From: Labilibacter sediminis
GTDB taxonomy: Bacteria > Bacteroidota > Bacteroidia > Bacteroidales > Marinilabiliaceae
Assembly (NCBI RefSeq): GCF_005877885.1
Contig: NZ_VCHY01000007.1
Span: 62,001 to 126,000, forward strand
Direction of reading: 5' to 3'
Length of the DNA: 64,000 bases
The notes below the pieces were generated by a model. That model ran no database searches. It worked only from the letters and a program-made list of their open reading frames with translations, and had not been told where the DNA came from. A program made the translations under genes and the position numbers. Shown here piece by piece: positions 1 to 64,000 of this stretch (within the stretch, counting starts at the first letter, position 1; every line of letters begins with the position of its first letter).

Positions 1-10
1 TTAAACCTCT

Positions 11-1072
11 ATGCAACGAATTGAGCTTCTCAAAAAAATAAGAGAACAACAAGCCAACAAAAACAATACGATTTTTAATTATGGGATTTTTCCCTCATAT
101 CGATCAAATAAGATTCTAGGCATCTCTCGCCCTGACGATAACATATTTTACTCCGCGGCCACGCTTTATATCTTAAAATCATTAATTCCAAAGTTAACCT
201 TAGAAGAAAAAACAATTATTGAAGAAATTGAAAAAGATCTGAGCCCAAATTTTAAAGCTTACATAGACAAATACGAACGTAATTCATATAATTTTTGGCA
301 AAAAAAGGAACACAAACACTTTCCGAATGGCAGGATATTAAATAAACTAAACAAATTTAAGTTACCTGACGACATGGATACAACATCCATGATACACATG
401 ATTACCGGCACTCCTGCTGAACACGCGCTAAAAACGAAGTTAATCTTACCCAACCATGCCAATAAAACAAACTTAACCATTAAAAATGGGCACCCTCAAC
501 TAAAACACTTTAAAGCCTATTCTACCTGGTTTGGTAAAAACATGCCCATTGAATTTGATGTATGCGTGATTAGCAATATCTTGTTATGGGTAAACAAATA
601 CAGTTTTGAACTCAACCAGTGGGATAAGGCAAGCATTCAACTGTTGATAAAAACCATTTCTGACTCTCTTTATTTTAAATCACCATTCAGATCGGCACCT
701 GAATATCCCAAAATTGAAATTATACTGTATCACCTATGCAGGCTGGCATCACAGACCCCTTATTTAAACTCTGTTAAACACATACTAATTGATGACTTAC
801 AAAAAGTTCATTCAGAAAGCACTTCCGATTTTTCGAAGCTGATTATTCAATCATCATTACTAAAACTAGGCCATAAAACCACCATTACATCAGTTGCGAA
901 CATAAGCATTGAAACGAGAAATTACTGGTGGTTTACCGCAGGATTACTATCCGTATACTCTGCACCTTTAATAAAGGTATTGGCTCCTCAAGAGCTTTTT
1001 CATTTTAGGTATACCTGCCCTGCTTTTAACCTGGCTTTAATTTTTGAAAACCGTGTTCTATCAAAAACATAA
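11..1072 (+). CDS. Conserved hypothetical protein, predicted helical
   Basis: 353-residue protein that I do not recognise as a named family. It has no signal peptide or membrane segment. It reads as a largely alpha-helical soluble protein, with short motifs such as DDMDTTSM near residue 122 and SPFRSAPEYPKIE near residue 220. The alternation of helices and the DDxDTT-like turn resemble alpha/alpha-toroid proteins (prenyltransferase or terpene-cyclase-like folds), but this is only an impression. The start is well bounded because an in-frame TAA lies at positions 2-4, just upstream of the ATG. It converges on the dihydrouridine synthase gene, with a gap of about 50 bases. Confidence 0.7.
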   Translation: MQRIELLKKIREQQANKNNTIFNYGIFPSYRSNKILGISRPDDNIFYSAATLYILKSLIPKLTLEEKTIIEEIEKDLSPNFKAYIDKYERNSYNFWQKKEHKHFPNGRILNKLNKFKLPDDMDTTSMIHMITGTPAEHALKTKLILPNHANKTNLTIKNGHPQLKHFKAYSTWFGKNMPIEFDVCVISNILLWVNKYSFELNQWDKASIQLLIKTISDSLYFKSPFRSAPEYPKIEIILYHLCRLASQTPYLNSVKHILIDDLQKVHSESTSDFSKLIIQSSLLKLGHKTTITSVANISIETRNYWWFTAGLLSVYSAPLIKVLAPQELFHFRYTCPAFNLALIFENRVLSKT

Positions 1073-1124
1073 AAATGTTTTACAGTCTCATTGTATCTTT
1101 TCCTAAAATAACCTCTTTAATAAT

Positions 1125-2126
1125 CTATTGATTCTTCACTACTTTACTTTGATAGTCATCTAATACTAAATTTAAATCATCTATATTATTTGTTTTCATT
1201 ATTGCATCACGTAATTGTGAAGCCTGAGGAAGATTATAGGTATATATTTTAAAGAATCGTTTTAAAATCTGCCACGGTTTATTCCCACTCCATGTATTAT
1301 GATACAAACGTGCATGCTCATTAATGGCTCGTAACTTTTCGTGAACTCCCAATTCTTGTTTCTCACTAAACATCCAAAAATCAGAAAAAATCCCTCTTCC
1401 AACCATAATCCCGTCAACATTATAGCTCTTCATTTTTTCCTTACCTTCAGCAACACTTGTAACATCTCCATTACCAATAATCTTTATGAACGGATTAATC
1501 TCATCACGTAGCTTAACAACTTTCGCAATTTCGTCCCAATTTGCTATACCATCCGACATTTGCTTTTGAATTCGTCCATGAACAGTTAAGGCTTTTATAG
1601 GTGATTCCAATAAATGAGGGATCCAGCGATCCGTTTCAATATTTTTAAACCCAATCCTGGTCTTTACACTTACTGGCACTTCTGAAGCCTCTGCTGTTGC
1701 ACAAATAATTTCCTTTGCAAGCTCCGGGTCATTAATCAAAGCACTACAAGCCCCCTTTTTTATGATATTTTTTTGAGGACATCCCATATTAATATCAACT
1801 CCCGAAAAACCAGTATAATCATTGATATACTTCGCTGTTTTGTAAAACTTTTCTGGATCAGTTCCCCATATTTGAGCCACAACTATTGCATCTTTATTCT
1901 TAAGCATAAGTTTTTCTGACTCATTAACATTAAAACGATGAATCACCTTACCTCTTCCTATTGGATGGCAAAAACCATCGGTTGAAAGAAATTCAGTAAA
2001 CAAAACTTTAAGATTTTTCCCTGATGAATTCCTTAATACCAACTCCCTAAATACTGTATCTGTAACATCCTCCATTGGTGCAAGCGCAAAAAAATGCTCC
2101 AATGTTTCCCAAAAATTCTCTTTCAT
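1125..2126 (-). CDS. tRNA-dihydrouridine synthase family protein
   Basis: FMN-dependent enzyme expected to reduce uridine to dihydrouridine in tRNA. The 333 residues form one Dus TIM barrel. Visible motifs are APMEDVTDTVFRE at residues 16-28 (N-terminal Dus signature), DINMGCPQ at 111-118 with the conserved catalytic-type Cys116, VSVKTRIGF near 172, TVHGR near 202, and the phosphate-binding IIGNGDV and GIMVGRGIF segments near 236 and 260. Length fits the family. Which Dus type (A, B or C) it is cannot be fixed from sequence alone. It is monocistronic, with a 460-base gap to the next gene. Confidence 0.93.
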   Translation of the reverse strand: MKENFWETLEHFFALAPMEDVTDTVFRELVLRNSSGKNLKVLFTEFLSTDGFCHPIGRGKVIHRFNVNESEKLMLKNKDAIVVAQIWGTDPEKFYKTAKYINDYTGFSGVDINMGCPQKNIIKKGACSALINDPELAKEIICATAEASEVPVSVKTRIGFKNIETDRWIPHLLESPIKALTVHGRIQKQMSDGIANWDEIAKVVKLRDEINPFIKIIGNGDVTSVAEGKEKMKSYNVDGIMVGRGIFSDFWMFSEKQELGVHEKLRAINEHARLYHNTWSGNKPWQILKRFFKIYTYNLPQASQLRDAIMKTNNIDDLNLVLDDYQSKVVKNQ

Positions 2127-2587
2127 ATATTAAAGTTTTCTTCTTTTCTTAAAAAGCAGCTCTTTATTAATTAATTACAACACAATAATAACTCAGAAAA
2201 AGATGCACGTGCATCCTAAAGATATCAGTAAACAAACTTAATTAATTTTGGTTTATACGAATTTTGCGTAATTAACCTAATTAAGTACTTTATTGCACAT
2301 AAAATATAAGTAGTTTATCTCATCACAACACTTCTTATGAAAAAAAAATAAAAAAAATTCATTTTTCTCTTTATTTATAAAATCATACATTTCATTTAAA
2401 AAGTGATACAATTCACACAAAAAACCACCCAAAACCCTTTAAAAATGGGACTTCCAGAACCCTCCCTTTCTCCTTATTTTTTGGTTTATTAAACTTTAAA
2501 ACATACTTTTGAAATACAATTGAAACCAAAATTGATTTTGAAACAGTTTTTTTAAAATCCGTACACAAAATCAATTATGAATATAAT
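2127..2587. other. Intergenic region between dus and the first HNH gene
   Basis: AT-rich divergent spacer. The only clear structure is a perfect 14-base palindrome, GATGCACGTGCATC at 2202-2215, lying 76 bases upstream of the dus start; this could be a regulator site. Several A/T tracts follow (2336-2400). I see no convincing ORF or RNA gene. Confidence 0.4.
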
Positions 2588-3169
2588 TTGATAATTCAAT
2601 TTTTAAGTATTGTGCAAACAATTGAAAAACCAACCAAACCCAAACTAAGAAAACTAGATGACGAAGAATGGAAAGCCATTCCTCATACCGAAAACAAATA
2701 TCAGGTTAGTAATTATGGAAGAATTAAAAGTTTTTGTTACGATCTTAAAAATGGAAAAATAGTTAAACCAGGAAACATCAAAGGTTATAAAAGCATTAAC
2801 CTTAGAGTAGAAGGTCAAAAAAAAACACTCTTAATTCATAAACTTGTTGCAGAACTTTTTATTCATAAAAAGAAAAACAATCAAGATGTTGTTATACACA
2901 AAGATTGGAACAAGTTAAACAACCATGTTAGTAATCTTGAATGGAAATCGAGAGAAGAGAGTTTTTTAAGAGCGCAAGAAAAACTAATTAAAGCAAGAAA
3001 GAAGAAGGGAAAAATAATAACCCACTCCAAATTAACGAAAGAGGATGTAGGTGCTATTAAGCAAATGTTAGAGAATGGAAGAAAACAGAAAGTTATTGCT
3101 CAGTTGTTTTGTGTTAGTGAAATGCAGATTTCCAGAATAAAAAATAAAGTTAGTTGGTCTGAAGTTTAA
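2588..3169 (+). CDS. NUMOD4/HNH endonuclease-family protein with C-terminal helix-turn-helix
   Basis: 193-residue free-standing member of the homing-endonuclease-like NUMOD4/HNH_3 group. A NUMOD4 motif covers residues about 26-50 (EEWKAIP ... YQVSNYGRIKS). The HNH_3 core follows, with LIHKLVAELF and then VIHKDWNKLNNHVSNLEW, in which the His, Asn-Asn-His and Asn-Leu-Glu-Trp positions are all kept. A basic linker leads to a helix-turn-helix tail (about 150-190) ending CVSEMQISRIKNK. There is no intron, intein or split host gene around it. The start is uncertain: TTG at 2588 or GTG at 2612, because the nearby ATG at 2577 is out of frame and stops after four codons. A paralogue lies on the minus strand at 9738-10403. 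It could act as a nuclease or as a domesticated DNA-binding regulator. Confidence 0.82.
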   Translation: MIIQFLSIVQTIEKPTKPKLRKLDDEEWKAIPHTENKYQVSNYGRIKSFCYDLKNGKIVKPGNIKGYKSINLRVEGQKKTLLIHKLVAELFIHKKKNNQDVVIHKDWNKLNNHVSNLEWKSREESFLRAQEKLIKARKKKGKIITHSKLTKEDVGAIKQMLENGRKQKVIAQLFCVSEMQISRIKNKVSWSEV

Positions 3170-3213
3170 TTAAACAACAATATACCTCCCTAACCATTAT
3201 CCTATACTATCAT

Positions 3214-3252
3214 AAAAAAGACTGTCATCACCAAACCTGACAGTCTTTTTTT
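3214..3252. terminator. Bidirectional intrinsic terminator
   Basis: A 14-base perfect stem, AAAAAAGACTGTCA with TGACAGTCTTTTTT, encloses a 10-base loop. It has T-runs on both strands and lies between the convergent HNH gene and the DEAD-box helicase gene. Confidence 0.85.
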
Positions 3253-3256
3253 GTAT

Positions 3257-3285
3257 AAAAAAAGCTCCCCAAAAATGAAGAGCTC
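3257..3285 (-). terminator. Weak second terminator for the helicase gene
   Basis: On the minus strand a short 5-base stem (GAGCT/AGCTC) is followed by seven T's, about 30 bases past the helicase stop. It is weak alone, but it sits immediately before the stronger bidirectional hairpin. Confidence 0.4.
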
Positions 3286-3315
3286 AATTATATTATTATT
3301 TACTTATCTTTTGTA

Positions 3316-4998
3316 TTATGATCGACGGCGTCGGTTGTAATTATTTCCTCCACCATCAGGTCTTCTGCGGTTATTGTTACGTTTTGGAGGCTTAGCCGTT
3401 GCTATTTCTGCATGTACTTTTTCACCTTCAAATTCTCTCCCTTTTATTGCATTGATAACATCTTTCTGACTTCCTTCCTCTACTTCAAAGAAAGAGAAGT
3501 TTCTTAGAACCTCAATTTTACCAAACCCAATTTTACGCCTGTTGGTGCTTTCATTTACAAGTCCCATTAAACGTGGAGCGGTTAAGTTATGTGCCTTTCC
3601 AATATTAATATACAAACGAGAATAGTTATCTGAACCACGACGTTTATTTCTATCACGCTCCACATCTTTTTTATACACATTCAAATCTTTAGCTCCCTGA
3701 TAGTAAGCTATAAATCGATTGAACTCTACAGACACAAAACGCTTAATTAACTCTTCCTTATCTAACTCTTCAAACTTCTCGAAAATCTGAGGAAGAAACT
3801 CTTCAATCTCTTCATGATTCACCTCCACATTTTCTACTCTATCTACTAAGTGCAATAATTGCTTGCCGCAAATCTCACTTCCTGACGGAATCATCTTTCG
3901 CTCAAACTTAATGCCGGAAATACGCTCAATCATCTTTACCTTACCAGACTCTTTGGTATGTATAATGGCAATACTGGTACCTGTTCTTCCGGCTCTACCT
4001 GTTCTTCCGCTACGGTGAGTATAAGCCTCAATATCATCTGGTAAATTATAATTAATTACATGTGTTAATTCATTTACATCAATACCCCGGGCAGCAACAT
4101 CCGTAGCCACCAATATTTGTAAATGACGGCTTCTGAAACGATGCATCACCTGGTCTCTTTGTGCTTGAGAAAGATCCCCGTGTAAAGCATCTGCATTATA
4201 ACCATCGGCCATTAACTTTTCTGCTACTTCCTTAGTTTCATGCCGCGTACGACAGAAAACAATTCCGTAAATATCCGGATTTATATCTGCAACACGCTTT
4301 AATGCCAAATACCTGTCACGTGCATGTACCATGTAATAAATATGCTCAACTGTAGATGCTCCGGCATTTTGCTTTCCAATTTTAATTTGCATTGGATCAG
4401 TCAAATACCTTTTAGCCATATTCTCAATCTCGCGAGGCATAGTCGCAGAAAACAATAAAGATTGTCTGGTATCAGGCGTATTTGAAATAATAGAATCAAG
4501 CTCTTCCTTGAATCCCATATTTAACATTTCATCCGCTTCATCCAATACTAACCATTCAAGGTTCTCCAACTTAAGAATCCCCCTATTAGTTAAATCATTA
4601 ACCCTACCTGGAGTACCAACTACTATTTGAGTTCCCCTTTTAAGATCTTTAATTTGTTTTGAGATATCAGCGCCTCCATAAACAGGGGTAGCGTAAAAAT
4701 TAGGAATATACTTGCTAAAGTTATTGATATCCTTAGTGATTTGAAGTGCTAACTCCCTGGTTGGACACAATACCAATGACTGAACCTTCTTATTAGAGGT
4801 ATCAATTTTTTCAATTATTGGCAAACCAAAGGCAGCTGTCTTTCCAGTTCCTGTTTGAGCCAACGCCACTAAGTCTTGATTTGTTTCCCTTAAACCCGGG
4901 ATGGTTTTTTCCTGAATTGGCGTAGGGTTTACAAAGCCCATTTCACCAATAGCCTTTAGAACTTCCGGCATCAAGCCGATTTCTTCAAATGTTATCAT
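3316..4998 (-). CDS. DEAD/DEAH-box RNA helicase with DbpA-type RNA-binding domain
   Basis: ATP-dependent RNA helicase of the DeaD/CsdA group, likely acting in ribosome assembly or mRNA decay. Numbered from the ATG at 4998: Q-motif NPTPIQEKTIP near 24, Walker A AQTGTGKT at 47-54, VLDEADEMLNMGF (DEAD) near 150, SAT near 184, and HRSGRTGRAG in the helicase C domain near 330. A DbpA-type RRM-like domain lies near residues 465-535, followed by a basic Arg/Asn/Gly-rich tail (RRPDGGGNNYNRRRRS). An in-frame upstream ATG at 5031 would add 11 residues (MRGANWRKKQF), but family similarity begins at MITFEEIGL, so I prefer 4998. Length is 560 residues. The leader is long (about 110 bases from the predicted promoter), as is common for cold-inducible helicases. 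Confidence 0.93.
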   Translation of the reverse strand: MITFEEIGLMPEVLKAIGEMGFVNPTPIQEKTIPGLRETNQDLVALAQTGTGKTAAFGLPIIEKIDTSNKKVQSLVLCPTRELALQITKDINNFSKYIPNFYATPVYGGADISKQIKDLKRGTQIVVGTPGRVNDLTNRGILKLENLEWLVLDEADEMLNMGFKEELDSIISNTPDTRQSLLFSATMPREIENMAKRYLTDPMQIKIGKQNAGASTVEHIYYMVHARDRYLALKRVADINPDIYGIVFCRTRHETKEVAEKLMADGYNADALHGDLSQAQRDQVMHRFRSRHLQILVATDVAARGIDVNELTHVINYNLPDDIEAYTHRSGRTGRAGRTGTSIAIIHTKESGKVKMIERISGIKFERKMIPSGSEICGKQLLHLVDRVENVEVNHEEIEEFLPQIFEKFEELDKEELIKRFVSVEFNRFIAYYQGAKDLNVYKKDVERDRNKRRGSDNYSRLYINIGKAHNLTAPRLMGLVNESTNRRKIGFGKIEVLRNFSFFEVEEGSQKDVINAIKGREFEGEKVHAEIATAKPPKRNNNRRRPDGGGNNYNRRRRS

Positions 4999-5117
4999 AA
5001 ATTGCTTTTTTCTCCAGTTCGCCCCCCGCATTTGCCTACAGTATAATTTACTGGAAAAAGAAGCCCCCTGAATAATCGTTTTAAAATGAATGATTTATGC
5101 CATTGCAAAATCGCTCG

Positions 5118-5125
5118 CAAAGGTA
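5118..5125 (-). promoter_or_regulatory. Putative -7 box for the DEAD-box helicase gene
   Basis: On the minus strand these bases read TACCTTTG, an exact match to the Bacteroidota -7 consensus TAnnTTTG. They would place the start of transcription near 5112, with a leader of about 110 bases. No clear TTG element sits at the usual distance upstream. Confidence 0.45.
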
Positions 5126-5461
5126 ATCTAAATTTATTCGAATAAACGCACTTTATAACAAAATATATTCACAACAATACACAAACACCCTATATACCAA
5201 CCTCTTACTCTCAACATACACTTGCATTTTTAACATTCTTAAACATCAAATTCCTTTGTTTTACATCAGATATGAACACATTATGTATTAAAAAATGACA
5301 GATAACGCCTTCTTACTAATGTTATCGAATTAATACAACAAAGTATTGTAAGTATCCATAATTCAAAAAATCACATACTCATTCTCCTGGTTTCAAATTA
5401 CGCCAACAAACTATTATTTGAATTCTTTGTACATTTATATCATACTTTTATGTAATTCATA

Positions 5462-5469
5462 TACTTTTG
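5462..5469 (+). promoter_or_regulatory. Putative -7 box for the ClC gene
   Basis: TACTTTTG matches TAnnTTTG exactly and ends 8 bases before the chosen ATG, which implies a very short leader. The same octamer precedes the radical SAM gene at 30314-30321. No good -33 element is seen. Confidence 0.35.
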
Positions 5470-5477
5470 TGCCCGCT

Positions 5478-7256
5478 ATGGAGAATGCATCAATTTATTT
5501 CAGACGTTTTTTAATTTGGCGGGTAAAACATATAAGCCAAAAGAATTTTATTCTAATATTAAGCTTCCTTACCGGGATACTTAGTGGTTTGGCAGCTGTA
5601 TTGCTAAAAAACTCGATACACTTTACCCATCACATACTAACAGGGCAGTTTCATAATGAAAATATAAACCTGCTGTACCTGGCATATCCTGTGATTGGAA
5701 TTTTTATAGCCGTTGTCTTCTCTAAAAAAATCGTTCGGGATAGTTTAGGACATGGTGTTTCAAAAATATTATACTCGCTCAGCAAGGGTGGAGGTAAAAT
5801 TAAAGGACACAATAATTATTCTTCTATTATTGCCAGTACTTTTACCATTGGTTTTGGAGGATCAGTTGGAGCGGAGGCCCCGATAGTTTTAACAGGAGCA
5901 TCTATTGGCTCTACTCTGGGAAGATTATTTCACCAGAACTACAAAACCATTTCATTGCTAATTGGCTGTGGAGCAGCAGGTGCTGTTTCCGGTATTTTTA
6001 AAGCACCAATGGCCGGCTTGGTTTTTACCCTTGAAGTACTCATGCTTGGATTGAGCATGACTTCTTTAGTACCTCTTATAATTTCAGCATTTAGTGCCGC
6101 TACTGTAGCGTATTTCTTTATGGGTGATGGAGCAGAATTTTCTTGGCATCTTGAAAATCCATTCATCTTAAACAACATTCCTTTTTACATTGTACTTGGT
6201 ATTCTTGGCGGTTTTATATCTCTATACTTTACCAGAAGTTTAATGTGGACGGAAAACAAGTTCCGAAAAATTAACAACCCTTACCTCCGATTACTTGCCG
6301 GAGGTGTAGTATTAAGCATATTAATTTTCATTTTTCCTCAGCTTTATGGTGAAGGGTATACTACGATTACTGCATTTTTAAATGGCAACAAGGACATTGT
6401 TTTCGAAAATAGTTTGTTTTATCAGTTAAGAGGATATGAATGGACCTTACTTTTCATTCTTGGTTTGCTAATTGTGTTTAAAGTATTTGCCTCTGCCGCT
6501 ACCACAGGAAGTGGTGGTGTAGGTGGTATTTTTGCACCATCATTATTTACTGGTGGAGTAATGGGATATTTTTTTGCCCGAATAATCAATTTTACAGGTT
6601 TATATACTCTACCCGAAAGTCACTTTACCCTTGTAGGAATGGCTGCTATTATGGCCGGGGTATTACATGCTCCACTTACAGCAATTTTCCTTATTGCAGA
6701 AATCACACATGGTTATGAATTGTTTGTGCCTTTAATGATTACTTCGACCATTTCGTATTTAACCATTATGTATTTTGAACCACACTCAATTTACACCAAG
6801 CAATTGGCACGAAAAGGGGAACTTTTAACACACCATAAAGACAAAGCCGTATTAACCTTAATGCGTTTAAATAAGGTATTAGAAACAGATTTTCTACCTG
6901 TAAAATCCACTGACACCCTGGGTGTTTTAGTAAAAACCATTGCTAAAGCTAAACGAAATTTATTTCCGGTTATTGGATCCAAAGGACAGTTAAAAGGAAT
7001 TGTGCTACTAGATGATATCCGCGAAATCATGTTTAACCACGACAGATATAACGATACTGTAGTTGAAGACTTAATGCAGGTACCTCCGGCCTTTATTGAA
7101 ATCAATGAAAACATGGATTCTGTGATGAAAAAATTTGAAGAAACAGGAGCCTGGAATCTACCCGTTATTGAAAATGATAAATACATGGGTTTTGTATCTA
7201 AATCAAAAATATTCTCGGTATACCGAAGAGTACTTATTCACTTTTCGGATGAATAA
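5478..7256 (+). CDS. ClC-type chloride channel/transporter with CBS pair
   Basis: Integral inner-membrane ClC protein that moves Cl- either passively or in exchange for H+. Numbered from the ATG at 5478 (592 residues): the selectivity-filter loop GHGVSK is at 91-96, and the filter/gate segment GGSVGAEAP is at 128-136. Glu133 there corresponds to the gating glutamate of ClC exchangers. GAAGAVSGIFKAPMAG follows near 163, and GSGGVGGIFAPSLF near 348. About ten hydrophobic segments precede a soluble C-terminal half-module with two CBS motifs (about 455-585), which usually bind adenine nucleotides. A TTG 60 bases upstream would extend the frame, but it lies before the predicted promoter, so the ATG is preferred. 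It is monocistronic, upstream of glyA. Confidence 0.92.
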   Translation: MENASIYFRRFLIWRVKHISQKNFILILSFLTGILSGLAAVLLKNSIHFTHHILTGQFHNENINLLYLAYPVIGIFIAVVFSKKIVRDSLGHGVSKILYSLSKGGGKIKGHNNYSSIIASTFTIGFGGSVGAEAPIVLTGASIGSTLGRLFHQNYKTISLLIGCGAAGAVSGIFKAPMAGLVFTLEVLMLGLSMTSLVPLIISAFSAATVAYFFMGDGAEFSWHLENPFILNNIPFYIVLGILGGFISLYFTRSLMWTENKFRKINNPYLRLLAGGVVLSILIFIFPQLYGEGYTTITAFLNGNKDIVFENSLFYQLRGYEWTLLFILGLLIVFKVFASAATTGSGGVGGIFAPSLFTGGVMGYFFARIINFTGLYTLPESHFTLVGMAAIMAGVLHAPLTAIFLIAEITHGYELFVPLMITSTISYLTIMYFEPHSIYTKQLARKGELLTHHKDKAVLTLMRLNKVLETDFLPVKSTDTLGVLVKTIAKAKRNLFPVIGSKGQLKGIVLLDDIREIMFNHDRYNDTVVEDLMQVPPAFIEINENMDSVMKKFEETGAWNLPVIENDKYMGFVSKSKIFSVYRRVLIHFSDE

Positions 7257-7280
7257 TTTTTTAATACAAAATGTTAGAAT

Positions 7281-7288
7281 TAAATTTG
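7281..7288 (+). promoter_or_regulatory. Putative -7 box for glyA
   Basis: TAAATTTG fits the TAnnTTTG consensus and lies about 100 bases before the glyA ATG. The -33 element is not obvious. Confidence 0.35.
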
Positions 7289-7386
7289 CAGCTTCATTTT
7301 ACAATACATTGTTATCAATATGTTACACATTGGGGATGGTAAAAAATCCTACCTGATTTTATATCTCCCTAAAATAAAAACCTTTT

Positions 7387-8667
7387 ATGAAACGCGACGA
7401 GAAGATATTTGAGCTAATCGAAAAAGAACACCAACGTCAGCTTAATGGCATCGAATTAATTGCATCTGAAAACTTTGTTAGTGAGCAAGTAATGGAAGCA
7501 ATGGGATCATACATGACCAATAAATATGCCGAGGGTTATCCTGGTGCAAGATATTATGGTGGTTGCGAAGTTGTTGATCAAAGTGAATCATTAGCTATTG
7601 AGCGTTTATGTAAAATTTATGATGCTGAGTATGCTAACGTTCAACCACATAGTGGTGCACAAGCAAACATGGCTGTATTGATGACTGTTTTAAATCCTGG
7701 AGATAAATTCCTTGGTTTAGATCTTTCTCACGGTGGACACCTTTCTCATGGTTCTCCTGTGAATAGTTCCGGTCTATTGTATGAGCCGATCGCCTACGGT
7801 GTTAAAGAAGATACCGGGTTGGTTGATTATGATATGATGGAAGAAAAAGCTCGCGAGCACAAACCTAAGTTAATTATTGGTGGTGCTTCTGCTTACTCTC
7901 GCGAATGGGATTATGCTCGTATGAGAAGATTAGCAGATGAGATTGGTGCTATTTTTATGGTTGACATGGCTCACCCAGCAGGACTAATTGCAGCCGGTTT
8001 ATTAGAAAATCCTGTAAAGCATGCTCATATTGTAACTTCTACAACACATAAAACATTAAGAGGTCCTCGTGGTGGAATTATTTTAATGGGTAAAGATTTT
8101 GACAACCCATTTGGTAAAAAAACACCAAAGGGAGTTATCAGAAAAATGTCTTCTTTATTAAACTCTGCTGTTTTTCCAGGTATACAAGGTGGTCCTCTTG
8201 AGCATGTAATTGCTTCAAAAGCAGTTTCTTTCTTAGAAGCACTTCAACCTGAGTATGTAGAGTATCAAACTCAAGTTCAGAAAAATGCCAAGGTAATGGC
8301 AGAAGCTTTCATAAGCAAGGGATACAAAGTAATTTCAGGCGGTACAGACAATCACTCTATGCTTATTGACTTAAGAACCAAATTCCCTGAATTAACAGGT
8401 AAGGTAGCTGAAAACACTTTAGTAATAGCTGATATCACTATCAATAAAAACATGGTTCCTTATGATAGCCGTAGTCCATTCCAAACTTCTGGTATCAGAG
8501 TAGGTACTTCTGCTCTTACAACCAGAGGATTGAAAGAAGAGCACATGGCTCCGATAGTTGATTTAATTGATCAGGTATTATCTGATGTTGAAAACGAACA
8601 AGTATTGACTGAAGTAAGAGGAAAAGTTAACGAAATGATGAAGGATTTTCCTTTATTTGCTTACTAA
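7387..8667 (+). CDS. glyA: Serine hydroxymethyltransferase
   Basis: PLP enzyme of one-carbon metabolism that interconverts serine + tetrahydrofolate and glycine + 5,10-methylene-THF in the cytoplasm. The 426 residues align over the full family length: [10 protein letters not shown] near 22-31, [18 protein letters not shown] near 47, [10 protein letters not shown] near 91, and the PLP-lysine segment [15 protein letters not shown] near 216-230, in which the Lys after THK-type residues forms the Schiff base. The C-terminal region has [15 protein letters not shown] near 378. The start ATG agrees with family starts. It is flanked downstream by a strong terminator and appears monocistronic. Confidence 0.98.
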
Positions 8668-8688
8668 GAGTCAGTTAAAATTACATAC

Positions 8689-8724
8689 AAAAGCCAGGTG
8701 TACAATCTACATCTGGCTTTTTTA
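8689..8724. terminator. Terminator downstream of glyA
   Basis: A stem of about 12 pairs (AAAAGCCAGGTG with CATCTGGCTTTT, one G-T pair) has a 9-base loop and a T-run. It lies between convergent glyA and the Usp gene and has A/T tracts on both sides. Confidence 0.8.
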
Positions 8725-8746
8725 TTTCTTTTAAATCTAACCCTTT

Positions 8747-9562
8747 TTATTCTAAATCATCATGCAAAATTAGCATGGGATGCTCTGGATGCAATACCAT
8801 TTGTTTGGTAACACTTGGATGGAAAATACGATCAAAGAATCCTACATTATGGCGCACTAATGCAATCATTTCGGCATCATTTTCATCCATGAATTTATTT
8901 ATGCTTTTACTTACATCGTCTCCCTCTATAAAATTAAAACTCAAATTAATATTTGGGAAGTGAGCTGCAATTTTGTTTTCTGCATCTAACCGATTCACAT
9001 ACTCATCATCAAGCACATTAACAAACATCAGCGCAGAACGATAACGATCAACAATATCCCTCACAGGATTCATAATTTCGTCTTTATCAACATCTTTTAA
9101 ATCAGTGGCAAAAACAATTTTTTCAGGTTTTTTAAATTGGGCACTTTTAGGAACAACCAAAATCGGTGCTTTAATACTTTTTATAACTTCATATGCATTA
9201 GAGCCCAATAAAAAGTTTTCGAGAGCAGATTCTCCCCTACATCCTAATACAATTAGGTCCGGGTGATTTTCGTGTATATGTTCATGTACAACATCTATTA
9301 GAGATCCAAAACTGGAGAGAAGTTCAATTGCTGCCTCTGGAAAAACACGCTTAAGAATGGATACTTCCTGTTTTAAGCCTTTTTCACTTTCAAAAGCCAT
9401 CTCTTCTTTAACTTGCATTACATACGGACTACCACTAAATTCTAAATCATATGCATTAAGTAAGCTATAAAGTACATTTTCACCATTAAACATTTTTAAG
9501 GCGTAGAGAGCGGCATTTCGGGCAGTGTTTGAGAAATCGGTTAATATCAATACCTTTTTCAT
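8747..9562 (-). CDS. Universal stress protein, tandem UspA domains
   Basis: 271-residue cytoplasmic protein with two Usp domains. The first (about 1-140) is complete: VLILTDFSNTARNA at the N-terminus and an ATP-binding GxxG(x9)GS motif (GCRGESALENFLLGS near 110-124), then APILVVPK. The second (about 147-271) keeps the fold (KIVFATDLKD near 150, PMLILHDD at the end), but its glycine motif has degenerated, so it probably does not bind ATP. Tandem Usp proteins generally support survival in starvation or redox stress. It stands alone, with 175 bases to the next gene on the same strand. Confidence 0.92.
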   Translation of the reverse strand: MKKVLILTDFSNTARNAALYALKMFNGENVLYSLLNAYDLEFSGSPYVMQVKEEMAFESEKGLKQEVSILKRVFPEAAIELLSSFGSLIDVVHEHIHENHPDLIVLGCRGESALENFLLGSNAYEVIKSIKAPILVVPKSAQFKKPEKIVFATDLKDVDKDEIMNPVRDIVDRYRSALMFVNVLDDEYVNRLDAENKIAAHFPNINLSFNFIEGDDVSKSINKFMDENDAEMIALVRHNVGFFDRIFHPSVTKQMVLHPEHPMLILHDDLE

Positions 9563-9737
9563 AGCCAGAAATTTTTCTTATCAACAAACCACAACAAAAC
9601 AGGTACCTAAAATACCATACAGACAGAAGCGTCTGATAACGAACCACTTCGCTATAACTCAGACATACATTACTTTTATACGAGAAAAATGATATATAGT
9701 TTCAATTTTTCTCATTATTTTTTCTATATATTAAAAC

Positions 9738-10403
9738 TTAATCTTCTGATTGCTCTTTCTCTTTGGCAACATCGCTGTTTTTATACCATCGCCAAACTGT
9801 ATGATAAGGTATTTGGGTAATTTTAGCAACGTGACCCGGACTGTGCTTTTGACATAACCTAATCACATTCATTTTAATTTCAGGAGCATAACGTGGACTC
9901 TTAGATTTAGTTTGGCAATAACGCTTCCGTATACGAGCAATGCTCATCTCCGACACACCATACTCTATACATATATCTTTTGCATACTCTCCGTTATCCA
10001 ATCTTCTTGCGATATCCACAGCATCTGCATGAGAAATGCTTGAACTGCCTCTATGTCTTAAATCCTTTGATCCGGCAAGACCATTATTAATGCGGTTTTG
10101 CACCAACATGGCATTGTTTCCCCATTCAATATTTTTATAATGATTATCTGTACTAACGCAGTTCTTATGCAGCACCATTTTATACGAAATAGGTTTTGGA
10201 TTATGAACAAAAGCCATAGCGACCAAGCGGTGTACATAAATCACCTTTCCCTCAATATATACCTGATAAAAACCATGTCTATTGGTTTTAGCCTTAATTA
10301 GTGTTTGATTAATTACCTTTTCTTTGTACTCTATGACTTTACCATCCTCGCTAACATTAATAGGTTCACTCAATCCCAGATATGCTATCTTTTTAAATTT
10401 CAT
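9738..10403 (-). CDS. HNH endonuclease-family protein with two helix-turn-helix segments
   Basis: 221-residue protein related in design to the one at 2588-3169. An N-terminal region (about 1-55) resembles the NUMOD4-like lead-in and is followed by an HNH_3 core: YVHRLVAMAFVHNP and then MVLHKNCVSTDNHYKNIEW. The His, Asn-His and Asn-x-Glu-Trp positions are kept, but one Asn is replaced by Asp (STDNH). Two HTH-like segments follow: ISHADAVDIARRL ... GVSEMSIARIRKR near 122-160, whose recognition helix closely matches the paralogue's, and a second ending IPYHTVWRWYK near 200-210, which resembles transposase or resolvase HTHs. The 5' side is bounded by the ATG at 10403. Whether it cuts DNA or only binds it is unknown. 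Confidence 0.8.
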   Translation of the reverse strand: MKFKKIAYLGLSEPINVSEDGKVIEYKEKVINQTLIKAKTNRHGFYQVYIEGKVIYVHRLVAMAFVHNPKPISYKMVLHKNCVSTDNHYKNIEWGNNAMLVQNRINNGLAGSKDLRHRGSSSISHADAVDIARRLDNGEYAKDICIEYGVSEMSIARIRKRYCQTKSKSPRYAPEIKMNVIRLCQKHSPGHVAKITQIPYHTVWRWYKNSDVAKEKEQSED

Positions 10404-10820
10404 TTTACCTCTGTATTTACAATTAGAATAAGCCTAAGGCAGAATTCTCAGATTACTATCAACAAGCAATTGTATGAATCACTTTTTAGTGGTGGTTAAT
10501 ACAAAGTTACACCTTTTGTATTAATGACGAAGTAATTTTTAAAGTAGATAGGAATTGACTTTACAAATAATAAGTAGACAATTAAACCCGGAATATGCAT
10601 TAGCTTATCTATTGCACATTGAAACTACTTTAAAACAAATCGTTTTACTCACTTGCTTCAACTCACCATAGCGGTGCTATACCTCGTTTCAGTAAGTGTT
10701 TGTTTTATTGCATTTTCAATGTTCATAACAAAAATCTAATGCATAATCCGGGTTAAACGTTTACCCCAAACCAACCGAGAAGACACGAAGGTATAAGAGT
10801 ATGACATTTTTATTCAACTA
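10404..10820. other. Intergenic region carrying a long-hairpin repeat
   Basis: A 417-base spacer between two minus-strand genes. Its main content is the 177-base inverted-repeat element at 10582-10758, listed separately. The remaining flanks are AT-rich with nothing recognisable. Confidence 0.5.
10582..10758 (-). repeat. Long-hairpin intergenic element, copy 1
   Basis: About 177 bases bounded by near-perfect inverted repeats of about 22 bases (left AACCCGGAATATGCATTAG, right CTAATGCATAATCCGGGTT). Nested inside are further matching arms: CATTGAAA (10617-10624) with TTTCAATG (10714-10721), AAAACAAA (10632-10639) with TTTGTTTT (10699-10706), an arm pair near CACTTGC/GTAAGTG, and an apical ATAGC-loop-GCTAT (10668-10680). 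The whole element can therefore fold into one long interrupted hairpin. Read on the minus strand, its centre is about 75-80% identical to the centre of the element at 54821-54994. It has no coding potential. It could be a MITE-like non-autonomous element or a structured RNA. Confidence 0.7.
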
Positions 10821-11660
10821 CTATAGCAAGCGTACAGTCACCATAACAGGCAAATGATCTGATATATGCCTGTTATTATCTCTTCTTTCATCAATATGGA
10901 CATAACTGACAACCTCTAAGTTTTTAACAAAAACATAATCAATTCTTTTGATTGAAGGCTCTAGTCTAAATCCATTATATGTTCCTACAGTTGCTACTTT
11001 CAGCCCTTCAATGACATTGTAAGCATCAACCATTTCCCTCGATAAAACACCTATGGATCGTTTATCAGGAGTCGCGTTTAAATCACCCATTAAAATAACA
11101 GGATATCCTTCCATATTAGAGTCTCTTATCTTTTTAAGGAGCATCTTGGACGATTGTTTTCGGGCCTTTTTACCTACATGATCGAAATGGGCATTAAAAA
11201 CCCAAAATTGCTCATTGGATGTTTGCCCTTTTAAAAGCACATAAGTACAAATTCGTGTACATGCAGCATCCCAACTAATGCGTGCAGTATCTGGTGTTGG
11301 CGAGAGCCAAAAAGTACCTTCTTTTAATACTTCATACTTTGTTTTATCGTAAAAAATCGCACAATACTCTCCCATCTGTTTTCCATCGTCCCTACCTACT
11401 CCAACATAACTATAATCAATTAAACAACTATCCAGATACTCCACCTGATTATGCAAAGCCTCCTGCACCCCCAATACATTAGGTTGATACTTATGAAGCA
11501 ATTCAATCATTCCTACCTTACGATTATTCCAACAATCTAAACCTTCTTTTTGAGAATCATTTTTAATGTTATAAGTCATCACTGTTGTTTCTTGTGCAAC
11601 TAACATCAAGGGTAACAACAACAAAACAGTTACTACACAACACTTCACTTTTTCTTTCAT
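10821..11660 (-). CDS. Exported endonuclease/exonuclease/phosphatase family protein
   Basis: 279-residue Mg2+-dependent phosphodiesterase-fold protein. Residues 1-22 form a signal peptide (hydrophobic VVTVLLLLPLMLVAQ). The EEP motifs appear in order: TYNIKND near 30, GVQEAL near 63, NAHFDHVG near 156, GDLNATPD near 194, RIDYVF near 240 and SDHLPV near 268, covering the expected metal and catalytic residues. Such exported forms act on nucleic acids, sugar phosphates or phospholipids; the substrate cannot be read from sequence. It is followed by a small unknown gene upstream on the same strand. Confidence 0.88.
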   Translation of the reverse strand: MKEKVKCCVVTVLLLLPLMLVAQETTVMTYNIKNDSQKEGLDCWNNRKVGMIELLHKYQPNVLGVQEALHNQVEYLDSCLIDYSYVGVGRDDGKQMGEYCAIFYDKTKYEVLKEGTFWLSPTPDTARISWDAACTRICTYVLLKGQTSNEQFWVFNAHFDHVGKKARKQSSKMLLKKIRDSNMEGYPVILMGDLNATPDKRSIGVLSREMVDAYNVIEGLKVATVGTYNGFRLEPSIKRIDYVFVKNLEVVSYVHIDERRDNNRHISDHLPVMVTVRLL

Positions 11661-11696
11661 ACGATTACTTTAATGATCAAAAAATTACATTTGACT

Positions 11697-12047
11697 CTAC
11701 ATACGCTCTAACACAAAAACGCCACAAACACCCTGTTCGTCTTCACTAGAGCCTACTATTTGTCCATTAACATTAACAATGCCCTCTCTTGTTTCCGGAT
11801 AATACTCAATTGGCTCTGAAGAACTGACTATTTCATATTCCACAACATTTAAGGTAATCTCATGATCACTTATTGTTCCCTTCAGCTGACATCGAACTTC
11901 GAAAGCTTCTTCCCCTTCTATTATTTCTGTAAAAGACAAAACTCCGGTAATATCATTAGCCTCCTGATTTAACTCCGCAACACCCTCATCTTTACCAAAT
12001 GAGAAATCCTCTTTAAACTTCCAACTTCCTGATAAATCAATTGCCAT
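11697..12047 (-). CDS. Small beta-rich hypothetical protein
   Basis: 116-residue acidic protein without a signal peptide, starting MAIDLSGSWKFKEDFSFG. The pattern GSWKF ... ITGVLSF ... CQLKGTISDHEITL ... VNGQIVGSS ... GVFVLERM suggests an antiparallel beta barrel of lipocalin-like type, but I do not recognise a family. It lies between the V-ATPase terminator and the EEP gene, on the same strand. Confidence 0.65.
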   Translation of the reverse strand: MAIDLSGSWKFKEDFSFGKDEGVAELNQEANDITGVLSFTEIIEGEEAFEVRCQLKGTISDHEITLNVVEYEIVSSSEPIEYYPETREGIVNVNGQIVGSSEDEQGVCGVFVLERM

Positions 12048-12083
12048 TTATGTTCTTTTTTTGAATAATACTGTTACAAACAT

Positions 12084-12118
12084 AACCAAAAAAACCGATG
12101 ACACATGCCATCGGTTTT
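12084..12118 (-). terminator. Terminator of the V-type ATPase operon
   Basis: A 10-base perfect stem (AAAACCGATG with CATCGGTTTT) has an 8-base loop. On the minus strand it is followed by a run of seven T's. It lies 23 bases past the K-subunit stop. Confidence 0.85.
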
Positions 12119-12140
12119 ATACTATATAATTACTGATTAA

Positions 12141-12605
<465 letters not shown>

Positions 12606-12636
12606 TTAAGATTTTATTAGTTTATAATTTTGTTTT

Positions 12637-14457
12637 TTACTTTGATGAGAAGGGTTCGTATTTATGGCCGCCACCTTCAAAACCGGCATTTTTATAAAAT
12701 TCTACAAATGTTAACCTAAGTGGATGTACAAATGACCCTAATAATGCCATAAACAAGTTCAGACTGTGTCCAAAGGCTAATATTAAAATCATCACCAACT
12801 GCTTAGCAACAATTAAATCCGGGCTTAAATCCATAGCCAATGAATTAAATACACTACCTAATATAGCACTAGACAATCCCAAGGCAAACAAACGAATATA
12901 AGAAAGTACATCTCCTAGTAATCCTGAAGCCATACCGTATGTATCCCATAAACCTGTACCAAAATTCAAAAGAATATTCTTTCCTGGTGTATTATATAGA
13001 ATTGCTGGTATACCACCTATTACTCCTGACGCAAGGGCTATTTGATTAGCCAATGATACATCAATCATATTTTGACTACCTAATGCAAAAGCAGGAATGG
13101 TTACTGCAACAATTATAATCCAGCCAATCTGCGCAATAGAATATTTAAATCCATATACTTTGGCCAGATTTACAGCTTTAAGGATCATTCCAAAGATAAC
13201 CTGGATATATCCAAGCCCTAAGGATAAAATCATTAAGTTATCAGTATTCAATACCCATTGTTGATACTGATGTAGCCAGGCTACTTGTTGTAATGGTTGT
13301 CCTTCTGAGTCTAAGCCAAACATCACCCCAAAAAAAGTTCCACCTAAAACTCCCATTATTGTTGTTGAAACACCTAAGAAGAACCCCAACCATAACAATG
13401 GTTTAATTTTAGGTTTTGCTTTCATCAAACCAATAATAGTTCCAATAACCATTAACAGTCCGTATCCGGTATCACCTAAACAGAAACCGAAAAACAACAT
13501 GTAAAAAGGAGCAAAGAACGGCGTTAAGTCTAACTCCTTATGATTAGGCAATGTATATAACTCCCCAATCGACTCAAATAATCGGGCAAACTTATTGTTC
13601 TTTAGTTTTATTGGCATTGTATCTTCAGGAGTTGGTGCCTCCATAGTATATACTACACCAGCTGCATCTAACTCTTGACCAAACTGGACTTGAACTTTAG
13701 ATGGGACCCATCCGGTAAGCACAAACAGTTTATTGTCAGCTACTTTTTCGCCACTATTAAAAACTGTAGCATAATCAATTTCACCTTGCAGATCGTTAAT
13801 TCTTTGAGTTAATACTTGTTTAGCATACAAACTAATTTCATCTAACTCATCATTAACCTTATCTAAAGCTTTTTGCTTAGCCTGAATCTGATTTTCATAA
13901 AACGAAGTCGGCTGCTCTAGTTTTACTTCATCTAAATTAGGATGAACCAACTTTTCACCTCCTTTAGAAATAGCAAATAAGAACATTTCTCCATTTTCCT
14001 GATTTACAAATTCTATGTCAGCCTCCTTGGTCCAATCATCATCCCAGTTTTTATCTTCGCAAATTAAAAACTGAATTTGATAACCGGCATTTCTCAACCC
14101 CTCTATGGTAGCAGGATTATAATTTCCCCAAGGCACAACACTTTCCTTTTCTTTTTCAAGAGAATGAATATCCTGCGTTATCTTATTAATTACATCATTT
14201 TTTTCTTCAATAAGATTAAGAAGTTCTTCTCCATTAGAAATTTCAGGAGCAACATCATCACCAGTTTTTCTTGCATCCATCTCATTAATGAGATTTTTAA
14301 TTTGGTTGATCTTAGTGATTTTAGCACTATTCTCTGCACTAAGTTCACTTTCACCAGCCTCAACATGCAGTACTCCAAGCGACCTTAATTTCTCGAGGAA
14401 TTCTATATATTCTGCATGATATACCAGTAATGAAAACTTTTTCATTGATTCAATCAT
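12637..14457 (-). CDS. ntpI: V/A-type ATPase subunit I (membrane stator, a-subunit)
   Basis: 606-residue stator subunit. The N-terminal half (about 1-310) is soluble with coiled coils. The C-terminal half (about 320-590) has 7-8 membrane helices starting LTPFFAPFYMLFFGFCLGDTGYG. The segment GDVLSYIRLFALGLSS near 520 contains the conserved arginine that faces the rotor glutamate. It works with subunit K to form the ion half-channels. Its start overlaps the end of subunit D by four bases, suggesting translational coupling. Confidence 0.95.
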   Translation of the reverse strand: MIESMKKFSLLVYHAEYIEFLEKLRSLGVLHVEAGESELSAENSAKITKINQIKNLINEMDARKTGDDVAPEISNGEELLNLIEEKNDVINKITQDIHSLEKEKESVVPWGNYNPATIEGLRNAGYQIQFLICEDKNWDDDWTKEADIEFVNQENGEMFLFAISKGGEKLVHPNLDEVKLEQPTSFYENQIQAKQKALDKVNDELDEISLYAKQVLTQRINDLQGEIDYATVFNSGEKVADNKLFVLTGWVPSKVQVQFGQELDAAGVVYTMEAPTPEDTMPIKLKNNKFARLFESIGELYTLPNHKELDLTPFFAPFYMLFFGFCLGDTGYGLLMVIGTIIGLMKAKPKIKPLLWLGFFLGVSTTIMGVLGGTFFGVMFGLDSEGQPLQQVAWLHQYQQWVLNTDNLMILSLGLGYIQVIFGMILKAVNLAKVYGFKYSIAQIGWIIIVAVTIPAFALGSQNMIDVSLANQIALASGVIGGIPAILYNTPGKNILLNFGTGLWDTYGMASGLLGDVLSYIRLFALGLSSAILGSVFNSLAMDLSPDLIVAKQLVMILILAFGHSLNLFMALLGSFVHPLRLTFVEFYKNAGFEGGGHKYEPFSSK

Positions 14458-15062
14458 GATTCCACCTCCATTTCTTGTTGTTGCTGTCGGGTTTTCACGA
14501 TTTTTTGTGCCGATTTAGAAAGATTTTCTTCATCCTCAAGGAATCGTTTAATCTTTCTAATGGCATCTTTATATCCCGGAATTTGAACTTTTTCGTAAAG
14601 GTTTACCTTTTGGGTGGTTTTTTTACGGGCTATATCCAGTAATTCCATTTTACGCAGAAATACTTCGCGCTCAATCCCAATTTTAGCTAAACCTTCTACA
14701 ATGTTAATTCCATCGATAAACCATACCGGTTTACTAAATAGTGCAAACGGCTCTTTTTTAAATACAACATCTTTTAAAACGGGAGTTTGAACACCTGCAA
14801 TTTTCTTGCTTTCTAACACCACATCTTCAATAGATATAGCAGAGGTATCAAACTCATTCCATAGTCGAGATATCTTATCTAAATCAGCCATTTTGGTTTC
14901 AAGTTCTTGCCCGAGCTCTGAAGCTCGTTTTTTTGCTCTTTTCACCTCAATACGCAACGCTGCTTCCTTATTTTGAAGCGTAGGTAATGCGCGCTCTCTG
15001 ATTTTGAGCTGCTTATCTAACTGCTGCTGCGAGGTTTTATTATACTGAAACTTTACGGCCAT
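14454..15062 (-). CDS. ntpD: V/A-type ATPase subunit D (central stalk)
   Basis: 202-residue central-shaft subunit. It has the family's start (KFQYNKTSQQQLDKQLKIRERALPTL) and long N- and C-terminal coiled-coil helices around a short middle domain. It transmits rotation between the A3B3 head and the K ring. It overlaps subunit I by four bases and lies 134 bases after subunit B. That gap holds two copies of a 12-base direct repeat (AAGTACTTAGTT-like on the minus strand) next to the B stop codon. Confidence 0.93.
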   Translation of the reverse strand: MAVKFQYNKTSQQQLDKQLKIRERALPTLQNKEAALRIEVKRAKKRASELGQELETKMADLDKISRLWNEFDTSAISIEDVVLESKKIAGVQTPVLKDVVFKKEPFALFSKPVWFIDGINIVEGLAKIGIEREVFLRKMELLDIARKKTTQKVNLYEKVQIPGYKDAIRKIKRFLEDEENLSKSAQKIVKTRQQQQEMEVES

Positions 15063-15196
15063 TGTCTATTGTTAGAGTAATTCCAAAAAATGCAAACTTT
15101 TGCGTTACTTCAGGAATTTTATCATTTTTATGAAATCACACATTATTATTTAATGTTTATCCAAACTCTTTCAACTAGGTACTTTTAACTAAGTAC

Positions 15197-16516
15197 TTAT
15201 TGCTTCCAGTACTTATCAACAAACTCCTGACGCACCACTACTTCTTCTCGTTCAAAGTTTTGCTGGAATAAATCCCATGTGGTATCTAACATTTTTTCGG
15301 TATCAATATTGATATCAACTGCCAAAATTTGCTCAGAGTACTCTTTTGCAAACTTCAATGTTCTTTCGTCATAATCTGTTAAATCAAAACCGTTATCCTG
15401 CTTGGTTTTGGCATTGGCTGCATCAGCATATAAACGAATCGCTGCATTCATCACCTGCGGATGATCTTCGCGCGTTTGCTTACCTATTACAAGCTGCTTT
15501 AAACGAGAAAGAGAACGGAATGGGTCAACAATTACCTTACCTACATCAGAATCCATCCGTAAGAATAACTGCCCCTCGGTAATATAACCAGTGTTATCAG
15601 GAATCGCGTGCGTAATATCTCCGCCATTTAACGTGGTTACTGCGATAATGGTAATTGACCCACCATGAGGAAACTGCACCGCCTTTTCATAAATTCGAGC
15701 TAAATCTGAATATAACGACCCTGGCATACTATCCTTTGAAGGAATCTGATCCATACGGTTAGATACGATAGATAAAGCATCAGCAAACAAAGTCATATCA
15801 GTCAACAGTACCAATACTTTTTGCTGCTTTTCTTCGGCAAAATACTCAGCTGCCGAGAGTGCCATATCCGGAATTAACAAACGCTCTACCGGTGGATCAT
15901 CCGTTGTATTTACAAAACTTACAATACGATCTAAAGCACCTGCATTATCAAATATATTTTTAAAGTACAGGTAATCATCATTTGATAATCCCATACCTCC
16001 AAGAATAATTTTATCAGCTTCAGCTCTTAATGCCACATTGGCCATTACCTGGTTATACGGTTGATCAGGATCGGCAAAAAACGGAATCTTTTGTCCGGTA
16101 ACCAGGGAGTTATTTAAGTCGATACCTGCAATACCTGTTGCAATTAATTGCGATGGCTGTTTTCTACGTACCGGGTTAACAGAAGGACCACCGGTATCAA
16201 TTACACGGCCATCAACCTCGGGTCCGCCATCAATAGGCTCTCCGAAAGCATTGAAAAAACGACCTGCCAACTGGTCTCCCACTTTTAATTGAGGAGGACG
16301 TCCAAGAAAAACTACTTCAGCATTGGTTGGAATACCTTCGGTACCCGCAAAAATCTGAAGAACAACCTCCTCGCCCATAATTTTAACCACCTGCCCCATG
16401 CGACCTGCTACCAGGGCCATTTCATCGTAACCTATATCGGTTGCCTTTAAGGTAATGGTAGCCTTAGTTAGATTGGTGATTTTAGTATATACTTTTTGAA
16501 ATGCTTGAGTTTCCAT
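15197..16516 (-). CDS. ntpB: V/A-type ATPase subunit B (non-catalytic)
   Basis: 439-residue nucleotide-binding-fold subunit that alternates with subunit A in the head. It lacks a P-loop, as expected: the corresponding segment is LVTGQKIPFFADPDQPYNQV near 137. Other signatures are YSDLARIYEKA near 270 and PDNTGYITEGQLFL near 309. Length is normal. It is 20 bases from subunit A in the same transcript. Confidence 0.95.
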   Translation of the reverse strand: METQAFQKVYTKITNLTKATITLKATDIGYDEMALVAGRMGQVVKIMGEEVVLQIFAGTEGIPTNAEVVFLGRPPQLKVGDQLAGRFFNAFGEPIDGGPEVDGRVIDTGGPSVNPVRRKQPSQLIATGIAGIDLNNSLVTGQKIPFFADPDQPYNQVMANVALRAEADKIILGGMGLSNDDYLYFKNIFDNAGALDRIVSFVNTTDDPPVERLLIPDMALSAAEYFAEEKQQKVLVLLTDMTLFADALSIVSNRMDQIPSKDSMPGSLYSDLARIYEKAVQFPHGGSITIIAVTTLNGGDITHAIPDNTGYITEGQLFLRMDSDVGKVIVDPFRSLSRLKQLVIGKQTREDHPQVMNAAIRLYADAANAKTKQDNGFDLTDYDERTLKFAKEYSEQILAVDINIDTEKMLDTTWDLFQQNFEREEVVVRQEFVDKYWKQ

Positions 16517-16536
16517 GCATCTATATATTTACAAAA

Positions 16537-18303
16537 TTAATTTAAGCGTTCTTTAAAAATCTCTTCAAGCTCAGTTTCGTAGGTAGCAAACTTCTCTGAT
16601 TTCCACTCAGAATAGTTAATTTGCTTTAACTGATTTATGACACGCTTAAAGAATCCGCTAACATCTTCAAATGTTTCGAAACTGAATCTCATATCAGTAA
16701 TGCCCAATACTTTTTCGAGCATATACTTTTGTCTTTCTAAAGGACAGTTAGCATCAATTTTATCAAATGAATCCTGTTGAAGAATTACAGCATCTATTAA
16801 CTCAGAATTCCAAAAACGCTCATGGAATTCTAGAGGTACACCATCATCACCAAGGATATTGATTTGCTCCATAGCCTCTCTACCTCTCAGCAGAAGAGTC
16901 TTGGTTTTCATCACTTGGTCAAGCCAGTCTTCGCTGATATTTTCAGTCAGGTAATCGACTACTTCCGGGTATTCTAAATACTTTGAGTAACTATCAATAG
17001 GATCAATAGCCGGATATCTTTTACTATCTGCCCTACTCTGATTCAAGCCATAAAAACATCTGGCTGCTTTACGCGTTGATTCTGTTACCGGCTCTTTTAA
17101 GTTACCCCCTGCCGGAGATACTGTTCCAATAAAGGTAATAGAACCTGACTCTCCATTATTTAGATATACAAAACCTGCACGAGCATAGAAACTTGTGATA
17201 ATAGCCGTAAGGTCCATTGGGAAAGCATCAGGACCAGGAAGTTCTTCCAAACGGTTACTCATCTCACGAAGAGCCTGTGCCCAACGCGAAGTTGAATCGG
17301 CCATTAACAGCACCTTAAGCCCCATTGAGCGGTAATACTCGCCTAAAGTCATTGCTGTGTATACAGATGCTTCACGAGCAGCCACCGGCATGTTAGAGGT
17401 ATTTGCAATAATTGTAGTACGCTCAATCAGCTTACGTCCTGTACGAGGGTCTTCCAACTCCGGGAATTCAGTAAAGATTTCTACTACTTCATTGGCACGC
17501 TCTCCACATGCTGCGATAATTACAATATCCGCTTCTGCATATTTTGAAATCGCATGCTGCAATACTGTTTTTCCTGTTCCAAAAGGTCCCGGAATAAATC
17601 CTGTTCCACCTTCTGTAATAGGATTTAAGGTATCCATTGTTCTGATACCAGTTTCCAGTAATTTAAATGGGCGTGGTTTTTCTTTGTATGCTTTAACAGC
17701 CACTTTTACCGGCCATTTTTGAACCATGGTAAGATCAATATCATTTCCTTCGGAATCTGTCACCACAGCTATTATATTATCCACGGTATATTGTCCGGCT
17801 TCAACCACACTTTTAACGTTATATGATCCTTTAAATTTAAATGGAACCATAATGCGGTGAGGCATACCGTTTTCAGGAACTTCACCTAACCAGCTACCGG
17901 CAACAACCTGGTCACCAGCCTTTGCAATAGGTCTCCAATCCCATTTTTTTTCGCGATTTAACGGATCGGTATAATCTCCCCTTTTCAGGAAAACTCCATC
18001 CATTTTATCTAAATCATTTTGCAATCCATCGTAGTTTCTGGATAGGATACCAGGCCCAAGTGTTACTTCTAACAAGTGACCTTCAAAATCTACCTTTGTA
18101 CCTACCTTTAATCCACGGGTGCTTTCAAATACCTGCACATAAACATTTTTACCCAAAATTTTAATTACCTCAGCCATCAGTTTATTTTCCGGATGCTGAA
18201 TAAAACAAATTTCATTTTGGGCCACAGGACCATCAACCTCAACGATTACAAGGTTGGCAATAATACCGGCAACTACTCCGGTAGTTTTACTTTTTCTTTC
18301 CAT
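16537..18303 (-). CDS. ntpA: V/A-type ATPase catalytic subunit A
   Basis: 588-residue catalytic subunit that hydrolyses or makes ATP. The P-loop GPFGTGKT lies near residue 240, followed by IIAACGERANEVVE near 263, DSTSRWAQALREMSNR near 344 and a PAIDPIDSYSKY segment near 435. The bulge (non-homologous) region of V/A-type A subunits is present near 115-190. The start overlaps the end of the DUF2764 gene by 17 bases. Confidence 0.97.
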   Translation of the reverse strand: MERKSKTTGVVAGIIANLVIVEVDGPVAQNEICFIQHPENKLMAEVIKILGKNVYVQVFESTRGLKVGTKVDFEGHLLEVTLGPGILSRNYDGLQNDLDKMDGVFLKRGDYTDPLNREKKWDWRPIAKAGDQVVAGSWLGEVPENGMPHRIMVPFKFKGSYNVKSVVEAGQYTVDNIIAVVTDSEGNDIDLTMVQKWPVKVAVKAYKEKPRPFKLLETGIRTMDTLNPITEGGTGFIPGPFGTGKTVLQHAISKYAEADIVIIAACGERANEVVEIFTEFPELEDPRTGRKLIERTTIIANTSNMPVAAREASVYTAMTLGEYYRSMGLKVLLMADSTSRWAQALREMSNRLEELPGPDAFPMDLTAIITSFYARAGFVYLNNGESGSITFIGTVSPAGGNLKEPVTESTRKAARCFYGLNQSRADSKRYPAIDPIDSYSKYLEYPEVVDYLTENISEDWLDQVMKTKTLLLRGREAMEQINILGDDGVPLEFHERFWNSELIDAVILQQDSFDKIDANCPLERQKYMLEKVLGITDMRFSFETFEDVSGFFKRVINQLKQINYSEWKSEKFATYETELEEIFKERLN

Positions 18304-19150
18304 GGCTTAATTTATATTCTTCAGGAAATTCATAACTATTTTCCAATTCACTAACCAACTGCTGAAACAGCTGTTTACCTTGTTCTTCATCTAAAGACAT
18401 CCAGCGTTCTACCATCAGCAATTTAAATACAAACGATAACACTCTTTCAATGGTAAAATAATTGAAGAAAGTAGCCTCTTCAAGGTGCTCCCATTTTTGA
18501 CGATCTATTTTAAGCTCGCGCTCCAACAGGTTTTCTTCTTCATATATTTGAATAAGTGACTCGATATAATCTATCTCGTTTGCCAGTCCAAAGTCTCTGG
18601 ATCTACTTTTAATTAAGGCTTCTACAACTTCACCTTCACCAATTAATTCCTGCTCAAAATCAATATTGAATTTACGTCCTGTAAGTGCTGTAAATACATT
18701 TTTAATATTGATTTCGTAGTCGTAAAACTCACTTAAGAATTTATTGGAGAATGACTTTAGGTAGTTTACGAACTTTTTAAATAAAACAACTTCGGCTTCA
18801 ACCGACGTTAAAGGCTCATCTGCCAATAATACTGTTTTAGCAAAGTCAACTAAATACGCTGGAAAATCACTTTCTTCCAAATCCTCAATATTCTTTTTAT
18901 CAACAAGATGTTCCAGATCCAAAGTAGTATAAATACCTCGTGGATCAAATTCTTTTTGTTGATTAAAAAGCAAACTGATTAAATTGTAGTGATCAAAAGG
19001 CAGGTAAAGCGCTTGTACCATTTCAAAATCCTTTTTATCCACTTCCTCACTTAAATAATCTCTAAGCAAGATAGAATTAAAAAGAACCTTTTTGTCTCCT
19101 AATATAATATCAGGTAAACCGGCAACCAAACAATAATATTTTTTTGCCAT
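18287..19150 (-). CDS. DUF2764 family V-type ATPase-associated protein
   Basis: 287-residue helical protein starting MAKKYYCLVAGLPDI, which is the DUF2764 signature (YYxLVAGLPDI). This family is known from V-type ATPase operons of Chlamydiae, spirochaetes and Bacteroidota. There it sits between E and A, where other operons carry subunits C and F. Here it likewise lies between E (5-base gap) and A (17-base overlap), and no separate C, F or G/H gene exists in the operon. I infer that it is a diverged stand-in for the C-type (d-type) stalk subunit; no motif proves this. Confidence 0.88.
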   Translation of the reverse strand: MAKKYYCLVAGLPDIILGDKKVLFNSILLRDYLSEEVDKKDFEMVQALYLPFDHYNLISLLFNQQKEFDPRGIYTTLDLEHLVDKKNIEDLEESDFPAYLVDFAKTVLLADEPLTSVEAEVVLFKKFVNYLKSFSNKFLSEFYDYEINIKNVFTALTGRKFNIDFEQELIGEGEVVEALIKSRSRDFGLANEIDYIESLIQIYEEENLLERELKIDRQKWEHLEEATFFNYFTIERVLSFVFKLLMVERWMSLDEEQGKQLFQQLVSELENSYEFPEEYKLSHGKKK

Positions 19151-19155
19151 ACCTA

Positions 19156-19764
19156 TTACTCTTCAAATAATAACTGATTGGTTTTAGGACGAAGGAATGA
19201 TTTGAAGAAATTTTGGAAATCAGCTTCAGTAAAGCTAATTACATAACTTCCGTCTGTAGGGCCAACTTTAAAGCCTGCTTTAACGCTTTGGTCATACTCA
19301 AAGGTTAATCCTTTGTTCATTTCCGCAGCAAGGCTATTTTTTATAAACTTATCCATCTCCGTTTTATCCGCTTCAGGAAGAACTACATTAATATCAAAAT
19401 TACCTGTTTTACTCCATCCTTCAACAACTTTTACAATAAGAGATTGAACGTATTCTTTGTTTCCAAAAACCTCTTTTAAGGTTGGTTCTGCAACACTTAC
19501 AGTAATACTGTTTCCAATTTCCTGACGTAATGAAGCTATGGCTTGTTGCGATGCCAATTTAATCTCTGCTTCTATATTCCTTTTTGTTTCCGCAGCTTGT
19601 TGATTTGCTTCATCTACCAGTTTAGAAGCTTGCTTTTTGGCTTCCTCAACAATTTTATCGGCCTCTTGCTTTGCCTTTTCTAGAATAGAATCAGCTTCAT
19701 CATTGGCTTTTTGAACACCTTCTGAATAAAGCTTATCAGTTAGTTCCTGAAGTTTTGAATGCAT
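19156..19764 (-). CDS. ntpE: V/A-type ATPase subunit E (peripheral stalk)
   Basis: 202-residue protein. An Ala/Lys/Glu-rich coiled coil covers about residues 10-85 (repeated AD-x-I-xEEAKKQA pattern) and a globular C-terminal domain binds the head. It is the first gene of the operon, and therefore the one nearest the promoter. In other bacteria E pairs with G/H in the peripheral stalk, but no such partner is encoded here. Confidence 0.92.
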   Translation of the reverse strand: MHSKLQELTDKLYSEGVQKANDEADSILEKAKQEADKIVEEAKKQASKLVDEANQQAAETKRNIEAEIKLASQQAIASLRQEIGNSITVSVAEPTLKEVFGNKEYVQSLIVKVVEGWSKTGNFDINVVLPEADKTEMDKFIKNSLAAEMNKGLTFEYDQSVKAGFKVGPTDGSYVISFTEADFQNFFKSFLRPKTNQLLFEE

Positions 19765-20317
19765 GATACTTTTATATTAGTTTAATACAAATATTATTTA
19801 AAACCTTAATCTATACCTCTTCATTAAAAACTCTAATTTTTAGTTGCCATTACAGCTAAACTAAACAATGTTACATCAATTTAATTCCACATCACAAAAC
19901 ACCCTTAAAGCCTATCTCAACTACCTATTTAAACTTATAAATATGAAACATTAATGCTTATTTCCTGCTTTCAAAAATTAAAGCATCTGCAATGTATGAA
20001 ATAATTAACAATCATTAAATCAATAATGGAAACTTTAATTTGTGAATTTTGTTTAAAATTAATTTTCTTTTTTTGACTCATTGGGTAATTAAGGATGAAA
20101 TGACAAAATCAGGGATTAAAATAGATACAAACAAGTATCAATACCCAAAAAACCAACAACACACCTACACAAACCATTAGTTTTAAACAACATATATCTT
20201 TAAACCAACTTTATTATTAGTGATTCCGGAACTAAATATCTAAAAACAGAATATTCATATCGAACCTAAACCATAGTTTAGGAGTTACATTAAAAATCAA
20301 CTTTAAGAACATTTGAT
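19765..20317. other. Divergent intergenic region between the V-ATPase operon and the nitroreductase gene
   Basis: A 553-base spacer that must hold the V-ATPase promoter (minus) and the nitroreductase promoter (plus). No perfect TAnnTTTG box is found near the ATPase start. A hairpin-capable inverted repeat, CCTAAAC-cata-GTTTAGG (20265-20282), lies 36 bases before the nitroreductase ATG and could be an operator. I see no ORF or RNA gene. Confidence 0.4.
20265..20282 (+). promoter_or_regulatory. Inverted repeat upstream of the nitroreductase gene
   Basis: CCTAAAC and GTTTAGG are separated by four bases and no T-run follows, so a repressor site is more likely than a terminator. The cognate regulator is unknown. 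Confidence 0.3.
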
Positions 20318-20947
20318 ATGGATATTATAAAATCATTAGAATGGCGATATGCCACTAAGCAATTTAACGAGGATAAGAAACTAAGTTCGGAAGATCTTCA
20401 GACAATTTTAAACGCTGTTAACCTGGCTCCTTCTTCATACGGCCTTCAACCCTTTAATGTACTTGTTATTGAAGATCCCGCTATTCGCGAACAATTGAAA
20501 CAAGCTGCCTATGGTCAGAGGCAGGTTACCGAAGCTTCTCAGGTCATTGTTTTTGCAGCAAACAACAACATATCTAATGTACATGTAGATGAATTTTTGA
20601 ATAGAATATCAAAAGTAACAGGTGCGCCTTTAGAAGCATTAGCTAAATATGAAAAGATGATGAAAGCTAAAATTGATTCAAGAAATTCTGACGAACTTTT
20701 AACCTGGGCCGCTAAGCAATGTTATATTGCTTTAGGATTTTTATTAACAACATGTTCTCAATTAAAAATTGATGCCTGCCCAATGGAAGGATTTGATACT
20801 GACAGCTTCGATGAAATTTTAAACTTAAAAGAAAAAAACCTAAACAGCATAGTAATGGCAACTGTAGGCTACAGATCAGATGACGACAAATACCAACACA
20901 ACCCAAAAGTTAGAAAAGATATAAATGATTTAATCATTCAATACTAA
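20318..20947 (+). CDS. Nitroreductase family NAD(P)H-dependent oxidoreductase
   Basis: 209-residue FMN flavoprotein of the NfsB/YdgI type that reduces nitro compounds, quinones or flavins with NAD(P)H. The N-terminal FMN-phosphate motif is WRYATKQFN (residues 8-16). LAPSSYGLQPFNVLVI near 36-51 and the C-terminal ATVGYRSDDD near 186 are typical. Length is normal. It is single, with a hairpin downstream shared with the convergent cstA gene. The natural substrate cannot be assigned. Confidence 0.92.
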   Translation: MDIIKSLEWRYATKQFNEDKKLSSEDLQTILNAVNLAPSSYGLQPFNVLVIEDPAIREQLKQAAYGQRQVTEASQVIVFAANNNISNVHVDEFLNRISKVTGAPLEALAKYEKMMKAKIDSRNSDELLTWAAKQCYIALGFLLTTCSQLKIDACPMEGFDTDSFDEILNLKEKNLNSIVMATVGYRSDDDKYQHNPKVRKDINDLIIQY

Positions 20948-20990
20948 GAAGCTTACTAAAAAAATCTCCTTAGAGAATACAAAACAATCA

Positions 20991-21023
20991 GCCTTTTCTC
21001 AATAATTACTTTTGAGAAAGGGC
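20991..21023. terminator. Hairpin between nitroreductase and cstA genes
   Basis: GCCTTTTCTCAA pairs with TTGAGAAAGGGC (one mismatch or bulge) over a 9-base loop. T-runs are weak on both sides, so it is a moderate convergent terminator candidate. Confidence 0.45.
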
Positions 21024-21039
21024 ACTCTCTTAAGCTATT

Positions 21040-22470
21040 TTAACGGTTACTTCCTTTTAAAAAGAAAAACAAGGATATAACGGTAATTAAAGCTCCTAAA
21101 CCATAACCTATATCTACCTTAAGTTCTAACCCTCCATTTATTACAGGTGCCACAAATATATACGAAGCGCAAACAAAAGTCATAAATAATGCCGGAACAG
21201 TAAGTATCCAATGGTTCTTTTTTTGCTGTATGAGATACCTGGCTGCAGTCCATAAAATAACAACTGCTAATATTTGGTTCGACAAGCCTAAAAATTTCCA
21301 AATGGTTTCAAACTTAAATTGAGTAAGAATATAACCTACAATAAACAAAGGAATACTAATAATCAGTCGTTGTTTAATCGTCTGCTGATTAAAACTAAAC
21401 ATATCAGCTAAGGTCAGTCGCGCGCTTCTAAAAGCTGTATCGCCGGTAGATATTGGTAAAACAATTACACCAACCACCACAAAAATAGCCCCTAGTTTCC
21501 CTAACCAACTTTCGGATATTGCATTAACTACCCATGCCGGACCATGCCCTTTAATGATCATAGTTGAATTTAACTCATCAGCCCCTCCAAAGAAATTCAT
21601 GGCTGCTGTTGCCCAAATAACAGCTACAATTCCTTCGGCTATCATTGCTCCATAAAAAGTATATCTGCCATAGCTTTCTTTTTTTAAGCAACGTGCCATC
21701 ATTGGTGCCTGAGTAGAGTGAAAACCAGAAATGGCTCCACATGAAATGACTATAAACATCATTGGGAAAAGAATATTTTCAGCTGGCGAATGATGAAAGT
21801 TCTTTAATGAACTCAAGTTCAACTCCATCATTTCAAAATCGCCAAAAAAATTATTCACAACCATAGCTCCTGCAATACCAAAGGCCATTATTATAAGCGC
21901 AATTGCGAAAAATGGATAAATACGTCCTATAATTTTATTAATGGGTAAAAGGGTGGCCAGCAGATAATATGCAAAAATAACATATACCCAAATTAAAAAA
22001 CTCCCTTTGGTATGAAATGCCAATAGTTCAGCCGGACCTGAAACAAATGCTACTCCAACAAAAATGAGTAATAATAAAGTAAATATTCTTAGTACCTGAC
22101 GAAAACCATTACCTAAATACTTACCTACTATTTCCGGAATACTTGCTCCTCCATTTCGAATAGACAACATACCGGAAAAATAATCGTGTGTTGCCCCCAT
22201 AAAGATACAGCCTAAAACTATCCACACATAGGCCCATGGACCATATTTAGCGCCAAGTATTGCTCCAAATACAGGTCCCAAACCTGCAATATTTAAAAAC
22301 TGTATTGTAAAAATCTTCCATGTTGGTAAAGGGCTATAATCTACACCATCATTTTTTGAAATAGCTGGCGTTACATTTTCATTATTAGCACCAAAAAATC
22401 GCTGAACAAAATTTCCATAAACGAAAAAACCAATCACAAGAAAGGTAATTGAAAGTAAAAATGTTATCAT
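21040..22470 (-). CDS. cstA: Carbon starvation protein CstA family transporter
   Basis: 476-residue inner-membrane protein with about 12 hydrophobic segments. CstA family signatures include AISKNDGVDYSPLPTWKIF near 37-55, NIAGLGPVFGAILG near 60, GATHDYFSGMLSIRNGG near 92 and FHSTQAPMMARCL near 250. Family members import peptides or pyruvate under carbon starvation. At 476 residues it is the short form, compared with about 700 in E. coli CstA; short forms are common in Bacteroidota and Gram-positive bacteria. It is monocistronic. Confidence 0.93.
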   Translation of the reverse strand: MITFLLSITFLVIGFFVYGNFVQRFFGANNENVTPAISKNDGVDYSPLPTWKIFTIQFLNIAGLGPVFGAILGAKYGPWAYVWIVLGCIFMGATHDYFSGMLSIRNGGASIPEIVGKYLGNGFRQVLRIFTLLLLIFVGVAFVSGPAELLAFHTKGSFLIWVYVIFAYYLLATLLPINKIIGRIYPFFAIALIIMAFGIAGAMVVNNFFGDFEMMELNLSSLKNFHHSPAENILFPMMFIVISCGAISGFHSTQAPMMARCLKKESYGRYTFYGAMIAEGIVAVIWATAAMNFFGGADELNSTMIIKGHGPAWVVNAISESWLGKLGAIFVVVGVIVLPISTGDTAFRSARLTLADMFSFNQQTIKQRLIISIPLFIVGYILTQFKFETIWKFLGLSNQILAVVILWTAARYLIQQKKNHWILTVPALFMTFVCASYIFVAPVINGGLELKVDIGYGLGALITVISLFFFLKGSNR

Positions 22471-22544
22471 GAAACTACTGCCTAAATATTGTTAATTTCT
22501 GATTTAGATTATTTGGGCACCGAAAATACAACTAAACAGGTAAA

Positions 22545-22594
22545 AACAAAAAATGCACTCCGAAAAGAGTTCAGCTACTCTTTCCGAAATGCAT
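22545..22594 (-). terminator. Terminator of the T9SS-protein gene
   Basis: Two 18-base arms (22553-22570 and 22577-22594) pair at 15 of 18 positions around TCAGCT. On the minus strand a T-rich run follows (TTTTTTGTTTTT). Confidence 0.75.
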
Positions 22595-22615
22595 CATTCA
22601 AAATGTGCGGTTATA

Positions 22616-23920
22616 TTATTTCTTTAAAAACTTAACAATACTTTGCGACACTAAATCTTCAAAAATAACGTTGTAAACACCTGTATTAAGATCTGAAAGA
22701 TCGAAGGACACAACTAAACCTCCTGGTAGCTGCAATGTCTTAACAGCGGCACCTGAAATATCAACCACTCGCACACTAACCTCTTTTGTATCGTAACCGG
22801 TTAAGTCTGCGTACACAACACCTTCTGATGGATTTGGGAAAAGCTTTACAGGTTTTTCTTCCACTTCCGGTAAATCTGTTGGAATATCAGATTTTAAACT
22901 CCATGCATATTGTTCCGGCATAAATATGTTGTCCCATTTAATCCAATATGCTTTACCTTTCGACACATCCATTGTAAGTTCTGCTTGTAATCCCTCAGTA
23001 TCATCGTTAAATGCAATTCGACCTTCACCACATCCACTATATACCTCTACATAAGTATCCTCTTGTGTTAACCCTACACTTGAGACATTTATTTCACCAT
23101 TTTCGCGTGCTATAAAACGATACCATTTATTTGTTCCTGATTCATGATTTATTGGAGCTCCTTCTACATCACTTACATCAATAGGGTCGATACATCTTTC
23201 TCCCGGCTCCCAATTTGACTCTTCAATAGTCCAGGCAATTTCACCATTAATGTCGCCGTTCTGCCAACTGATTAAGTACCTTTTACCTTCAATCCCGTCA
23301 AAAGCTATTTTACTTGGGTTCCAACTTAGATCATTATTTACAGTTGATGTAAACATACAGTTATCATATACAGCAATCCTGCAGTCAGCAGCATTATCTC
23401 CTACAGCTTCAACTGTAATTTTACCATTACGAGAAGCAGTAAACTCAAACCAGCGATATTTATTTTGAGGAGCATCACTTACAGTATACCCGGCTGATGC
23501 CATTAAAGGATTACTACAAAATTCCCCCTGATTTACCTTTCCTTCTTGTAAGTCCCACTCAAACTGAGAATTGGTATAATAGTTTTTCCAGTTAATAAGA
23601 TATGATAAACCGTCAATAACTTCGAAAGATACTTCTGATTGTTCATTGCAAAAATCATTACTTGAAGCGAAGGCATTTTCGCCACATGCATCATATATCT
23701 CTACATACGTATTAGCCTCTGTTAAGCCACATGTTGAAACGGTAACTTTACCTGTCATTGTAGCTGTATAAACGAACCACTGCTCGCCTAATGCATTGTT
23801 ACTTATATTGATACCTTGATTTGCGATTGTTGCATTTTCGCATGATGTGCCACCTTGTGCTGAAGTAATTTGTATCACTAACCCCCACAGTATAAGTGAT
23901 AAAAAAGTAAATTTAAACAT
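22616..23920 (-). CDS. Exported triple-repeat protein with T9SS type A sorting domain
   Basis: 434-residue exported protein. Residues 1-21 are a signal peptide ending SAQ. Three homologous repeats of about 105 residues follow (about 27-129, 133-237, 240-345). Each begins with a Cys-containing start (SCENA, FCSNP, RCIDP), has a W-F/Y-x-F/Y core and an 'EVYSGCGE'-type turn, and ends with a W(K/Q)N/D segment. They look like beta-sandwich, pre-peptidase or CBM-like domains. The C-terminal 80 residues (KLFPNPSEGVVYADL ... GVYNVIF ... KFLKK) form a type A sorting domain for type IX secretion, so the protein probably ends on the cell surface or outside. No catalytic motif is seen; adhesion or binding is plausible. 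Confidence 0.85.
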   Translation of the reverse strand: MFKFTFLSLILWGLVIQITSAQGGTSCENATIANQGINISNNALGEQWFVYTATMTGKVTVSTCGLTEANTYVEIYDACGENAFASSNDFCNEQSEVSFEVIDGLSYLINWKNYYTNSQFEWDLQEGKVNQGEFCSNPLMASAGYTVSDAPQNKYRWFEFTASRNGKITVEAVGDNAADCRIAVYDNCMFTSTVNNDLSWNPSKIAFDGIEGKRYLISWQNGDINGEIAWTIEESNWEPGERCIDPIDVSDVEGAPINHESGTNKWYRFIARENGEINVSSVGLTQEDTYVEVYSGCGEGRIAFNDDTEGLQAELTMDVSKGKAYWIKWDNIFMPEQYAWSLKSDIPTDLPEVEEKPVKLFPNPSEGVVYADLTGYDTKEVSVRVVDISGAAVKTLQLPGGLVVSFDLSDLNTGVYNVIFEDLVSQSIVKFLKK

Positions 23921-24508
23921 GTTGTTGTGTTGTTGTTGTGTTGTGTCGTTGAAAATCTTAATCCATCTAAATTATCTAATAGTGCACGATTTGTTGATTG
24001 TTAAAACAAAATTGATTTTCCCCAAAATCAGTTTTGTTTTTAATAAATTATCAAACTTCGTATGATCTATATTCACCCTCTACTTAAAGAATTCATTCGT
24101 CACTCAAAACTGCTCTTTTGCAACTTATTTTCGAGTATTTATCAATTTATAACGAAAGTATTTCCAAAAGGTTTCGAATTAACAATTAAAAAATTGAAAA
24201 GACATATTTCTTATAAATTATTGTGTTACAATACTGTTACCGAACGGTATAGTTTTCAATGAAAAGGTTGTGCCCTCTTTATTGGTGATTGAAGTAATAG
24301 GTGATGCAAAAGTAGAAAAGATTTTCTTTAATCAAAGCACTGATTGTTAAGAATTAATATGAATTAACTATTTCTCGAAAAAAATAAATATTTAGATTCT
24401 AACATACGAGAAATTAATCCTTTTATAACAGGAATTAAGAAGAAAGCAAAAGGATAACTACGAACCTTGCGACAATTTTGTAATCCCAACTTTTAAATTT
24501 GTGTTTGG
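23921..24508. other. 588-base intergenic region upstream of the T9SS-protein gene
   Basis: On the minus strand the 26 bases before the T9SS-protein ATG are an almost pure CA/ACA repeat leader. A long hairpin (24003-24040) and a short palindrome (24238-24249) lie further upstream. The rest is AT-rich. A 66-codon frame at 24062-24262 has no features of a real gene. Confidence 0.4.
24003..24040. terminator. 17-bp hairpin with CCCC loop
   Basis: Seventeen bases pair around a CCCC loop, with one position G-T and all others Watson-Crick, and there are A/T tracts on both sides. It may end readthrough from the efflux operon, whose last stop is at 24509, or be a leader element of the exported-protein gene at 23920. 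Confidence 0.45.
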
Positions 24509-25876
24509 TTAACTATTCCATCCACCCCCAAGTGTCTTATACAAATACACATAGCTAAGTAATTCATCCAAAACAGCATCATTTAACGAAACTTCAGCAT
24601 CAAACAAAAATCTCTGAGCATCGAGCACATCAATATACCCTATAGCTCCATTGATGTATTGAATATTAGCCAATTCTAAGTAATTACGTGCTGAATTCTC
24701 TAAGGCATCCCTTTGCTGCCTTACCTCCTTTGCTTTATAAAAAGATACAATCGCATTATCCGTTTCATGAAATGCGTTGATTACCACCTGCTCATATTCA
24801 TAAAAAGCTTGTTCCAACGCTTCTCGCTTTGCTTTTAATCTGGCTCGCTTTGCTCCCGCCGAAAATACCGGTGTGAGAATGCTTGCCGCAAAATAATTAT
24901 ACGGACTTTTTAATAAATCCTCAAAAGTTTCATTTTCTTCACCATACTTTGCTGTTAGAGTTACTCTGGGAAAAAGATCCGTAAAAGCTTCTCCAACCAG
25001 AGCATTAGCCATAATTAAAGATTGTTCGGCTTGTTTGATATCCGGCCTGCGCTTTAATATATCTGATGGCATACCTAAGGGTAAAGAATGTATTTTTTGT
25101 TGGTAATATAAACTTTGGCTTTCAATAACATTTTGTGGCATCTGCCCCATTAGTTTGGCCAACTTATTGCGATTTAAAACAATATACCTTTCCAATCCTG
25201 GAATTAATGACATTGTTTTGGCATATTCTACTTCTGCCTGCCTTAAAGATGTTTCTGATGTAAGACCACCTTTAAACCTGAGCTCAGCAATATTTACACC
25301 TTCCTGCCTTGCCCTGCCTGTTTCCTGAACTATTTGTAATTCTCTTTTTACAGCGATTAATTCGAAATAAGTTTGGGCCACGTTAGATATCAAACTCATT
25401 TTAATGGCTCGTTGAGCCTCCAGCGTTTTGAAATAGTCTGCAATAGAAGCTTCTCTTCCCCAACGAATATTTCCCCACAAATCAAGTTCCCAACTCAACT
25501 CTAAACGCAATATATGCTCTGTATCAATAGTTTCTCCATCTACATCCTCCCTGTTTGATTCCGCAAACAAGTCCATACTCGGCATCAAAGGTGCCTCTGA
25601 GATTCTTTTTAAAGCCATGCTTTCTCTTACCCGAGCCGCTGCAATTTTTACATTCTGATTATTCTTCAGTGCCAACCGAATATAACTATTCAACAATGTA
25701 TCATTAAAAAGTTCATACCACTCCAAATCTGCAATCGTTAAAGAATCATTCTCTTTGAAATGTGAAATATTCTCCGGAATATCTATATCCGGTGATTGGT
25801 ATTTCTTTCCTACTTTGCATGAGCTCACACAAAGTACAGTTGCAACAAATGCTAAAATTAAACTCCTAATTTTCAT
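24509..25876 (-). CDS. Outer-membrane efflux lipoprotein (TolC/OprM-NodT family)
   Basis: 455-residue outer-membrane channel of a tripartite pump. A lipoprotein signal ends VSSC with lipidated Cys20. The family's repeated coiled-coil tunnel architecture is visible: DLEWYELFNDTLL near 49, ELSWELDLWGNIR near 126, and PDIKQAEQSL near 281 for the second repeat. The end matches OprM/NodT proteins (QYINGAIGYIDVLDAQRFLFDAE). It is the last gene of the three-gene operon, two bases after the RND gene. Confidence 0.95.
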   Translation of the reverse strand: MKIRSLILAFVATVLCVSSCKVGKKYQSPDIDIPENISHFKENDSLTIADLEWYELFNDTLLNSYIRLALKNNQNVKIAAARVRESMALKRISEAPLMPSMDLFAESNREDVDGETIDTEHILRLELSWELDLWGNIRWGREASIADYFKTLEAQRAIKMSLISNVAQTYFELIAVKRELQIVQETGRARQEGVNIAELRFKGGLTSETSLRQAEVEYAKTMSLIPGLERYIVLNRNKLAKLMGQMPQNVIESQSLYYQQKIHSLPLGMPSDILKRRPDIKQAEQSLIMANALVGEAFTDLFPRVTLTAKYGEENETFEDLLKSPYNYFAASILTPVFSAGAKRARLKAKREALEQAFYEYEQVVINAFHETDNAIVSFYKAKEVRQQRDALENSARNYLELANIQYINGAIGYIDVLDAQRFLFDAEVSLNDAVLDELLSYVYLYKTLGGGWNS

Positions 25877-25878
25877 AT

Positions 25879-28800
25879 CTATTGCTTTGATTTTTGTTTA
25901 AACAAACTAGCTGATTTATTAATCATAACGAAGAAAAACGGAACTACTACAATACCTATGGTAATAGAAAATAACATTCCAAAAAATACACCTGTTCCTA
26001 TGGAGTGTCGACTGGCAGAACCCGGACCGGATGCAAAAACCAATGGCAGCATACCTAATACAAAAGCCAGAGAGGTCATAACTATTGGTCGAAAACGTAA
26101 AGAAGCTGCACTTATAGCGGCTTTCACTACATCTACTCCATTTTCAACCTCCTGCTTAGCTACTTCTACAATTAATATGGCATTTTTTGCAGACAGACCA
26201 ATTAGTGTAACCAAACCTATCTGAAAATATATATCATTATTTAATCCCACGATCCATATCCCAAGAAAAGCCCCTAATACTGCTACTGGCAAAGACAGCA
26301 TAACTGAAATTGGGATTAACCAGCTTTCGTATTGTGCGGCTAAAAACAAGAATACAAATAACACAACCAAAACCATAACATAACCGGTTTGTCCTCCTGC
26401 CTGTTTCTCCTGATATGAAATCCCACTCCACTCATATCCAATATACTCTGGTAATTTCTCTTGTATAATCTCTTCTATGGCTAACATTGCTTGTCCTGAA
26501 CTATACCCATTACCTGCCTCTCCTCTAACCACTGTTGTATTAAACATATTAAAGCGTTTAATACTACCTGGTCCTGTTTTAAAATCAACTGAGCCAATAG
26601 CCGTAATCGGTACCATCGATCCATTTTTTGCCCTCACAAAGAACATACTCAAATTATCCTGACTCATACGATATTGCTCATCTGCCTGAATATTTACCCT
26701 ATACACACGATTAAACATGTTAAAGTCATTTACATACAAGGCTCCTAAAAATGCTTTCATGGAAGAAAACACATCCGACAAAGGAATTCCAAGAAACATA
26801 GCAGCATCACGATCTACATCAAAATGAACAAGAGGCACATTGGCTTGAAGATTAGTGGATACACCCTGCAACTCTTTCTTTTGATTGGCATAAAAAAGTA
26901 AGGTATCCACTGCTGAAACCAAATCTTCGAAGGAAGCTCCCGAGCGAGCCTGCAACTGAAGCTCAAAACCACCCGATTCGCCCAAACCCGGTATTAATGG
27001 TGGTTTAGACATAAAAATTCTGGCTTCCGGATACTTATAAAACTCACTACGTACTGCTTCCATTATACCATCTACCGACAGATCTCCTCCATCTCTTTCT
27101 GACCAATCGTCCAGAAGCACCGTTAATTTTGCTCTGGCCTGACTACTCCCTACTCGCGGGCTGGTTCCTACAACCTGCTCCACAGTTCTTACACCCGGCA
27201 GTTCCATTAAAAAATCAACAGCTCTTTTAGCCACAACAGCCGTACGTTGAAGTGTAGCACCTTCGGGCAAATCAATTTCAATCGTAAACTGACCTTGATC
27301 TTCTTCCGGAATAAAACTTTGAGGAACAATTTTCACAAGCAAAGAAACAAATACCAATACCAAACCAAAGGCTGATAAAACACGTTTAGGCCAAGCTACA
27401 AAAGCACTTATATAACCCACATATTTTTTATTACCCAAGTCGAGCCACTCATTTATTTTTTTAAAAACAATATTTACTGATCCGGATTCAGGCTTTAAAA
27501 TTATTGCACATAAAGCCGGACTTAATGTTAACGCAACTATAGTAGATATTAATACAGAAACAACAATGGTTACAGAAAACTGCTTATAAAGTTCTCCTGA
27601 TATTCCTCCCAGAAAACTTACAGGAACAAAAACTGCAGCCAACACCAAAGAAGTAGCCACCAGTGCCCCGGACAACTCTTTCATAGCAAAGTGTGTAGCC
27701 TCTCTTGCTCCTATTTTATTCTCCTGCATCAGCCTCTCCACGTTCTCCACTACCACAATGGCATCATCCACTACAATTCCAATGGCCAGAATTAATCCCA
27801 ACAAAGTAAGTAGGTTTATAGAAAAGCCCAGTGCCAACATAACACCAAAAGTTCCAATTAAGGAAATGGGCACAGCAATTATAGGTATCAGGGTAGCACG
27901 CCAGTTTTGTAATGATAAGAAAACCACCACAACAACCAACAACAAAGCCTGCAGTAAAGTAACATATACCTCTTCTATTGAAGAAGAAATATAATGTGTC
28001 ATATCAAAAGGAATATGATAATCGATCCCTTTCGGAAAGTTATGACTAATCTCTTTCATGGCTACCCTAATATTATCCCCTACCTCAAGAGCATTGGCTC
28101 CGGGCAAGAGATAAATTGCCAATATTGCTGCATTTTTATTGTCAAATCCCGACTCCTGATTATAACTGGAAGCTTCGAGGTTTATTCGGGCTACATCACG
28201 CAAACGAATTATACTACCATCTTCATTGGCTCTAATTACAATTTTCTCGAACTCTTCAACAGTGGATAATCTGCCAGGCGTTGAAATAGGTATGGTAATA
28301 TCAATTTGCTTATTAGGCTGCAATCCCAATTCACCTGCTGCCGACTCTCTGTTTTGATCTTTTATGGCACTTTGCAAATCGGCCACCGTTATCCCGTAGC
28401 CAGCCAACTTATCTGGATAAACCCATATTCTCATCGAATAGTATCGACTACCTACGTTTGAAACACGACCTACCCCGGGTATCCTGCGCAGAATATCTAA
28501 AATATTAATGGTTGCAAAATTACTCAGGTATATTTCATCAAATTTGGCATCGGATGAAGTTAAACTAACCGTCATCAACTGTCCTGCTGCCTGACGTTCT
28601 ACTTCAACACCGTTTTGAACCACTTCGGATGGTAACCTCGATTCTGCAAGTTTCACTCTGTTTTGAACCTCCACAGCAGCAATGGCCGGATCTGTTCCTA
28701 CTTCAAAAGTTGCATTAATAGTTAGCCCTCCTGAGTTAGAACAACTCGACTCCATGTAAAGCATTCCCGGAGTACCATTTAACTCCTGCTCTATTGGGGT

Positions 28801-28989
28801 TGCAATAGCCTCTGCTACAGTGATAGCACTTGCTCCTGAATAACTAGCCTTAACCCTTACTAACGGAGGTGTAATTTGAGGGTACTGATCTACTGGCAAT
28901 ATAAATACTGATATAATTCCGATTAGCACAATCAAAATGGAAATGACCATAGAAAATACTGGTCTCTCAATAAAAAATCCCGGTTTCAT
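25879..28989 (-). CDS. RND efflux pump inner-membrane subunit (HAE1/AcrB family)
   Basis: 1036-residue proton-driven multidrug exporter with 12 membrane segments and two large periplasmic loops. The start FFIERPVFSMVISI and the TM4 segment GIVVDDAIVVVENVERL (paired Asp of the proton relay, near 405) identify the HAE1 subgroup. GLSAKNAILIVE near 935 is the TM10 counterpart with the essential Lys. Length is full. It overlaps the upstream adaptor gene by one base. Substrates are probably lipophilic antibiotics or bile-like compounds, but cannot be told from sequence. Confidence 0.96.
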   Translation of the reverse strand: MKPGFFIERPVFSMVISILIVLIGIISVFILPVDQYPQITPPLVRVKASYSGASAITVAEAIATPIEQELNGTPGMLYMESSCSNSGGLTINATFEVGTDPAIAAVEVQNRVKLAESRLPSEVVQNGVEVERQAAGQLMTVSLTSSDAKFDEIYLSNFATINILDILRRIPGVGRVSNVGSRYYSMRIWVYPDKLAGYGITVADLQSAIKDQNRESAAGELGLQPNKQIDITIPISTPGRLSTVEEFEKIVIRANEDGSIIRLRDVARINLEASSYNQESGFDNKNAAILAIYLLPGANALEVGDNIRVAMKEISHNFPKGIDYHIPFDMTHYISSSIEEVYVTLLQALLLVVVVVFLSLQNWRATLIPIIAVPISLIGTFGVMLALGFSINLLTLLGLILAIGIVVDDAIVVVENVERLMQENKIGAREATHFAMKELSGALVATSLVLAAVFVPVSFLGGISGELYKQFSVTIVVSVLISTIVALTLSPALCAIILKPESGSVNIVFKKINEWLDLGNKKYVGYISAFVAWPKRVLSAFGLVLVFVSLLVKIVPQSFIPEEDQGQFTIEIDLPEGATLQRTAVVAKRAVDFLMELPGVRTVEQVVGTSPRVGSSQARAKLTVLLDDWSERDGGDLSVDGIMEAVRSEFYKYPEARIFMSKPPLIPGLGESGGFELQLQARSGASFEDLVSAVDTLLFYANQKKELQGVSTNLQANVPLVHFDVDRDAAMFLGIPLSDVFSSMKAFLGALYVNDFNMFNRVYRVNIQADEQYRMSQDNLSMFFVRAKNGSMVPITAIGSVDFKTGPGSIKRFNMFNTTVVRGEAGNGYSSGQAMLAIEEIIQEKLPEYIGYEWSGISYQEKQAGGQTGYVMVLVVLFVFLFLAAQYESWLIPISVMLSLPVAVLGAFLGIWIVGLNNDIYFQIGLVTLIGLSAKNAILIVEVAKQEVENGVDVVKAAISAASLRFRPIVMTSLAFVLGMLPLVFASGPGSASRHSIGTGVFFGMLFSITIGIVVVPFFFVMINKSASLFKQKSKQ

Positions 28990-30167
28990 TATTTATCCTC
29001 CTCAAACTTTTGTTGATAAATAGTATCTCCAGGCGCTACAGGTAGCATTCTAATTCCAGGATTTAATTTATGCTGCCCTTCAACAACAATCTGATCTCCG
29101 GACACCAAACCTCTTTCAATAATTATTTCGTTGCCAACTTCCTGACCTGTTTGCACAAATCTTTTCTCAGCGATACTATCCGATCGCATCACATAAATAT
29201 ATGCACCTCCTTCTTCAATAATTAGAGACTTACGAGGAACTACCACTGCATTTTCAACCACATCAATCAGTAATTTTACTTTGGTAAACTGCCCCGGCAA
29301 AAGTACCAGATCAGGGTTTGAAAGTTCTGCTCTCACTTCAAAAGTACCTGTTTTTGTATCTACTTCAGGGTTAGTAAAATCTACAATACCTTTGATAGGA
29401 TATTCTGAATTATCGGCCAAAGTAACCGTTACTGTTGGTTTCCACTTTTGGGTAGTATCTGCCTGGGATAAATCAACATTTCGTTCCTTACTTCTCAAAT
29501 AATCTAAAGCCGTTAAGCTAAACACTACAAACACCGTATCTGCCTGAAAAACCGTAGTTAATAAAGAAACCCCGGATCCTCCAACCAGAGCTCCAATATC
29601 CGCCTGCCTTTCACCCACATATCCCGACAAGGGAGATTTTACATCAGTAAAACTCAACTCCATTTTAGACTGCTGAAGCTCAGCCTCGCTAATCGCAATG
29701 CTGGCCTCTTCCAGCTCCAGTGCAGAAATAGCATTATCTAAATCCTGCTTACTGGCGGCATTTTGCTCAAACAAAGGCTGCAAACGCTCCACATCTCTTT
29801 TGGCCTTTGCCGCCGCTGCCCTGGCCTGTTTGAGTTTTGCATAGGAAGCGTTCAACCTTGCCTCATACTGAGAAGGATCAATTTCAAATAAAATATCCCC
29901 TGCATTCACTTTTTTACCTTCTGCAAAAAGCATTTTCTCCAAAAAACCTTCTACTCTTGCCCTTACTTCAACATGACGGTAAGCTTTAACACGACCAACA
30001 TATTCCCCAAAAAGCTCCACATTTTTTACAACGGGTTTTTCAATTTTTACAACAGGTGGCTTTTCTTCAACTTGCTTACAAGCCTGAAATAATATTGAGT
30101 TAATACATAAAAAAATTATTGCAACAAAAATGCTACGCTTCGCAAAAAAAGATAATTTCTCCATCAA
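28989..30167 (-). CDS. RND efflux periplasmic adaptor (MFP/AcrA family)
   Basis: 392-residue adaptor that links the RND pump and the outer-membrane channel. A lipoprotein signal ends LFQAC (Cys30). The lipoyl halves (VEVRARVEGFLEKMLFAEGKKV near 72 and TDVKSPLSGYVGERQADIG near 173) flank a coiled-coil hairpin (about 105-165). Beta-barrel and membrane-proximal domains follow, to residue about 370. It is the first gene of the operon. No regulator gene (TetR, MarR or two-component) is linked. Confidence 0.95.
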   Translation of the reverse strand: MMEKLSFFAKRSIFVAIIFLCINSILFQACKQVEEKPPVVKIEKPVVKNVELFGEYVGRVKAYRHVEVRARVEGFLEKMLFAEGKKVNAGDILFEIDPSQYEARLNASYAKLKQARAAAAKAKRDVERLQPLFEQNAASKQDLDNAISALELEEASIAISEAELQQSKMELSFTDVKSPLSGYVGERQADIGALVGGSGVSLLTTVFQADTVFVVFSLTALDYLRSKERNVDLSQADTTQKWKPTVTVTLADNSEYPIKGIVDFTNPEVDTKTGTFEVRAELSNPDLVLLPGQFTKVKLLIDVVENAVVVPRKSLIIEEGGAYIYVMRSDSIAEKRFVQTGQEVGNEIIIERGLVSGDQIVVEGQHKLNPGIRMLPVAPGDTIYQQKFEEDK

Positions 30168-30313
30168 TTTAGTAGTAGGTTATATAATACATCGAACAAG
30201 TTTTCATGAAATTCGAAGTTTTATTTTTAAGATGCAAATATAAATCTAAAATATGCCACATAAATCCTTTTTGACTTTGTTTCTTACGTACTCAAACTAA
30301 ATTTCATTTTTTG

Positions 30314-30321
30314 TACTTTTG
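30314..30321 (+). promoter_or_regulatory. Putative -7 box for the radical SAM gene
   Basis: TACTTTTG matches TAnnTTTG and lies 24 bases before the TTG start codon. The -33 element is not clear. Confidence 0.4.
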
Positions 30322-30345
30322 TAAAACATTATAAAAACAAGCATA

Positions 30346-32544
30346 TTGAACTCAAAAGTACTATTAATAACTCCTCCCTTTACTCAGCTAAACACTTTAT
30401 ACCCCGCAACTGCTTACCTGCAGGGATTTTTGGAGAGTAAGAGTATTAACTCATATCAGGTAGACCTGGGCATTGAGGTTTTGCTCAACGTTTTCTCAAA
30501 AAAAGGATTAACACGATTGTTTTGTGAGGGCAATAATCCACAGAAAGAACTATCTGACAATACATTAAGAATACTATATCTACAAGATAAATATATCAAT
30601 ACCATTGATGATACCATACGCTTTTTGCAAGGCAAAAATGAAATGTTGGCCCACACGATATGTAATGAGACTTTTTTACCCGAAGCCAGTCGATTTAACC
30701 AATTAGAAGATCTTGAATGGGCTTTTGGCTCACTTGGAATTAGAGATAAAGCCAGACATATGGCTACTCTTTACCTTGAGGATATATCAGACTATATTGT
30801 TGAAGTTATTGATCCGCATTTCGGTTTTAGCAGGTATGCAGAAAGAATTAGTTCATCAGCTTATAGTTTTGACCCTATTTACAATGAATTATTGGAAGAT
30901 GATTCTGTTATTATTGAATTACAGAACCAGATTCTTGAACAACACATAAAAGATCAACAACCAAATCTGATTGCCATTACTGTTCCTTTTCCGGGTAATT
31001 TATTTGCTGCCCTAAAATGCGGACAGTTCATAAAAACTAATTACCCTAATATTAGGGTAGCCATTGGAGGTGGTTATCCTAATACCGAGCTTAGGTCAGT
31101 AAGCGATATTCGCCTTTTTGAATTTATTGATTTTATTACTCTTGATGATGGCGAATCGCCTTTACTAAATCTAATAGAGTACATTGAAGATAAACGCGAA
31201 ATAAACCATTTAAAACGAACCCTGATTTGTAGGAATAACACCATCGAATTCATTGACAACTCAGAAACTAAGGAAATTTCATTACGAGAAAACATAGCAC
31301 CAAGTTATGCCCACATAAAAACCGACCAATACCTTTCCGTTATAGAAATAACAAATCCCATGCACCGACTGTGGAGTGATGGTTTTTGGAATAAATTAAC
31401 CATGGCACATGGTTGTTATTGGGGAAGATGTACTTTTTGTGACACATCTCTTGATTACATTGCTCGTTTTGAACCTGTAAAAGCTAATGTGTTATGCGAT
31501 AAAGTGGAACGAATCATTGAACAAACAGGTAAAACAGCCTTTCATTTTGTTGATGAAGCAGCACCTCCTGCTCTTATGGTTTCCTTTGCCAAAGAAATTA
31601 TAAAACGTAAACTGAATATTGTTTGGTGGACTAATATTAGATTTGAAAGTAGCTTTACTTATGATGTTTGCAGGCTTTTAAAACAGTCAGGATGTATTGC
31701 CGTTTCAGGAGGATTGGAAGTGGCCTCAGATCGGATACTTTCACTTATTAACAAGGGTGTGAGCGTAAAAAAAGTTGCACAGGTATGTAAAAATTTTACC
31801 AAAACCGGCATCCTAACACATGCCTATTTAATGTATGGTTTTCCTACCCAAACAACACAGGAAACCATTGATTCTATGGAGATTGTACGTCAGCTATTTG
31901 AACATCAAATTGTTCATTCCGGCTTTTGGCACCAATTTGCTTTAACTACACATAGCCCCGTTGGAGCAAATCCCAACAAGTTTCAGATTGAGATAATGCA
32001 CCCAGAAGAAAATCCTTTTGCCAATAACGACCTTGAGCACAAAGACCCAACAGGAGCTTCTCATTATAAATTCAGCGAAGGCTTAAAAAAATCCCTGTTC
32101 AACTATATGCACGACGTAGGTTTTGATCTGCCTTTACAGGAATGGTTTGATTTTGAAGTTCCTGAACCAACAATTCCAAATGATTTTATTTATGGTGCAT
32201 TGCAGGAAAATATAAACATTCAAAATAATCCTAATAGTCAAATGATTTGGCCACACAATCTTCCTGTTTCTAAAGCATACAAACGTAAAAAGAAAGGTAA
32301 GCAGACAGACATGTGCGAATTAAGTTTTCACCTTTTATCTGAGAGTGAAACATTAAACGTAAAAGAATCATTGGGAAAATGGATTATTCAATTATTAGAG
32401 AAGTGCTCACTAAACAATAACAAAACTCCTACATTAAAAGAAATTGAGACTAACTTTTCAGACAATAATCTGGGAGACTTTTCTATTTTTATGGAGAGTT
32501 TTACTGCTCAAAAACTAAAAGAATTTGGGCTACTTATAATATAA
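30346..32544 (+). CDS. B12-binding domain-containing radical SAM protein
   Basis: 732-residue enzyme. The N-terminal cobalamin-binding Rossmann-like domain (KVLLITPPFTQLNTLYPATA at residues 4-23) is enlarged to about 330 residues. It keeps the DLG and GGGYPNTE segments but no obvious DxHxxG motif. The radical SAM domain has its cluster cysteines as CYWGRCTFC (Cys357, Cys362, Cys365), that is CX4CX2C rather than the usual CX3CX2C. FHFVDEAAPP and GGLEVASDRIL follow in the barrel, and about 200 C-terminal residues have no recognised domain. The start codon is TTG: the homologous N-terminus begins there and no ATG is near. Product unknown; a methyl transfer or complex radical rearrangement is expected. 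It is followed by an NTF2-like lipoprotein gene. Confidence 0.85.
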   Translation: MNSKVLLITPPFTQLNTLYPATAYLQGFLESKSINSYQVDLGIEVLLNVFSKKGLTRLFCEGNNPQKELSDNTLRILYLQDKYINTIDDTIRFLQGKNEMLAHTICNETFLPEASRFNQLEDLEWAFGSLGIRDKARHMATLYLEDISDYIVEVIDPHFGFSRYAERISSSAYSFDPIYNELLEDDSVIIELQNQILEQHIKDQQPNLIAITVPFPGNLFAALKCGQFIKTNYPNIRVAIGGGYPNTELRSVSDIRLFEFIDFITLDDGESPLLNLIEYIEDKREINHLKRTLICRNNTIEFIDNSETKEISLRENIAPSYAHIKTDQYLSVIEITNPMHRLWSDGFWNKLTMAHGCYWGRCTFCDTSLDYIARFEPVKANVLCDKVERIIEQTGKTAFHFVDEAAPPALMVSFAKEIIKRKLNIVWWTNIRFESSFTYDVCRLLKQSGCIAVSGGLEVASDRILSLINKGVSVKKVAQVCKNFTKTGILTHAYLMYGFPTQTTQETIDSMEIVRQLFEHQIVHSGFWHQFALTTHSPVGANPNKFQIEIMHPEENPFANNDLEHKDPTGASHYKFSEGLKKSLFNYMHDVGFDLPLQEWFDFEVPEPTIPNDFIYGALQENINIQNNPNSQMIWPHNLPVSKAYKRKKKGKQTDMCELSFHLLSESETLNVKESLGKWIIQLLEKCSLNNNKTPTLKEIETNFSDNNLGDFSIFMESFTAQKLKEFGLLII

Positions 32545-32586
32545 GTACACTTGAAACATCTTGATATCAGCTAAAATTTTATCCCT

Positions 32587-33021
32587 ATGAGATTATTTAA
32601 ATATTTATTGAGTCTATGCTTGTTTCTCCCGGGCTGCAAATCTAAACCTGACATTGAAACATTAAAAAAAGAAATTATTAATACGGAAAAGGCCTTTGAA
32701 AAAATGGCGCAGGAAAAAGGAATTGCTGAAGCTTTCAAATACTTTTCTGCAGATAATGCTGTTATATTAAGAGACAATAAAATAATCAAGGGAAAAGCAG
32801 CTATTTTTAACACCTACAATAAGCCATCATACAGATCTGCAACACTTAGCTGGAATCCTGATTTTATAGAAATTTCAGACTGTGGAGATATGGCTTATAC
32901 CTACGGAAAATATATCTTTACCTACATAAACACCCAAGGTGACACAATAAAAAACGATGGTATCTTTCATACGATCTGGAAAAAACAAAAAGATGGCTCC
33001 TGGAAATTTGTTTGGGATTAA
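32587..33021 (+). CDS. NTF2-like/DUF4440 lipoprotein
   Basis: 144-residue protein with a lipoprotein signal ending LPGC (Cys17) and a SnoaL/DUF4440-type cone fold. The fold shows as helix KEIINTEKAFEKMAQEKG, then AFKYFSADNAVILRDNK and a C-terminal HTIWKKQKDGSWKFVWD strand pair. These small-ligand-binding folds are often accessory and carry no assigned catalytic set. It is 42 bases after the radical SAM gene and 43 before the GH20 gene, so the three may be co-transcribed. Confidence 0.85.
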   Translation: MRLFKYLLSLCLFLPGCKSKPDIETLKKEIINTEKAFEKMAQEKGIAEAFKYFSADNAVILRDNKIIKGKAAIFNTYNKPSYRSATLSWNPDFIEISDCGDMAYTYGKYIFTYINTQGDTIKNDGIFHTIWKKQKDGSWKFVWD

Positions 33022-33064
33022 GTGCTTTTATATTTATTGGTAAATGTTGTAAAAAAGTTCAATC

Positions 33065-34972
33065 ATGAAATTACTTTCATCAATTTTCTTCTTTTTAATT
33101 ATTGTTTTATACGCGAATGCCGAAAAGCTGGAAAATCACCTGTTGCCTGAACCTCAAAAACTTGAATACACAGATGGTTTTCTTAATATCCAACAGGGAA
33201 TTACAGCACCCAATAAGGACTTCATAAAATTTATTGAGTCCATGCTAAGTTTTAATATTAGCGGAAGTTTAAAGTTTTACACCAATCCTCTGGTTACAAA
33301 CACATTTTCCTGCACCATTGACTCTACCTTAAAAAACAATCAGGAATATCTGTTACTCATAGATTCAACCTCAATTTCTATAATTGGTAAAGATGAAGCT
33401 GCCCTCTTTTATGGCAAACAAACTTTAAAGCAAATTATTGATTATTGCAAAAGCTATAACAAACCTGTTCCATGCCTGAAAATAAATGATTGGCCACACT
33501 TTGAAAGAAGGGGATATATGTTGGATATCAGCAGAGATAAAGTACCTACCATGAAAACGCTCTTCCATATCATTGATATGTTAGCGTATTTCAAGATCAA
33601 TGAGTTTCAGTTATATACCGAACATACCTTTGCCTACAAGAATCATAAAACAGTATGGGAAAATGCCAATCCTATAACTCCAAAAGAAATACAGATTTTA
33701 GATGCTTACTGTAAATCAAACTACATTGATCTGGTTCCAAACCAAAACTCTTTTGGACATATGGAAAACTGGTTAAAGCATGATGAATACCTACATTTGG
33801 CAGAATGCCCGAATGATTGCAAAACCATTTGGGGAACCAGAAGCAGGCACAGTCTTAATCCAACCAATCCGCAATCATTCGAGTTAATGCAAGAACTTTA
33901 TAACGAACTATTACCAAATTTTAGTAGTCAATACTTTAACATAGGCTGCGACGAAACTGTTGAACTTGGCTGTGGTTTATCGAAAGATTATTGCGAAGAA
34001 AAAGGAAAGGGTGCAGTATATCTTGAATATGTGGAAAAACTCAATAACGAAGTTAATAAGCACCAACGCAAATCACAATTCTGGGGAGATATCATTCTGA
34101 ATCATCCGGAACTAATCCCATCTATTCCCAAAAATATGACAGCTATGGTTTGGGGCTACGAAAGCACATACCCTTTTGAGGCTAACTTACCAAAGTTTAA
34201 AAATGCCGGGCTTGATTTTTATGTTTGTCCCGGCACATCCACATGGCGATCTATCATAGGTAGAAATCATGATGCATTTATTAATTTAAGAAGAGCTGCT
34301 AAATATGGCAGACAATATGGTGCTAAAGGCTATTTAAATACCAACTGGGGTGATTACGGGCACTGGCAACCGCTTTCTGTATGTTACCCTGCACTTATTG
34401 TAGGTGCCGGTTACTCTTGGAATACAGAAGTTGACGCTTCCAGCAATCTTGAAACTATTTTAAATGAACACCTTTTTAAGGACAAAACAGGCAATTTAGG
34501 GAAAGCCCTTTTATGTTTGGGAGATGCTTACCTGGCTTGCAAAATTCCTGAAGGAAATGCCAATGCTTTTCATTTAATGCTGCGCAGATACAAATGGACA
34601 ATGCAAGGGCATTACCAAACAAAAAAACTTAGCACCAAAAACTTATTAGAAGCAGAAGTAAAGATTGATAAGGCAAAAAAAATACTTAATACAGCTAAAC
34701 CGGAATGTGCTGACGCGACTATAATTAAGAAAGAACTAAATCAGGCAATAAATCTGGCTAAACACGGAATACACCTGGGTATTGCCAGATTATCTGCAAA
34801 AAAACAAGCAACAGAAAATATAGATATTCAACAACAGAAATTACTAGCCGAGGAACTAAAGGTCATCATTGATAATCATCAAAAGTTATGGCTATACCGA
34901 AATAGAACTGGAGGATTATCTGATTCTTCTCAAAAAATGAAAGACTTGCTGGAATACTATACCGTTGAATAA
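33065..34972 (+). CDS. Glycoside hydrolase family 20 (beta-N-acetylhexosaminidase-type)
   Basis: 635-residue exported enzyme with a signal peptide (residues 1-19) and an N-terminal GH20b-like domain (about 25-140, LLPEPQKLEYTDG ... DEAALFYGKQTLKQII). A GH20 TIM barrel starts at HFERRGYMLDISRDKVP near 147. The catalytic Asp-Glu pair is Asp296-Glu297 in FNIGCDETVE, where most members have GGDE. TANWGDYGHWQP-like and W-rich sugar-binding segments follow near 430. It is expected to release N-acetylglucosamine or N-acetylgalactosamine from chitin-like or host/algal glycans in the periplasm. The C-terminal 150 residues are helical and unassigned. Confidence 0.9.
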   Translation: MKLLSSIFFFLIIVLYANAEKLENHLLPEPQKLEYTDGFLNIQQGITAPNKDFIKFIESMLSFNISGSLKFYTNPLVTNTFSCTIDSTLKNNQEYLLLIDSTSISIIGKDEAALFYGKQTLKQIIDYCKSYNKPVPCLKINDWPHFERRGYMLDISRDKVPTMKTLFHIIDMLAYFKINEFQLYTEHTFAYKNHKTVWENANPITPKEIQILDAYCKSNYIDLVPNQNSFGHMENWLKHDEYLHLAECPNDCKTIWGTRSRHSLNPTNPQSFELMQELYNELLPNFSSQYFNIGCDETVELGCGLSKDYCEEKGKGAVYLEYVEKLNNEVNKHQRKSQFWGDIILNHPELIPSIPKNMTAMVWGYESTYPFEANLPKFKNAGLDFYVCPGTSTWRSIIGRNHDAFINLRRAAKYGRQYGAKGYLNTNWGDYGHWQPLSVCYPALIVGAGYSWNTEVDASSNLETILNEHLFKDKTGNLGKALLCLGDAYLACKIPEGNANAFHLMLRRYKWTMQGHYQTKKLSTKNLLEAEVKIDKAKKILNTAKPECADATIIKKELNQAINLAKHGIHLGIARLSAKKQATENIDIQQQKLLAEELKVIIDNHQKLWLYRNRTGGLSDSSQKMKDLLEYYTVE

Positions 34973-35060
34973 AATACCCCCTTTCTCTGATTAGATACTA
35001 CCCTATATTATTTATTCAGAAATTTTGATGGCAAAAGATCAATACCGATTAGCAAAAAAA

Positions 35061-35170
35061 AGTTCGCTTCGATTATCTCTAACCAAAGCGAACTCACGCC
35101 TCATTTTTATTGGGTCAGATCGAGGAAATGCAACAATTTGGGAATCGAATAGCAACTTGATCTGGAGGCG
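35061..35170. repeat. Structured intergenic segment with nested inverted repeats
   Basis: Between convergent genes. AGTTCGCTT (35061-35069) pairs with AAGCGAACT (35086-35094). Immediately after, CGCCTC (35097-35102) plus CAGATC (35116-35121) pair with the continuous arm GATCTGGAGGCG (35159-35170), which is followed by a short T-run. It is richer in G+C than its flanks. It may be a MITE remnant, a terminator complex or an RNA. A 66-codon frame through it is probably accidental. Confidence 0.5.
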
Positions 35171-35210
35171 ATTTTTGCAACCTATTTTTTGTGACTCTAA
35201 CTTCTACACT

Positions 35211-35594
35211 TCATCGCTCATATAACATATCTTTGTGAAGCCATCTGCGTGCTGCTGACTTTGTTGAAAATACTTGAAAATGGTAATGAAAAGGCTTTAT
35301 TAATTGCTGATATACCATACATATGGCGGTATAAATTGGATCATCAATAACCACAGCAATTTTTAAATCATTAAACCTTTCATTAATCTCCTTATTAATC
35401 GAGTCCAACTCAGATAAATCCCGAAGATTAATATTGGTTCTGCATCTGATAGCATTCAGTAATATCCTATGATTGTTTTGCGTATACTCCAAACTATCTA
35501 AATGTTTTGTGAGCATATCAATAACATCATTAATGGTAATGAACTCATTAACATTCACCTCAATTATCTCCCCTTGTACCGAAATACTAACCAT
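35211..35594 (-). CDS. STAS/SEC14-like hypothetical protein
   Basis: 127-residue soluble protein with alternating strands and helices. The N-terminus is MVSISVQGEIIEVNVNEFIT. The second half, LKIAVVIDDPIYTAICMVYQQ ... FHYHFQVFSTKSAARRWL, closely resembles the end of STAS/SEC14-type (SpoIIAA-like) proteins, where a beta strand, a helix and a final 'VF-x-x-x-x-A-x-x-WL' segment recur. No catalytic residues are evident. It starts 46 bases after the tandem-repeat exported protein gene, on the same strand, so the two are probably co-transcribed. Confidence 0.7.
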   Translation of the reverse strand: MVSISVQGEIIEVNVNEFITINDVIDMLTKHLDSLEYTQNNHRILLNAIRCRTNINLRDLSELDSINKEINERFNDLKIAVVIDDPIYTAICMVYQQLIKPFHYHFQVFSTKSAARRWLHKDMLYER

Positions 35595-35640
35595 CAGATT
35601 AATTGTTTATATTAAATCCTACATTATTATATTAAGTTTC

Positions 35641-35877
35641 TTATCTTCCAATTACTATTGGATCTTCTTTTACTACATTATAACGACCGATTACAATAGG
35701 ATCCTCTTTTGCAACATTATAACGTCCAATTACAATAGGATCCTCTTTTGCGACATTATAACGCCCAATTACAATAGGATCTTCTTTAGGACTTGTTGCA
35801 AATGATGAAATAGAAACTGCAAAAAATAATACTAATGTAAGAGCAGAAATTTTAGAAGTTAAAGTAGAAATTTTCAT
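35641..35877 (-). CDS. Exported small protein of 13-residue tandem repeats
   Basis: 78-residue protein. A signal peptide covers residues 1-27 (ISALTLVLFFAVSISSFA). The mature part is almost only the unit KEDPIVIGRYNVA, starting at residues 31, 44, 57 and 70; the fourth unit stops after KEDPIVIGR. The 39-base units differ at silent third positions (for example Gly GGG/GGA/GGT and Val GTC/GTT/GTA), with one Ala-to-Val change, so the peptide rather than the DNA is conserved. No cysteines. I know of no family. A surface structural peptide, a protease-released signal or a stress peptide are all possible. It probably forms an operon with the STAS-like gene and lies downstream of a TPR/HTH regulator. 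Confidence 0.85.
   Translation of the reverse strand: MKISTLTSKISALTLVLFFAVSISSFATSPKEDPIVIGRYNVAKEDPIVIGRYNVAKEDPIVIGRYNVVKEDPIVIGR
35644..35787 (-). repeat. 39-bp in-frame coding tandem repeat (3.7 copies)
   Basis: Three full 39-base units and a 27-base partial encode KEDPIVIGRYNVA. There are no spacers between units, so this is not a CRISPR array. Confidence 0.95.
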
Positions 35878-35943
35878 GATAAACGTTTTTTAAATTGTTT
35901 ATCACAAATATCTAGAGGTCAAGAAGAAATGACGAATTTGCCG

Positions 35944-35964
35944 CGTGACAAAAACGTGACAAAA
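35944..35964. promoter_or_regulatory. Phased direct repeat, candidate regulator site
   Basis: Two perfect copies of CGTGACAAAA (35944-35953 and 35955-35964) are spaced exactly 11 bases apart, one helical turn. They lie 67-87 bases upstream of the tandem-repeat peptide gene and between it and the TPR/HTH regulator gene. A TAGATATTTG segment (35906-35915 on the minus strand) could be a loose -7 region, which would put the repeats at an activator position. Confidence 0.45.
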
Positions 35965-36115
35965 TTCATCACTCTAATACACAGAAACTTACTACTTTAA
36001 ATAAAATACAAAAAAATTGCCTTTGATTATTATTAATATAAGAAAGGTAAAAAACACTTTAATATTTAGAACAAATTGATCCTATATTCAACAGTAAAAC
36101 AAGTGTTAAAAAGCA

Positions 36116-37765
36116 TTAACTGGCCAAATCTGAAATTTGTTTTTCACGAAATTCCTGCAAATAAACTTCTAAATTGTCTTCCACATTTAATTTTATACGA
36201 ATTCGCTGCTTGGCTTTTCTGATTGAACTAGGTTGAACATTCTGCACCTTAGCGATGACCTCAATGGGTAATTTTAGACATATCATCACCGAATAACGTA
36301 CTTCAGTTTTTGTCAATTGCGGGAACGACTCTGTAAAAAGATTGATGGTTTCCATATAGCATGTATCAAAACTATCTCCTATATCTCCATCTTCAGCAGC
36401 AAAAGACGGAGTAGATTTTTCCATCGATTTATTTCCCTTTTGTTTTTTACCTGATTGATTTAAACGGTGTTCTAACAATTGTTTTTCACCAATACCTATT
36501 AACAGATTATGAAACTCTTTATTCAATTCTTCAATCTTCGCCTTCTTATTCTTTCTATACAAATAAGTGTATATTCCCAAACCTGTGAGTATAAATATGG
36601 TAATCACCACCACTAAATAAAGCATAAACTCACTGGCCTTTTTCTCTACCTTAAGTTGCACCAGCTGACTCTTCATTAAATCAACCTTATTGTTAATCTC
36701 AAGTACTTTTGCTAACCTCACCTTTTCTTTGGACGAAGTTTCCTGCATCAATTTAAGATAAGCACTTAAATCTTCATATGCTTTGGTATAATTACCTTTC
36801 GCCACATCAATCTGATGCATATAATTATAAGCATACAACATCCTGCTTCCCTGGCTATTTTTTTTATACAATTCTAAGGATCTACTGAAGTATATTTCTG
36901 CAACCCGATAAATTTTCTGCTTATAATAAAGCACTCCCTTAAACTGGTACAAAGCTGGCACAATCAGTTTTCCAACATCATATTTCTCACTTATATCCAA
37001 TGCCTTATCGCAATAATAATGTGCACTATCATATTTTTGCTGCGTATGAAAACTGCTTGCTATGACTTTATATACATTTGCTGCTCTATTATACATTCCC
37101 TTATTTAAGTATATAGAAGCAACCTTATTTAATTCTTTTGGGGATTCTTCCGAATCAATATTAAATAACTGCTCCATAAACTTTGAAAAAAGTATAAAAA
37201 CATCTACCCCAGAAGTCCGTAACATAACGCCCCCCAATTTTAAATCATCAATATATGGCTCTTCCAAGGCATTCTTGCATCTAGCTAACCCTAAATAAGC
37301 TAAGCCTTCTTCACTTCTTTCATTTTCTGTGGCCAATGAAATGGCCTCATAGAAATTTATTTTAGCTTGCTCATATAAACCTGTTCCTTCTGCAATTAAA
37401 CCTAAAAAAAACTGACTTTTTACTAACCATCTTTGATTTTCAGAAATTGTAAACATTGAAATTGCAGACTCCAATTTAACTAGTGCCGAATCCACCTCAA
37501 AACATGTAAAAAGTTTCTGGGCATCCAAATAATCTAGATACCCTTTATATTGTTTTCGATCTTCTAGCGAAAACGTATTCATTAATGAATCTAATTGAAT
37601 TTCTGCTTTTTTAGGATAGTAAACAGAATTAAATTCTATGGATGAAAAAACCTTATCTAACTCGTCATTAGCTATTACCTGGGCTTTTGAATTTTTAAAA
37701 CCCAAACATAAAAACAAGCAAATAAAAACATATAGGTATATACGGTGGGACTTAATGAAATACAT
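36116..37765 (-). CDS. Membrane-anchored TPR protein with C-terminal LuxR-type HTH
   Basis: 549-residue regulator typical of Bacteroidota. A signal peptide or anchor covers residues 1-28. A periplasmic domain of TPR repeats follows (about 60-365, for example AANVYKVIASSFHTQQKYDSAHYYCDKAL), then one membrane helix at about 380-400 (LYLVVVITIFILTGLGIYT) and a cytoplasmic linker. The HTH at about 484-526 is LTKTEVRYSVMICLKLP ... VQPSSIRKAKQRIRIKL. Proteins of this layout sense an envelope or peptide signal through the TPRs and bind DNA from the membrane. It lies 238 bases upstream of the repeat-peptide gene on the same strand, with the phased direct repeat between them. Confidence 0.88.
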   Translation of the reverse strand: MYFIKSHRIYLYVFICLFLCLGFKNSKAQVIANDELDKVFSSIEFNSVYYPKKAEIQLDSLMNTFSLEDRKQYKGYLDYLDAQKLFTCFEVDSALVKLESAISMFTISENQRWLVKSQFFLGLIAEGTGLYEQAKINFYEAISLATENERSEEGLAYLGLARCKNALEEPYIDDLKLGGVMLRTSGVDVFILFSKFMEQLFNIDSEESPKELNKVASIYLNKGMYNRAANVYKVIASSFHTQQKYDSAHYYCDKALDISEKYDVGKLIVPALYQFKGVLYYKQKIYRVAEIYFSRSLELYKKNSQGSRMLYAYNYMHQIDVAKGNYTKAYEDLSAYLKLMQETSSKEKVRLAKVLEINNKVDLMKSQLVQLKVEKKASEFMLYLVVVITIFILTGLGIYTYLYRKNKKAKIEELNKEFHNLLIGIGEKQLLEHRLNQSGKKQKGNKSMEKSTPSFAAEDGDIGDSFDTCYMETINLFTESFPQLTKTEVRYSVMICLKLPIEVIAKVQNVQPSSIRKAKQRIRIKLNVEDNLEVYLQEFREKQISDLAS

Positions 37766-37887
37766 ACTAATAGTTTTAGTAAAAACTTTGTTTAGTTTGA
37801 GTCAGATTTCTACACACACGAAATTTGACCTCATGCAAACTTACACAAAAACTTATGGTATGTAAAGCTTTTATCCTGGTATTACCA

Positions 37888-37922
37888 AAAATATATTAGA
37901 TTAAATCATTCTAATATATTTT
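37888..37922 (-). terminator. Terminator overlapping the AGCS symporter stop codon
   Basis: A 13-base AT-rich perfect stem (arms 37888-37900 and 37910-37922) has a 9-base loop and includes part of the TAA stop. The T-run after it on the minus strand is short. Confidence 0.55.
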
Positions 37923-39645
37923 AATCTCTTTTTACAAATAGAGGTAATTTATCTTTAGGAAATCTGTTAGCATACTCCTTCCAAAAACCTTTTACCTCAT
38001 CCTTCATTTCTTTATGTAGAATAGTAATCCCAACAAGGTTAGGAATAGTCATTAAGGCGATGGTGATACCTGAGAAAGTCCATATAATGGTTGTATCTGT
38101 AAATGATGCTAAGAAGAAACCAACCACATAGATAATGCGATAATATTTAACGCCTTTAATACCAAATAAGAAAATAACAGCCCTGCTTCCATAGTATGAC
38201 CAGGAGATAGCTGTTGAAAACGCAAACAACAACAGGCCTATGGAAACAATATATTTTCCAAAATCACCAAACCAACTCTTTGTGAATGCTAGTGTTGTTA
38301 ACGGCGCACTATGAATTAATGATTTTCCTTCAATTCTTACTTTAACATCATTTTGAACAACACCACTTATAACGTTTAAAGTACCTGAGTACAAGTCATC
38401 TTTTATGTATACTTTTACATCCTCTGCAAGCGACCTTGAATGCAACAGCGAAACTTTATCTACAATTGCACCATCTTTAATTTCTAATTCTCCTGAAAAC
38501 AAAGACAATGACTTAAGGCCATTAACATGCTGCCCCAACATCTCCTTATCAGAGGTATTACAATCGTAATACACCTTATCTAAAACCTGCAAGTCTGACC
38601 TTTGAAACACATTCTGGTGCTTTTCTGTCCAAACCCCGGAAGCCAATAATGTAAGTCCAGTAATTGAGCAAATAATAATAGTATCTATAAAAGGTTCAAG
38701 CAAAGCAACCAGTCCTTCTGAAACAGGCTCATGAGCCCTTGCTGCCGAGTGAGCTATAGGAGCAGAACCCTGACCAGCCTCATTTGAAAATAATCCTCTG
38801 TTAACACCTCTATTAAAGGCAAAAGCTATTGTAGCACCTAAAAACCCACCTGTTGCAGCAGAACCAGTAAATACATCTGCAAAAACAGAAACTATAGAAG
38901 GTATAATATTATCGTAGTTATAAAAGATAACAGCTAAGGCGCCGATAAAATAAATGATAGCCATGGTAGGAACCAAACGAGATGTTACCTTGGCAATTCT
39001 TTTAATACCACCAATAATTACTACTGCCAATAAAACAGATAATATCAAACCTGTAATAATATGAGGTATACCAAACGTTGTATTTACAGAATTTGAAATA
39101 CTATTAATCTGCGGTAAGCTTCCTGTACCAAAAGAAGAGAAGATGGTAGCTATGGCAAAAATAATCGCTAATACTTTTCCGGTTTTTACAATCTTACCGG
39201 AAGGAAGTTTCAGGTCTAATCGCTTTTTCATGAAATACATCGGACCTCCGGAAATACTTCCATCCTCCGCTTTTTCCCTATACTTATGCGATAAGGTTAC
39301 TTCTACAAACTTAGTAGTCATACCAATTAGGGCAGTCACCAACATCCAGAATAAAGCAGCCGGCCCTCCCAAATAAACAGCATACGCAACACCCGCAATA
39401 TTACCTGTACCAACTGTTCCGGATAACGCGGTGGTTAAAGCCTGAAAATGGGACGTATCTCCCTCATCTCCCTCTTTATCGAACTTACCCTTAACAATTT
39501 GAATAGCATATTTAAAATACCGCAACTGAGGAAATCCAAGATACAGGGTAAATAGTAATCCTACTCCTAACAGAAAATAAACAAACCAGTAACTACTGCC
39601 TATATACGAATCAATCAGTTGTAAAATATCATTAATATTCTGCAT
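37921..39645 (-). CDS. AGCS-family sodium:alanine/glycine symporter with inserted domain
   Basis: 574-residue inner-membrane Na+-coupled amino-acid importer. AGCS signatures include [21 protein letters not shown] at 67-87, [17 protein letters not shown] near 93, [25 protein letters not shown] near 278 and [18 protein letters not shown] near 472. Usual members have about 450-480 residues. Here about 100 extra residues (about 345-450) sit between two membrane helices. They are polar and strand-rich with a repeating hydrophobic pattern ([23 protein letters not shown] ...) and contain one cysteine. The start ATG agrees with family starts. It is monocistronic. Confidence 0.9.
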
Positions 39646-39755
39646 AGTATCTTAAATATTACTCCTGTTAGTATGAATGCCAACAAATATAGATAATTAT
39701 TTTACTCTTCCTTAAATGATTATTAGGTAAGACCTTTCATTTAAAGAAAGCAAAC

Positions 39756-41885
39756 CTACTCAACTTCCTTCATGGATAACTGAATTCTTTTTCTTTGACG
39801 ATCAACCTCCATCACCTTTACTTTTACATGCTGATGTAAAGTAACTACCTCATTTGGATCGCTCACAAACTTATTGGCCAATTGTGAAATATGCACCAAT
39901 CCATCTTGCTTAACACCAACATCCACAAAAGCACCAAAATTGGTAATATTGGTTACGATTCCCGGCAACACCATACCTTCATGTAAATCCTCAATGGAGT
40001 AAACATTTTTATCAAACTCAAATACTTTAATGATTTGACGAGGATCACGCCCGGGCTTTTCCAGTTCACCCATAATATCCTTTAAAGTGGGAAGTCCTAT
40101 GATATCTGATATGTACTGATCCAACTTTACCTGATCCCTCATCAATTTATCATCAATCAAGTCCTTTACTTTACACCCGTTATCCTTAGCCATTTTTTCT
40201 ACAACAGCATAAGATTCCGGATGCACTGCAGAGTTATCCAATGGATTTTTTGCATGAGTGATTCTTAAAAAGCCAGCGGCCTGCTCATAAGCTTTTGCTC
40301 CAAGACGAGGAACTTTTTTAAGCTGACTTCTTGAGGTGAATGCTCCATTATCTTTACGAAACTCCACTATATTCTTTGCCAGCTGAGGCCCTAAACCAGA
40401 CACATAAGTCAACAAATGCATACTGGCTGTATTTAGATCGACACCTACTTTATTTACACAAGACTCTACAACCTGATCGAGTGATGATTTTAGGTTGGTC
40501 TGATCCACATCGTGCTGATACTGGCCAACCCCAATGGATTTTGGATCTATTTTTACCAACTCAGCCAAAGGATCAATCAATCGACGTCCTATGGAAACTG
40601 CTCCACGAACCGTAACATCATATTCAGGAAATTCCTCTCTGGCAACTTTACTTGCTGAATATACAGAAGCACCATCCTCACTCACCACAAAAACCTGAAT
40701 ATCCCGATTGTATTTTAAACTACGAACAAAAGATTCCGTTTCGCGAGATGCTGTACCGTTACCTATAGCTACAGCCTCAATTTTATAAGCATCTACCATC
40801 GATGCAATTTTTTTGGCTGCCTGTTTTGTTTCGCGCTGAGGAGCATGAGGATAAATATTCTCGTTATGCAAAAGATTTCCCTGAGCATCTAAACAAACTA
40901 TTTTACATCCTGTACGGAACCCTGGATCGATGGCTAATACTCTTTTTTGACCTAATGGCGAAGACAGCAATAATTGACGAAGATTTTTTGTAAAAACCTG
41001 AATGGCTTCAGCATCGGCCTTTTCCTTGGTTAAATTTGCAAACTCTGTCTCAATGGATGGCTTGAGTAATCGTTTTGTAGTATCTTTTATGGCTATCTCA
41101 ACCTGTTCTGATGATTCTGTATTTCCCTTTACAAAATACCTTCCCAATCGATCAGTAACTTCCTCCTCATCCGGAGAAATAGTTACTTTTAATATACCTT
41201 CTTTCTCTGCCCTTCTAATGGCCAACAATCTATGGCTCGGGCATTTTTTTAAAGGCTCACTAAAATCAAAATAATCTTTATACTTGATTCCTTCTTCTTC
41301 TTTTCCTTTTACCAACTTTGAAGTCACCAAAGCCCCACGGTCAAACACCGATCGAACAATATCCCTGGCAACAGCATTTTCATTAACCCATTCCGCAATA
41401 ATATCCCGTGCTCCTTGTAAAGCTTCCTCAACATCCGGAACTTCATCATTTATAAATGATGAAGCCTTACCCTCAACATCACGCTCGTATTGCTTCATCA
41501 ATACTTTAGCCAAAGGCTCTAAGCCCTTTTCTTTAGCTTTTACAGCGCGCGTTTTTCTTTTAGGTTTAAACGGTAAATAAATATCTTCTAACTCTGTTGC
41601 GTTAAAAGTATTCTGGATCTTATCTCGTAATTCGGAAGTGAGCACATCCTGCTCCTCCATAGATTTAATAATGGTTTCTTTTCGCTTTTCAATCTCCAGA
41701 AGCTTTTCATACCGTTCCTTTACCAAAGCCACGTTTACCTCATCCATACTTCCGGTTCTTTCCTTTCGGTAACGGCTGATAAACGGAACAGTAGCTCCTT
41801 CTTTTAATAAATCTATGGTATTTGTAACATGCTGAAGTTGCAATTGCAACTCTGTAGATATAATTTGATTGATTTGGTTTGTCAT
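39756..41885 (-). CDS. tex: Tex family RNA-binding transcription accessory protein
   Basis: 709-residue cytoplasmic protein. Order of domains: N-terminal HTH-like helical region (about 1-190), YqgF/RuvC-like domain with LAIDPGFRTGCKIVCLD near 325, helix-hairpin-helix region ASMHLLTYVSGLGPQLAKNIVEFR near 488, and a C-terminal S1 RNA-binding domain (GMVLPGIVTNITNFGAFVDVGV near 635). Tex binds nucleic acid and influences transcription and ribosome-associated processes. Length is slightly below the E. coli form (about 770). It appears monocistronic; the 248 bases downstream to the next gene hold nothing clear. Confidence 0.95.
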   Translation of the reverse strand: MTNQINQIISTELQLQLQHVTNTIDLLKEGATVPFISRYRKERTGSMDEVNVALVKERYEKLLEIEKRKETIIKSMEEQDVLTSELRDKIQNTFNATELEDIYLPFKPKRKTRAVKAKEKGLEPLAKVLMKQYERDVEGKASSFINDEVPDVEEALQGARDIIAEWVNENAVARDIVRSVFDRGALVTSKLVKGKEEEGIKYKDYFDFSEPLKKCPSHRLLAIRRAEKEGILKVTISPDEEEVTDRLGRYFVKGNTESSEQVEIAIKDTTKRLLKPSIETEFANLTKEKADAEAIQVFTKNLRQLLLSSPLGQKRVLAIDPGFRTGCKIVCLDAQGNLLHNENIYPHAPQRETKQAAKKIASMVDAYKIEAVAIGNGTASRETESFVRSLKYNRDIQVFVVSEDGASVYSASKVAREEFPEYDVTVRGAVSIGRRLIDPLAELVKIDPKSIGVGQYQHDVDQTNLKSSLDQVVESCVNKVGVDLNTASMHLLTYVSGLGPQLAKNIVEFRKDNGAFTSRSQLKKVPRLGAKAYEQAAGFLRITHAKNPLDNSAVHPESYAVVEKMAKDNGCKVKDLIDDKLMRDQVKLDQYISDIIGLPTLKDIMGELEKPGRDPRQIIKVFEFDKNVYSIEDLHEGMVLPGIVTNITNFGAFVDVGVKQDGLVHISQLANKFVSDPNEVVTLHQHVKVKVMEVDRQRKRIQLSMKEVE

Positions 41886-42133
41886 ATTCTGTCTATAATT
41901 TCAATTTATAGAAAAACCTAATGCTCTTTACTTTGTGCTTGCCCGAAAAGTCCAATTTACTCACTTTGTTCAAAAACCTTTATGGGGTTCGTGATTTAAC
42001 AATTCTTCGTTATGCTCTTTTAGAAAACAGTCATTTACGAAAGTAAACTCCTTGATTTTCTATAAGACCCAAGCCTTGAACTTGAACTTTTCGATTCCAG
42101 CACATGAAAACAATCTTAGTTTTCTTGCTGACA

Positions 42134-43363
42134 CTACTTATTGGTCTTTCTTTTGGGCTTACCTCCCGGTTTCTTTCCAAAACGCTTTTTCCCTTTTTTC
42201 TTCATCTTTGCTGAGGGATTATAAACTGGTCCTTCTTCATAATCAGGCGGAAGTGGGCATTTGTAGATATCTTTCTCAATTAATTTTTCAATATTATAAA
42301 AATCAACCTGATCATCTTCGGTAATAAAAGTTATTCCAACGCCCTTTGTTTTGGCACGTGCAGTACGGCCAATCCTGTGCACATAATCTTCTGCATCATT
42401 AGGAACATCGAAGTTAATTACCAAATCAATTTTCTCAATATCGATCCCGCGTGCCACAATATCCGTAGCCACTAAAATTTGCACATTCCTGTTTTTAAAC
42501 TCACGGAGCACTTCGACACGCTCACTTTGGTCTAAATCAGAATGGATACCTCTGGCATTAAAATCATTCCTTTTTAAAGCACGTACGATATCATTCACTT
42601 TTGATTTACGCGAAGAGAACACAATGATACTTGGCAAATCTTTGCCTTTCAATAAGTCAACGATTAAATCAACTTTCTGGTGCTCATGAACAACATATGC
42701 AGCCTGAAGAATTCCTTCAGCAGGTTTAGAAATAGATATACTTATTTCCTGAGGATCGTTAAGAAGCTTTTTAGCCATATCCCGAATTTTTGGTGGCATG
42801 GTTGCAGAAAAAAGCAAACCTTGACGATTTTCCTTAGGCAAAAAGCTTTCTATTTGCATGATATCATCATGAAAACCCATATCCAGCATTCTGTCTGCCT
42901 CATCTAAAATCAGATGTTTCACTGATTTAAAATCGACATAACCCATATTTAAATGCTGTATCATTCTACCCGGTGTAGCAACAATAATATCAGCTCCTTT
43001 GGTTAAACCAATTTTCTGCTGATCCCAAAGCGCTTTATCATTTCCTCCATATACCGACAAAGAAGTTACATCCAGGAAATAACTAAATCCCTCTATTTGT
43101 TGATCAATCTGCAAAGCCAGTTCTCTTGTTGGCACCAGGATTAAAGCTGTTGTTCCTGCATGACCTTCTTGTACTAAGCGATCAAGAACAGGCAATAAGT
43201 AAGCAGCAGTTTTACCTGTTCCGGTCTGGGCACAGGCAATCAGATCAGCTCCCGTACGAATAACCGGAATTGTTTGTGCCTGAACCGGCGTTGCTTCATC
43301 AAAACGCATGGCATCTAAACCGTCCAGCACTTCCTGGGTAAAATCAAATTCGGTAAACTTCAT
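42134..43363 (-). CDS. DEAD-box RNA helicase, RhlE-like
   Basis: 409-residue helicase with core motifs only and a short basic tail. Visible are the Q-motif ATPVQAQTIP near 24, Walker A AQTGTGKT near 43-50, LDEADRMLDMGF near 151, SAT near 184, VATDIVARGIDI near 295 and HRIGRTARAKTKG near 325. The tail after 380 is Lys/Gly/Arg-rich (KKKGKKRFGKKPGG) and would bind RNA non-specifically. It differs from the helicase at 3316 in lacking the DbpA-type domain. It is probably in a run of minus-strand genes with the methyltransferase 97 bases upstream. Confidence 0.93.
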   Translation of the reverse strand: MKFTEFDFTQEVLDGLDAMRFDEATPVQAQTIPVIRTGADLIACAQTGTGKTAAYLLPVLDRLVQEGHAGTTALILVPTRELALQIDQQIEGFSYFLDVTSLSVYGGNDKALWDQQKIGLTKGADIIVATPGRMIQHLNMGYVDFKSVKHLILDEADRMLDMGFHDDIMQIESFLPKENRQGLLFSATMPPKIRDMAKKLLNDPQEISISISKPAEGILQAAYVVHEHQKVDLIVDLLKGKDLPSIIVFSSRKSKVNDIVRALKRNDFNARGIHSDLDQSERVEVLREFKNRNVQILVATDIVARGIDIEKIDLVINFDVPNDAEDYVHRIGRTARAKTKGVGITFITEDDQVDFYNIEKLIEKDIYKCPLPPDYEEGPVYNPSAKMKKKGKKRFGKKPGGKPKRKTNK

Positions 43364-43460
43364 AAGTATGGTTTTAGATAAGAGACTATGAGAAAAGATT
43401 TAATATACAATTTCACCCCTATCTCTCTAAATTCCTTTGGTCAATTATCTTAAAATTCGA

Positions 43461-44645
43461 CTATTCAACGTACAACACTAATCCTTTTAAATACTCACCT
43501 TCAGGGTGATAAATATTTACAGGATGGTCAGCCGGTTGTGTTAACTGATTTAATATTCTTACATTTCTGCCAGAACGAGCTGCTGCAGAAAAAACAGCCT
43601 TTCGGAAAGCGTCTTTACTTACTACCTGAGAGCAAGAGAATGTAAAAATTATACCTCCCGGCTTAATTTGCTGAAAAGCTTTTGCATTGAGTTTTTTATA
43701 TCCTTGCAATGCATTACTTAAAACATTGTTGTGTTTTGCAAACGCTGGTGGATCAAGGATTATTAAATCGTACTTGTCTTTAATATCATCTAAATATTTA
43801 AAAGCATCCACAGCAAATGCGTCGTGACGAGGATCTCCGGGAAAATTTAATTCAACATTTTCCTTGGTTAGCTCTATGGCACGCTCTGAACTATCTACAG
43901 AATGAACTTCTTTGGCTCCGCCCCGCATGGCATAAAACGAGAAGCCACCAGTATAACAGAACATATTTAACACTGATTTTCCTTTACTGTACTCCTCCAG
44001 TAAAGCCCTGTTATTTCGCTGATCTACAAAGAAGCCTGTTTTTTGCCCTTTTTCCCAATCAACTCTAAACTTCAATCCGTTTTCAATGGCAATTCTGGTT
44101 TCGGACTTACCAAAAGTATATCCGTTTTCCGGCTCTATTTTGGCTTTGTATGGCAGGGTACTTTCCGACTTATTATAAATAGCCTTTAGCTCCTCTCCAT
44201 ATATTTTTTTAAGAATCTCATCAATCTGATCTTTGATTAAATACATCCCGACTGAATGCATTTGAACCACTGCAGCATCGCCATACATATCAATAATAAG
44301 ACCAGGCATATTATCTCCTTCGGCATGAATTAAGCGATAAGCATCTGTATCCGGATCATCAATTAATCCCTGATCCTTACGTAGTTGATAGGCTCCTTTA
44401 ATTTTTTCCTCCCAAAACTCATAGTTAACCTCAACTTGCTTAAACGAAACAATACGGATTGATATTGAGCCAATTTGATAATGGCCTAATCCTAAAAACT
44501 CATCTTTATTATCGTATACCTCAACGATATCTCCTTCATTAGGTTGTCCGTATATTTTTTTAATGGCTCCACTAAAAACCCATGGATGAAATCTTCTTAA
44601 CGACTGATCTTTACCTGACTTGAGAACTACTTTTGTATATGACAT
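43461..44645 (-). CDS. RlmI-type SAM-dependent rRNA (cytosine-C5) methyltransferase
   Basis: 394-residue enzyme with an N-terminal PUA domain (about 1-75, KVVLKSGKDQSLRRFHPWVFSGAI), a small linker domain and a C-terminal Rossmann methyltransferase. KTGFFVDQRNNRALL near 201, the SAM loop VLNMFCYTGGFSFYA near 222, LIILDPPAFAKH near 296 and FTFSCSQVVS near 336 (catalytic Cys) match class I 23S rRNA m5C methyltransferases of the RlmI group. Length matches the family. It lies 35 bases after the exonuclease gene. Confidence 0.92.
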   Translation of the reverse strand: MSYTKVVLKSGKDQSLRRFHPWVFSGAIKKIYGQPNEGDIVEVYDNKDEFLGLGHYQIGSISIRIVSFKQVEVNYEFWEEKIKGAYQLRKDQGLIDDPDTDAYRLIHAEGDNMPGLIIDMYGDAAVVQMHSVGMYLIKDQIDEILKKIYGEELKAIYNKSESTLPYKAKIEPENGYTFGKSETRIAIENGLKFRVDWEKGQKTGFFVDQRNNRALLEEYSKGKSVLNMFCYTGGFSFYAMRGGAKEVHSVDSSERAIELTKENVELNFPGDPRHDAFAVDAFKYLDDIKDKYDLIILDPPAFAKHNNVLSNALQGYKKLNAKAFQQIKPGGIIFTFSCSQVVSKDAFRKAVFSAAARSGRNVRILNQLTQPADHPVNIYHPEGEYLKGLVLYVE

Positions 44646-44680
44646 TGATAGTTTATTTATTTTTGAAAGAATAGTAACAA

Positions 44681-45331
44681 TTACAACTTGGCATCTGCAT
44701 TTAAAGCCTCTACATCAATTATCTTATCGGGATCGAGATCGGATAATTTTTTGAATATTTCAAGCGCTACCCACGAATCCGTCGCAGCATAAACAAGTTG
44801 CCCCTGGGATAACTCTTCGGCTTCCCAGTTTGATAACCTTTGTCGTTTTGAGACCCTGAATTCGAGGAGTATACCTGCTAGTTTTTTAAGCGAAAAATCT
44901 TTTAATCCTTTGTCTGTGGCCATAGTTTGCAGTTCAACAAACCCTTCAGGTATAAACTCCCCCAGTTTCTTCAGACCTTTTATATCATCTCGTATACCTA
45001 CTCCCACTTTTAAAACAGACTCACTGCTTAACAAATCCTTTAACTCCTCTGTAAGACCTGTTTTATTAAGTCTGATTAAATATGTAGATTCTTCTGTTGT
45101 AAGCTGAATAAGAGATATTTGATTTGTTTTACCTTTTTTAAATGAAGGTCGTGTTTCTGTATCAAAACCTAACACCTTAGCGCCATCAATCTCCTGTATC
45201 ACCTTTAAAACACCCTTTGCATCATCTACTACAACTATTTCTCCATTGTAATGCTGTAAGGGTAATTCATTTAAAACTTCGTTACTTATTTTGTTTTTAA
45301 TCAAAATCCTTCTTTTTTCAGTTATCTTCAC
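44681..45331 (-). CDS. DEDDy 3'-5' exonuclease
   Basis: 216-residue nuclease of the RNase D/WRN-exonuclease type, read from a GTG at 45331. The metal ligands are all present: Asp57 and Glu59 in GFDTET, the Asp pair in GVGIRDD near 128, and Tyr/Asp in VYAATDSW near 190. The frame stays open a further 117 bases to an ATG at 45448, but that would overlap the DUF5063 gene by 131 bases with non-conserved residues. The GTG overlaps it by only 14 bases, so coupling is likely. It probably trims RNA or structured DNA ends. The DUF5063/exonuclease pairing recurs in Bacteroidota. Confidence 0.87.
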   Translation of the reverse strand: MKITEKRRILIKNKISNEVLNELPLQHYNGEIVVVDDAKGVLKVIQEIDGAKVLGFDTETRPSFKKGKTNQISLIQLTTEESTYLIRLNKTGLTEELKDLLSSESVLKVGVGIRDDIKGLKKLGEFIPEGFVELQTMATDKGLKDFSLKKLAGILLEFRVSKRQRLSNWEAEELSQGQLVYAATDSWVALEIFKKLSDLDPDKIIDVEALNADAKL

Positions 45332-45947
45332 CTTCGTTCCATTGGTCCTGGAATTTATTAAACCAGTTGTTACTCTTTCCGGACCCCATCTCCTCATCAT
45401 TGTTAAAATCATCATCTTCAGTGATAGGATTACCACTATATAATACATGATGACACGCTCTTAAAACGTTAACAAGCTTTTGTCCCCAATACAGTTCAAA
45501 ACTGTTAATCACCTCACCCAATGCATCATTCATGATTTCTGAAACACCAATACGATAGGCAAATAAGAAATCTTTTACATCCTGATATATATCTGTTAAA
45601 TTTTCGGATATACTGCTGGCTACATCGCCATGATCCTGTTCATTATTTGGCACAAACACTTCCAAGAAATCGTCATATTGACCAAATTTATTAAGCAAAG
45701 TGTGTTGAATTCTAATATAATCTTCTTCTTTAACCGTTTTTTCGATGCTCTCCTCAAGCACAAATTCTGGCTTTTGAAGCACTACTGCTTTAATGTATAA
45801 AAGTGGTAAAATACGCACAACTACAGTAAATATTTCCTTTGCAGACATATCCTGCGCATTTTCGAGCTGATTACAGTATTCGTTACCAACAGTTACAAAT
45901 TCCAATACATTCTTAGAGTATACTATTTGATTTAATTCTTCTTCCAT
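45318..45947 (-). CDS. DUF5063 domain-containing protein
   Basis: 209-residue acidic, helical cytoplasmic protein matching DUF5063 (NEYCNQLENAQDMSAKEIFTVVVRILPLLYIKA near 24). The second half carries AYRIGVSEIMNDALGEVINSFELYWGQKLVNVLRACHHVL. Function unknown. It is the first gene of a run with the 3'-5' exonuclease (14-base overlap), RlmI-like methyltransferase and RhlE-like helicase, so a link to RNA metabolism is likely by context. Confidence 0.88.
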   Translation of the reverse strand: MEEELNQIVYSKNVLEFVTVGNEYCNQLENAQDMSAKEIFTVVVRILPLLYIKAVVLQKPEFVLEESIEKTVKEEDYIRIQHTLLNKFGQYDDFLEVFVPNNEQDHGDVASSISENLTDIYQDVKDFLFAYRIGVSEIMNDALGEVINSFELYWGQKLVNVLRACHHVLYSGNPITEDDDFNNDEEMGSGKSNNWFNKFQDQWNEGEDN

Positions 45948-46191
45948 TCTATATCTTCATCTCTAAACAACAAGAACACCAGAATTTTAAATTCTGATAT
46001 TTACATCAGCTAAGCTATCTGACCTTCTGCAATTGTTTTTTATACAAAACGATCAGAAACAATTGGCAAAATTAACAAATTAAATGGAAACTGATTGAAA
46101 GCTATTGGTTTTTCACTAAAATCAAGCACTCCCAAAAACGTATCATTAACCAAAGCAACAATTAATCACCAACACATGTATTTAAGACATA

Positions 46192-48090
46192 CTACCTTGC
46201 CTGCCACTGCCCATTTTCATTTTCAATGATCACCTGATTATCGGCCAACCAGTTAAATACATCAACCCATTCCTTCTCAGCCATCTTCATTTCATCTTCT
46301 ATTTCATCAAAACTTTTAGGCACAGATAGGATATTTATAAGTGTTTGCTCTACTTTATCAGCCTGATCATCACTTAACCCGCGCTTCTTTTTGTCGATAC
46401 AAACATCGCACTGTCCGCAATCTCTAGTATTTTTCTGACCAAAATACCCCAGTAAAAACCGGCTTCGACAAACGTGAGTGTATTCGCAATAATCAACAAC
46501 TGCCTTCACCCTTTCCTCATATTGAACCTTTCTGTCTCGATATACTTCATGTGGCAACTTCATATAACGCTCCTCTTCCCGAGGTTTTATGTACTGAATT
46601 AGCGGAGTTCTTTTTTGAGGTATATAGTGGATAATTTTTAACTGGTTTAGCTTATTCAGGTATTTAAAAATTACATCAACCATTGTATTTGCTCGCTTAG
46701 CTAAAACCTGCTCCTGAATAACCACATATTCTGTAAAAAAACCAGTATATGAACGCAGCAATAATTTTATAAAAGCATCGAAATGCTCATTTCGAACCTG
46801 AAAATTATATAACTCATTTTTTTGCGCTATAAAATGAACGCGAGAAGGAATATCACTCTCCTCACTATACTCAATATATTCAGCACGCTGAAGAATTTTT
46901 AAACTATTAAACACGGTTAACAAATTAAAACCATAGGCTCTACAAAACTGCACCATATCAAAATCATACACCAACTCTGCACCGTGCCCCGATGCAAGCT
47001 GAAAAAAATTACCCAAAGCATTATAAACCCTATAAATATCCTTCTTTTCAGGAAATGAAACCGTTACATTTCTTTTAAGCCGTATTTTATCTGCAGCCGA
47101 CCACAGCAATACAGCATACGCTTTCTTTCCATCACGCCCGGCTCTACCTGCTTCCTGAAAATAAGCCTCTAAAGAATCCGGCGCATCCATATGCACTACC
47201 AACCGCACATCCGGCTTGTCAATACCCATTCCAAAAGCATTGGTACACACCATTACCTGCACCCTGTCTTCCATCCAATCCTGTTGCCTTTTATCTTTTG
47301 AATCATGGGTTAAGCCGGCATGGTAATTATGAGTACTTATTCCCTGCTCATGTAACCAAACAGCATATTCTTTTGTTTTTTTGCGGTTACGAACAAATAC
47401 CACCGTACAACCATCTATAGACTTTATAATTTTTAGAAGTTGATTTAATTTATCATCGGTATGCCGAACTATGTAGGCTAGATTATCTCTTTCAAAACTC
47501 TTTTTTACTACATTCTTTTTCTCAAACAACAAACGCTCCTGAATATCCTCAACAATTTGGGATGTTGCTGTTGCGGTAAGCGCTAAAACAGGCACATCAG
47601 GCAATTCCTTTCTCAGATCAGCAATTTTAAGGTAAGATGGCCTAAAATCATAACCCCATTGACTAATACAATGCGCCTCATCCACCACAATCATACTCAC
47701 CTTAAAATAAGCCATCTTCTCAAGAAACAAAGGAGTAGATAGCCTTTCGGGAGAAAGATACAAGAACTTATAATCGCCAAAAACACAATTATCGTAAGCA
47801 ATATTTATTTCCTCGCGAGATAATCCGGAATACACAGCCACTGCTTTAATTCCTTTATTTCGTAGGTTGGCAACCTGATCTTTCATTAAAGCTACCAACG
47901 GAGTTACCACAATACACACACCCTCTTTGGTTAAAGCGGGTACCTGAAACGTAATAGACTTACCTCCACCGGTTGGCATCAAGCCCAAGGTATCTTTTCC
48001 CTCTCCAATGGAATGTACAATTTGATCCTGCATGGATCTAAATCCATCATAACCCCAATATTGCTTAAGTATTTGTAAATATTTATCCAA
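46192..48090 (-). CDS. recQ: RecQ-family ATP-dependent DNA helicase
   Basis: 632-residue 3'-5' DNA helicase for recombination repair and fork processing. The conserved N-terminus is DKYLQILKQYWGYDGFR. Walker A is MPTGGGKS near 46, DEAHCISQWGYDFRPSY (DEAH) near 138, TATAT near 170, QEAGRAGRDGK near 320, and a zinc-binding set CRSR ... CGQCDVC near 550. The RQC winged-helix region is short and there is no HRDC domain. The start is uncertain: TTG at 48090 fits family starts, while ATGs at 48165 or 48192 would add non-conserved residues. It is divergent from the LysE gene. Confidence 0.93.
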   Translation of the reverse strand: MDKYLQILKQYWGYDGFRSMQDQIVHSIGEGKDTLGLMPTGGGKSITFQVPALTKEGVCIVVTPLVALMKDQVANLRNKGIKAVAVYSGLSREEINIAYDNCVFGDYKFLYLSPERLSTPLFLEKMAYFKVSMIVVDEAHCISQWGYDFRPSYLKIADLRKELPDVPVLALTATATSQIVEDIQERLLFEKKNVVKKSFERDNLAYIVRHTDDKLNQLLKIIKSIDGCTVVFVRNRKKTKEYAVWLHEQGISTHNYHAGLTHDSKDKRQQDWMEDRVQVMVCTNAFGMGIDKPDVRLVVHMDAPDSLEAYFQEAGRAGRDGKKAYAVLLWSAADKIRLKRNVTVSFPEKKDIYRVYNALGNFFQLASGHGAELVYDFDMVQFCRAYGFNLLTVFNSLKILQRAEYIEYSEESDIPSRVHFIAQKNELYNFQVRNEHFDAFIKLLLRSYTGFFTEYVVIQEQVLAKRANTMVDVIFKYLNKLNQLKIIHYIPQKRTPLIQYIKPREEERYMKLPHEVYRDRKVQYEERVKAVVDYCEYTHVCRSRFLLGYFGQKNTRDCGQCDVCIDKKKRGLSDDQADKVEQTLINILSVPKSFDEIEDEMKMAEKEWVDVFNWLADNQVIIENENGQWQAR

Positions 48091-48264
48091 GAGAATTTGT
48101 TTATAATATGAGCGTGAAGATAACTGAAATAAGCTAATATTGCACGTTTCTGTGCAAAGCAACATCTGGCTGGCAAATCCTTTTAAACACATTCATCATA
48201 TTAAATTCCTCAACAATTATTTATATTTGCGAGGATGCTATAATCCATATTTAAAAGATACAAA

Positions 48265-48894
48265 ATGGAACTCGAACTTATACTTTCCTTTATCGGTGCT
48301 TCAGTATTACTCACCATCATGCCTGGTCCTGACAACATTTTTGTTTTAACTGAAAGCATAACCAAAGGGCACAAAAACGGCATTGCCATCTCTATGGGAT
48401 TGGTTTCCGGAATACTAATACACACCCTGGCAGCTGCAACAGGAGTTTCTTTCATCATACAAAAATCGGCAACCGCCTTTTCAATCATCAAATACCTGGG
48501 AGCTGCATATCTTTTTTACCTGGCGATACAAGCCACTAAAGACAAGCAACCTGGCATTCACATTAAGGCAGAAAATAACAAAGCAGAAACTAGTTTCTTA
48601 AAACTGGTACAAAAAGGCTTTTTTATGAACATCTTAAATCCAAAAGTATCATTATTTTTCATTGCTTTTTTGCCACAATTTATTTCTAAAGAAGGATTCC
48701 TCTATACCTATCAAATGATTATTTTGGGCATCATATTCATGTTACAAGCCATGCTCATTTTTGGCACCTTATCCATTTTATCAGGTAAACTAAGCTCAAC
48801 CTTAAGCAGTTCACGATTTTGGTCAATTACCAGATGGAGCAAAGTCGGCGTACTTTCAATATTAGGATTAACATTAGCTCTGGCTAAAAAATAA
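48265..48894 (+). CDS. LysE/RhtB-family amino-acid exporter
   Basis: 209-residue inner-membrane exporter with six hydrophobic segments. The family signature GPDNIFVLTESITKGHKNGIA (residues about 22-42) and FLKLVQKGFFMNILNPKVSLFFIAF near 111 are clear. RhtB-type members export homoserine, threonine or leucine; the substrate here is unknown. It is 30 bases upstream of the TerB-like gene, so co-transcription is likely. Confidence 0.92.
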   Translation: MELELILSFIGASVLLTIMPGPDNIFVLTESITKGHKNGIAISMGLVSGILIHTLAAATGVSFIIQKSATAFSIIKYLGAAYLFYLAIQATKDKQPGIHIKAENNKAETSFLKLVQKGFFMNILNPKVSLFFIAFLPQFISKEGFLYTYQMIILGIIFMLQAMLIFGTLSILSGKLSSTLSSSRFWSITRWSKVGVLSILGLTLALAKK

Positions 48895-48924
48895 ATAGAT
48901 TATCTAACCGTATAAAACACACAA

Positions 48925-49320
48925 ATGAAACCAATAGAAAAACTTTACGAGGTAATGGGTGAATTACTTTATGCTGTAGCTAAAGCAGATGGAGTAATAC
49001 AAAAAGAAGAAAAGGAAGCTTTAAGAAAAATGCTTAAAAACCATAGTGCTGGATCTGAAATTATTTGGTCGTTTGAATTTGAAGAAAACAACGACTCTAC
49101 CGTTGAAGAAATGTACAACAAAGTAATTAACTTTTGCCACAGCTACGGACCAGCCCCTCAATACCTCGAATTTATTACAGCTATGAAAGTAATTGCCAAC
49201 GCAGCAGAGGGTGTTAGCGAAAAAGAATCCAAAATAATCAATTCTTTCTCAAAAGATTTACTTGCACGATTCCAGCAGGATGCTGAAAAACTACTCATTT
49301 TCAACGAAGAAATTAATTAG
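48925..49320 (+). CDS. TerB-like protein
   Basis: 131-residue helical protein with the TerB/DjlA-N pattern: LLYAVAKADGVIQKEEKEALRKML at about 15-38, where the AKADGVI-x-x-E-E segment is the usual acidic metal-binding turn, and a matching repeat near 90-115 (ANAAEGVSEKESKIINSF). Such proteins are linked to tellurite resistance and stress chaperone systems, but no other ter gene is near. A perfect hairpin follows the stop codon. Confidence 0.8.
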   Translation: MKPIEKLYEVMGELLYAVAKADGVIQKEEKEALRKMLKNHSAGSEIIWSFEFEENNDSTVEEMYNKVINFCHSYGPAPQYLEFITAMKVIANAAEGVSEKESKIINSFSKDLLARFQQDAEKLLIFNEEIN

Positions 49321-49341
49321 CATGTAAACTTATTAACTGTT

Positions 49342-49364
49342 CCCTTGCCAGATATTGGCAAGGG
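49342..49364 (+). terminator. Perfect 9-bp hairpin between TerB-like and glutaminase genes
   Basis: CCCTTGCCA and TGGCAAGGG pair around GATAT. The T-run after it is poor, so it may be a processing or attenuation hairpin instead of a full terminator. It lies 21 bases after the upstream stop and overlaps a TTG that would otherwise extend the glutaminase frame. Confidence 0.5.
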
Positions 49365-49392
49365 CATTGTTTACCTACAAAACAGTGTTCCC

Positions 49393-50307
49393 ATGCCATA
49401 CCAACAAATCATCACTAACATTTACAAGAGCATCATCCAGGAGGATAATGCAGGAGAAGCCGCCACCTACATACCGCAACTAGCTACTGTAAATCAAGAT
49501 GCTTTTGGTGTACATATGTCAACCATAGGCCATCAGGAATTTGGCATTGGGGATCGATATACTAAATTTTCCATACAAAGTATCTCAAAAGTACTATCCT
49601 TGTGTTTGGCTTACAAAATATGGGGCAGTGAAATTTGGAAACGCGTAGGAGTTGAACCTTCCGGTAGCCCGTTTAACTCTCTGGTTCAATTAGAATCGGA
49701 TAAAGGTATACCCCGTAATCCGTTTATTAACGCTGGCGCATTGGTTATTTGCGACCTGCTCGTAAGCGAATTCAGTAACCCTAAAGAGTACTATTTAAAC
49801 TTCATACGAGAAATAACCAATAGCAACAATATTAACTACAATCCAGGCATCGCTGAATCAGAAAAAGAAGTTGGATACAGAAATATTGCCATCTGTAATT
49901 TCATTAAATCGTTTGGAAACTTAAAAAACTCTCCTGATGAAGTTTTGGACTTTTATTTTACCATGTGCTCACTTGAAATGACTTGCCAAGAATTGTCCAA
50001 AACATTTTTATTTTTGGCTGATGACAACTTCAGAACATCAACCAACGGTCGCATTTTAAATATGAGTCAGGCCAAAAGAATAAATGCGCTGATGCAAACC
50101 TGTGGTTTTTATGATGAATCAGGTGAATTTTCTTTTAAAGTTGGTCTTCCCGGAAAGAGTGGTGTTGGTGGTGGAATCATTGCCATTTTTCCGGACAAAT
50201 ACAGCATTGCTGTCTGGAGTCCAAAACTAAACAAGAAAGGAAATTCCTATCGAGGTATGCGTTTCTTAGAAATGTTTACCACCCAAACAGAATCATCTAT
50301 TTTTTAA
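49393..50307 (+). CDS. glsA: Glutaminase (GlsA family)
   Basis: 304-residue serine-lysine hydrolase of the beta-lactamase-like fold that converts glutamine to glutamate and ammonia. From the ATG at 49393: the S-x-x-K motif Ser63-Lys66 in FSIQSISKVL, PRNPFINAGAL near 115, YNPGIAESE near 151 and GLPGKSGVGGGI near 250. The frame extends upstream to a TTG at 49345, but that codon lies inside a perfect hairpin and family similarity begins later. Length matches GlsA (about 305). Single-domain form. Confidence 0.93.
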   Translation: MPYQQIITNIYKSIIQEDNAGEAATYIPQLATVNQDAFGVHMSTIGHQEFGIGDRYTKFSIQSISKVLSLCLAYKIWGSEIWKRVGVEPSGSPFNSLVQLESDKGIPRNPFINAGALVICDLLVSEFSNPKEYYLNFIREITNSNNINYNPGIAESEKEVGYRNIAICNFIKSFGNLKNSPDEVLDFYFTMCSLEMTCQELSKTFLFLADDNFRTSTNGRILNMSQAKRINALMQTCGFYDESGEFSFKVGLPGKSGVGGGIIAIFPDKYSIAVWSPKLNKKGNSYRGMRFLEMFTTQTESSIF

Positions 50308-50420
50308 TGACTATAGTTTATCATTGCGTTGTCATTTGTAGATGTATTTATAATTCGTCGCATATAAACAATTCATTCTCAACCAACTTTTTCTATGCGA
50401 CGATTAAATCCTACATACTG

Positions 50421-50475
50421 CACCCAGGGTTGAAACCCTGGCCCTGGGCTAATGATATTAAAGCCTTTCAGGCTT
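50421..50475. repeat. REP-like palindromic element
   Basis: Two hairpins in series: CCAGGGTT-GA-AACCCTGG (50424-50441) followed by a partial CCCTGGGCT copy, and AAGCCT-TTC-AGGCTT (50461-50475). The layout and the words 'CCCAGGGTTGAAACCCTGG' and 'AGCCTTTCAGGCT' match intergenic REP-type repeats that I recall as frequent in Bacteroidota and mobilised by RAYT-type transposases. No RAYT gene is in the window. Confidence 0.7.
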
Positions 50476-50566
50476 ATATAACAACAACGCTATTTTAAAC
50501 TTGAACCTTTTTAATTCGACATCAGAAGATTAGACTCAAATAAGATAATTGGCATTTTTTAACATT

Positions 50567-50583
50567 GCAATAACAGTTATTGC
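50567..50583. promoter_or_regulatory. 17-bp palindrome upstream of the cytochrome b operon
   Basis: GCAATAACAGTTATTGC is a perfect inverted repeat with a single central base, ending 85 bases before the cytochrome b ATG and with no T-run. It has the size of a dimeric regulator site (Crp/Fnr or other). The regulator is unknown. Confidence 0.5.
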
Positions 50584-50668
50584 GGTATACACAACACCAT
50601 TCTATTTTCAGATTCAAAGCTTTTTATCTTTCTTTGCATAAATCAATGAAAACCTCAGAGAATTTGTA

Positions 50669-51955
50669 ATGGCAAATAAAGAATCAGATAAGAGAACCCC
50701 TTCAACAATTGAAAAATTCTTACTACACTTACACCCACAGCGAATTGATGTGCGTGCAATAAAATTCACAAGAACTTTTGGGCTAGGCGGAATTAGCGCC
50801 TTATTATTTGTTATTTTATGTCTGACTGGTTTACTCTTACGCTTTTCATATGTCCCAACTGTAGCTGATGCATATGATTCCATACTGGCACTTGAAAACA
50901 AATCAATATTTGGTAAGTTTATCCGAAGCCTGCATTACCTTTCTGCGGTGTCTATGATTATCATTTCATTTTTACACCTGATAAGAGTTTACTATTCTCA
51001 ATCAATATTTAAAAAAAGAGCTGAGAACTGGATTTACGGATTGATCATGATGCTGATGGTATTTGCCGCCAGCTTCACAGGATACCTGTTACCCTGGGAT
51101 CAGCTTGCATACTGGGCCGTTACTGTCATTACACAAATCATTGAATACATCCCGCTTATCGGGCATTCCTTTGCCAATACAGTAAGAGGTGGAACTGAAG
51201 TAAATGGCAATACATTATTGAATTTTTATTCTCTACATACAGGCATCTTACCTATACTTTTTATTGTACTAATGGGAATTCATTTTTGGCTGGTACGAAA
51301 AGCAGGTGGAGTTGCCTTACCTCAGCAAGAAGAGAAGGTTAAAGTTAAGGTATTTCCGAACCTTGTATGGAAAGAAGTTATGACTACAGCTATTGTAGTG
51401 GCAGTATTGTTTGTATTGGCAGCAGTTATTACAGCTCCCTTACTGGAACAAGCCAACCCCCACAATAGTCCAAATCCAAGTAAGGCCCCATGGTATTTCC
51501 TGGGCGCTCAGGAATTATTACTTCACCTGCACCCTGTTTTTAGTGCTGTTATCATACCTCTGGCAGCAGGTATTTACTTTTTTGCACTACCTTATTTCAG
51601 ATATACTAATTTAAATATTGGTGTTTGGTTTAATTCTAACAAAGGCAAAAGAGTAGTTGTACAATCAGCTACCCTTTCTTTCGTATTTACCTTTATCTTA
51701 ATTTATCTGTTAGAACACTTCCTACATTTCGACATATGGTTATCCGGCTGGCACAGCTGGTTATCTACAGGTTTAATTCCCTTTATTTTATATGTTGCGC
51801 CTGTAACAGGAGCACTTCTATATTGGCGAAAAAAACATATGGCACAAGTAACAGAGTTATTTATGGCCATTACAACAATCATACTATCATCTTACATCTG
51901 CATGATGTTAGTTTCGCTTTTATTAAGAGGTGAAGGAATGTTATTAATTTTTTAA
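50669..51955 (+). CDS. Cytochrome b (b6-type, fused with subunit IV-like part)
   Basis: 428-residue inner-membrane cytochrome b of a quinol-oxidising Rieske/cytochrome b complex. Haem ligands are His89 and His103 in one helix, and His190 and His205 in the other. The 15-residue step in the second helix is the b6-type spacing (bc1 cytochromes b have 14). A C-terminal part with further helices corresponds to subunit IV; its quinol-site motif is APWYF (residues 273-277) in place of PEWY. It is followed by the Rieske gene after 23 bases. Confidence 0.93.
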   Translation: MANKESDKRTPSTIEKFLLHLHPQRIDVRAIKFTRTFGLGGISALLFVILCLTGLLLRFSYVPTVADAYDSILALENKSIFGKFIRSLHYLSAVSMIIISFLHLIRVYYSQSIFKKRAENWIYGLIMMLMVFAASFTGYLLPWDQLAYWAVTVITQIIEYIPLIGHSFANTVRGGTEVNGNTLLNFYSLHTGILPILFIVLMGIHFWLVRKAGGVALPQQEEKVKVKVFPNLVWKEVMTTAIVVAVLFVLAAVITAPLLEQANPHNSPNPSKAPWYFLGAQELLLHLHPVFSAVIIPLAAGIYFFALPYFRYTNLNIGVWFNSNKGKRVVVQSATLSFVFTFILIYLLEHFLHFDIWLSGWHSWLSTGLIPFILYVAPVTGALLYWRKKHMAQVTELFMAITTIILSSYICMMLVSLLLRGEGMLLIF

Positions 51956-51978
51956 AAACACAGATTGTTTATCACACC

Positions 51979-52440
51979 ATGAAGTTTAACAGACGAAAAT
52001 TCATAAAACGACTTATAGTTGCCATAGCCTCCATTGAAGCATTTTTTCTGATAAAAGAAGGAATTAGTAAATCAGATAACTCTTCCGGCAAAAAGGAATT
52101 ATTTAACGCAGGAAAGGCGGATTCTTTTGAAACAAACAAAACCTATCCTTTTTTAACCGGTCATTTTTTTCTTAAAAGATATGATGATGGCGGCTTTTTA
52201 GCCATGTCGATAAAATGTACACATTTAGGCTGTGTGGTAAATAACAATATAAAAACAGGTGGATTCAACTGCCCTTGTCATGCTTCGCAGTTTAATAAAT
52301 ATGGCGAAGTACTATCCGCCCCGGCGACAAGACCACTTGACACATTCCCTATCACGATAGAAAACGGGGAAATTTTCATCGATACCAATAAAGCTGTTAA
52401 GCGCAAAGAATTTAATAAATCGCAGTTAACGTACGCATAA
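51979..52440 (+). CDS. Rieske [2Fe-2S] protein
   Basis: 153-residue Rieske subunit. An N-terminal basic plus hydrophobic anchor (FNRRKFIKRLIVAIASIEAFFLI) looks like a non-cleaved Tat signal. Cluster binding: Cys80-Thr-His82-Leu-Gly-Cys85 and Cys98-Pro-Cys100-His101. Cys80, His82, Cys98 and His101 are ligands, and Cys85/Cys100 form the usual disulphide. It takes electrons from quinol at the cytochrome b site. Its stop codon overlaps the next ATG by one base. Confidence 0.95.
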   Translation: MKFNRRKFIKRLIVAIASIEAFFLIKEGISKSDNSSGKKELFNAGKADSFETNKTYPFLTGHFFLKRYDDGGFLAMSIKCTHLGCVVNNNIKTGGFNCPCHASQFNKYGEVLSAPATRPLDTFPITIENGEIFIDTNKAVKRKEFNKSQLTYA

Positions 52441-54740
52441 TGGAGAATCAAAAAAAAATAGAACGAATAAGCTTCATAGCCATGATGGTAGCCATTGTTA
52501 CCATTCCGCTATACCTTTTTATGCGAACTTATGGTAGTAATAATTTGGCAGACGCAAGTAACGAAGCTCAATACGTTGGTAAGGAAACCTGTATCGAATG
52601 TCATTTAAATGAATATAACGATTGGAAAGGCTCTGACCATGATAAAGCTATGGAACACGCTAATGATTCCACCGTATTAGGCGATTTCAACAACCAGTCC
52701 ATTGAATACAACGGAATGACACATAAACTATACAAACGTGATGGTCGTTTCTTTGCGCTTACCGATGGAGAATCCGGAGAATTAGAAGAATATGAAATAA
52801 AGTACACTTTTGGTTACTACCCTCTGCAACAATATTTGGTTGAGTTTGACAGAGGACGATTACAAACTCTGCCTTTAACATGGGATTCAAAAGATAACAA
52901 ATGGTACCATATGGCTACCGCTGTTTATCCCGATGAAATCATTGAACACACCAACTGGCTTCACTGGACCAACCAGGCACAAAACTGGAATGGTATGTGT
53001 GCCGATTGCCATTCAACAAACCTGATTAAAGGTTACGATGTTGAAACAGACACCTATCATACCACCTGGAGCGAGATTGATGTAAGTTGTGAAGCTTGTC
53101 ACGGACCAGCCTCAAAACACCTTGAATGGGCTGCCAAAGCAGAATATGCACGCGATGACAATAACAACATGGGCTTAGTGGTTAAAACCAGCGGCATTGA
53201 CAACAAAGAGTACGTAGATCTTTGTGTTCGCTGCCATACACGCAGAGGTTCTGTTTCTGACTTTAAACACAGTGCTGATATATACAACCATACCATTCCT
53301 AATTTACCCAATGGTGAAGATTATCATATCGACGGACAAATACTTGATGAGGATTATGTATATGGTTCATTTACTCAGAGCAAAATGTACATGCGCGATG
53401 TACAATGTAATGATTGCCATAATGTACACAGCACAAAACGTTTGTTTGAAGACAACAGGTTATGCACACAATGTCACAGAGCTGATGATTACGATACTTA
53501 CCAACATACGTTTCACAAATCAGCCGGAGAAGAAGGAGAAGCTGTTATTGCTGACGATGGCGTGAGGTTTGAAGTAGGCGAAGGAACAAGATGTATTAAT
53601 TGTCATGCTCCGGCTCAGTTTTACATGGGTGTTGATTACAGAAATGATCATAGCTTCCGTATACCAAGACCTGACTTAACCAAAGAACTAGGCACGCCAA
53701 ATGCATGTAATCAATGTCACGCCAATGAATCTGTAGACTGGGCTATTGACTATGTCAACAAATGGCATGGAATAGGAAGACCTGCACAATATGGTACTGC
53801 TTTTAAAGAAGCAGAAAGCGGAAGCCAGGAAGGGTATGAACAACTGGTTCATATATACAAAGACGAAGTTTATCCTGAAATTATTAGAGCTACAGCCATC
53901 AGATTATTGGGAATGCATTATCAGACCAAGAGTAAGGATGTGCTTTATGAAGCACTTACCAGCTTTAATGGTCACATCAGATACAATGCTCTTCAGAATC
54001 TTCAGATTGATGATGAAAAATCATTAAATATGGTTCTTGGTATGATAAATGATCAAACTAAGGCTATTAGAATTGAGTGTGCTACTAAATTAAACGCTAT
54101 TAATCAGGATCAGATTCCGGCTAAATACCGCAAACAGCTTAAGAAAATTAAAAACGAATACCGGGAAGCTCTTGAGTACAGTTCCGATTTCCCAACAGGA
54201 AAGTTTAATCTGGCTAATTTTTATTACAACGATAAGCAAATTAAAAAAGCAGAAGAGTTTTATAAAAAAGCTTTAAAGCAGGATGAAGAGCTTCATGCCA
54301 TTAAAATAAACCTTGCTTTGTTATACAACAGCCAGGGTGAGTATAAAAAAACAGAACTATTGCTAAAGGATTATTTAAAACACAATCCTAAAGATGGTAA
54401 TACCACATTTACCTACGCTTTGTATTTATCGGAACAAAAGAGATACGACGAATCTTTGAAATATCTTTTAAAAGCATCAGAGCTGGCTCCTGGAAATACA
54501 CGTATACTGTACAACATCGCAATGATGTACGATTTTTACGAGAAACCTTCCGAAGCAGAAAAATATTTAAATAAAGCGCTGAATGTAGAGCCTGATTCTG
54601 AAAGTTTTTATATCGCATTACTAAACCTGCATGTTAAGCACAACCAGAAGGCCAAAACAAAAAACACAGCAAAAACAATTCTTCAAAAGTTCCCTAACAT
54701 CAACGACAAGGAGCAAATAGAAGCATTGCTAAATCAATAA
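52440..54740 (+). CDS. Octaheme cytochrome c fused to HEAT/TPR repeats
   Basis: 766-residue protein. One N-terminal membrane helix (about 11-28) anchors it on the periplasmic side. Eight CxxCH haem sites start at residues 51, 187, 217, 262, 323, 342, 385 and 423, in the style of cytochrome c554 and related multihaem proteins. A HEAT-like stretch (about 450-560) and TPR repeats (about 575-760, for example FNLANFYYNDKQIKKAEEFYKKAL) follow. Coupled by a one-base overlap to the Rieske gene, it most likely accepts electrons from that complex, replacing cytochrome c1, and passes them to another periplasmic or outer-membrane partner. Confidence 0.92.
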   Translation: MENQKKIERISFIAMMVAIVTIPLYLFMRTYGSNNLADASNEAQYVGKETCIECHLNEYNDWKGSDHDKAMEHANDSTVLGDFNNQSIEYNGMTHKLYKRDGRFFALTDGESGELEEYEIKYTFGYYPLQQYLVEFDRGRLQTLPLTWDSKDNKWYHMATAVYPDEIIEHTNWLHWTNQAQNWNGMCADCHSTNLIKGYDVETDTYHTTWSEIDVSCEACHGPASKHLEWAAKAEYARDDNNNMGLVVKTSGIDNKEYVDLCVRCHTRRGSVSDFKHSADIYNHTIPNLPNGEDYHIDGQILDEDYVYGSFTQSKMYMRDVQCNDCHNVHSTKRLFEDNRLCTQCHRADDYDTYQHTFHKSAGEEGEAVIADDGVRFEVGEGTRCINCHAPAQFYMGVDYRNDHSFRIPRPDLTKELGTPNACNQCHANESVDWAIDYVNKWHGIGRPAQYGTAFKEAESGSQEGYEQLVHIYKDEVYPEIIRATAIRLLGMHYQTKSKDVLYEALTSFNGHIRYNALQNLQIDDEKSLNMVLGMINDQTKAIRIECATKLNAINQDQIPAKYRKQLKKIKNEYREALEYSSDFPTGKFNLANFYYNDKQIKKAEEFYKKALKQDEELHAIKINLALLYNSQGEYKKTELLLKDYLKHNPKDGNTTFTYALYLSEQKRYDESLKYLLKASELAPGNTRILYNIAMMYDFYEKPSEAEKYLNKALNVEPDSESFYIALLNLHVKHNQKAKTKNTAKTILQKFPNINDKEQIEALLNQ

Positions 54741-54761
54741 ACAAAACACATTAATCAAATA

Positions 54762-54796
54762 ACAAAAGCACTTCATACGAGGTGCTTTTGTATTTT
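54762..54796 (+). terminator. Terminator of the cytochrome b/Rieske/octaheme operon
   Basis: A 13-pair stem (ACAAAAGCACTTC with GAGGTGCTTTTGT, one G-T) has an ATAC loop and a T-rich tail, 22 bases after the octaheme gene stop. Confidence 0.85.
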
Positions 54797-54820
54797 AATA
54801 CAATATACTAACCTCATTTC

Positions 54821-54994
54821 AACCCGGATTATGTGTTAGAATATCGTAATGAGGAATGAAAGTGCAAACAATCAAGGACTTGTTGAGACGATTCATAGCA
54901 CCGCTATGGTGAATTGAAACAAGTTAATTTACGCCTTGATTGGCAGTAGTTTCATTACGTAATAGGTTTTCTAAGGGCAAATTGCGGGTTAAAC
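54821..54994 (+). repeat. Long-hairpin intergenic element, copy 2
   Basis: About 174 bases with nested matching arms: AACCCG/CGGGTT at the ends, TTAGAA/TTCTAA, GTAATGA/TCATTAC, CAATCAAGG/CCTTGATTG, ACTTGTT/AACAAGT and an apical ATAGC-acc-GCTAT (54895-54907). The order of stems and total length match copy 1 (10582-10758, opposite strand). The centre and ends are alike in sequence, while several stems have changed on both arms together. No coding frame. Confidence 0.7.
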
Positions 54995-55221
54995 ATAAAA
55001 TTTATGACTCAGACCGCTTATAGATAATGAGTTTCAAGGAAGATTTGTGAAAGCATAGCTGACTATGCTTCTATAATCCATATTGTATATCAATCATTTA
55101 CTAAAATCTGAGCCTGTAAATATTAATCGAATTGAGGTTACTTTACTCCTGATTTAAAGACAGCAATAAAATCACTGACAAAAATCAATCTTTTCATACT
55201 ATTAAAAAACCTTAAACACAC

Positions 55222-55250
55222 TTGCTGTATCATATATTTTAGTAATTTTG
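55222..55250 (+). promoter_or_regulatory. guaB promoter
   Basis: TTG (55222-55224) and TAATTTTG (55243-55250, exact TAnnTTTG) are separated by 18 bases, close to the Bacteroidota sigma-ABfr arrangement, and lie 36 bases before the guaB ATG. Confidence 0.6.
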
Positions 55251-55285
55251 CCAAAATTTTCTAATCAAAAAAAATCATCTATATC

Positions 55286-56755
55286 ATGTCATTTTTAGAA
55301 GATAAAGTAACATCAGACGGCTTAACATTCGATGATGTATTATTGGTTCCGGCATATTCACAAGTATTGCCTCGCGATGTAAGTTTGGCTTCAAAGTTCA
55401 CTCGCAACATCACAATCAATACGCCTATCGTTTCTGCGGCTATGGATACCGTAACAGAAGAAAGATTGGCCATTGCCATTGCCAGAGAGGGAGGAATTGG
55501 CGTAATCCATAAAAACATGACCATCGAACAACAAGCTAAAAAAGTTCAGGTGGTTAAGCGTGCTGAAAATGGAATGATTTACGATCCAATCACTATCAAA
55601 AAAGATAAAAATGTTGGTGATGCTCTTGCCTTAATGAAAGAGTATAAAATTGGTGGTATTCCGGTTGTGGATGATTTTGGATATTTGGTTGGTATAGTAA
55701 CAAACAGAGATCTTAGATTTCAGTCAGACATGAACAAAGCTATTGTTAATGTAATGACATCCAAGAACTTAATCACCACCAATCAAACAACAGATTTACC
55801 TTTAGCTGCTGAAATTCTTCAGAAGCACAAGATTGAAAAATTACCTGTTGTAGATAAAGACAATAAACTAATTGGTTTATTAACCTATAAAGATATTACC
55901 AAAGCAAAAGATAAGCCGCTTGCCTGTAAAGATGAGATGGGTCGCTTAAGAGTTGCTGCCGGCGTTGGTGTAACACACAATACATTCGAAAGAATTGAAG
56001 CCCTTGTTGAAGCCGGTGTTGATGCTATCGTTATTGATACTGCACACGGTCACAGCCACGGTGTAATAGAAACATTAAAGCAAACAAAAAGCAAATATCC
56101 TAAGTTAGAGATTGTTGTAGGTAACATTGCTACAGCTGCTGCAGCAAAAGACCTAATCGAAGCTGGTGCTGATGCATTAAAAGTAGGAATTGGTCCGGGA
56201 TCTATTTGCACAACCCGTATTATTGCAGGTGTTGGTATGCCTCAACTATCTGCTATTTACGACGTAGCACAAGAAGCCAGTAAGCACGGTGTGCCTGTTA
56301 TTGCTGACGGTGGAATCCGTTACTCAGGAGACATTGTTAAGGCTTTAGCTGCCGGTGGAAGCAGCATCATGGCAGGGTCTTTATTTGCCGGTGTTGAAGA
56401 GTCTCCTGGCGAAACAATCATTTATAACGGACGTAAATTTAAAACTTATCGTGGCATGGGCTCTGTTGAAGCCATGCAACAAGGTTCCAAAGATCGTTAC
56501 TTTCAGGATGTTGAAGATGACATCAGCAAATTAGTACCGGAAGGTATCTCTGGACGCGTTCCTTACAAAGGAACTTTAAACGAGGTTATCTACCAGTTAA
56601 TCGGAGGTTTAAGAGCAGGTATGGGATACTGTGGTGCATCTACTGTAGCAGGGCTTCACAAAGCTGAATTTACACGCATTACTAATGCAGGTGTTCAGGA
56701 AAATCATCCACATGACATTACTATTACCAGAGAGGCTCCAAACTACTCCAGATAA
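55286..56755 (+). CDS. guaB: IMP dehydrogenase
   Basis: 489-residue enzyme that oxidises IMP to XMP with NAD+, the committed step to GMP. It has the TIM barrel with an inserted CBS pair (about 92-205). The catalytic loop is [12 protein letters not shown] near 300-311, with the active Cys. [20 protein letters not shown] near 332 and the mobile flap RYFQ ... [12 protein letters not shown] near 410-428 are present. Length is standard. It has its own promoter and terminator. Confidence 0.98.
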
Positions 56756-56776
56756 TAGGTTATAATATAAAATTAT

Positions 56777-56812
56777 AAAGCCCGTAAACTTTTGTTTTTC
56801 GGGCTTTTTTGT
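56777..56812 (+). terminator. guaB terminator
   Basis: Eight-base stem AAAGCCCG/CGGGCTTT followed by TTTTTTGTTTTC. Confidence 0.85.
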
Positions 56813-56916
56813 TTTCTTTAGCACCCCAAATAATGTACATTAATCACAATATAATTGTACTATTTCTGTTTATCTAAATAACTTAATTTAAACGAAAAAT
56901 AATTAGAAATAATTTT

Positions 56917-58869
56917 ATGATGATACGTACCAAACTTCTATTTCTATTAGTTGCAGGAATCACAACTATCAACTCAATTGCACAATCTACACACTCTTTA
57001 GTTTCCATAGGCGACGAGTCTTATTCTGTAGAGGAATTTGACTTTATATACAACAAAAACAACAACTTTTCCGAAGAGCCAAAGTCAAAAAAAGAATACA
57101 TTGATTTGTTTGTTAATTACAAGCTAAAAGTAACAGAAGCTAAGGCATTAGGATTAGACACTATCCCTTCTTTTATAAAAGAGTATAACTACTATAAAAA
57201 TGAATTGGCTAAACCATATTTGTCAGATAAATCAGTCACAGACAAGTTAATTAAAGAAGCTTACAACAGAATTACACACGAAGTAGAAGCCAGTCATATA
57301 TTAATCAGATTAAACCCATCTCCTACACCGGAAGATACGCTGAAGGCTTACGAAAAGATTAGCTCTATTTTAGAAAGACATAAGGAAGGTGAAGATTTTA
57401 ATAAACTTGCACTTCAATATTCTGAAGATCCTTCTGCTAAGAAGAACCAGGGAAAACTAGGATATTTTAGTGGATTCATGATGGTTTACCCGTTTGAATC
57501 AGCAGCTTACAACACTCCCGTTGGAGAAGTTTCAACAATTACCAGAACATCTTTTGGTTATCACATTATTAAGGTGCACAACAAAAGAGAAAACAGAGGA
57601 GAGTTATTAACAGCTCATATTATGCAGATTTTCCCGGCCAACTCTTCAGCTGAAGTTGTTGCTGCCAAAAAAGCAAAGATTGACTCGGTATACCAGTTGG
57701 TTCTAGATGGTGAAGACTTTGGCGAATTGGCAGCTAAATATTCTGAAGACAGAAACAGCGCCAACAGAAATGGTGAGCTGGCCTGGTTTGGCAGTGGGCG
57801 TATGATTCCTGAATACAGTGAACCTGCATTTAAATTGGACAGCGTTAACAATATTTCTGAGGTTATCAGAACTCCTTACGGATTTCATATTATAAAATTT
57901 CTTGACAAGAGAGGTGTAAAATCTTTTGAAGAAATGGAAGAAGAAATTACCAATAGAATTTCAAAAGACGAACGTGCTTTTCAAGGTAAGAAAGCTGTGA
58001 TTGAAAGATTAAAAAAAGAATACAATTACACAGAAAATTCGGAACAAACAGAGTTAATTAAAACAACTGCGGGAAACACTGCTTTATCCAACGAAGATTT
58101 TTTCAACACGCTGGCTAATACCAACAGTGACATTGCAACACTCGATGGCTTAAAAATTAAGACTACAGATTTCATAGCCAGTTTAAAAGAAAACAAACAA
58201 TTCACTAAGCAAAAAAGAGCTACATTAATCGATCAGTCAATTGATACTTACATTGAAGATAAAATTATTGACTATGAAAAAACAAAGCTGGAAGATAAAT
58301 ATCCTGATTATAAATATTTATTAAACGAGTACCATGATGGTCTGCTTATCTTTGAAATAAGCCAAAAAGAAATTTGGAATAAAGCAATGGACGATAGCCT
58401 TGGCATCGCAAATCACTACGAAGCCAATAAAGGAGATTACTTCTATCCGGAAAAACTTGATGGTAAACTTATATTGTCGAACGATAGCAAAACTATTAAA
58501 GAAGTAAAAAAACTTCTTAAGGCCAATGCTGAAATCTCAGGTGATTCATTAAAACAAATTTTCAACAAAGACTCTAAAGCTATTAAAGTATTAGAAAGTG
58601 TTTTTGAACAAGGAGAATACAAAGCCATCGATAAACAAATCTGGAAAATTAAAAAATCAGAAGGTAAAACGCTTGATGATTACAAGTATGCATGGACTGT
58701 AGGTACAATCATTCCTAAAGAACCTAAAAACCTTGAAGAAACCAGGGGACAGGTAATTGCCGACTATCAATCTGAGATAGAAGAAAGATGGATTAACGAA
58801 CTAAAAAGCAAATACAATCCTGTTGTGAACACCAAAGCTTTAAAATATTCAAAGAAAGAAAAGAAATAA
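56917..58869 (+). CDS. Peptidylprolyl isomerase with two parvulin domains (SurA/PpiD-like)
   Basis: 650-residue exported chaperone-isomerase. A signal peptide ends near IAQS (residue 23). An N-terminal SurA-like chaperone region covers about 25-125. Two parvulin domains follow, about 126-230 (EASHILIRLNPSP ... LGYFSGFMMVYPFE ... FGYHIIKV) and about 233-335 (TAHIMQIFPANSS ... ELAWFGSGRMIPEY ... YGFHIIKF). A long C-terminal region has no named domain. It likely escorts outer-membrane proteins through the periplasm. It overlaps the next gene by one base, in a three-gene PPIase-type operon. Confidence 0.92.
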   Translation: MMIRTKLLFLLVAGITTINSIAQSTHSLVSIGDESYSVEEFDFIYNKNNNFSEEPKSKKEYIDLFVNYKLKVTEAKALGLDTIPSFIKEYNYYKNELAKPYLSDKSVTDKLIKEAYNRITHEVEASHILIRLNPSPTPEDTLKAYEKISSILERHKEGEDFNKLALQYSEDPSAKKNQGKLGYFSGFMMVYPFESAAYNTPVGEVSTITRTSFGYHIIKVHNKRENRGELLTAHIMQIFPANSSAEVVAAKKAKIDSVYQLVLDGEDFGELAAKYSEDRNSANRNGELAWFGSGRMIPEYSEPAFKLDSVNNISEVIRTPYGFHIIKFLDKRGVKSFEEMEEEITNRISKDERAFQGKKAVIERLKKEYNYTENSEQTELIKTTAGNTALSNEDFFNTLANTNSDIATLDGLKIKTTDFIASLKENKQFTKQKRATLIDQSIDTYIEDKIIDYEKTKLEDKYPDYKYLLNEYHDGLLIFEISQKEIWNKAMDDSLGIANHYEANKGDYFYPEKLDGKLILSNDSKTIKEVKKLLKANAEISGDSLKQIFNKDSKAIKVLESVFEQGEYKAIDKQIWKIKKSEGKTLDDYKYAWTVGTIIPKEPKNLEETRGQVIADYQSEIEERWINELKSKYNPVVNTKALKYSKKEKK

Positions 58870-59723
58870 TGTTTAAATCATCCAAAATAATCACTCTGCT
58901 ATCACTGGCATTCTATTTATTTGCCTGCAACAATGTATCTAATAACGATGCAACTATTGTGCTAGCAGAAGTGGATGGTAAAACGCTTACTCAGGCAGAG
59001 CTGAAAATAGCCATACCTAATAATTTAAGCAAAAATGACAGTATGGCTTTCTGTCAGAACTACATAAATCGTTGGATAAAATCAGAATTACTGCTGCGTA
59101 AAGCAGAGCTAAACCTAACACCCGAAGAAAAGGATGTTGAGCAGATTCTGGAGAACTATCGTGCTTCGCTGTTGATTCATAAATATCAACAAAAGCTTCT
59201 TTTACAAAAATACTCTCCCCTCATTACTTTAAATGAAATTGAAGAGTATTACAATAACATGAGTGAAAATTTTAAGTTGGATAAAGATATCATACAAGGA
59301 GTTTTTATTCAGATACCATTATCTTCACCAAACTTAAATCAGGTAAAAAAATGGTATAAATCAGAAGATCCTGAAGACTTCATTAAACTTGAAGAATACT
59401 GTTATCAAAACGCTCAAAAATTTGATGATTTTACTGAAAAATGGGTACCGGTGAGTGATATTTCAGAATTACTTCCAACACCTATACCTGACAGAGCTAT
59501 TTTTTTAAAACACAACAAAACCTTTGAAACAAAGGACAGCCTGTCACATTACATGGTTTCTATAAGAGACTACCACTATGCTAATGAAACAGCACCTTTA
59601 CACTATGTAGAGGATAAGATTAAAGCAATATTGCTCAACAAAAAACGAATTGAATTCATAAGAAATTTAGAGGAAGAACTATACAACGAAGGCTTAAAAC
59701 AAAAAGTTATAAAATTCTATTAA
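58869..59723 (+). CDS. SurA-N-like lipoprotein
   Basis: 284-residue lipoprotein with lipidated Cys20 (YLFAC). The region LAEVDGKTLTQAELKIAIP to about residue 120 resembles the N-terminal chaperone domain of SurA/PpiD proteins. The part where a parvulin domain would be (about 125-240) keeps only a weak trace and no HIL/FGYHII motifs, so isomerase activity is unlikely. Lying between two SurA-type genes (1-base overlap before, 21 bases after), it probably acts with them as a non-catalytic membrane-bound holdase. Confidence 0.82.
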   Translation: MFKSSKIITLLSLAFYLFACNNVSNNDATIVLAEVDGKTLTQAELKIAIPNNLSKNDSMAFCQNYINRWIKSELLLRKAELNLTPEEKDVEQILENYRASLLIHKYQQKLLLQKYSPLITLNEIEEYYNNMSENFKLDKDIIQGVFIQIPLSSPNLNQVKKWYKSEDPEDFIKLEEYCYQNAQKFDDFTEKWVPVSDISELLPTPIPDRAIFLKHNKTFETKDSLSHYMVSIRDYHYANETAPLHYVEDKIKAILLNKKRIEFIRNLEEELYNEGLKQKVIKFY

Positions 59724-59744
59724 ATTTGCCATAAAAAAAATCAA

Positions 59745-61103
59745 ATGCATAAAACAAAAACAATCCTAATTGCAACCATATTCGCCTTTTCTCTTATCAG
59801 CATCCCCGGGCTGAGTCAAACAAATGTTATTGACGAGGTTATTGCTGTAGTAGGTGACAATGCCATTTTAAAATCAGATGTTGAGTACCAGTACCAACAA
59901 GCGGTAATGCAAGGAGTTTCGGCAAAAGGAGACTTAAAATGTAAACTGTTTGAGCAGCAATTGATTCAAAAACTTATGCTAAACCAGGCTGTTCTCGACA
60001 GTGTGGAAATTAGCGAAAACAATGTGATTAACGAAGTTGATCGCAGAATGAACGAATTTATTAATCGCGCCGGAGGCAGAGAAAAACTGGAAGAGTGGTT
60101 TAACAAATCTGTCTTACAAATCAAAAAGGAACAAATGACGGTCGTTAGAGATCAAATGATGACCGAATCGATGCAACGCAGCATCACCGAAAATATAAGC
60201 CCGACACCATCGCAGGTAAGAGCATACTATCGTAAAACACCAAGTGACAGTTTACCTATGGTGCCTGTTCAATACGAAATTCAAAAAATTGCCGTCTACC
60301 CAAAAATCGAACAGGAAGAAATTGACCGTGTTAAAGCGCAGTTAAGAGATTTTCAAAAGCAGGTAGCTGAAGGAAGAGACTTTGCTACACTAGCCGTTTT
60401 ATATTCTGAAGATCCGGGTAGTGCTACAAGTGGTGGTGACTTAGGATGGAGTACCAGAGGAACATTTGTTCCTGAGTTTGCCAATGTTGCCTTTAACATG
60501 CAGGAGAAAAACAAGGTTTCTAAAATTGTAGAAACAGAATTTGGTTTCCACATCATTCAACTGGTCGATAGAAAAGGAGAAAGAATTAATGTAAAACACA
60601 TCCTTCTTAAACCAAAAGTTTCGCCGGAAGCCAACAAAAATGCAATAGCCAGACTAGACTCCATCACTGAACTCATTGATGATGAAAAACTAAGCTTTGA
60701 AGAAGCAGCTCTGCATTTTTCAATGGATAAAGATACCCGCAACAATGGTGGTTTAATGGTTAACATGCGCTCTCAGTCTTCTAACTTTGAGTTATCAGCC
60801 ATTCAGCAACCAGCCTTAGCTAAACAGTTGCAAAAGCTTAATGTTGGGGAGGTATCAAAACCTTTTAGTATTAAGGATGATAAAGGCCATGATGTGTTTG
60901 TGATCATCAAACAAAAAAGAAAGATAGAGCCACACAGAGCCAACCTTAAGGATGACTACCAGCTTGTTCAAAATATAATGACTGAACAAAAGCGTCAGGA
61001 CGCTATAAATGACTGGATTAAAGAAAAACAATTAGATACTTACATCACCATTCACGAAGAGTGGGCTGACTGTAATTTTAATTTCAAAAATTGGATTAAA
61101 TAA
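59745..61103 (+). CDS. SurA-like periplasmic peptidylprolyl isomerase
   Basis: 452-residue exported chaperone. A signal peptide ends LSQT (about 25). The SurA N domain VIDEVIAVVGDNAILKSDVEYQ lies at about 28-49. The first parvulin domain is at about 175-270 (YEIQKIAVYP ... GGDLGWSTRGTFVPEFANVAF ... EFGFHIIQL), and a second, weaker one at about 280-385 (INVKHILLKP ... GGLMVN). This is the closest of the three to classical SurA and likely the main periplasmic carrier of outer-membrane barrels. Confidence 0.92.
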   Translation: MHKTKTILIATIFAFSLISIPGLSQTNVIDEVIAVVGDNAILKSDVEYQYQQAVMQGVSAKGDLKCKLFEQQLIQKLMLNQAVLDSVEISENNVINEVDRRMNEFINRAGGREKLEEWFNKSVLQIKKEQMTVVRDQMMTESMQRSITENISPTPSQVRAYYRKTPSDSLPMVPVQYEIQKIAVYPKIEQEEIDRVKAQLRDFQKQVAEGRDFATLAVLYSEDPGSATSGGDLGWSTRGTFVPEFANVAFNMQEKNKVSKIVETEFGFHIIQLVDRKGERINVKHILLKPKVSPEANKNAIARLDSITELIDDEKLSFEEAALHFSMDKDTRNNGGLMVNMRSQSSNFELSAIQQPALAKQLQKLNVGEVSKPFSIKDDKGHDVFVIIKQKRKIEPHRANLKDDYQLVQNIMTEQKRQDAINDWIKEKQLDTYITIHEEWADCNFNFKNWIK

Positions 61104-61145
61104 TAAATTTAGCTATTTTGGGATGGGTATTTGGAGGATGAAAGG

Positions 61146-61550
61146 ATGGGAATCTCAAATAAAAATACAGCTTTATTTATCGGTTTAACTATTATTTTTT
61201 TGGCATCATGCGCCAGAGAAACATATAATATTTCTTACAATGGGGTAATTGTTGATGAGCATAACAATTACCCCATTGCTCATTCATCGGTACAATCTTT
61301 TTGTCTTTACCAGCAAAACATAGATCAGTCAGCAACACATACAGTAAATACTACTACAGATAGCCTGGGAAATTTTCAACTAAATTTTGACAAAGGTTAT
61401 AAATTAACGCTAATAATTGCAGCCAATGATTATGTTGAAACCTTTTTGCAATTTAAACCATCCGTTAATCATTTGCCAGACACCATATATTTGAAACGAA
61501 AAGAACTTTTGCAATCTTCCACATTAAAAACTAAAACAAACTCACCTTGA
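61146..61550 (+). CDS. Small lipoprotein with carboxypeptidase-regulatory-like fold
   Basis: 134-residue lipoprotein (LASC, Cys22). The sequence NISYNGVIVDEHNNYPIAHSSVQ ... TTDSLGNFQLNF ... IIAANDYVETFLQF follows the CarboxypepD_reg/CNA-B-like beta-sandwich pattern used in Bacteroidota for surface lipoproteins. The ATG at 61146 is chosen because GGAGG (61133-61137) sits at good Shine-Dalgarno distance. A TTG at 61131 would overlap that site. It lies between SurA and OstA genes, so a role in envelope assembly is possible. Confidence 0.75.
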   Translation: MGISNKNTALFIGLTIIFLASCARETYNISYNGVIVDEHNNYPIAHSSVQSFCLYQQNIDQSATHTVNTTTDSLGNFQLNFDKGYKLTLIIAANDYVETFLQFKPSVNHLPDTIYLKRKELLQSSTLKTKTNSP

Positions 61551-61642
61551 ATAACATTTTATTGAAGCTAATATTTTCGTTATTTATGTATTACTGCTAC
61601 TTTTGTTTCAATTTAATTTTAACACTTCGCTAAACATTGAAG

Positions 61643-63217
61643 ATGCGCATAATTAAAAGCATTTTTCCAATTCTTATTTGGATCGTTTCAACGTGGGGCA
61701 ACACCAGCTCTGCACAAAAACAACTTACCATACACCATGCCGACTCATTGATTGCCGATGAAGATGTTTATGGTCCTGATGTTCGCTTACTGCTTGGTAA
61801 CGTTAAATTTAGTCACGAAACTGCTATAGGGTATTGCGACACTGCATATCATTACACTCTGGATAAAAAAATATATGCATCCGGCGATGTGCATATCATA
61901 CAAAATGACACTCTCCACCTGTATGGTAAAGAATTATATTACGATAGCCAAACAGGACTGGCAAAAGTAAGAAACGATGTTAAACTGATTAATAAAGATG
62001 TAATCTTAACCACCGACTATTTAGATTACGACAGAGTTAACAACTATGCCTATTACTTTAACAACGGTAAAATTGTTAACCAGGAAAACACTTTAACCAG
62101 TAAAACCGGATATTACTACCCGGACACAGATCAGGCACATTATAAAGACAGCGTTGTGGCTGTAAATCCTAAATACACCATTTTTTCGGACACATTGATC
62201 TATCATACAGAAACCAAGGTTTCAAACATTGAAGGACCCACTTTTATTGTTAGTGACAGCAATACCATTTATGCCGAAGAAGGATACTACGACATGCTAA
62301 ACGATTTGGCATTACTTAAAAAAAATGCCTATGTAGAAGGCGAACAATTATTAAAGGGTGATACAATCTTTTATAATAGAGCCAATGGTTTTGGCGAAGT
62401 ATTCAACAGCATGGAACTTCACGACACCACCAATAACATGATTATTACCGGTGATTACGGCTTTTACAATGAAATTACCAAAGATGCTCTGGCCACCCAA
62501 AAGGCTGTATTGATGCAGATATATCAAAACGACACGCTCTTTTTACACGCAGATACGCTCAAAGCCGTACCTATTGAAGACGGCCAGGAGAAGCTGATCA
62601 AAGCATTTAGAAAAGTTCAATATTTTAGAACAGACCTTCAGGGTAGATGCGACTCAATGGTTTTTGATTCCAGAGATACCACCAATACTTTTTATTACGA
62701 TCCGATATTATGGTCTGTTGGCAACCAATTAACTGCCGATGTGATTGTAATGTACACCAAAAACGAAGTATTGGATAAAGTTGATTTAATAGACAGGTCC
62801 TTTATTATTTCGGAGCAGGATACCGGAAAATTTAACCAGATAAAAGGAAAAATGATGACGGGTTATGTTCGTAATAACGAGATTTACAAAATTGATGTAG
62901 ATGGCAATGCGCAATCCATATACTTTGTAAAAGAAGGCGAACATATTACCGGAGTAAACCGGTCGGAATGCAGCAACATGACCATCTACCTAAAAGAAAG
63001 ACAAGTCAGTAAAATACATATGAACGTATCGCCAACAGGCAACATGAATCCTCCCCATATTTTACCCGATGAAGATATTAAATTAAAAGGATTCTACTGG
63101 CTGGAAGAATATAGACCAAAAAATAAAACGGATATATTTTTCTGGAAAGAACTTCCAACTTTTGACAGAGGTGAAGACAGGTCGGAATACGATTTAGATG
63201 ATACTTATAGTGAATAA
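61643..63217 (+). CDS. OstA-like protein (LptA/LptD N-domain family)
   Basis: 524-residue exported protein. A signal peptide ends SSAQ (about 25). Repeating OstA/LptA-type beta-jellyroll strands follow from about residue 28 to 450, with the recurrent pattern A-D-(S/T)-L...Y...A-x-G-(D/N)-V: ADSLIADEDVYGPDVRLLLGNV, KKIYASGDVHIIQ, KDVILTTDYLDYDR. Such proteins form the LPS bridge across the periplasm. At about 520 residues it has far more jellyroll repeats than LptA but no LptD barrel. The ATG at 61643 is preferred over a TTG two codons upstream. Confidence 0.88.
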   Translation: MRIIKSIFPILIWIVSTWGNTSSAQKQLTIHHADSLIADEDVYGPDVRLLLGNVKFSHETAIGYCDTAYHYTLDKKIYASGDVHIIQNDTLHLYGKELYYDSQTGLAKVRNDVKLINKDVILTTDYLDYDRVNNYAYYFNNGKIVNQENTLTSKTGYYYPDTDQAHYKDSVVAVNPKYTIFSDTLIYHTETKVSNIEGPTFIVSDSNTIYAEEGYYDMLNDLALLKKNAYVEGEQLLKGDTIFYNRANGFGEVFNSMELHDTTNNMIITGDYGFYNEITKDALATQKAVLMQIYQNDTLFLHADTLKAVPIEDGQEKLIKAFRKVQYFRTDLQGRCDSMVFDSRDTTNTFYYDPILWSVGNQLTADVIVMYTKNEVLDKVDLIDRSFIISEQDTGKFNQIKGKMMTGYVRNNEIYKIDVDGNAQSIYFVKEGEHITGVNRSECSNMTIYLKERQVSKIHMNVSPTGNMNPPHILPDEDIKLKGFYWLEEYRPKNKTDIFFWKELPTFDRGEDRSEYDLDDTYSE

Positions 63218-63262
63218 TCTGTTTTAATAACCAGTTTTCTCGTTTCTCCTACATTAATGGAT

Positions 63263-63313
63263 GCAATGGCCCCAGTTCAGCGAAGCGTATCGCGCACCAG
63301 CAGGGCAATCTTG
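63263..63313 (-). repeat. GC-rich segment of unknown origin
   Basis: About 51 bases whose G+C content is well above its surroundings. On the minus strand it reads through ...GCGCGATACGCTTCGCTGA... and can encode a short run, MIARYKIALLVRDTLR, before a stop. I suspect a fragment of a dispersed intergenic repeat, but a second copy is not seen in this window. Confidence 0.3.
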
Positions 63314-63333
63314 TATCTTGCAATCATAAATAA

Positions 63334-63368
63334 AAAACCCGCTTTAAATTCAATTTAAAGCGGGTTTT
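63334..63368. terminator. Strong bidirectional terminator
   Basis: A 17-base perfect stem (63334-63350 with 63352-63368) leaves one nominal loop base and has A/T runs on both sides. It separates the convergent OstA-like and DUF2795 genes. Confidence 0.9.
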
Positions 63369-63389
63369 CTGATTTCCTAATGTCCCTGT

Positions 63390-63611
63390 TTAATACTCAT
63401 CTTCATTAAAGAAAAAATCATCCTTACTAGGATAATCCGGCCATATATCTTCTATACTTTCGTAAACATCCCCTTCATCCTCTATTTCCTGAAGATTTTC
63501 AATAACCTCTAATGGAGCCCCAGATCGAATTGCAAAATCAATCAATTCATCTTTAGATGCAGGCCAGGGCGCATCTTCTAATTTCGATGCTAATTCTAGT
63601 GTCCAATACAT
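63390..63611 (-). CDS. DUF2795 domain-containing protein
   Basis: 73-residue acidic cytoplasmic protein: MYWTLELASKLEDAPWPASKDELIDFAIRSGAP... matches the DUF2795 pattern (WPASKDELIDFAIRSGAPxEVI). The C-terminal 20 residues are Asp/Glu-rich (KDDFFFNEDEY). Function unknown, though common as a single small gene in Bacteroidota. The neighbouring gene upstream is the cobalamin adenosyltransferase, 76 bases away on the same strand. Confidence 0.85.
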   Translation of the reverse strand: MYWTLELASKLEDAPWPASKDELIDFAIRSGAPLEVIENLQEIEDEGDVYESIEDIWPDYPSKDDFFFNEDEY

Positions 63612-63687
63612 ACCCTGAATTTTAAAACTTTATAATTTGTTAAATACTTACATTATATTTCTGCGAATATAAAAAAAAACTAAAGAC

Positions 63688-63999
63688 CTACAACTCGGGA
63701 ACCCAAGGAATTTCATTTGTATTATAATGTTTTGACAAATGGCGCGATAAAACAAATAAATAATCTGACAATCGATTGATATATTTTATAACCCAGGGGT
63801 TAATCTCATTCTCCTGCATCATAGATAAAATGCGCCTTTCAGCCCTACGACAAACAGTGCGTGCTATATGACAATAACTTACACCGGGATGCCCTCCGGG
63901 TAACACAAAATATTTCATGGGAGGCAATTGGCTTTCCATCCAATCCATTTCTTTCTCTAGAACCTCAATTAAACTTTCATCGCATTTAAGTTTATCTCT
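63688..63999 (-). CDS. Cob(I)alamin adenosyltransferase, PduO type (5' part outside window)
   Basis: C-terminal 103 residues of a PduO/MMAB-type enzyme that adds the 5'-deoxyadenosyl group to corrinoid cobalt using ATP. The frame stays open to the window edge (KLKCDESLIEVLEKEMDWM), so the gene continues beyond it. VLPGGHPGVSYCHIARTVCRRAERR contains the family's R-x-x-C-R-R-A-E-R-R motif with the catalytic and ATP-binding arginines. It ends with SDYLFVLSRHL and PWVPEL. It indicates use of adenosylcobalamin by this organism. Confidence 0.9.
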   Translation of the reverse strand, partial: RDKLKCDESLIEVLEKEMDWMESQLPPMKYFVLPGGHPGVSYCHIARTVCRRAERRILSMMQENEINPWVIKYINRLSDYLFVLSRHLSKHYNTNEIPWVPEL

Positions 64000-64000
64000 T

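What the first reader, a model, noticed from the sequence alone, without database searches (positions are those of the whole stretch)
35641..35877. Exported mini-protein built from a 13-residue tandem repeat
After a clear signal peptide, nearly the whole mature protein is KEDPIVIGRYNVA repeated 3.7 times, ending after KEDPIVIGR. The units differ at silent third positions but the peptide is kept, so the repeat is old and selected at protein level. Each unit holds one Arg: cleavage after Arg would yield near-identical 13-mers, as in some multi-copy peptide precursors. That last step is inference. I know of no named family.
Basis: partly seen in the sequence, partly recalled or inferred. Interest (0 to 1): 0.75.

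Follow-up and report, generated by a model that had tools for sequence, protein, structure and literature searches.

The report
Secreted repeat peptide beside TPR regulator
A marine bacterium appears to export a tiny protein made of near-identical short units, whose gene sits next to a membrane-bound TPR regulator and behind a DNA switch found almost only in related genomes that carry that regulator, which looks like an undescribed peptide-signalling circuit.

Summary
The repeat is real: window 35641-35877 (minus) encodes a signal peptide plus KEDPIVIGRYNV(A/V) x3.7. Units differ almost only silently (pS 0.54, pN 0.035). Homologs occupy the same place in seven of the eight other genus genomes (one, G004, looks broken). 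The core (K/R/E)EDPI(V/I)(I/V) is kept; unit length (11, 13 or 15) and spacer vary between species but hardly within one. Arg is absent from the units of three of seven intact copies, so Arg cleavage is not supported.

The new point is the partner. Each copy lies beside a protein with signal peptide, TPRs, one membrane helix and a GerE-like C-terminus. Eight of ten distant homologs of that protein also lie beside a small, exported, acidic mini-protein, six with (E/D/R)DP. Upstream of all eight genus copies is TTTGTCACRnTTTTGTCACR. In the family it occurs in 10 of 13 genomes with the regulator and 1 of 58 without. In two species it also precedes peptide-export operons.

Best reading (about 0.45): the mini-protein is a multivalent extracytoplasmic ligand of the neighbouring regulator, in a feedback loop. 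Pairing and operator are shown; binding and signalling are inferred.

The parts
35641..35877 (-). 78-aa exported repeat mini-protein
35797..35877 (-). predicted Sec signal peptide (residues 1 to about 27)
   Evidence: crude hydropathy rule; cleavage site by eye
35644..35787 (-). four K-EDPIVIGR modules joined by YNV(A/V) spacers, last one ends the protein
35878..35903 (-). inverted repeat GATAAAC-N12-GTTTATC abutting the start codon; RNA hairpin -5.3 kcal/mol, z -3.3
35905..35914 (-). TAGATATTTG, -7-like promoter element at fixed distance from the operator
   Evidence: motif name recalled
35944..35963 (-). operator-like direct repeat TTTGTCACGTTTTTGTCACG, 11-bp period
36116..37765 (-). 549-aa regulator: N-terminal signal-like segment, TPRs, one TM helix, GerE-like C-terminus
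36860..37081 (-). TPR_12 match (residues 229-302), predicted extracytoplasmic
   Evidence: side of membrane inferred from hydropathy
36572..36628 (-). single TM helix (residues 380-398) followed by basic residues
36176..36358 (-). C-terminal GerE/LuxR-like segment (no Pfam match in the window protein itself; sub-threshold matches in homologs)
35211..35594 (-). 127-aa STAS-like protein (name by eye; Pfam only sub-threshold DUF7793); homolog beside the mini-protein in 6 of 8 genus loci, this one included

Best explanation
The mini-protein is an exported, multivalent peptide ligand. Its repeated (K/R/E)EDPI(V/I)(I/V)xx module is recognised outside the cytoplasm by the TPR domain of the neighbouring single-pass regulator. 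The regulator's cytoplasmic end acts on promoters carrying the TGTCAC direct repeat, including the mini-protein's own, giving a feedback loop that in some species also drives peptide-export operons. Shown by sequence: repeat, selection on units, synteny, the pairing recurring at non-orthologous loci, the operator and its co-occurrence with the regulator, topology by hydropathy. Inferred: that TPR and module bind, that the regulator binds the operator, and that the output is signalling between cells rather than within one envelope.
For: Units kept at amino-acid level while silent sites differ widely: pS/pN .54/.035 (G000).67/.046 (G002).83/.062 (G003).51/.051 (G007).76/.054 (G008); weaker in G006.245/.065. 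In 8 of 9 genus genomes the gene, intact or broken, lies beside the regulator in the same gene order. Ten non-orthologous regulators, seven at 29-36% identity and three of G165 found by profile: 8 of 10 lie beside an acidic exported mini-protein, 6 of these with [EDR]DP, in both orientations, one with its own tandem repeat DEDDPIILPTDI. The same detector finds only the 7 intact mini-proteins in 199 kb of genus sequence. Operator: 30 sites in 9 genus genomes against 0 for the reversed pattern, 30 of 30 outside ORFs of 100 aa or more; T at column +56 in 30 of 34 sites. Family: 10 of 13 genomes with the regulator (E <= 1e-20) have it, 1 of 58 without. Operator also before a TIGR01193 peptide-export operon in the window's genome and a like operon in G007.
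Against: No binding, expression or structure data; the structure job was interrupted and the tool then switched off. Nine of the ten genomes with both regulator and operator are one genus, so the Fisher p-value (6.5e-9) ignores kinship. 11-bp direct repeats are typical of OmpR/PhoB regulators (recalled), not of GerE domains. Two of ten distant loci lack a mini-protein (G019, one of G165); upstreams of the G001a, G005b and both G165 mini-proteins lack the operator, and those of G068 and G072 have altered forms. Mini-proteins at different loci share little beyond the motif. The window regulator's C-terminus has no Pfam match.
Confidence: 0.45

Rival explanations
1. The mini-protein is an output, not a ligand: an exported envelope or surface protein (adhesive, protective or toxin-like) whose gene the TPR regulator controls. 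Repeats give avidity for a surface partner.
For: It sits in a putative regulon with membrane, export and secreted-protein genes; a target gene next to its regulator is common (recalled).
Against: The pairing persists at non-orthologous loci although the mini-protein changes beyond an EDP-type motif; the regulator's TPRs are predicted to face the compartment the mini-protein enters. Neither excludes it.
Confidence: 0.3
2. The TGTCAC site is read by an OmpR/PhoB-type response regulator; the TPR protein is an incidental neighbour.
For: Same 11-bp direct-repeat layout as E. coli PhoB sites, e.g. TGTCATAAAGTTGTCACG at phoA (PMC10294691, passages).
Against: Five of six PBP_like_2 (pstS-type) loci of this genus carry TGTAAC repeats instead, in the window's genome 174 bp before the gene (L145), and the TGTCAC site is absent from 57 of 58 family genomes without the TPR regulator. 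A lineage-specific response regulator is not excluded.
Confidence: 0.13
3. Multi-copy precursor cut after Arg into free 13-mers.
For: Near-identical units; tandem pheromone propeptides are known in Bacillota (PMC11343458, abstract and passages).
Against: Arg absent from units in 3 of 7 intact copies, and the preceding basic residue is missing in G008. Cleavage at another position is not excluded.
Confidence: 0.08
4. Neutral tandem duplication in a non-functional ORF.
For: Tandem repeats arise easily; the G004 copy looks broken.
Against: pS far above pN within the array in six species, and conserved position, promoter and leader.
Confidence: 0.02

Closest known systems
RRNPPA quorum sensing (Rap-Phr, PlcR-PapR, NprR-NprX) of Bacillota
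   Same: Small exported propeptide gene next to a TPR receptor gene (definition read in passages of PMC10075063); tandem pheromone copies in some (PMC11343458, abstract and passages)
   Different: Here Bacteroidota; regulator has a signal-like N-terminus and TM helix with TPRs predicted outside, putative DNA-binding end at the C-terminus, 519-593 aa; no sequence relation shown
E. coli PhoB sites (pho boxes)
   Same: 11-bp direct repeat of TGTCA-type half-sites (PMC10294691, passages)
   Different: pst-type loci of this genus carry TGTAAC repeats; TGTCAC sites lie before other genes
BT3442 family (NF053779), TPR protein of Bacteroides
   Same: Weak match to residues 309-450 of the regulator, 39.2 bits
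   Different: Far below its cut-off of 940; in PMC2954219 (passages) BT_3442 is only a TPR protein in a MACPF cluster
Bacteriocin-type double-glycine peptides with TIGR01193 exporters
   Same: Such an exporter follows a TGTCAC site in the window's genome
   Different: The window mini-protein has a Sec-type signal and no double glycine

Membership tests
RRNPPA quorum-sensing pair | exported propeptide of 10-100 aa | tested here: met
   65-89 aa with crude signal peptide in six of seven intact orthologs; G007 is 114 aa
RRNPPA quorum-sensing pair | receptor with TPRs | tested here: met
   TPR_12 in 14 of 14 aligned regulators
RRNPPA quorum-sensing pair | genes adjacent | tested here: met
   8 of 8 genus orthologs of the regulator (G004 copy broken), 8 of 10 distant ones
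RRNPPA quorum-sensing pair | receptor 250-500 aa | tested here: not met
   519-593 aa among 17 complete rows, starts as first start codon
RRNPPA quorum-sensing pair | intracellular receptor for re-imported peptide | tested here: not met
   hydropathy of the window protein: N-terminal signal-like segment and one TM helix at 380-398; prediction only
RRNPPA quorum-sensing pair | peptide binds receptor | not testable with these tools
   structure prediction unavailable
Arg-processed multi-copy precursor | conserved processing residue between units | tested here: not met
   no Arg in units of G005, G006, G008
Double-glycine bacteriocin or leader peptide | GG leader | tested here: not met
   window protein has a Sec-type N-terminus and no GG (the G006 copy has GG inside its signal peptide); NCBIfam gives no match
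Pho regulon | same box as pst-type genes | tested here: not met
   TGTAAC repeats at five of six PBP_like_2 loci, no better TGTCAY repeat found there
Curli-type amyloid repeat protein | amyloid-forming repeats | not tested
   beta-prone IVI core only, by eye

The most novel reading that the evidence does not exclude
A peptide-signalling system of Gram-negative Bacteroidota: small exported EDP-motif peptides, in one lineage strung as multivalent repeats, are sensed by transmembrane TPR one-component regulators that control their own ligand and, in some species, peptide-export operons. The spacer changes between species while units stay near-uniform within each.
Probability: 0.38. Interest if true: 0.85.

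Novelty: new variant of a known kind. Interest (0 to 1): 0.7.

Why it matters
Peptide quorum sensing is known mostly from Gram-positive bacteria (recalled). A genetically compact ligand-receptor-operator set in Bacteroidota, with selection visible in the ligand itself, would give a testable peptide-signalling system there and an example of an extracytoplasmic TPR sensor that needs no peptide import. Even if the ligand role fails, the paired regulator, mini-protein and operator match no named system in the family libraries scanned or in the nine paper searches made here.

Tried and rejected
Mobile-element origin: no tblastn match at E <= 0.01 in 72,556 plasmid or 50,697 phage records. Known family: for the window mini-protein NCBIfam gives nothing, Pfam one hit below its cut-off, PHROGs two weak hits of unknown function; Pfam gives no hit over its cut-off for the eight distant mini-proteins. 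PhoB as reader of the operator. Wider spread of the regulator: 4 of 393 order genomes at 1e-40 (three of the genus, and G165) and 1 of 395 phylum genomes at 1e-25, the window's own; at most three candidates per genome were scored, so this may understate it. Operator beyond the family: in 393 order genomes, besides three of the genus, two have one 1-mismatch site each, against three hits of the reversed pattern, i.e. chance level. The blastp step failed (empty database); gene order was then read by eye and later confirmed by blastp for all seven other genus loci. There the mini-protein itself is matched by blastp in 5 of 7; G004 and G008 rest on the profile. The homolog of the 127-aa neighbour is found in 5 of those 7. 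An early list of neighbours mixed up strands and was redone. Alignment A3 held an antisense row and was not used further. The regulator fragment L092 (stops inside) was dropped; its neighbours were not examined. Detector rules were set after seeing the mini-proteins; on the ten distant loci it returned ten candidates, of which two (L099, L107; net basic by 5 and by 1) were not counted. Papers: nine searches listed nothing that by title or abstract start describes this system; the library holds open-licence PMC papers only.

Full report
What is there. The ORF at 35641-35877 (minus) is a signal peptide followed almost at once by four K-EDPIVIGR modules with YNVA, YNVA and YNVV between them, the protein stopping after the fourth module. 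Codon comparison of units gives pS 0.54 and pN 0.035. So the units are not fresh copies; the peptide is held by selection.

Relatives. A profile search of the nine genomes held for the genus finds it in eight; G001 (Saccharicrinis aurantiacus) has no match at E <= 0.1. Names come from named contigs that match the G loci in length or position. Units by genome: G002 REDPIVIQQGKMF, 4 modules; G003 (Plebeiobacterium marinum) KEDPIIITRLA, 6; G005 (Labilibacter marinus) KEDPIIIMMGESKVV, 2; G006 KEDPIVIIGSKIV, 4; G007 REDPIIIMCNKVE, 5; G008 (Plebeiobacterium sediminum) EEDPIVVTKLV, 6. G004 carries one KEDPIVIQL at the C-terminus and an apparent frameshift near the start. The protein ends two to four residues after an EDPI(V/I)(I/V) core in G000, G002, G003, G005, G008 and G004; G006 and G007 run on. 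In the six species with four or more modules pS is 0.245-0.83 and pN 0.035-0.065; G005 offers one pair over seven codons. Between species spacer and unit length differ. I read this as every unit answering to the same partner, a partner that differs by species. That reading is inference.

The neighbour. In all eight genomes the gene lies beside the regulator, between an AGCS-like transporter gene and a hexosaminidase-like gene (names by eye; blastp of gene order). The 127-aa STAS-like neighbour is present in six of the eight. The regulator has TPR matches (14 of 14 aligned rows), a hydrophobic N-terminus, one TM helix at 380-398 and a GerE-like C-terminus. The window protein's own C-terminus has no Pfam match; homologs reach GerE only below its cut-off, best 22.1 against 23.5 bits. 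PDB profile matches are TPR proteins, including kinesin light chains.

The pairing is general. I examined ten non-orthologous regulators: G016, G068, G019, G001 (two), G072, the second copy of G005, and three of G165. Eight have an exported mini-protein of 67-86 aa with net acidity of 7 or more nearby, either downstream on the same strand or divergent; G019 and one G165 locus do not. Six of the eight carry [EDR]DP (G068, G001a, G001b, G072, G005b, G165 L107); G016 and G165 L108 do not. G001a has its own tandem repeat. The same rule applied to 199 kb of genus sequence returns only the seven intact orthologs.

The switch. Upstream of all eight genus genes, and of the mini-proteins of G016 and G001b, lies TTTGTCACRnTTTTGTCACR, its TGTCAC half-sites starting 71-92 bp before the start codon; G072 has two TGTCAC 12 bp apart, G068 an altered form by eye; G001a, G005b and both G165 upstreams have none. 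The genus holds 30 sites against 0 for the reversed pattern. Aligned on the repeat, 34 sites (30 of the genus, 3 of G016, 1 of G065) share T at +55 to +57 in 20, 30 and 27, which suggests a fixed distance to a TTTG-type -7 element. In the family, 10 of 13 genomes with the regulator have the site and 1 of 58 without; that one (G065) lies inside a 407-aa ORF. In the order sample the site is at chance level outside this genus. By eye, recognition-helix residues differ between regulators with the site (RK(A/V)KQRI-type) and the two of G001a and G005b whose mini-protein promoters lack it (KTKRRIR). This points to the regulator as reader of the site, but kinship and the pho-box-like layout leave room for a response regulator.

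What else it may control. In the window's genome (seven sites) the repeat precedes genes for a small HTH-like protein, an HlyD-like adaptor and a TIGR01193 peptide cleavage/export transporter (536.6 bits, cut-off 523.85), with a small GG-containing ORF behind them that only reaches sub-threshold bacteriocin matches; G007 has a like operon (by eye), and about 3 kb behind its exporter a peptide with a bacteriocin_sig match of 17.8 bits against 15.7. In G016 two sites precede small exported proteins, 363 and 384 bp on, each followed by a lipoprotein-like gene; one of these was tested and matches TolB_like (49.7 bits). Others precede STAS-like, membrane and TonB-type genes, named by eye.

Judgement. 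Mini-protein family, pairing and operator are solid as sequence facts.

Noticed in passing
window 35878-35903 and orthologs: Inverted repeat forming a hairpin that ends at the start codon in seven of seven intact orthologs folded; z -2.7 to -3.3 in six, -0.96 in G003 (stretch ends chosen by eye). Arms differ between some species while pairing is kept.
   Followed up: partly
L149, L150: TGTCAC repeat before peptide-export operons whose first gene is a small HTH-like protein; the one in L149 itself contains a GG stretch.
   Followed up: partly
L141/L151, L142: G016 TGTCAC sites followed, after a long leader, by a small exported protein (Cys-rich in L142) and a lipoprotein-like gene; the one tested is TolB-like.
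   Followed up: partly
L145 -174 from the gene start; L143, L144, L146, L147 about 1.2-1.3 kb upstream: TGTAAC 11-bp direct repeats at five of six PBP_like_2 loci, a likely Pho box of this genus, one base off the TGTCAC half-site.
   Followed up: no
window 35211-35594; L138, L040, L046, L048, L050: Family of STAS-like proteins, five matches in this genome, one directly behind a TGTCAC site.
   Followed up: no
L089, L099, L106: Mini-proteins of three non-orthologous loci share a C-terminus like TEWILELLGL, ADWILTILGL, VSWLMTLIGF.
   Followed up: no
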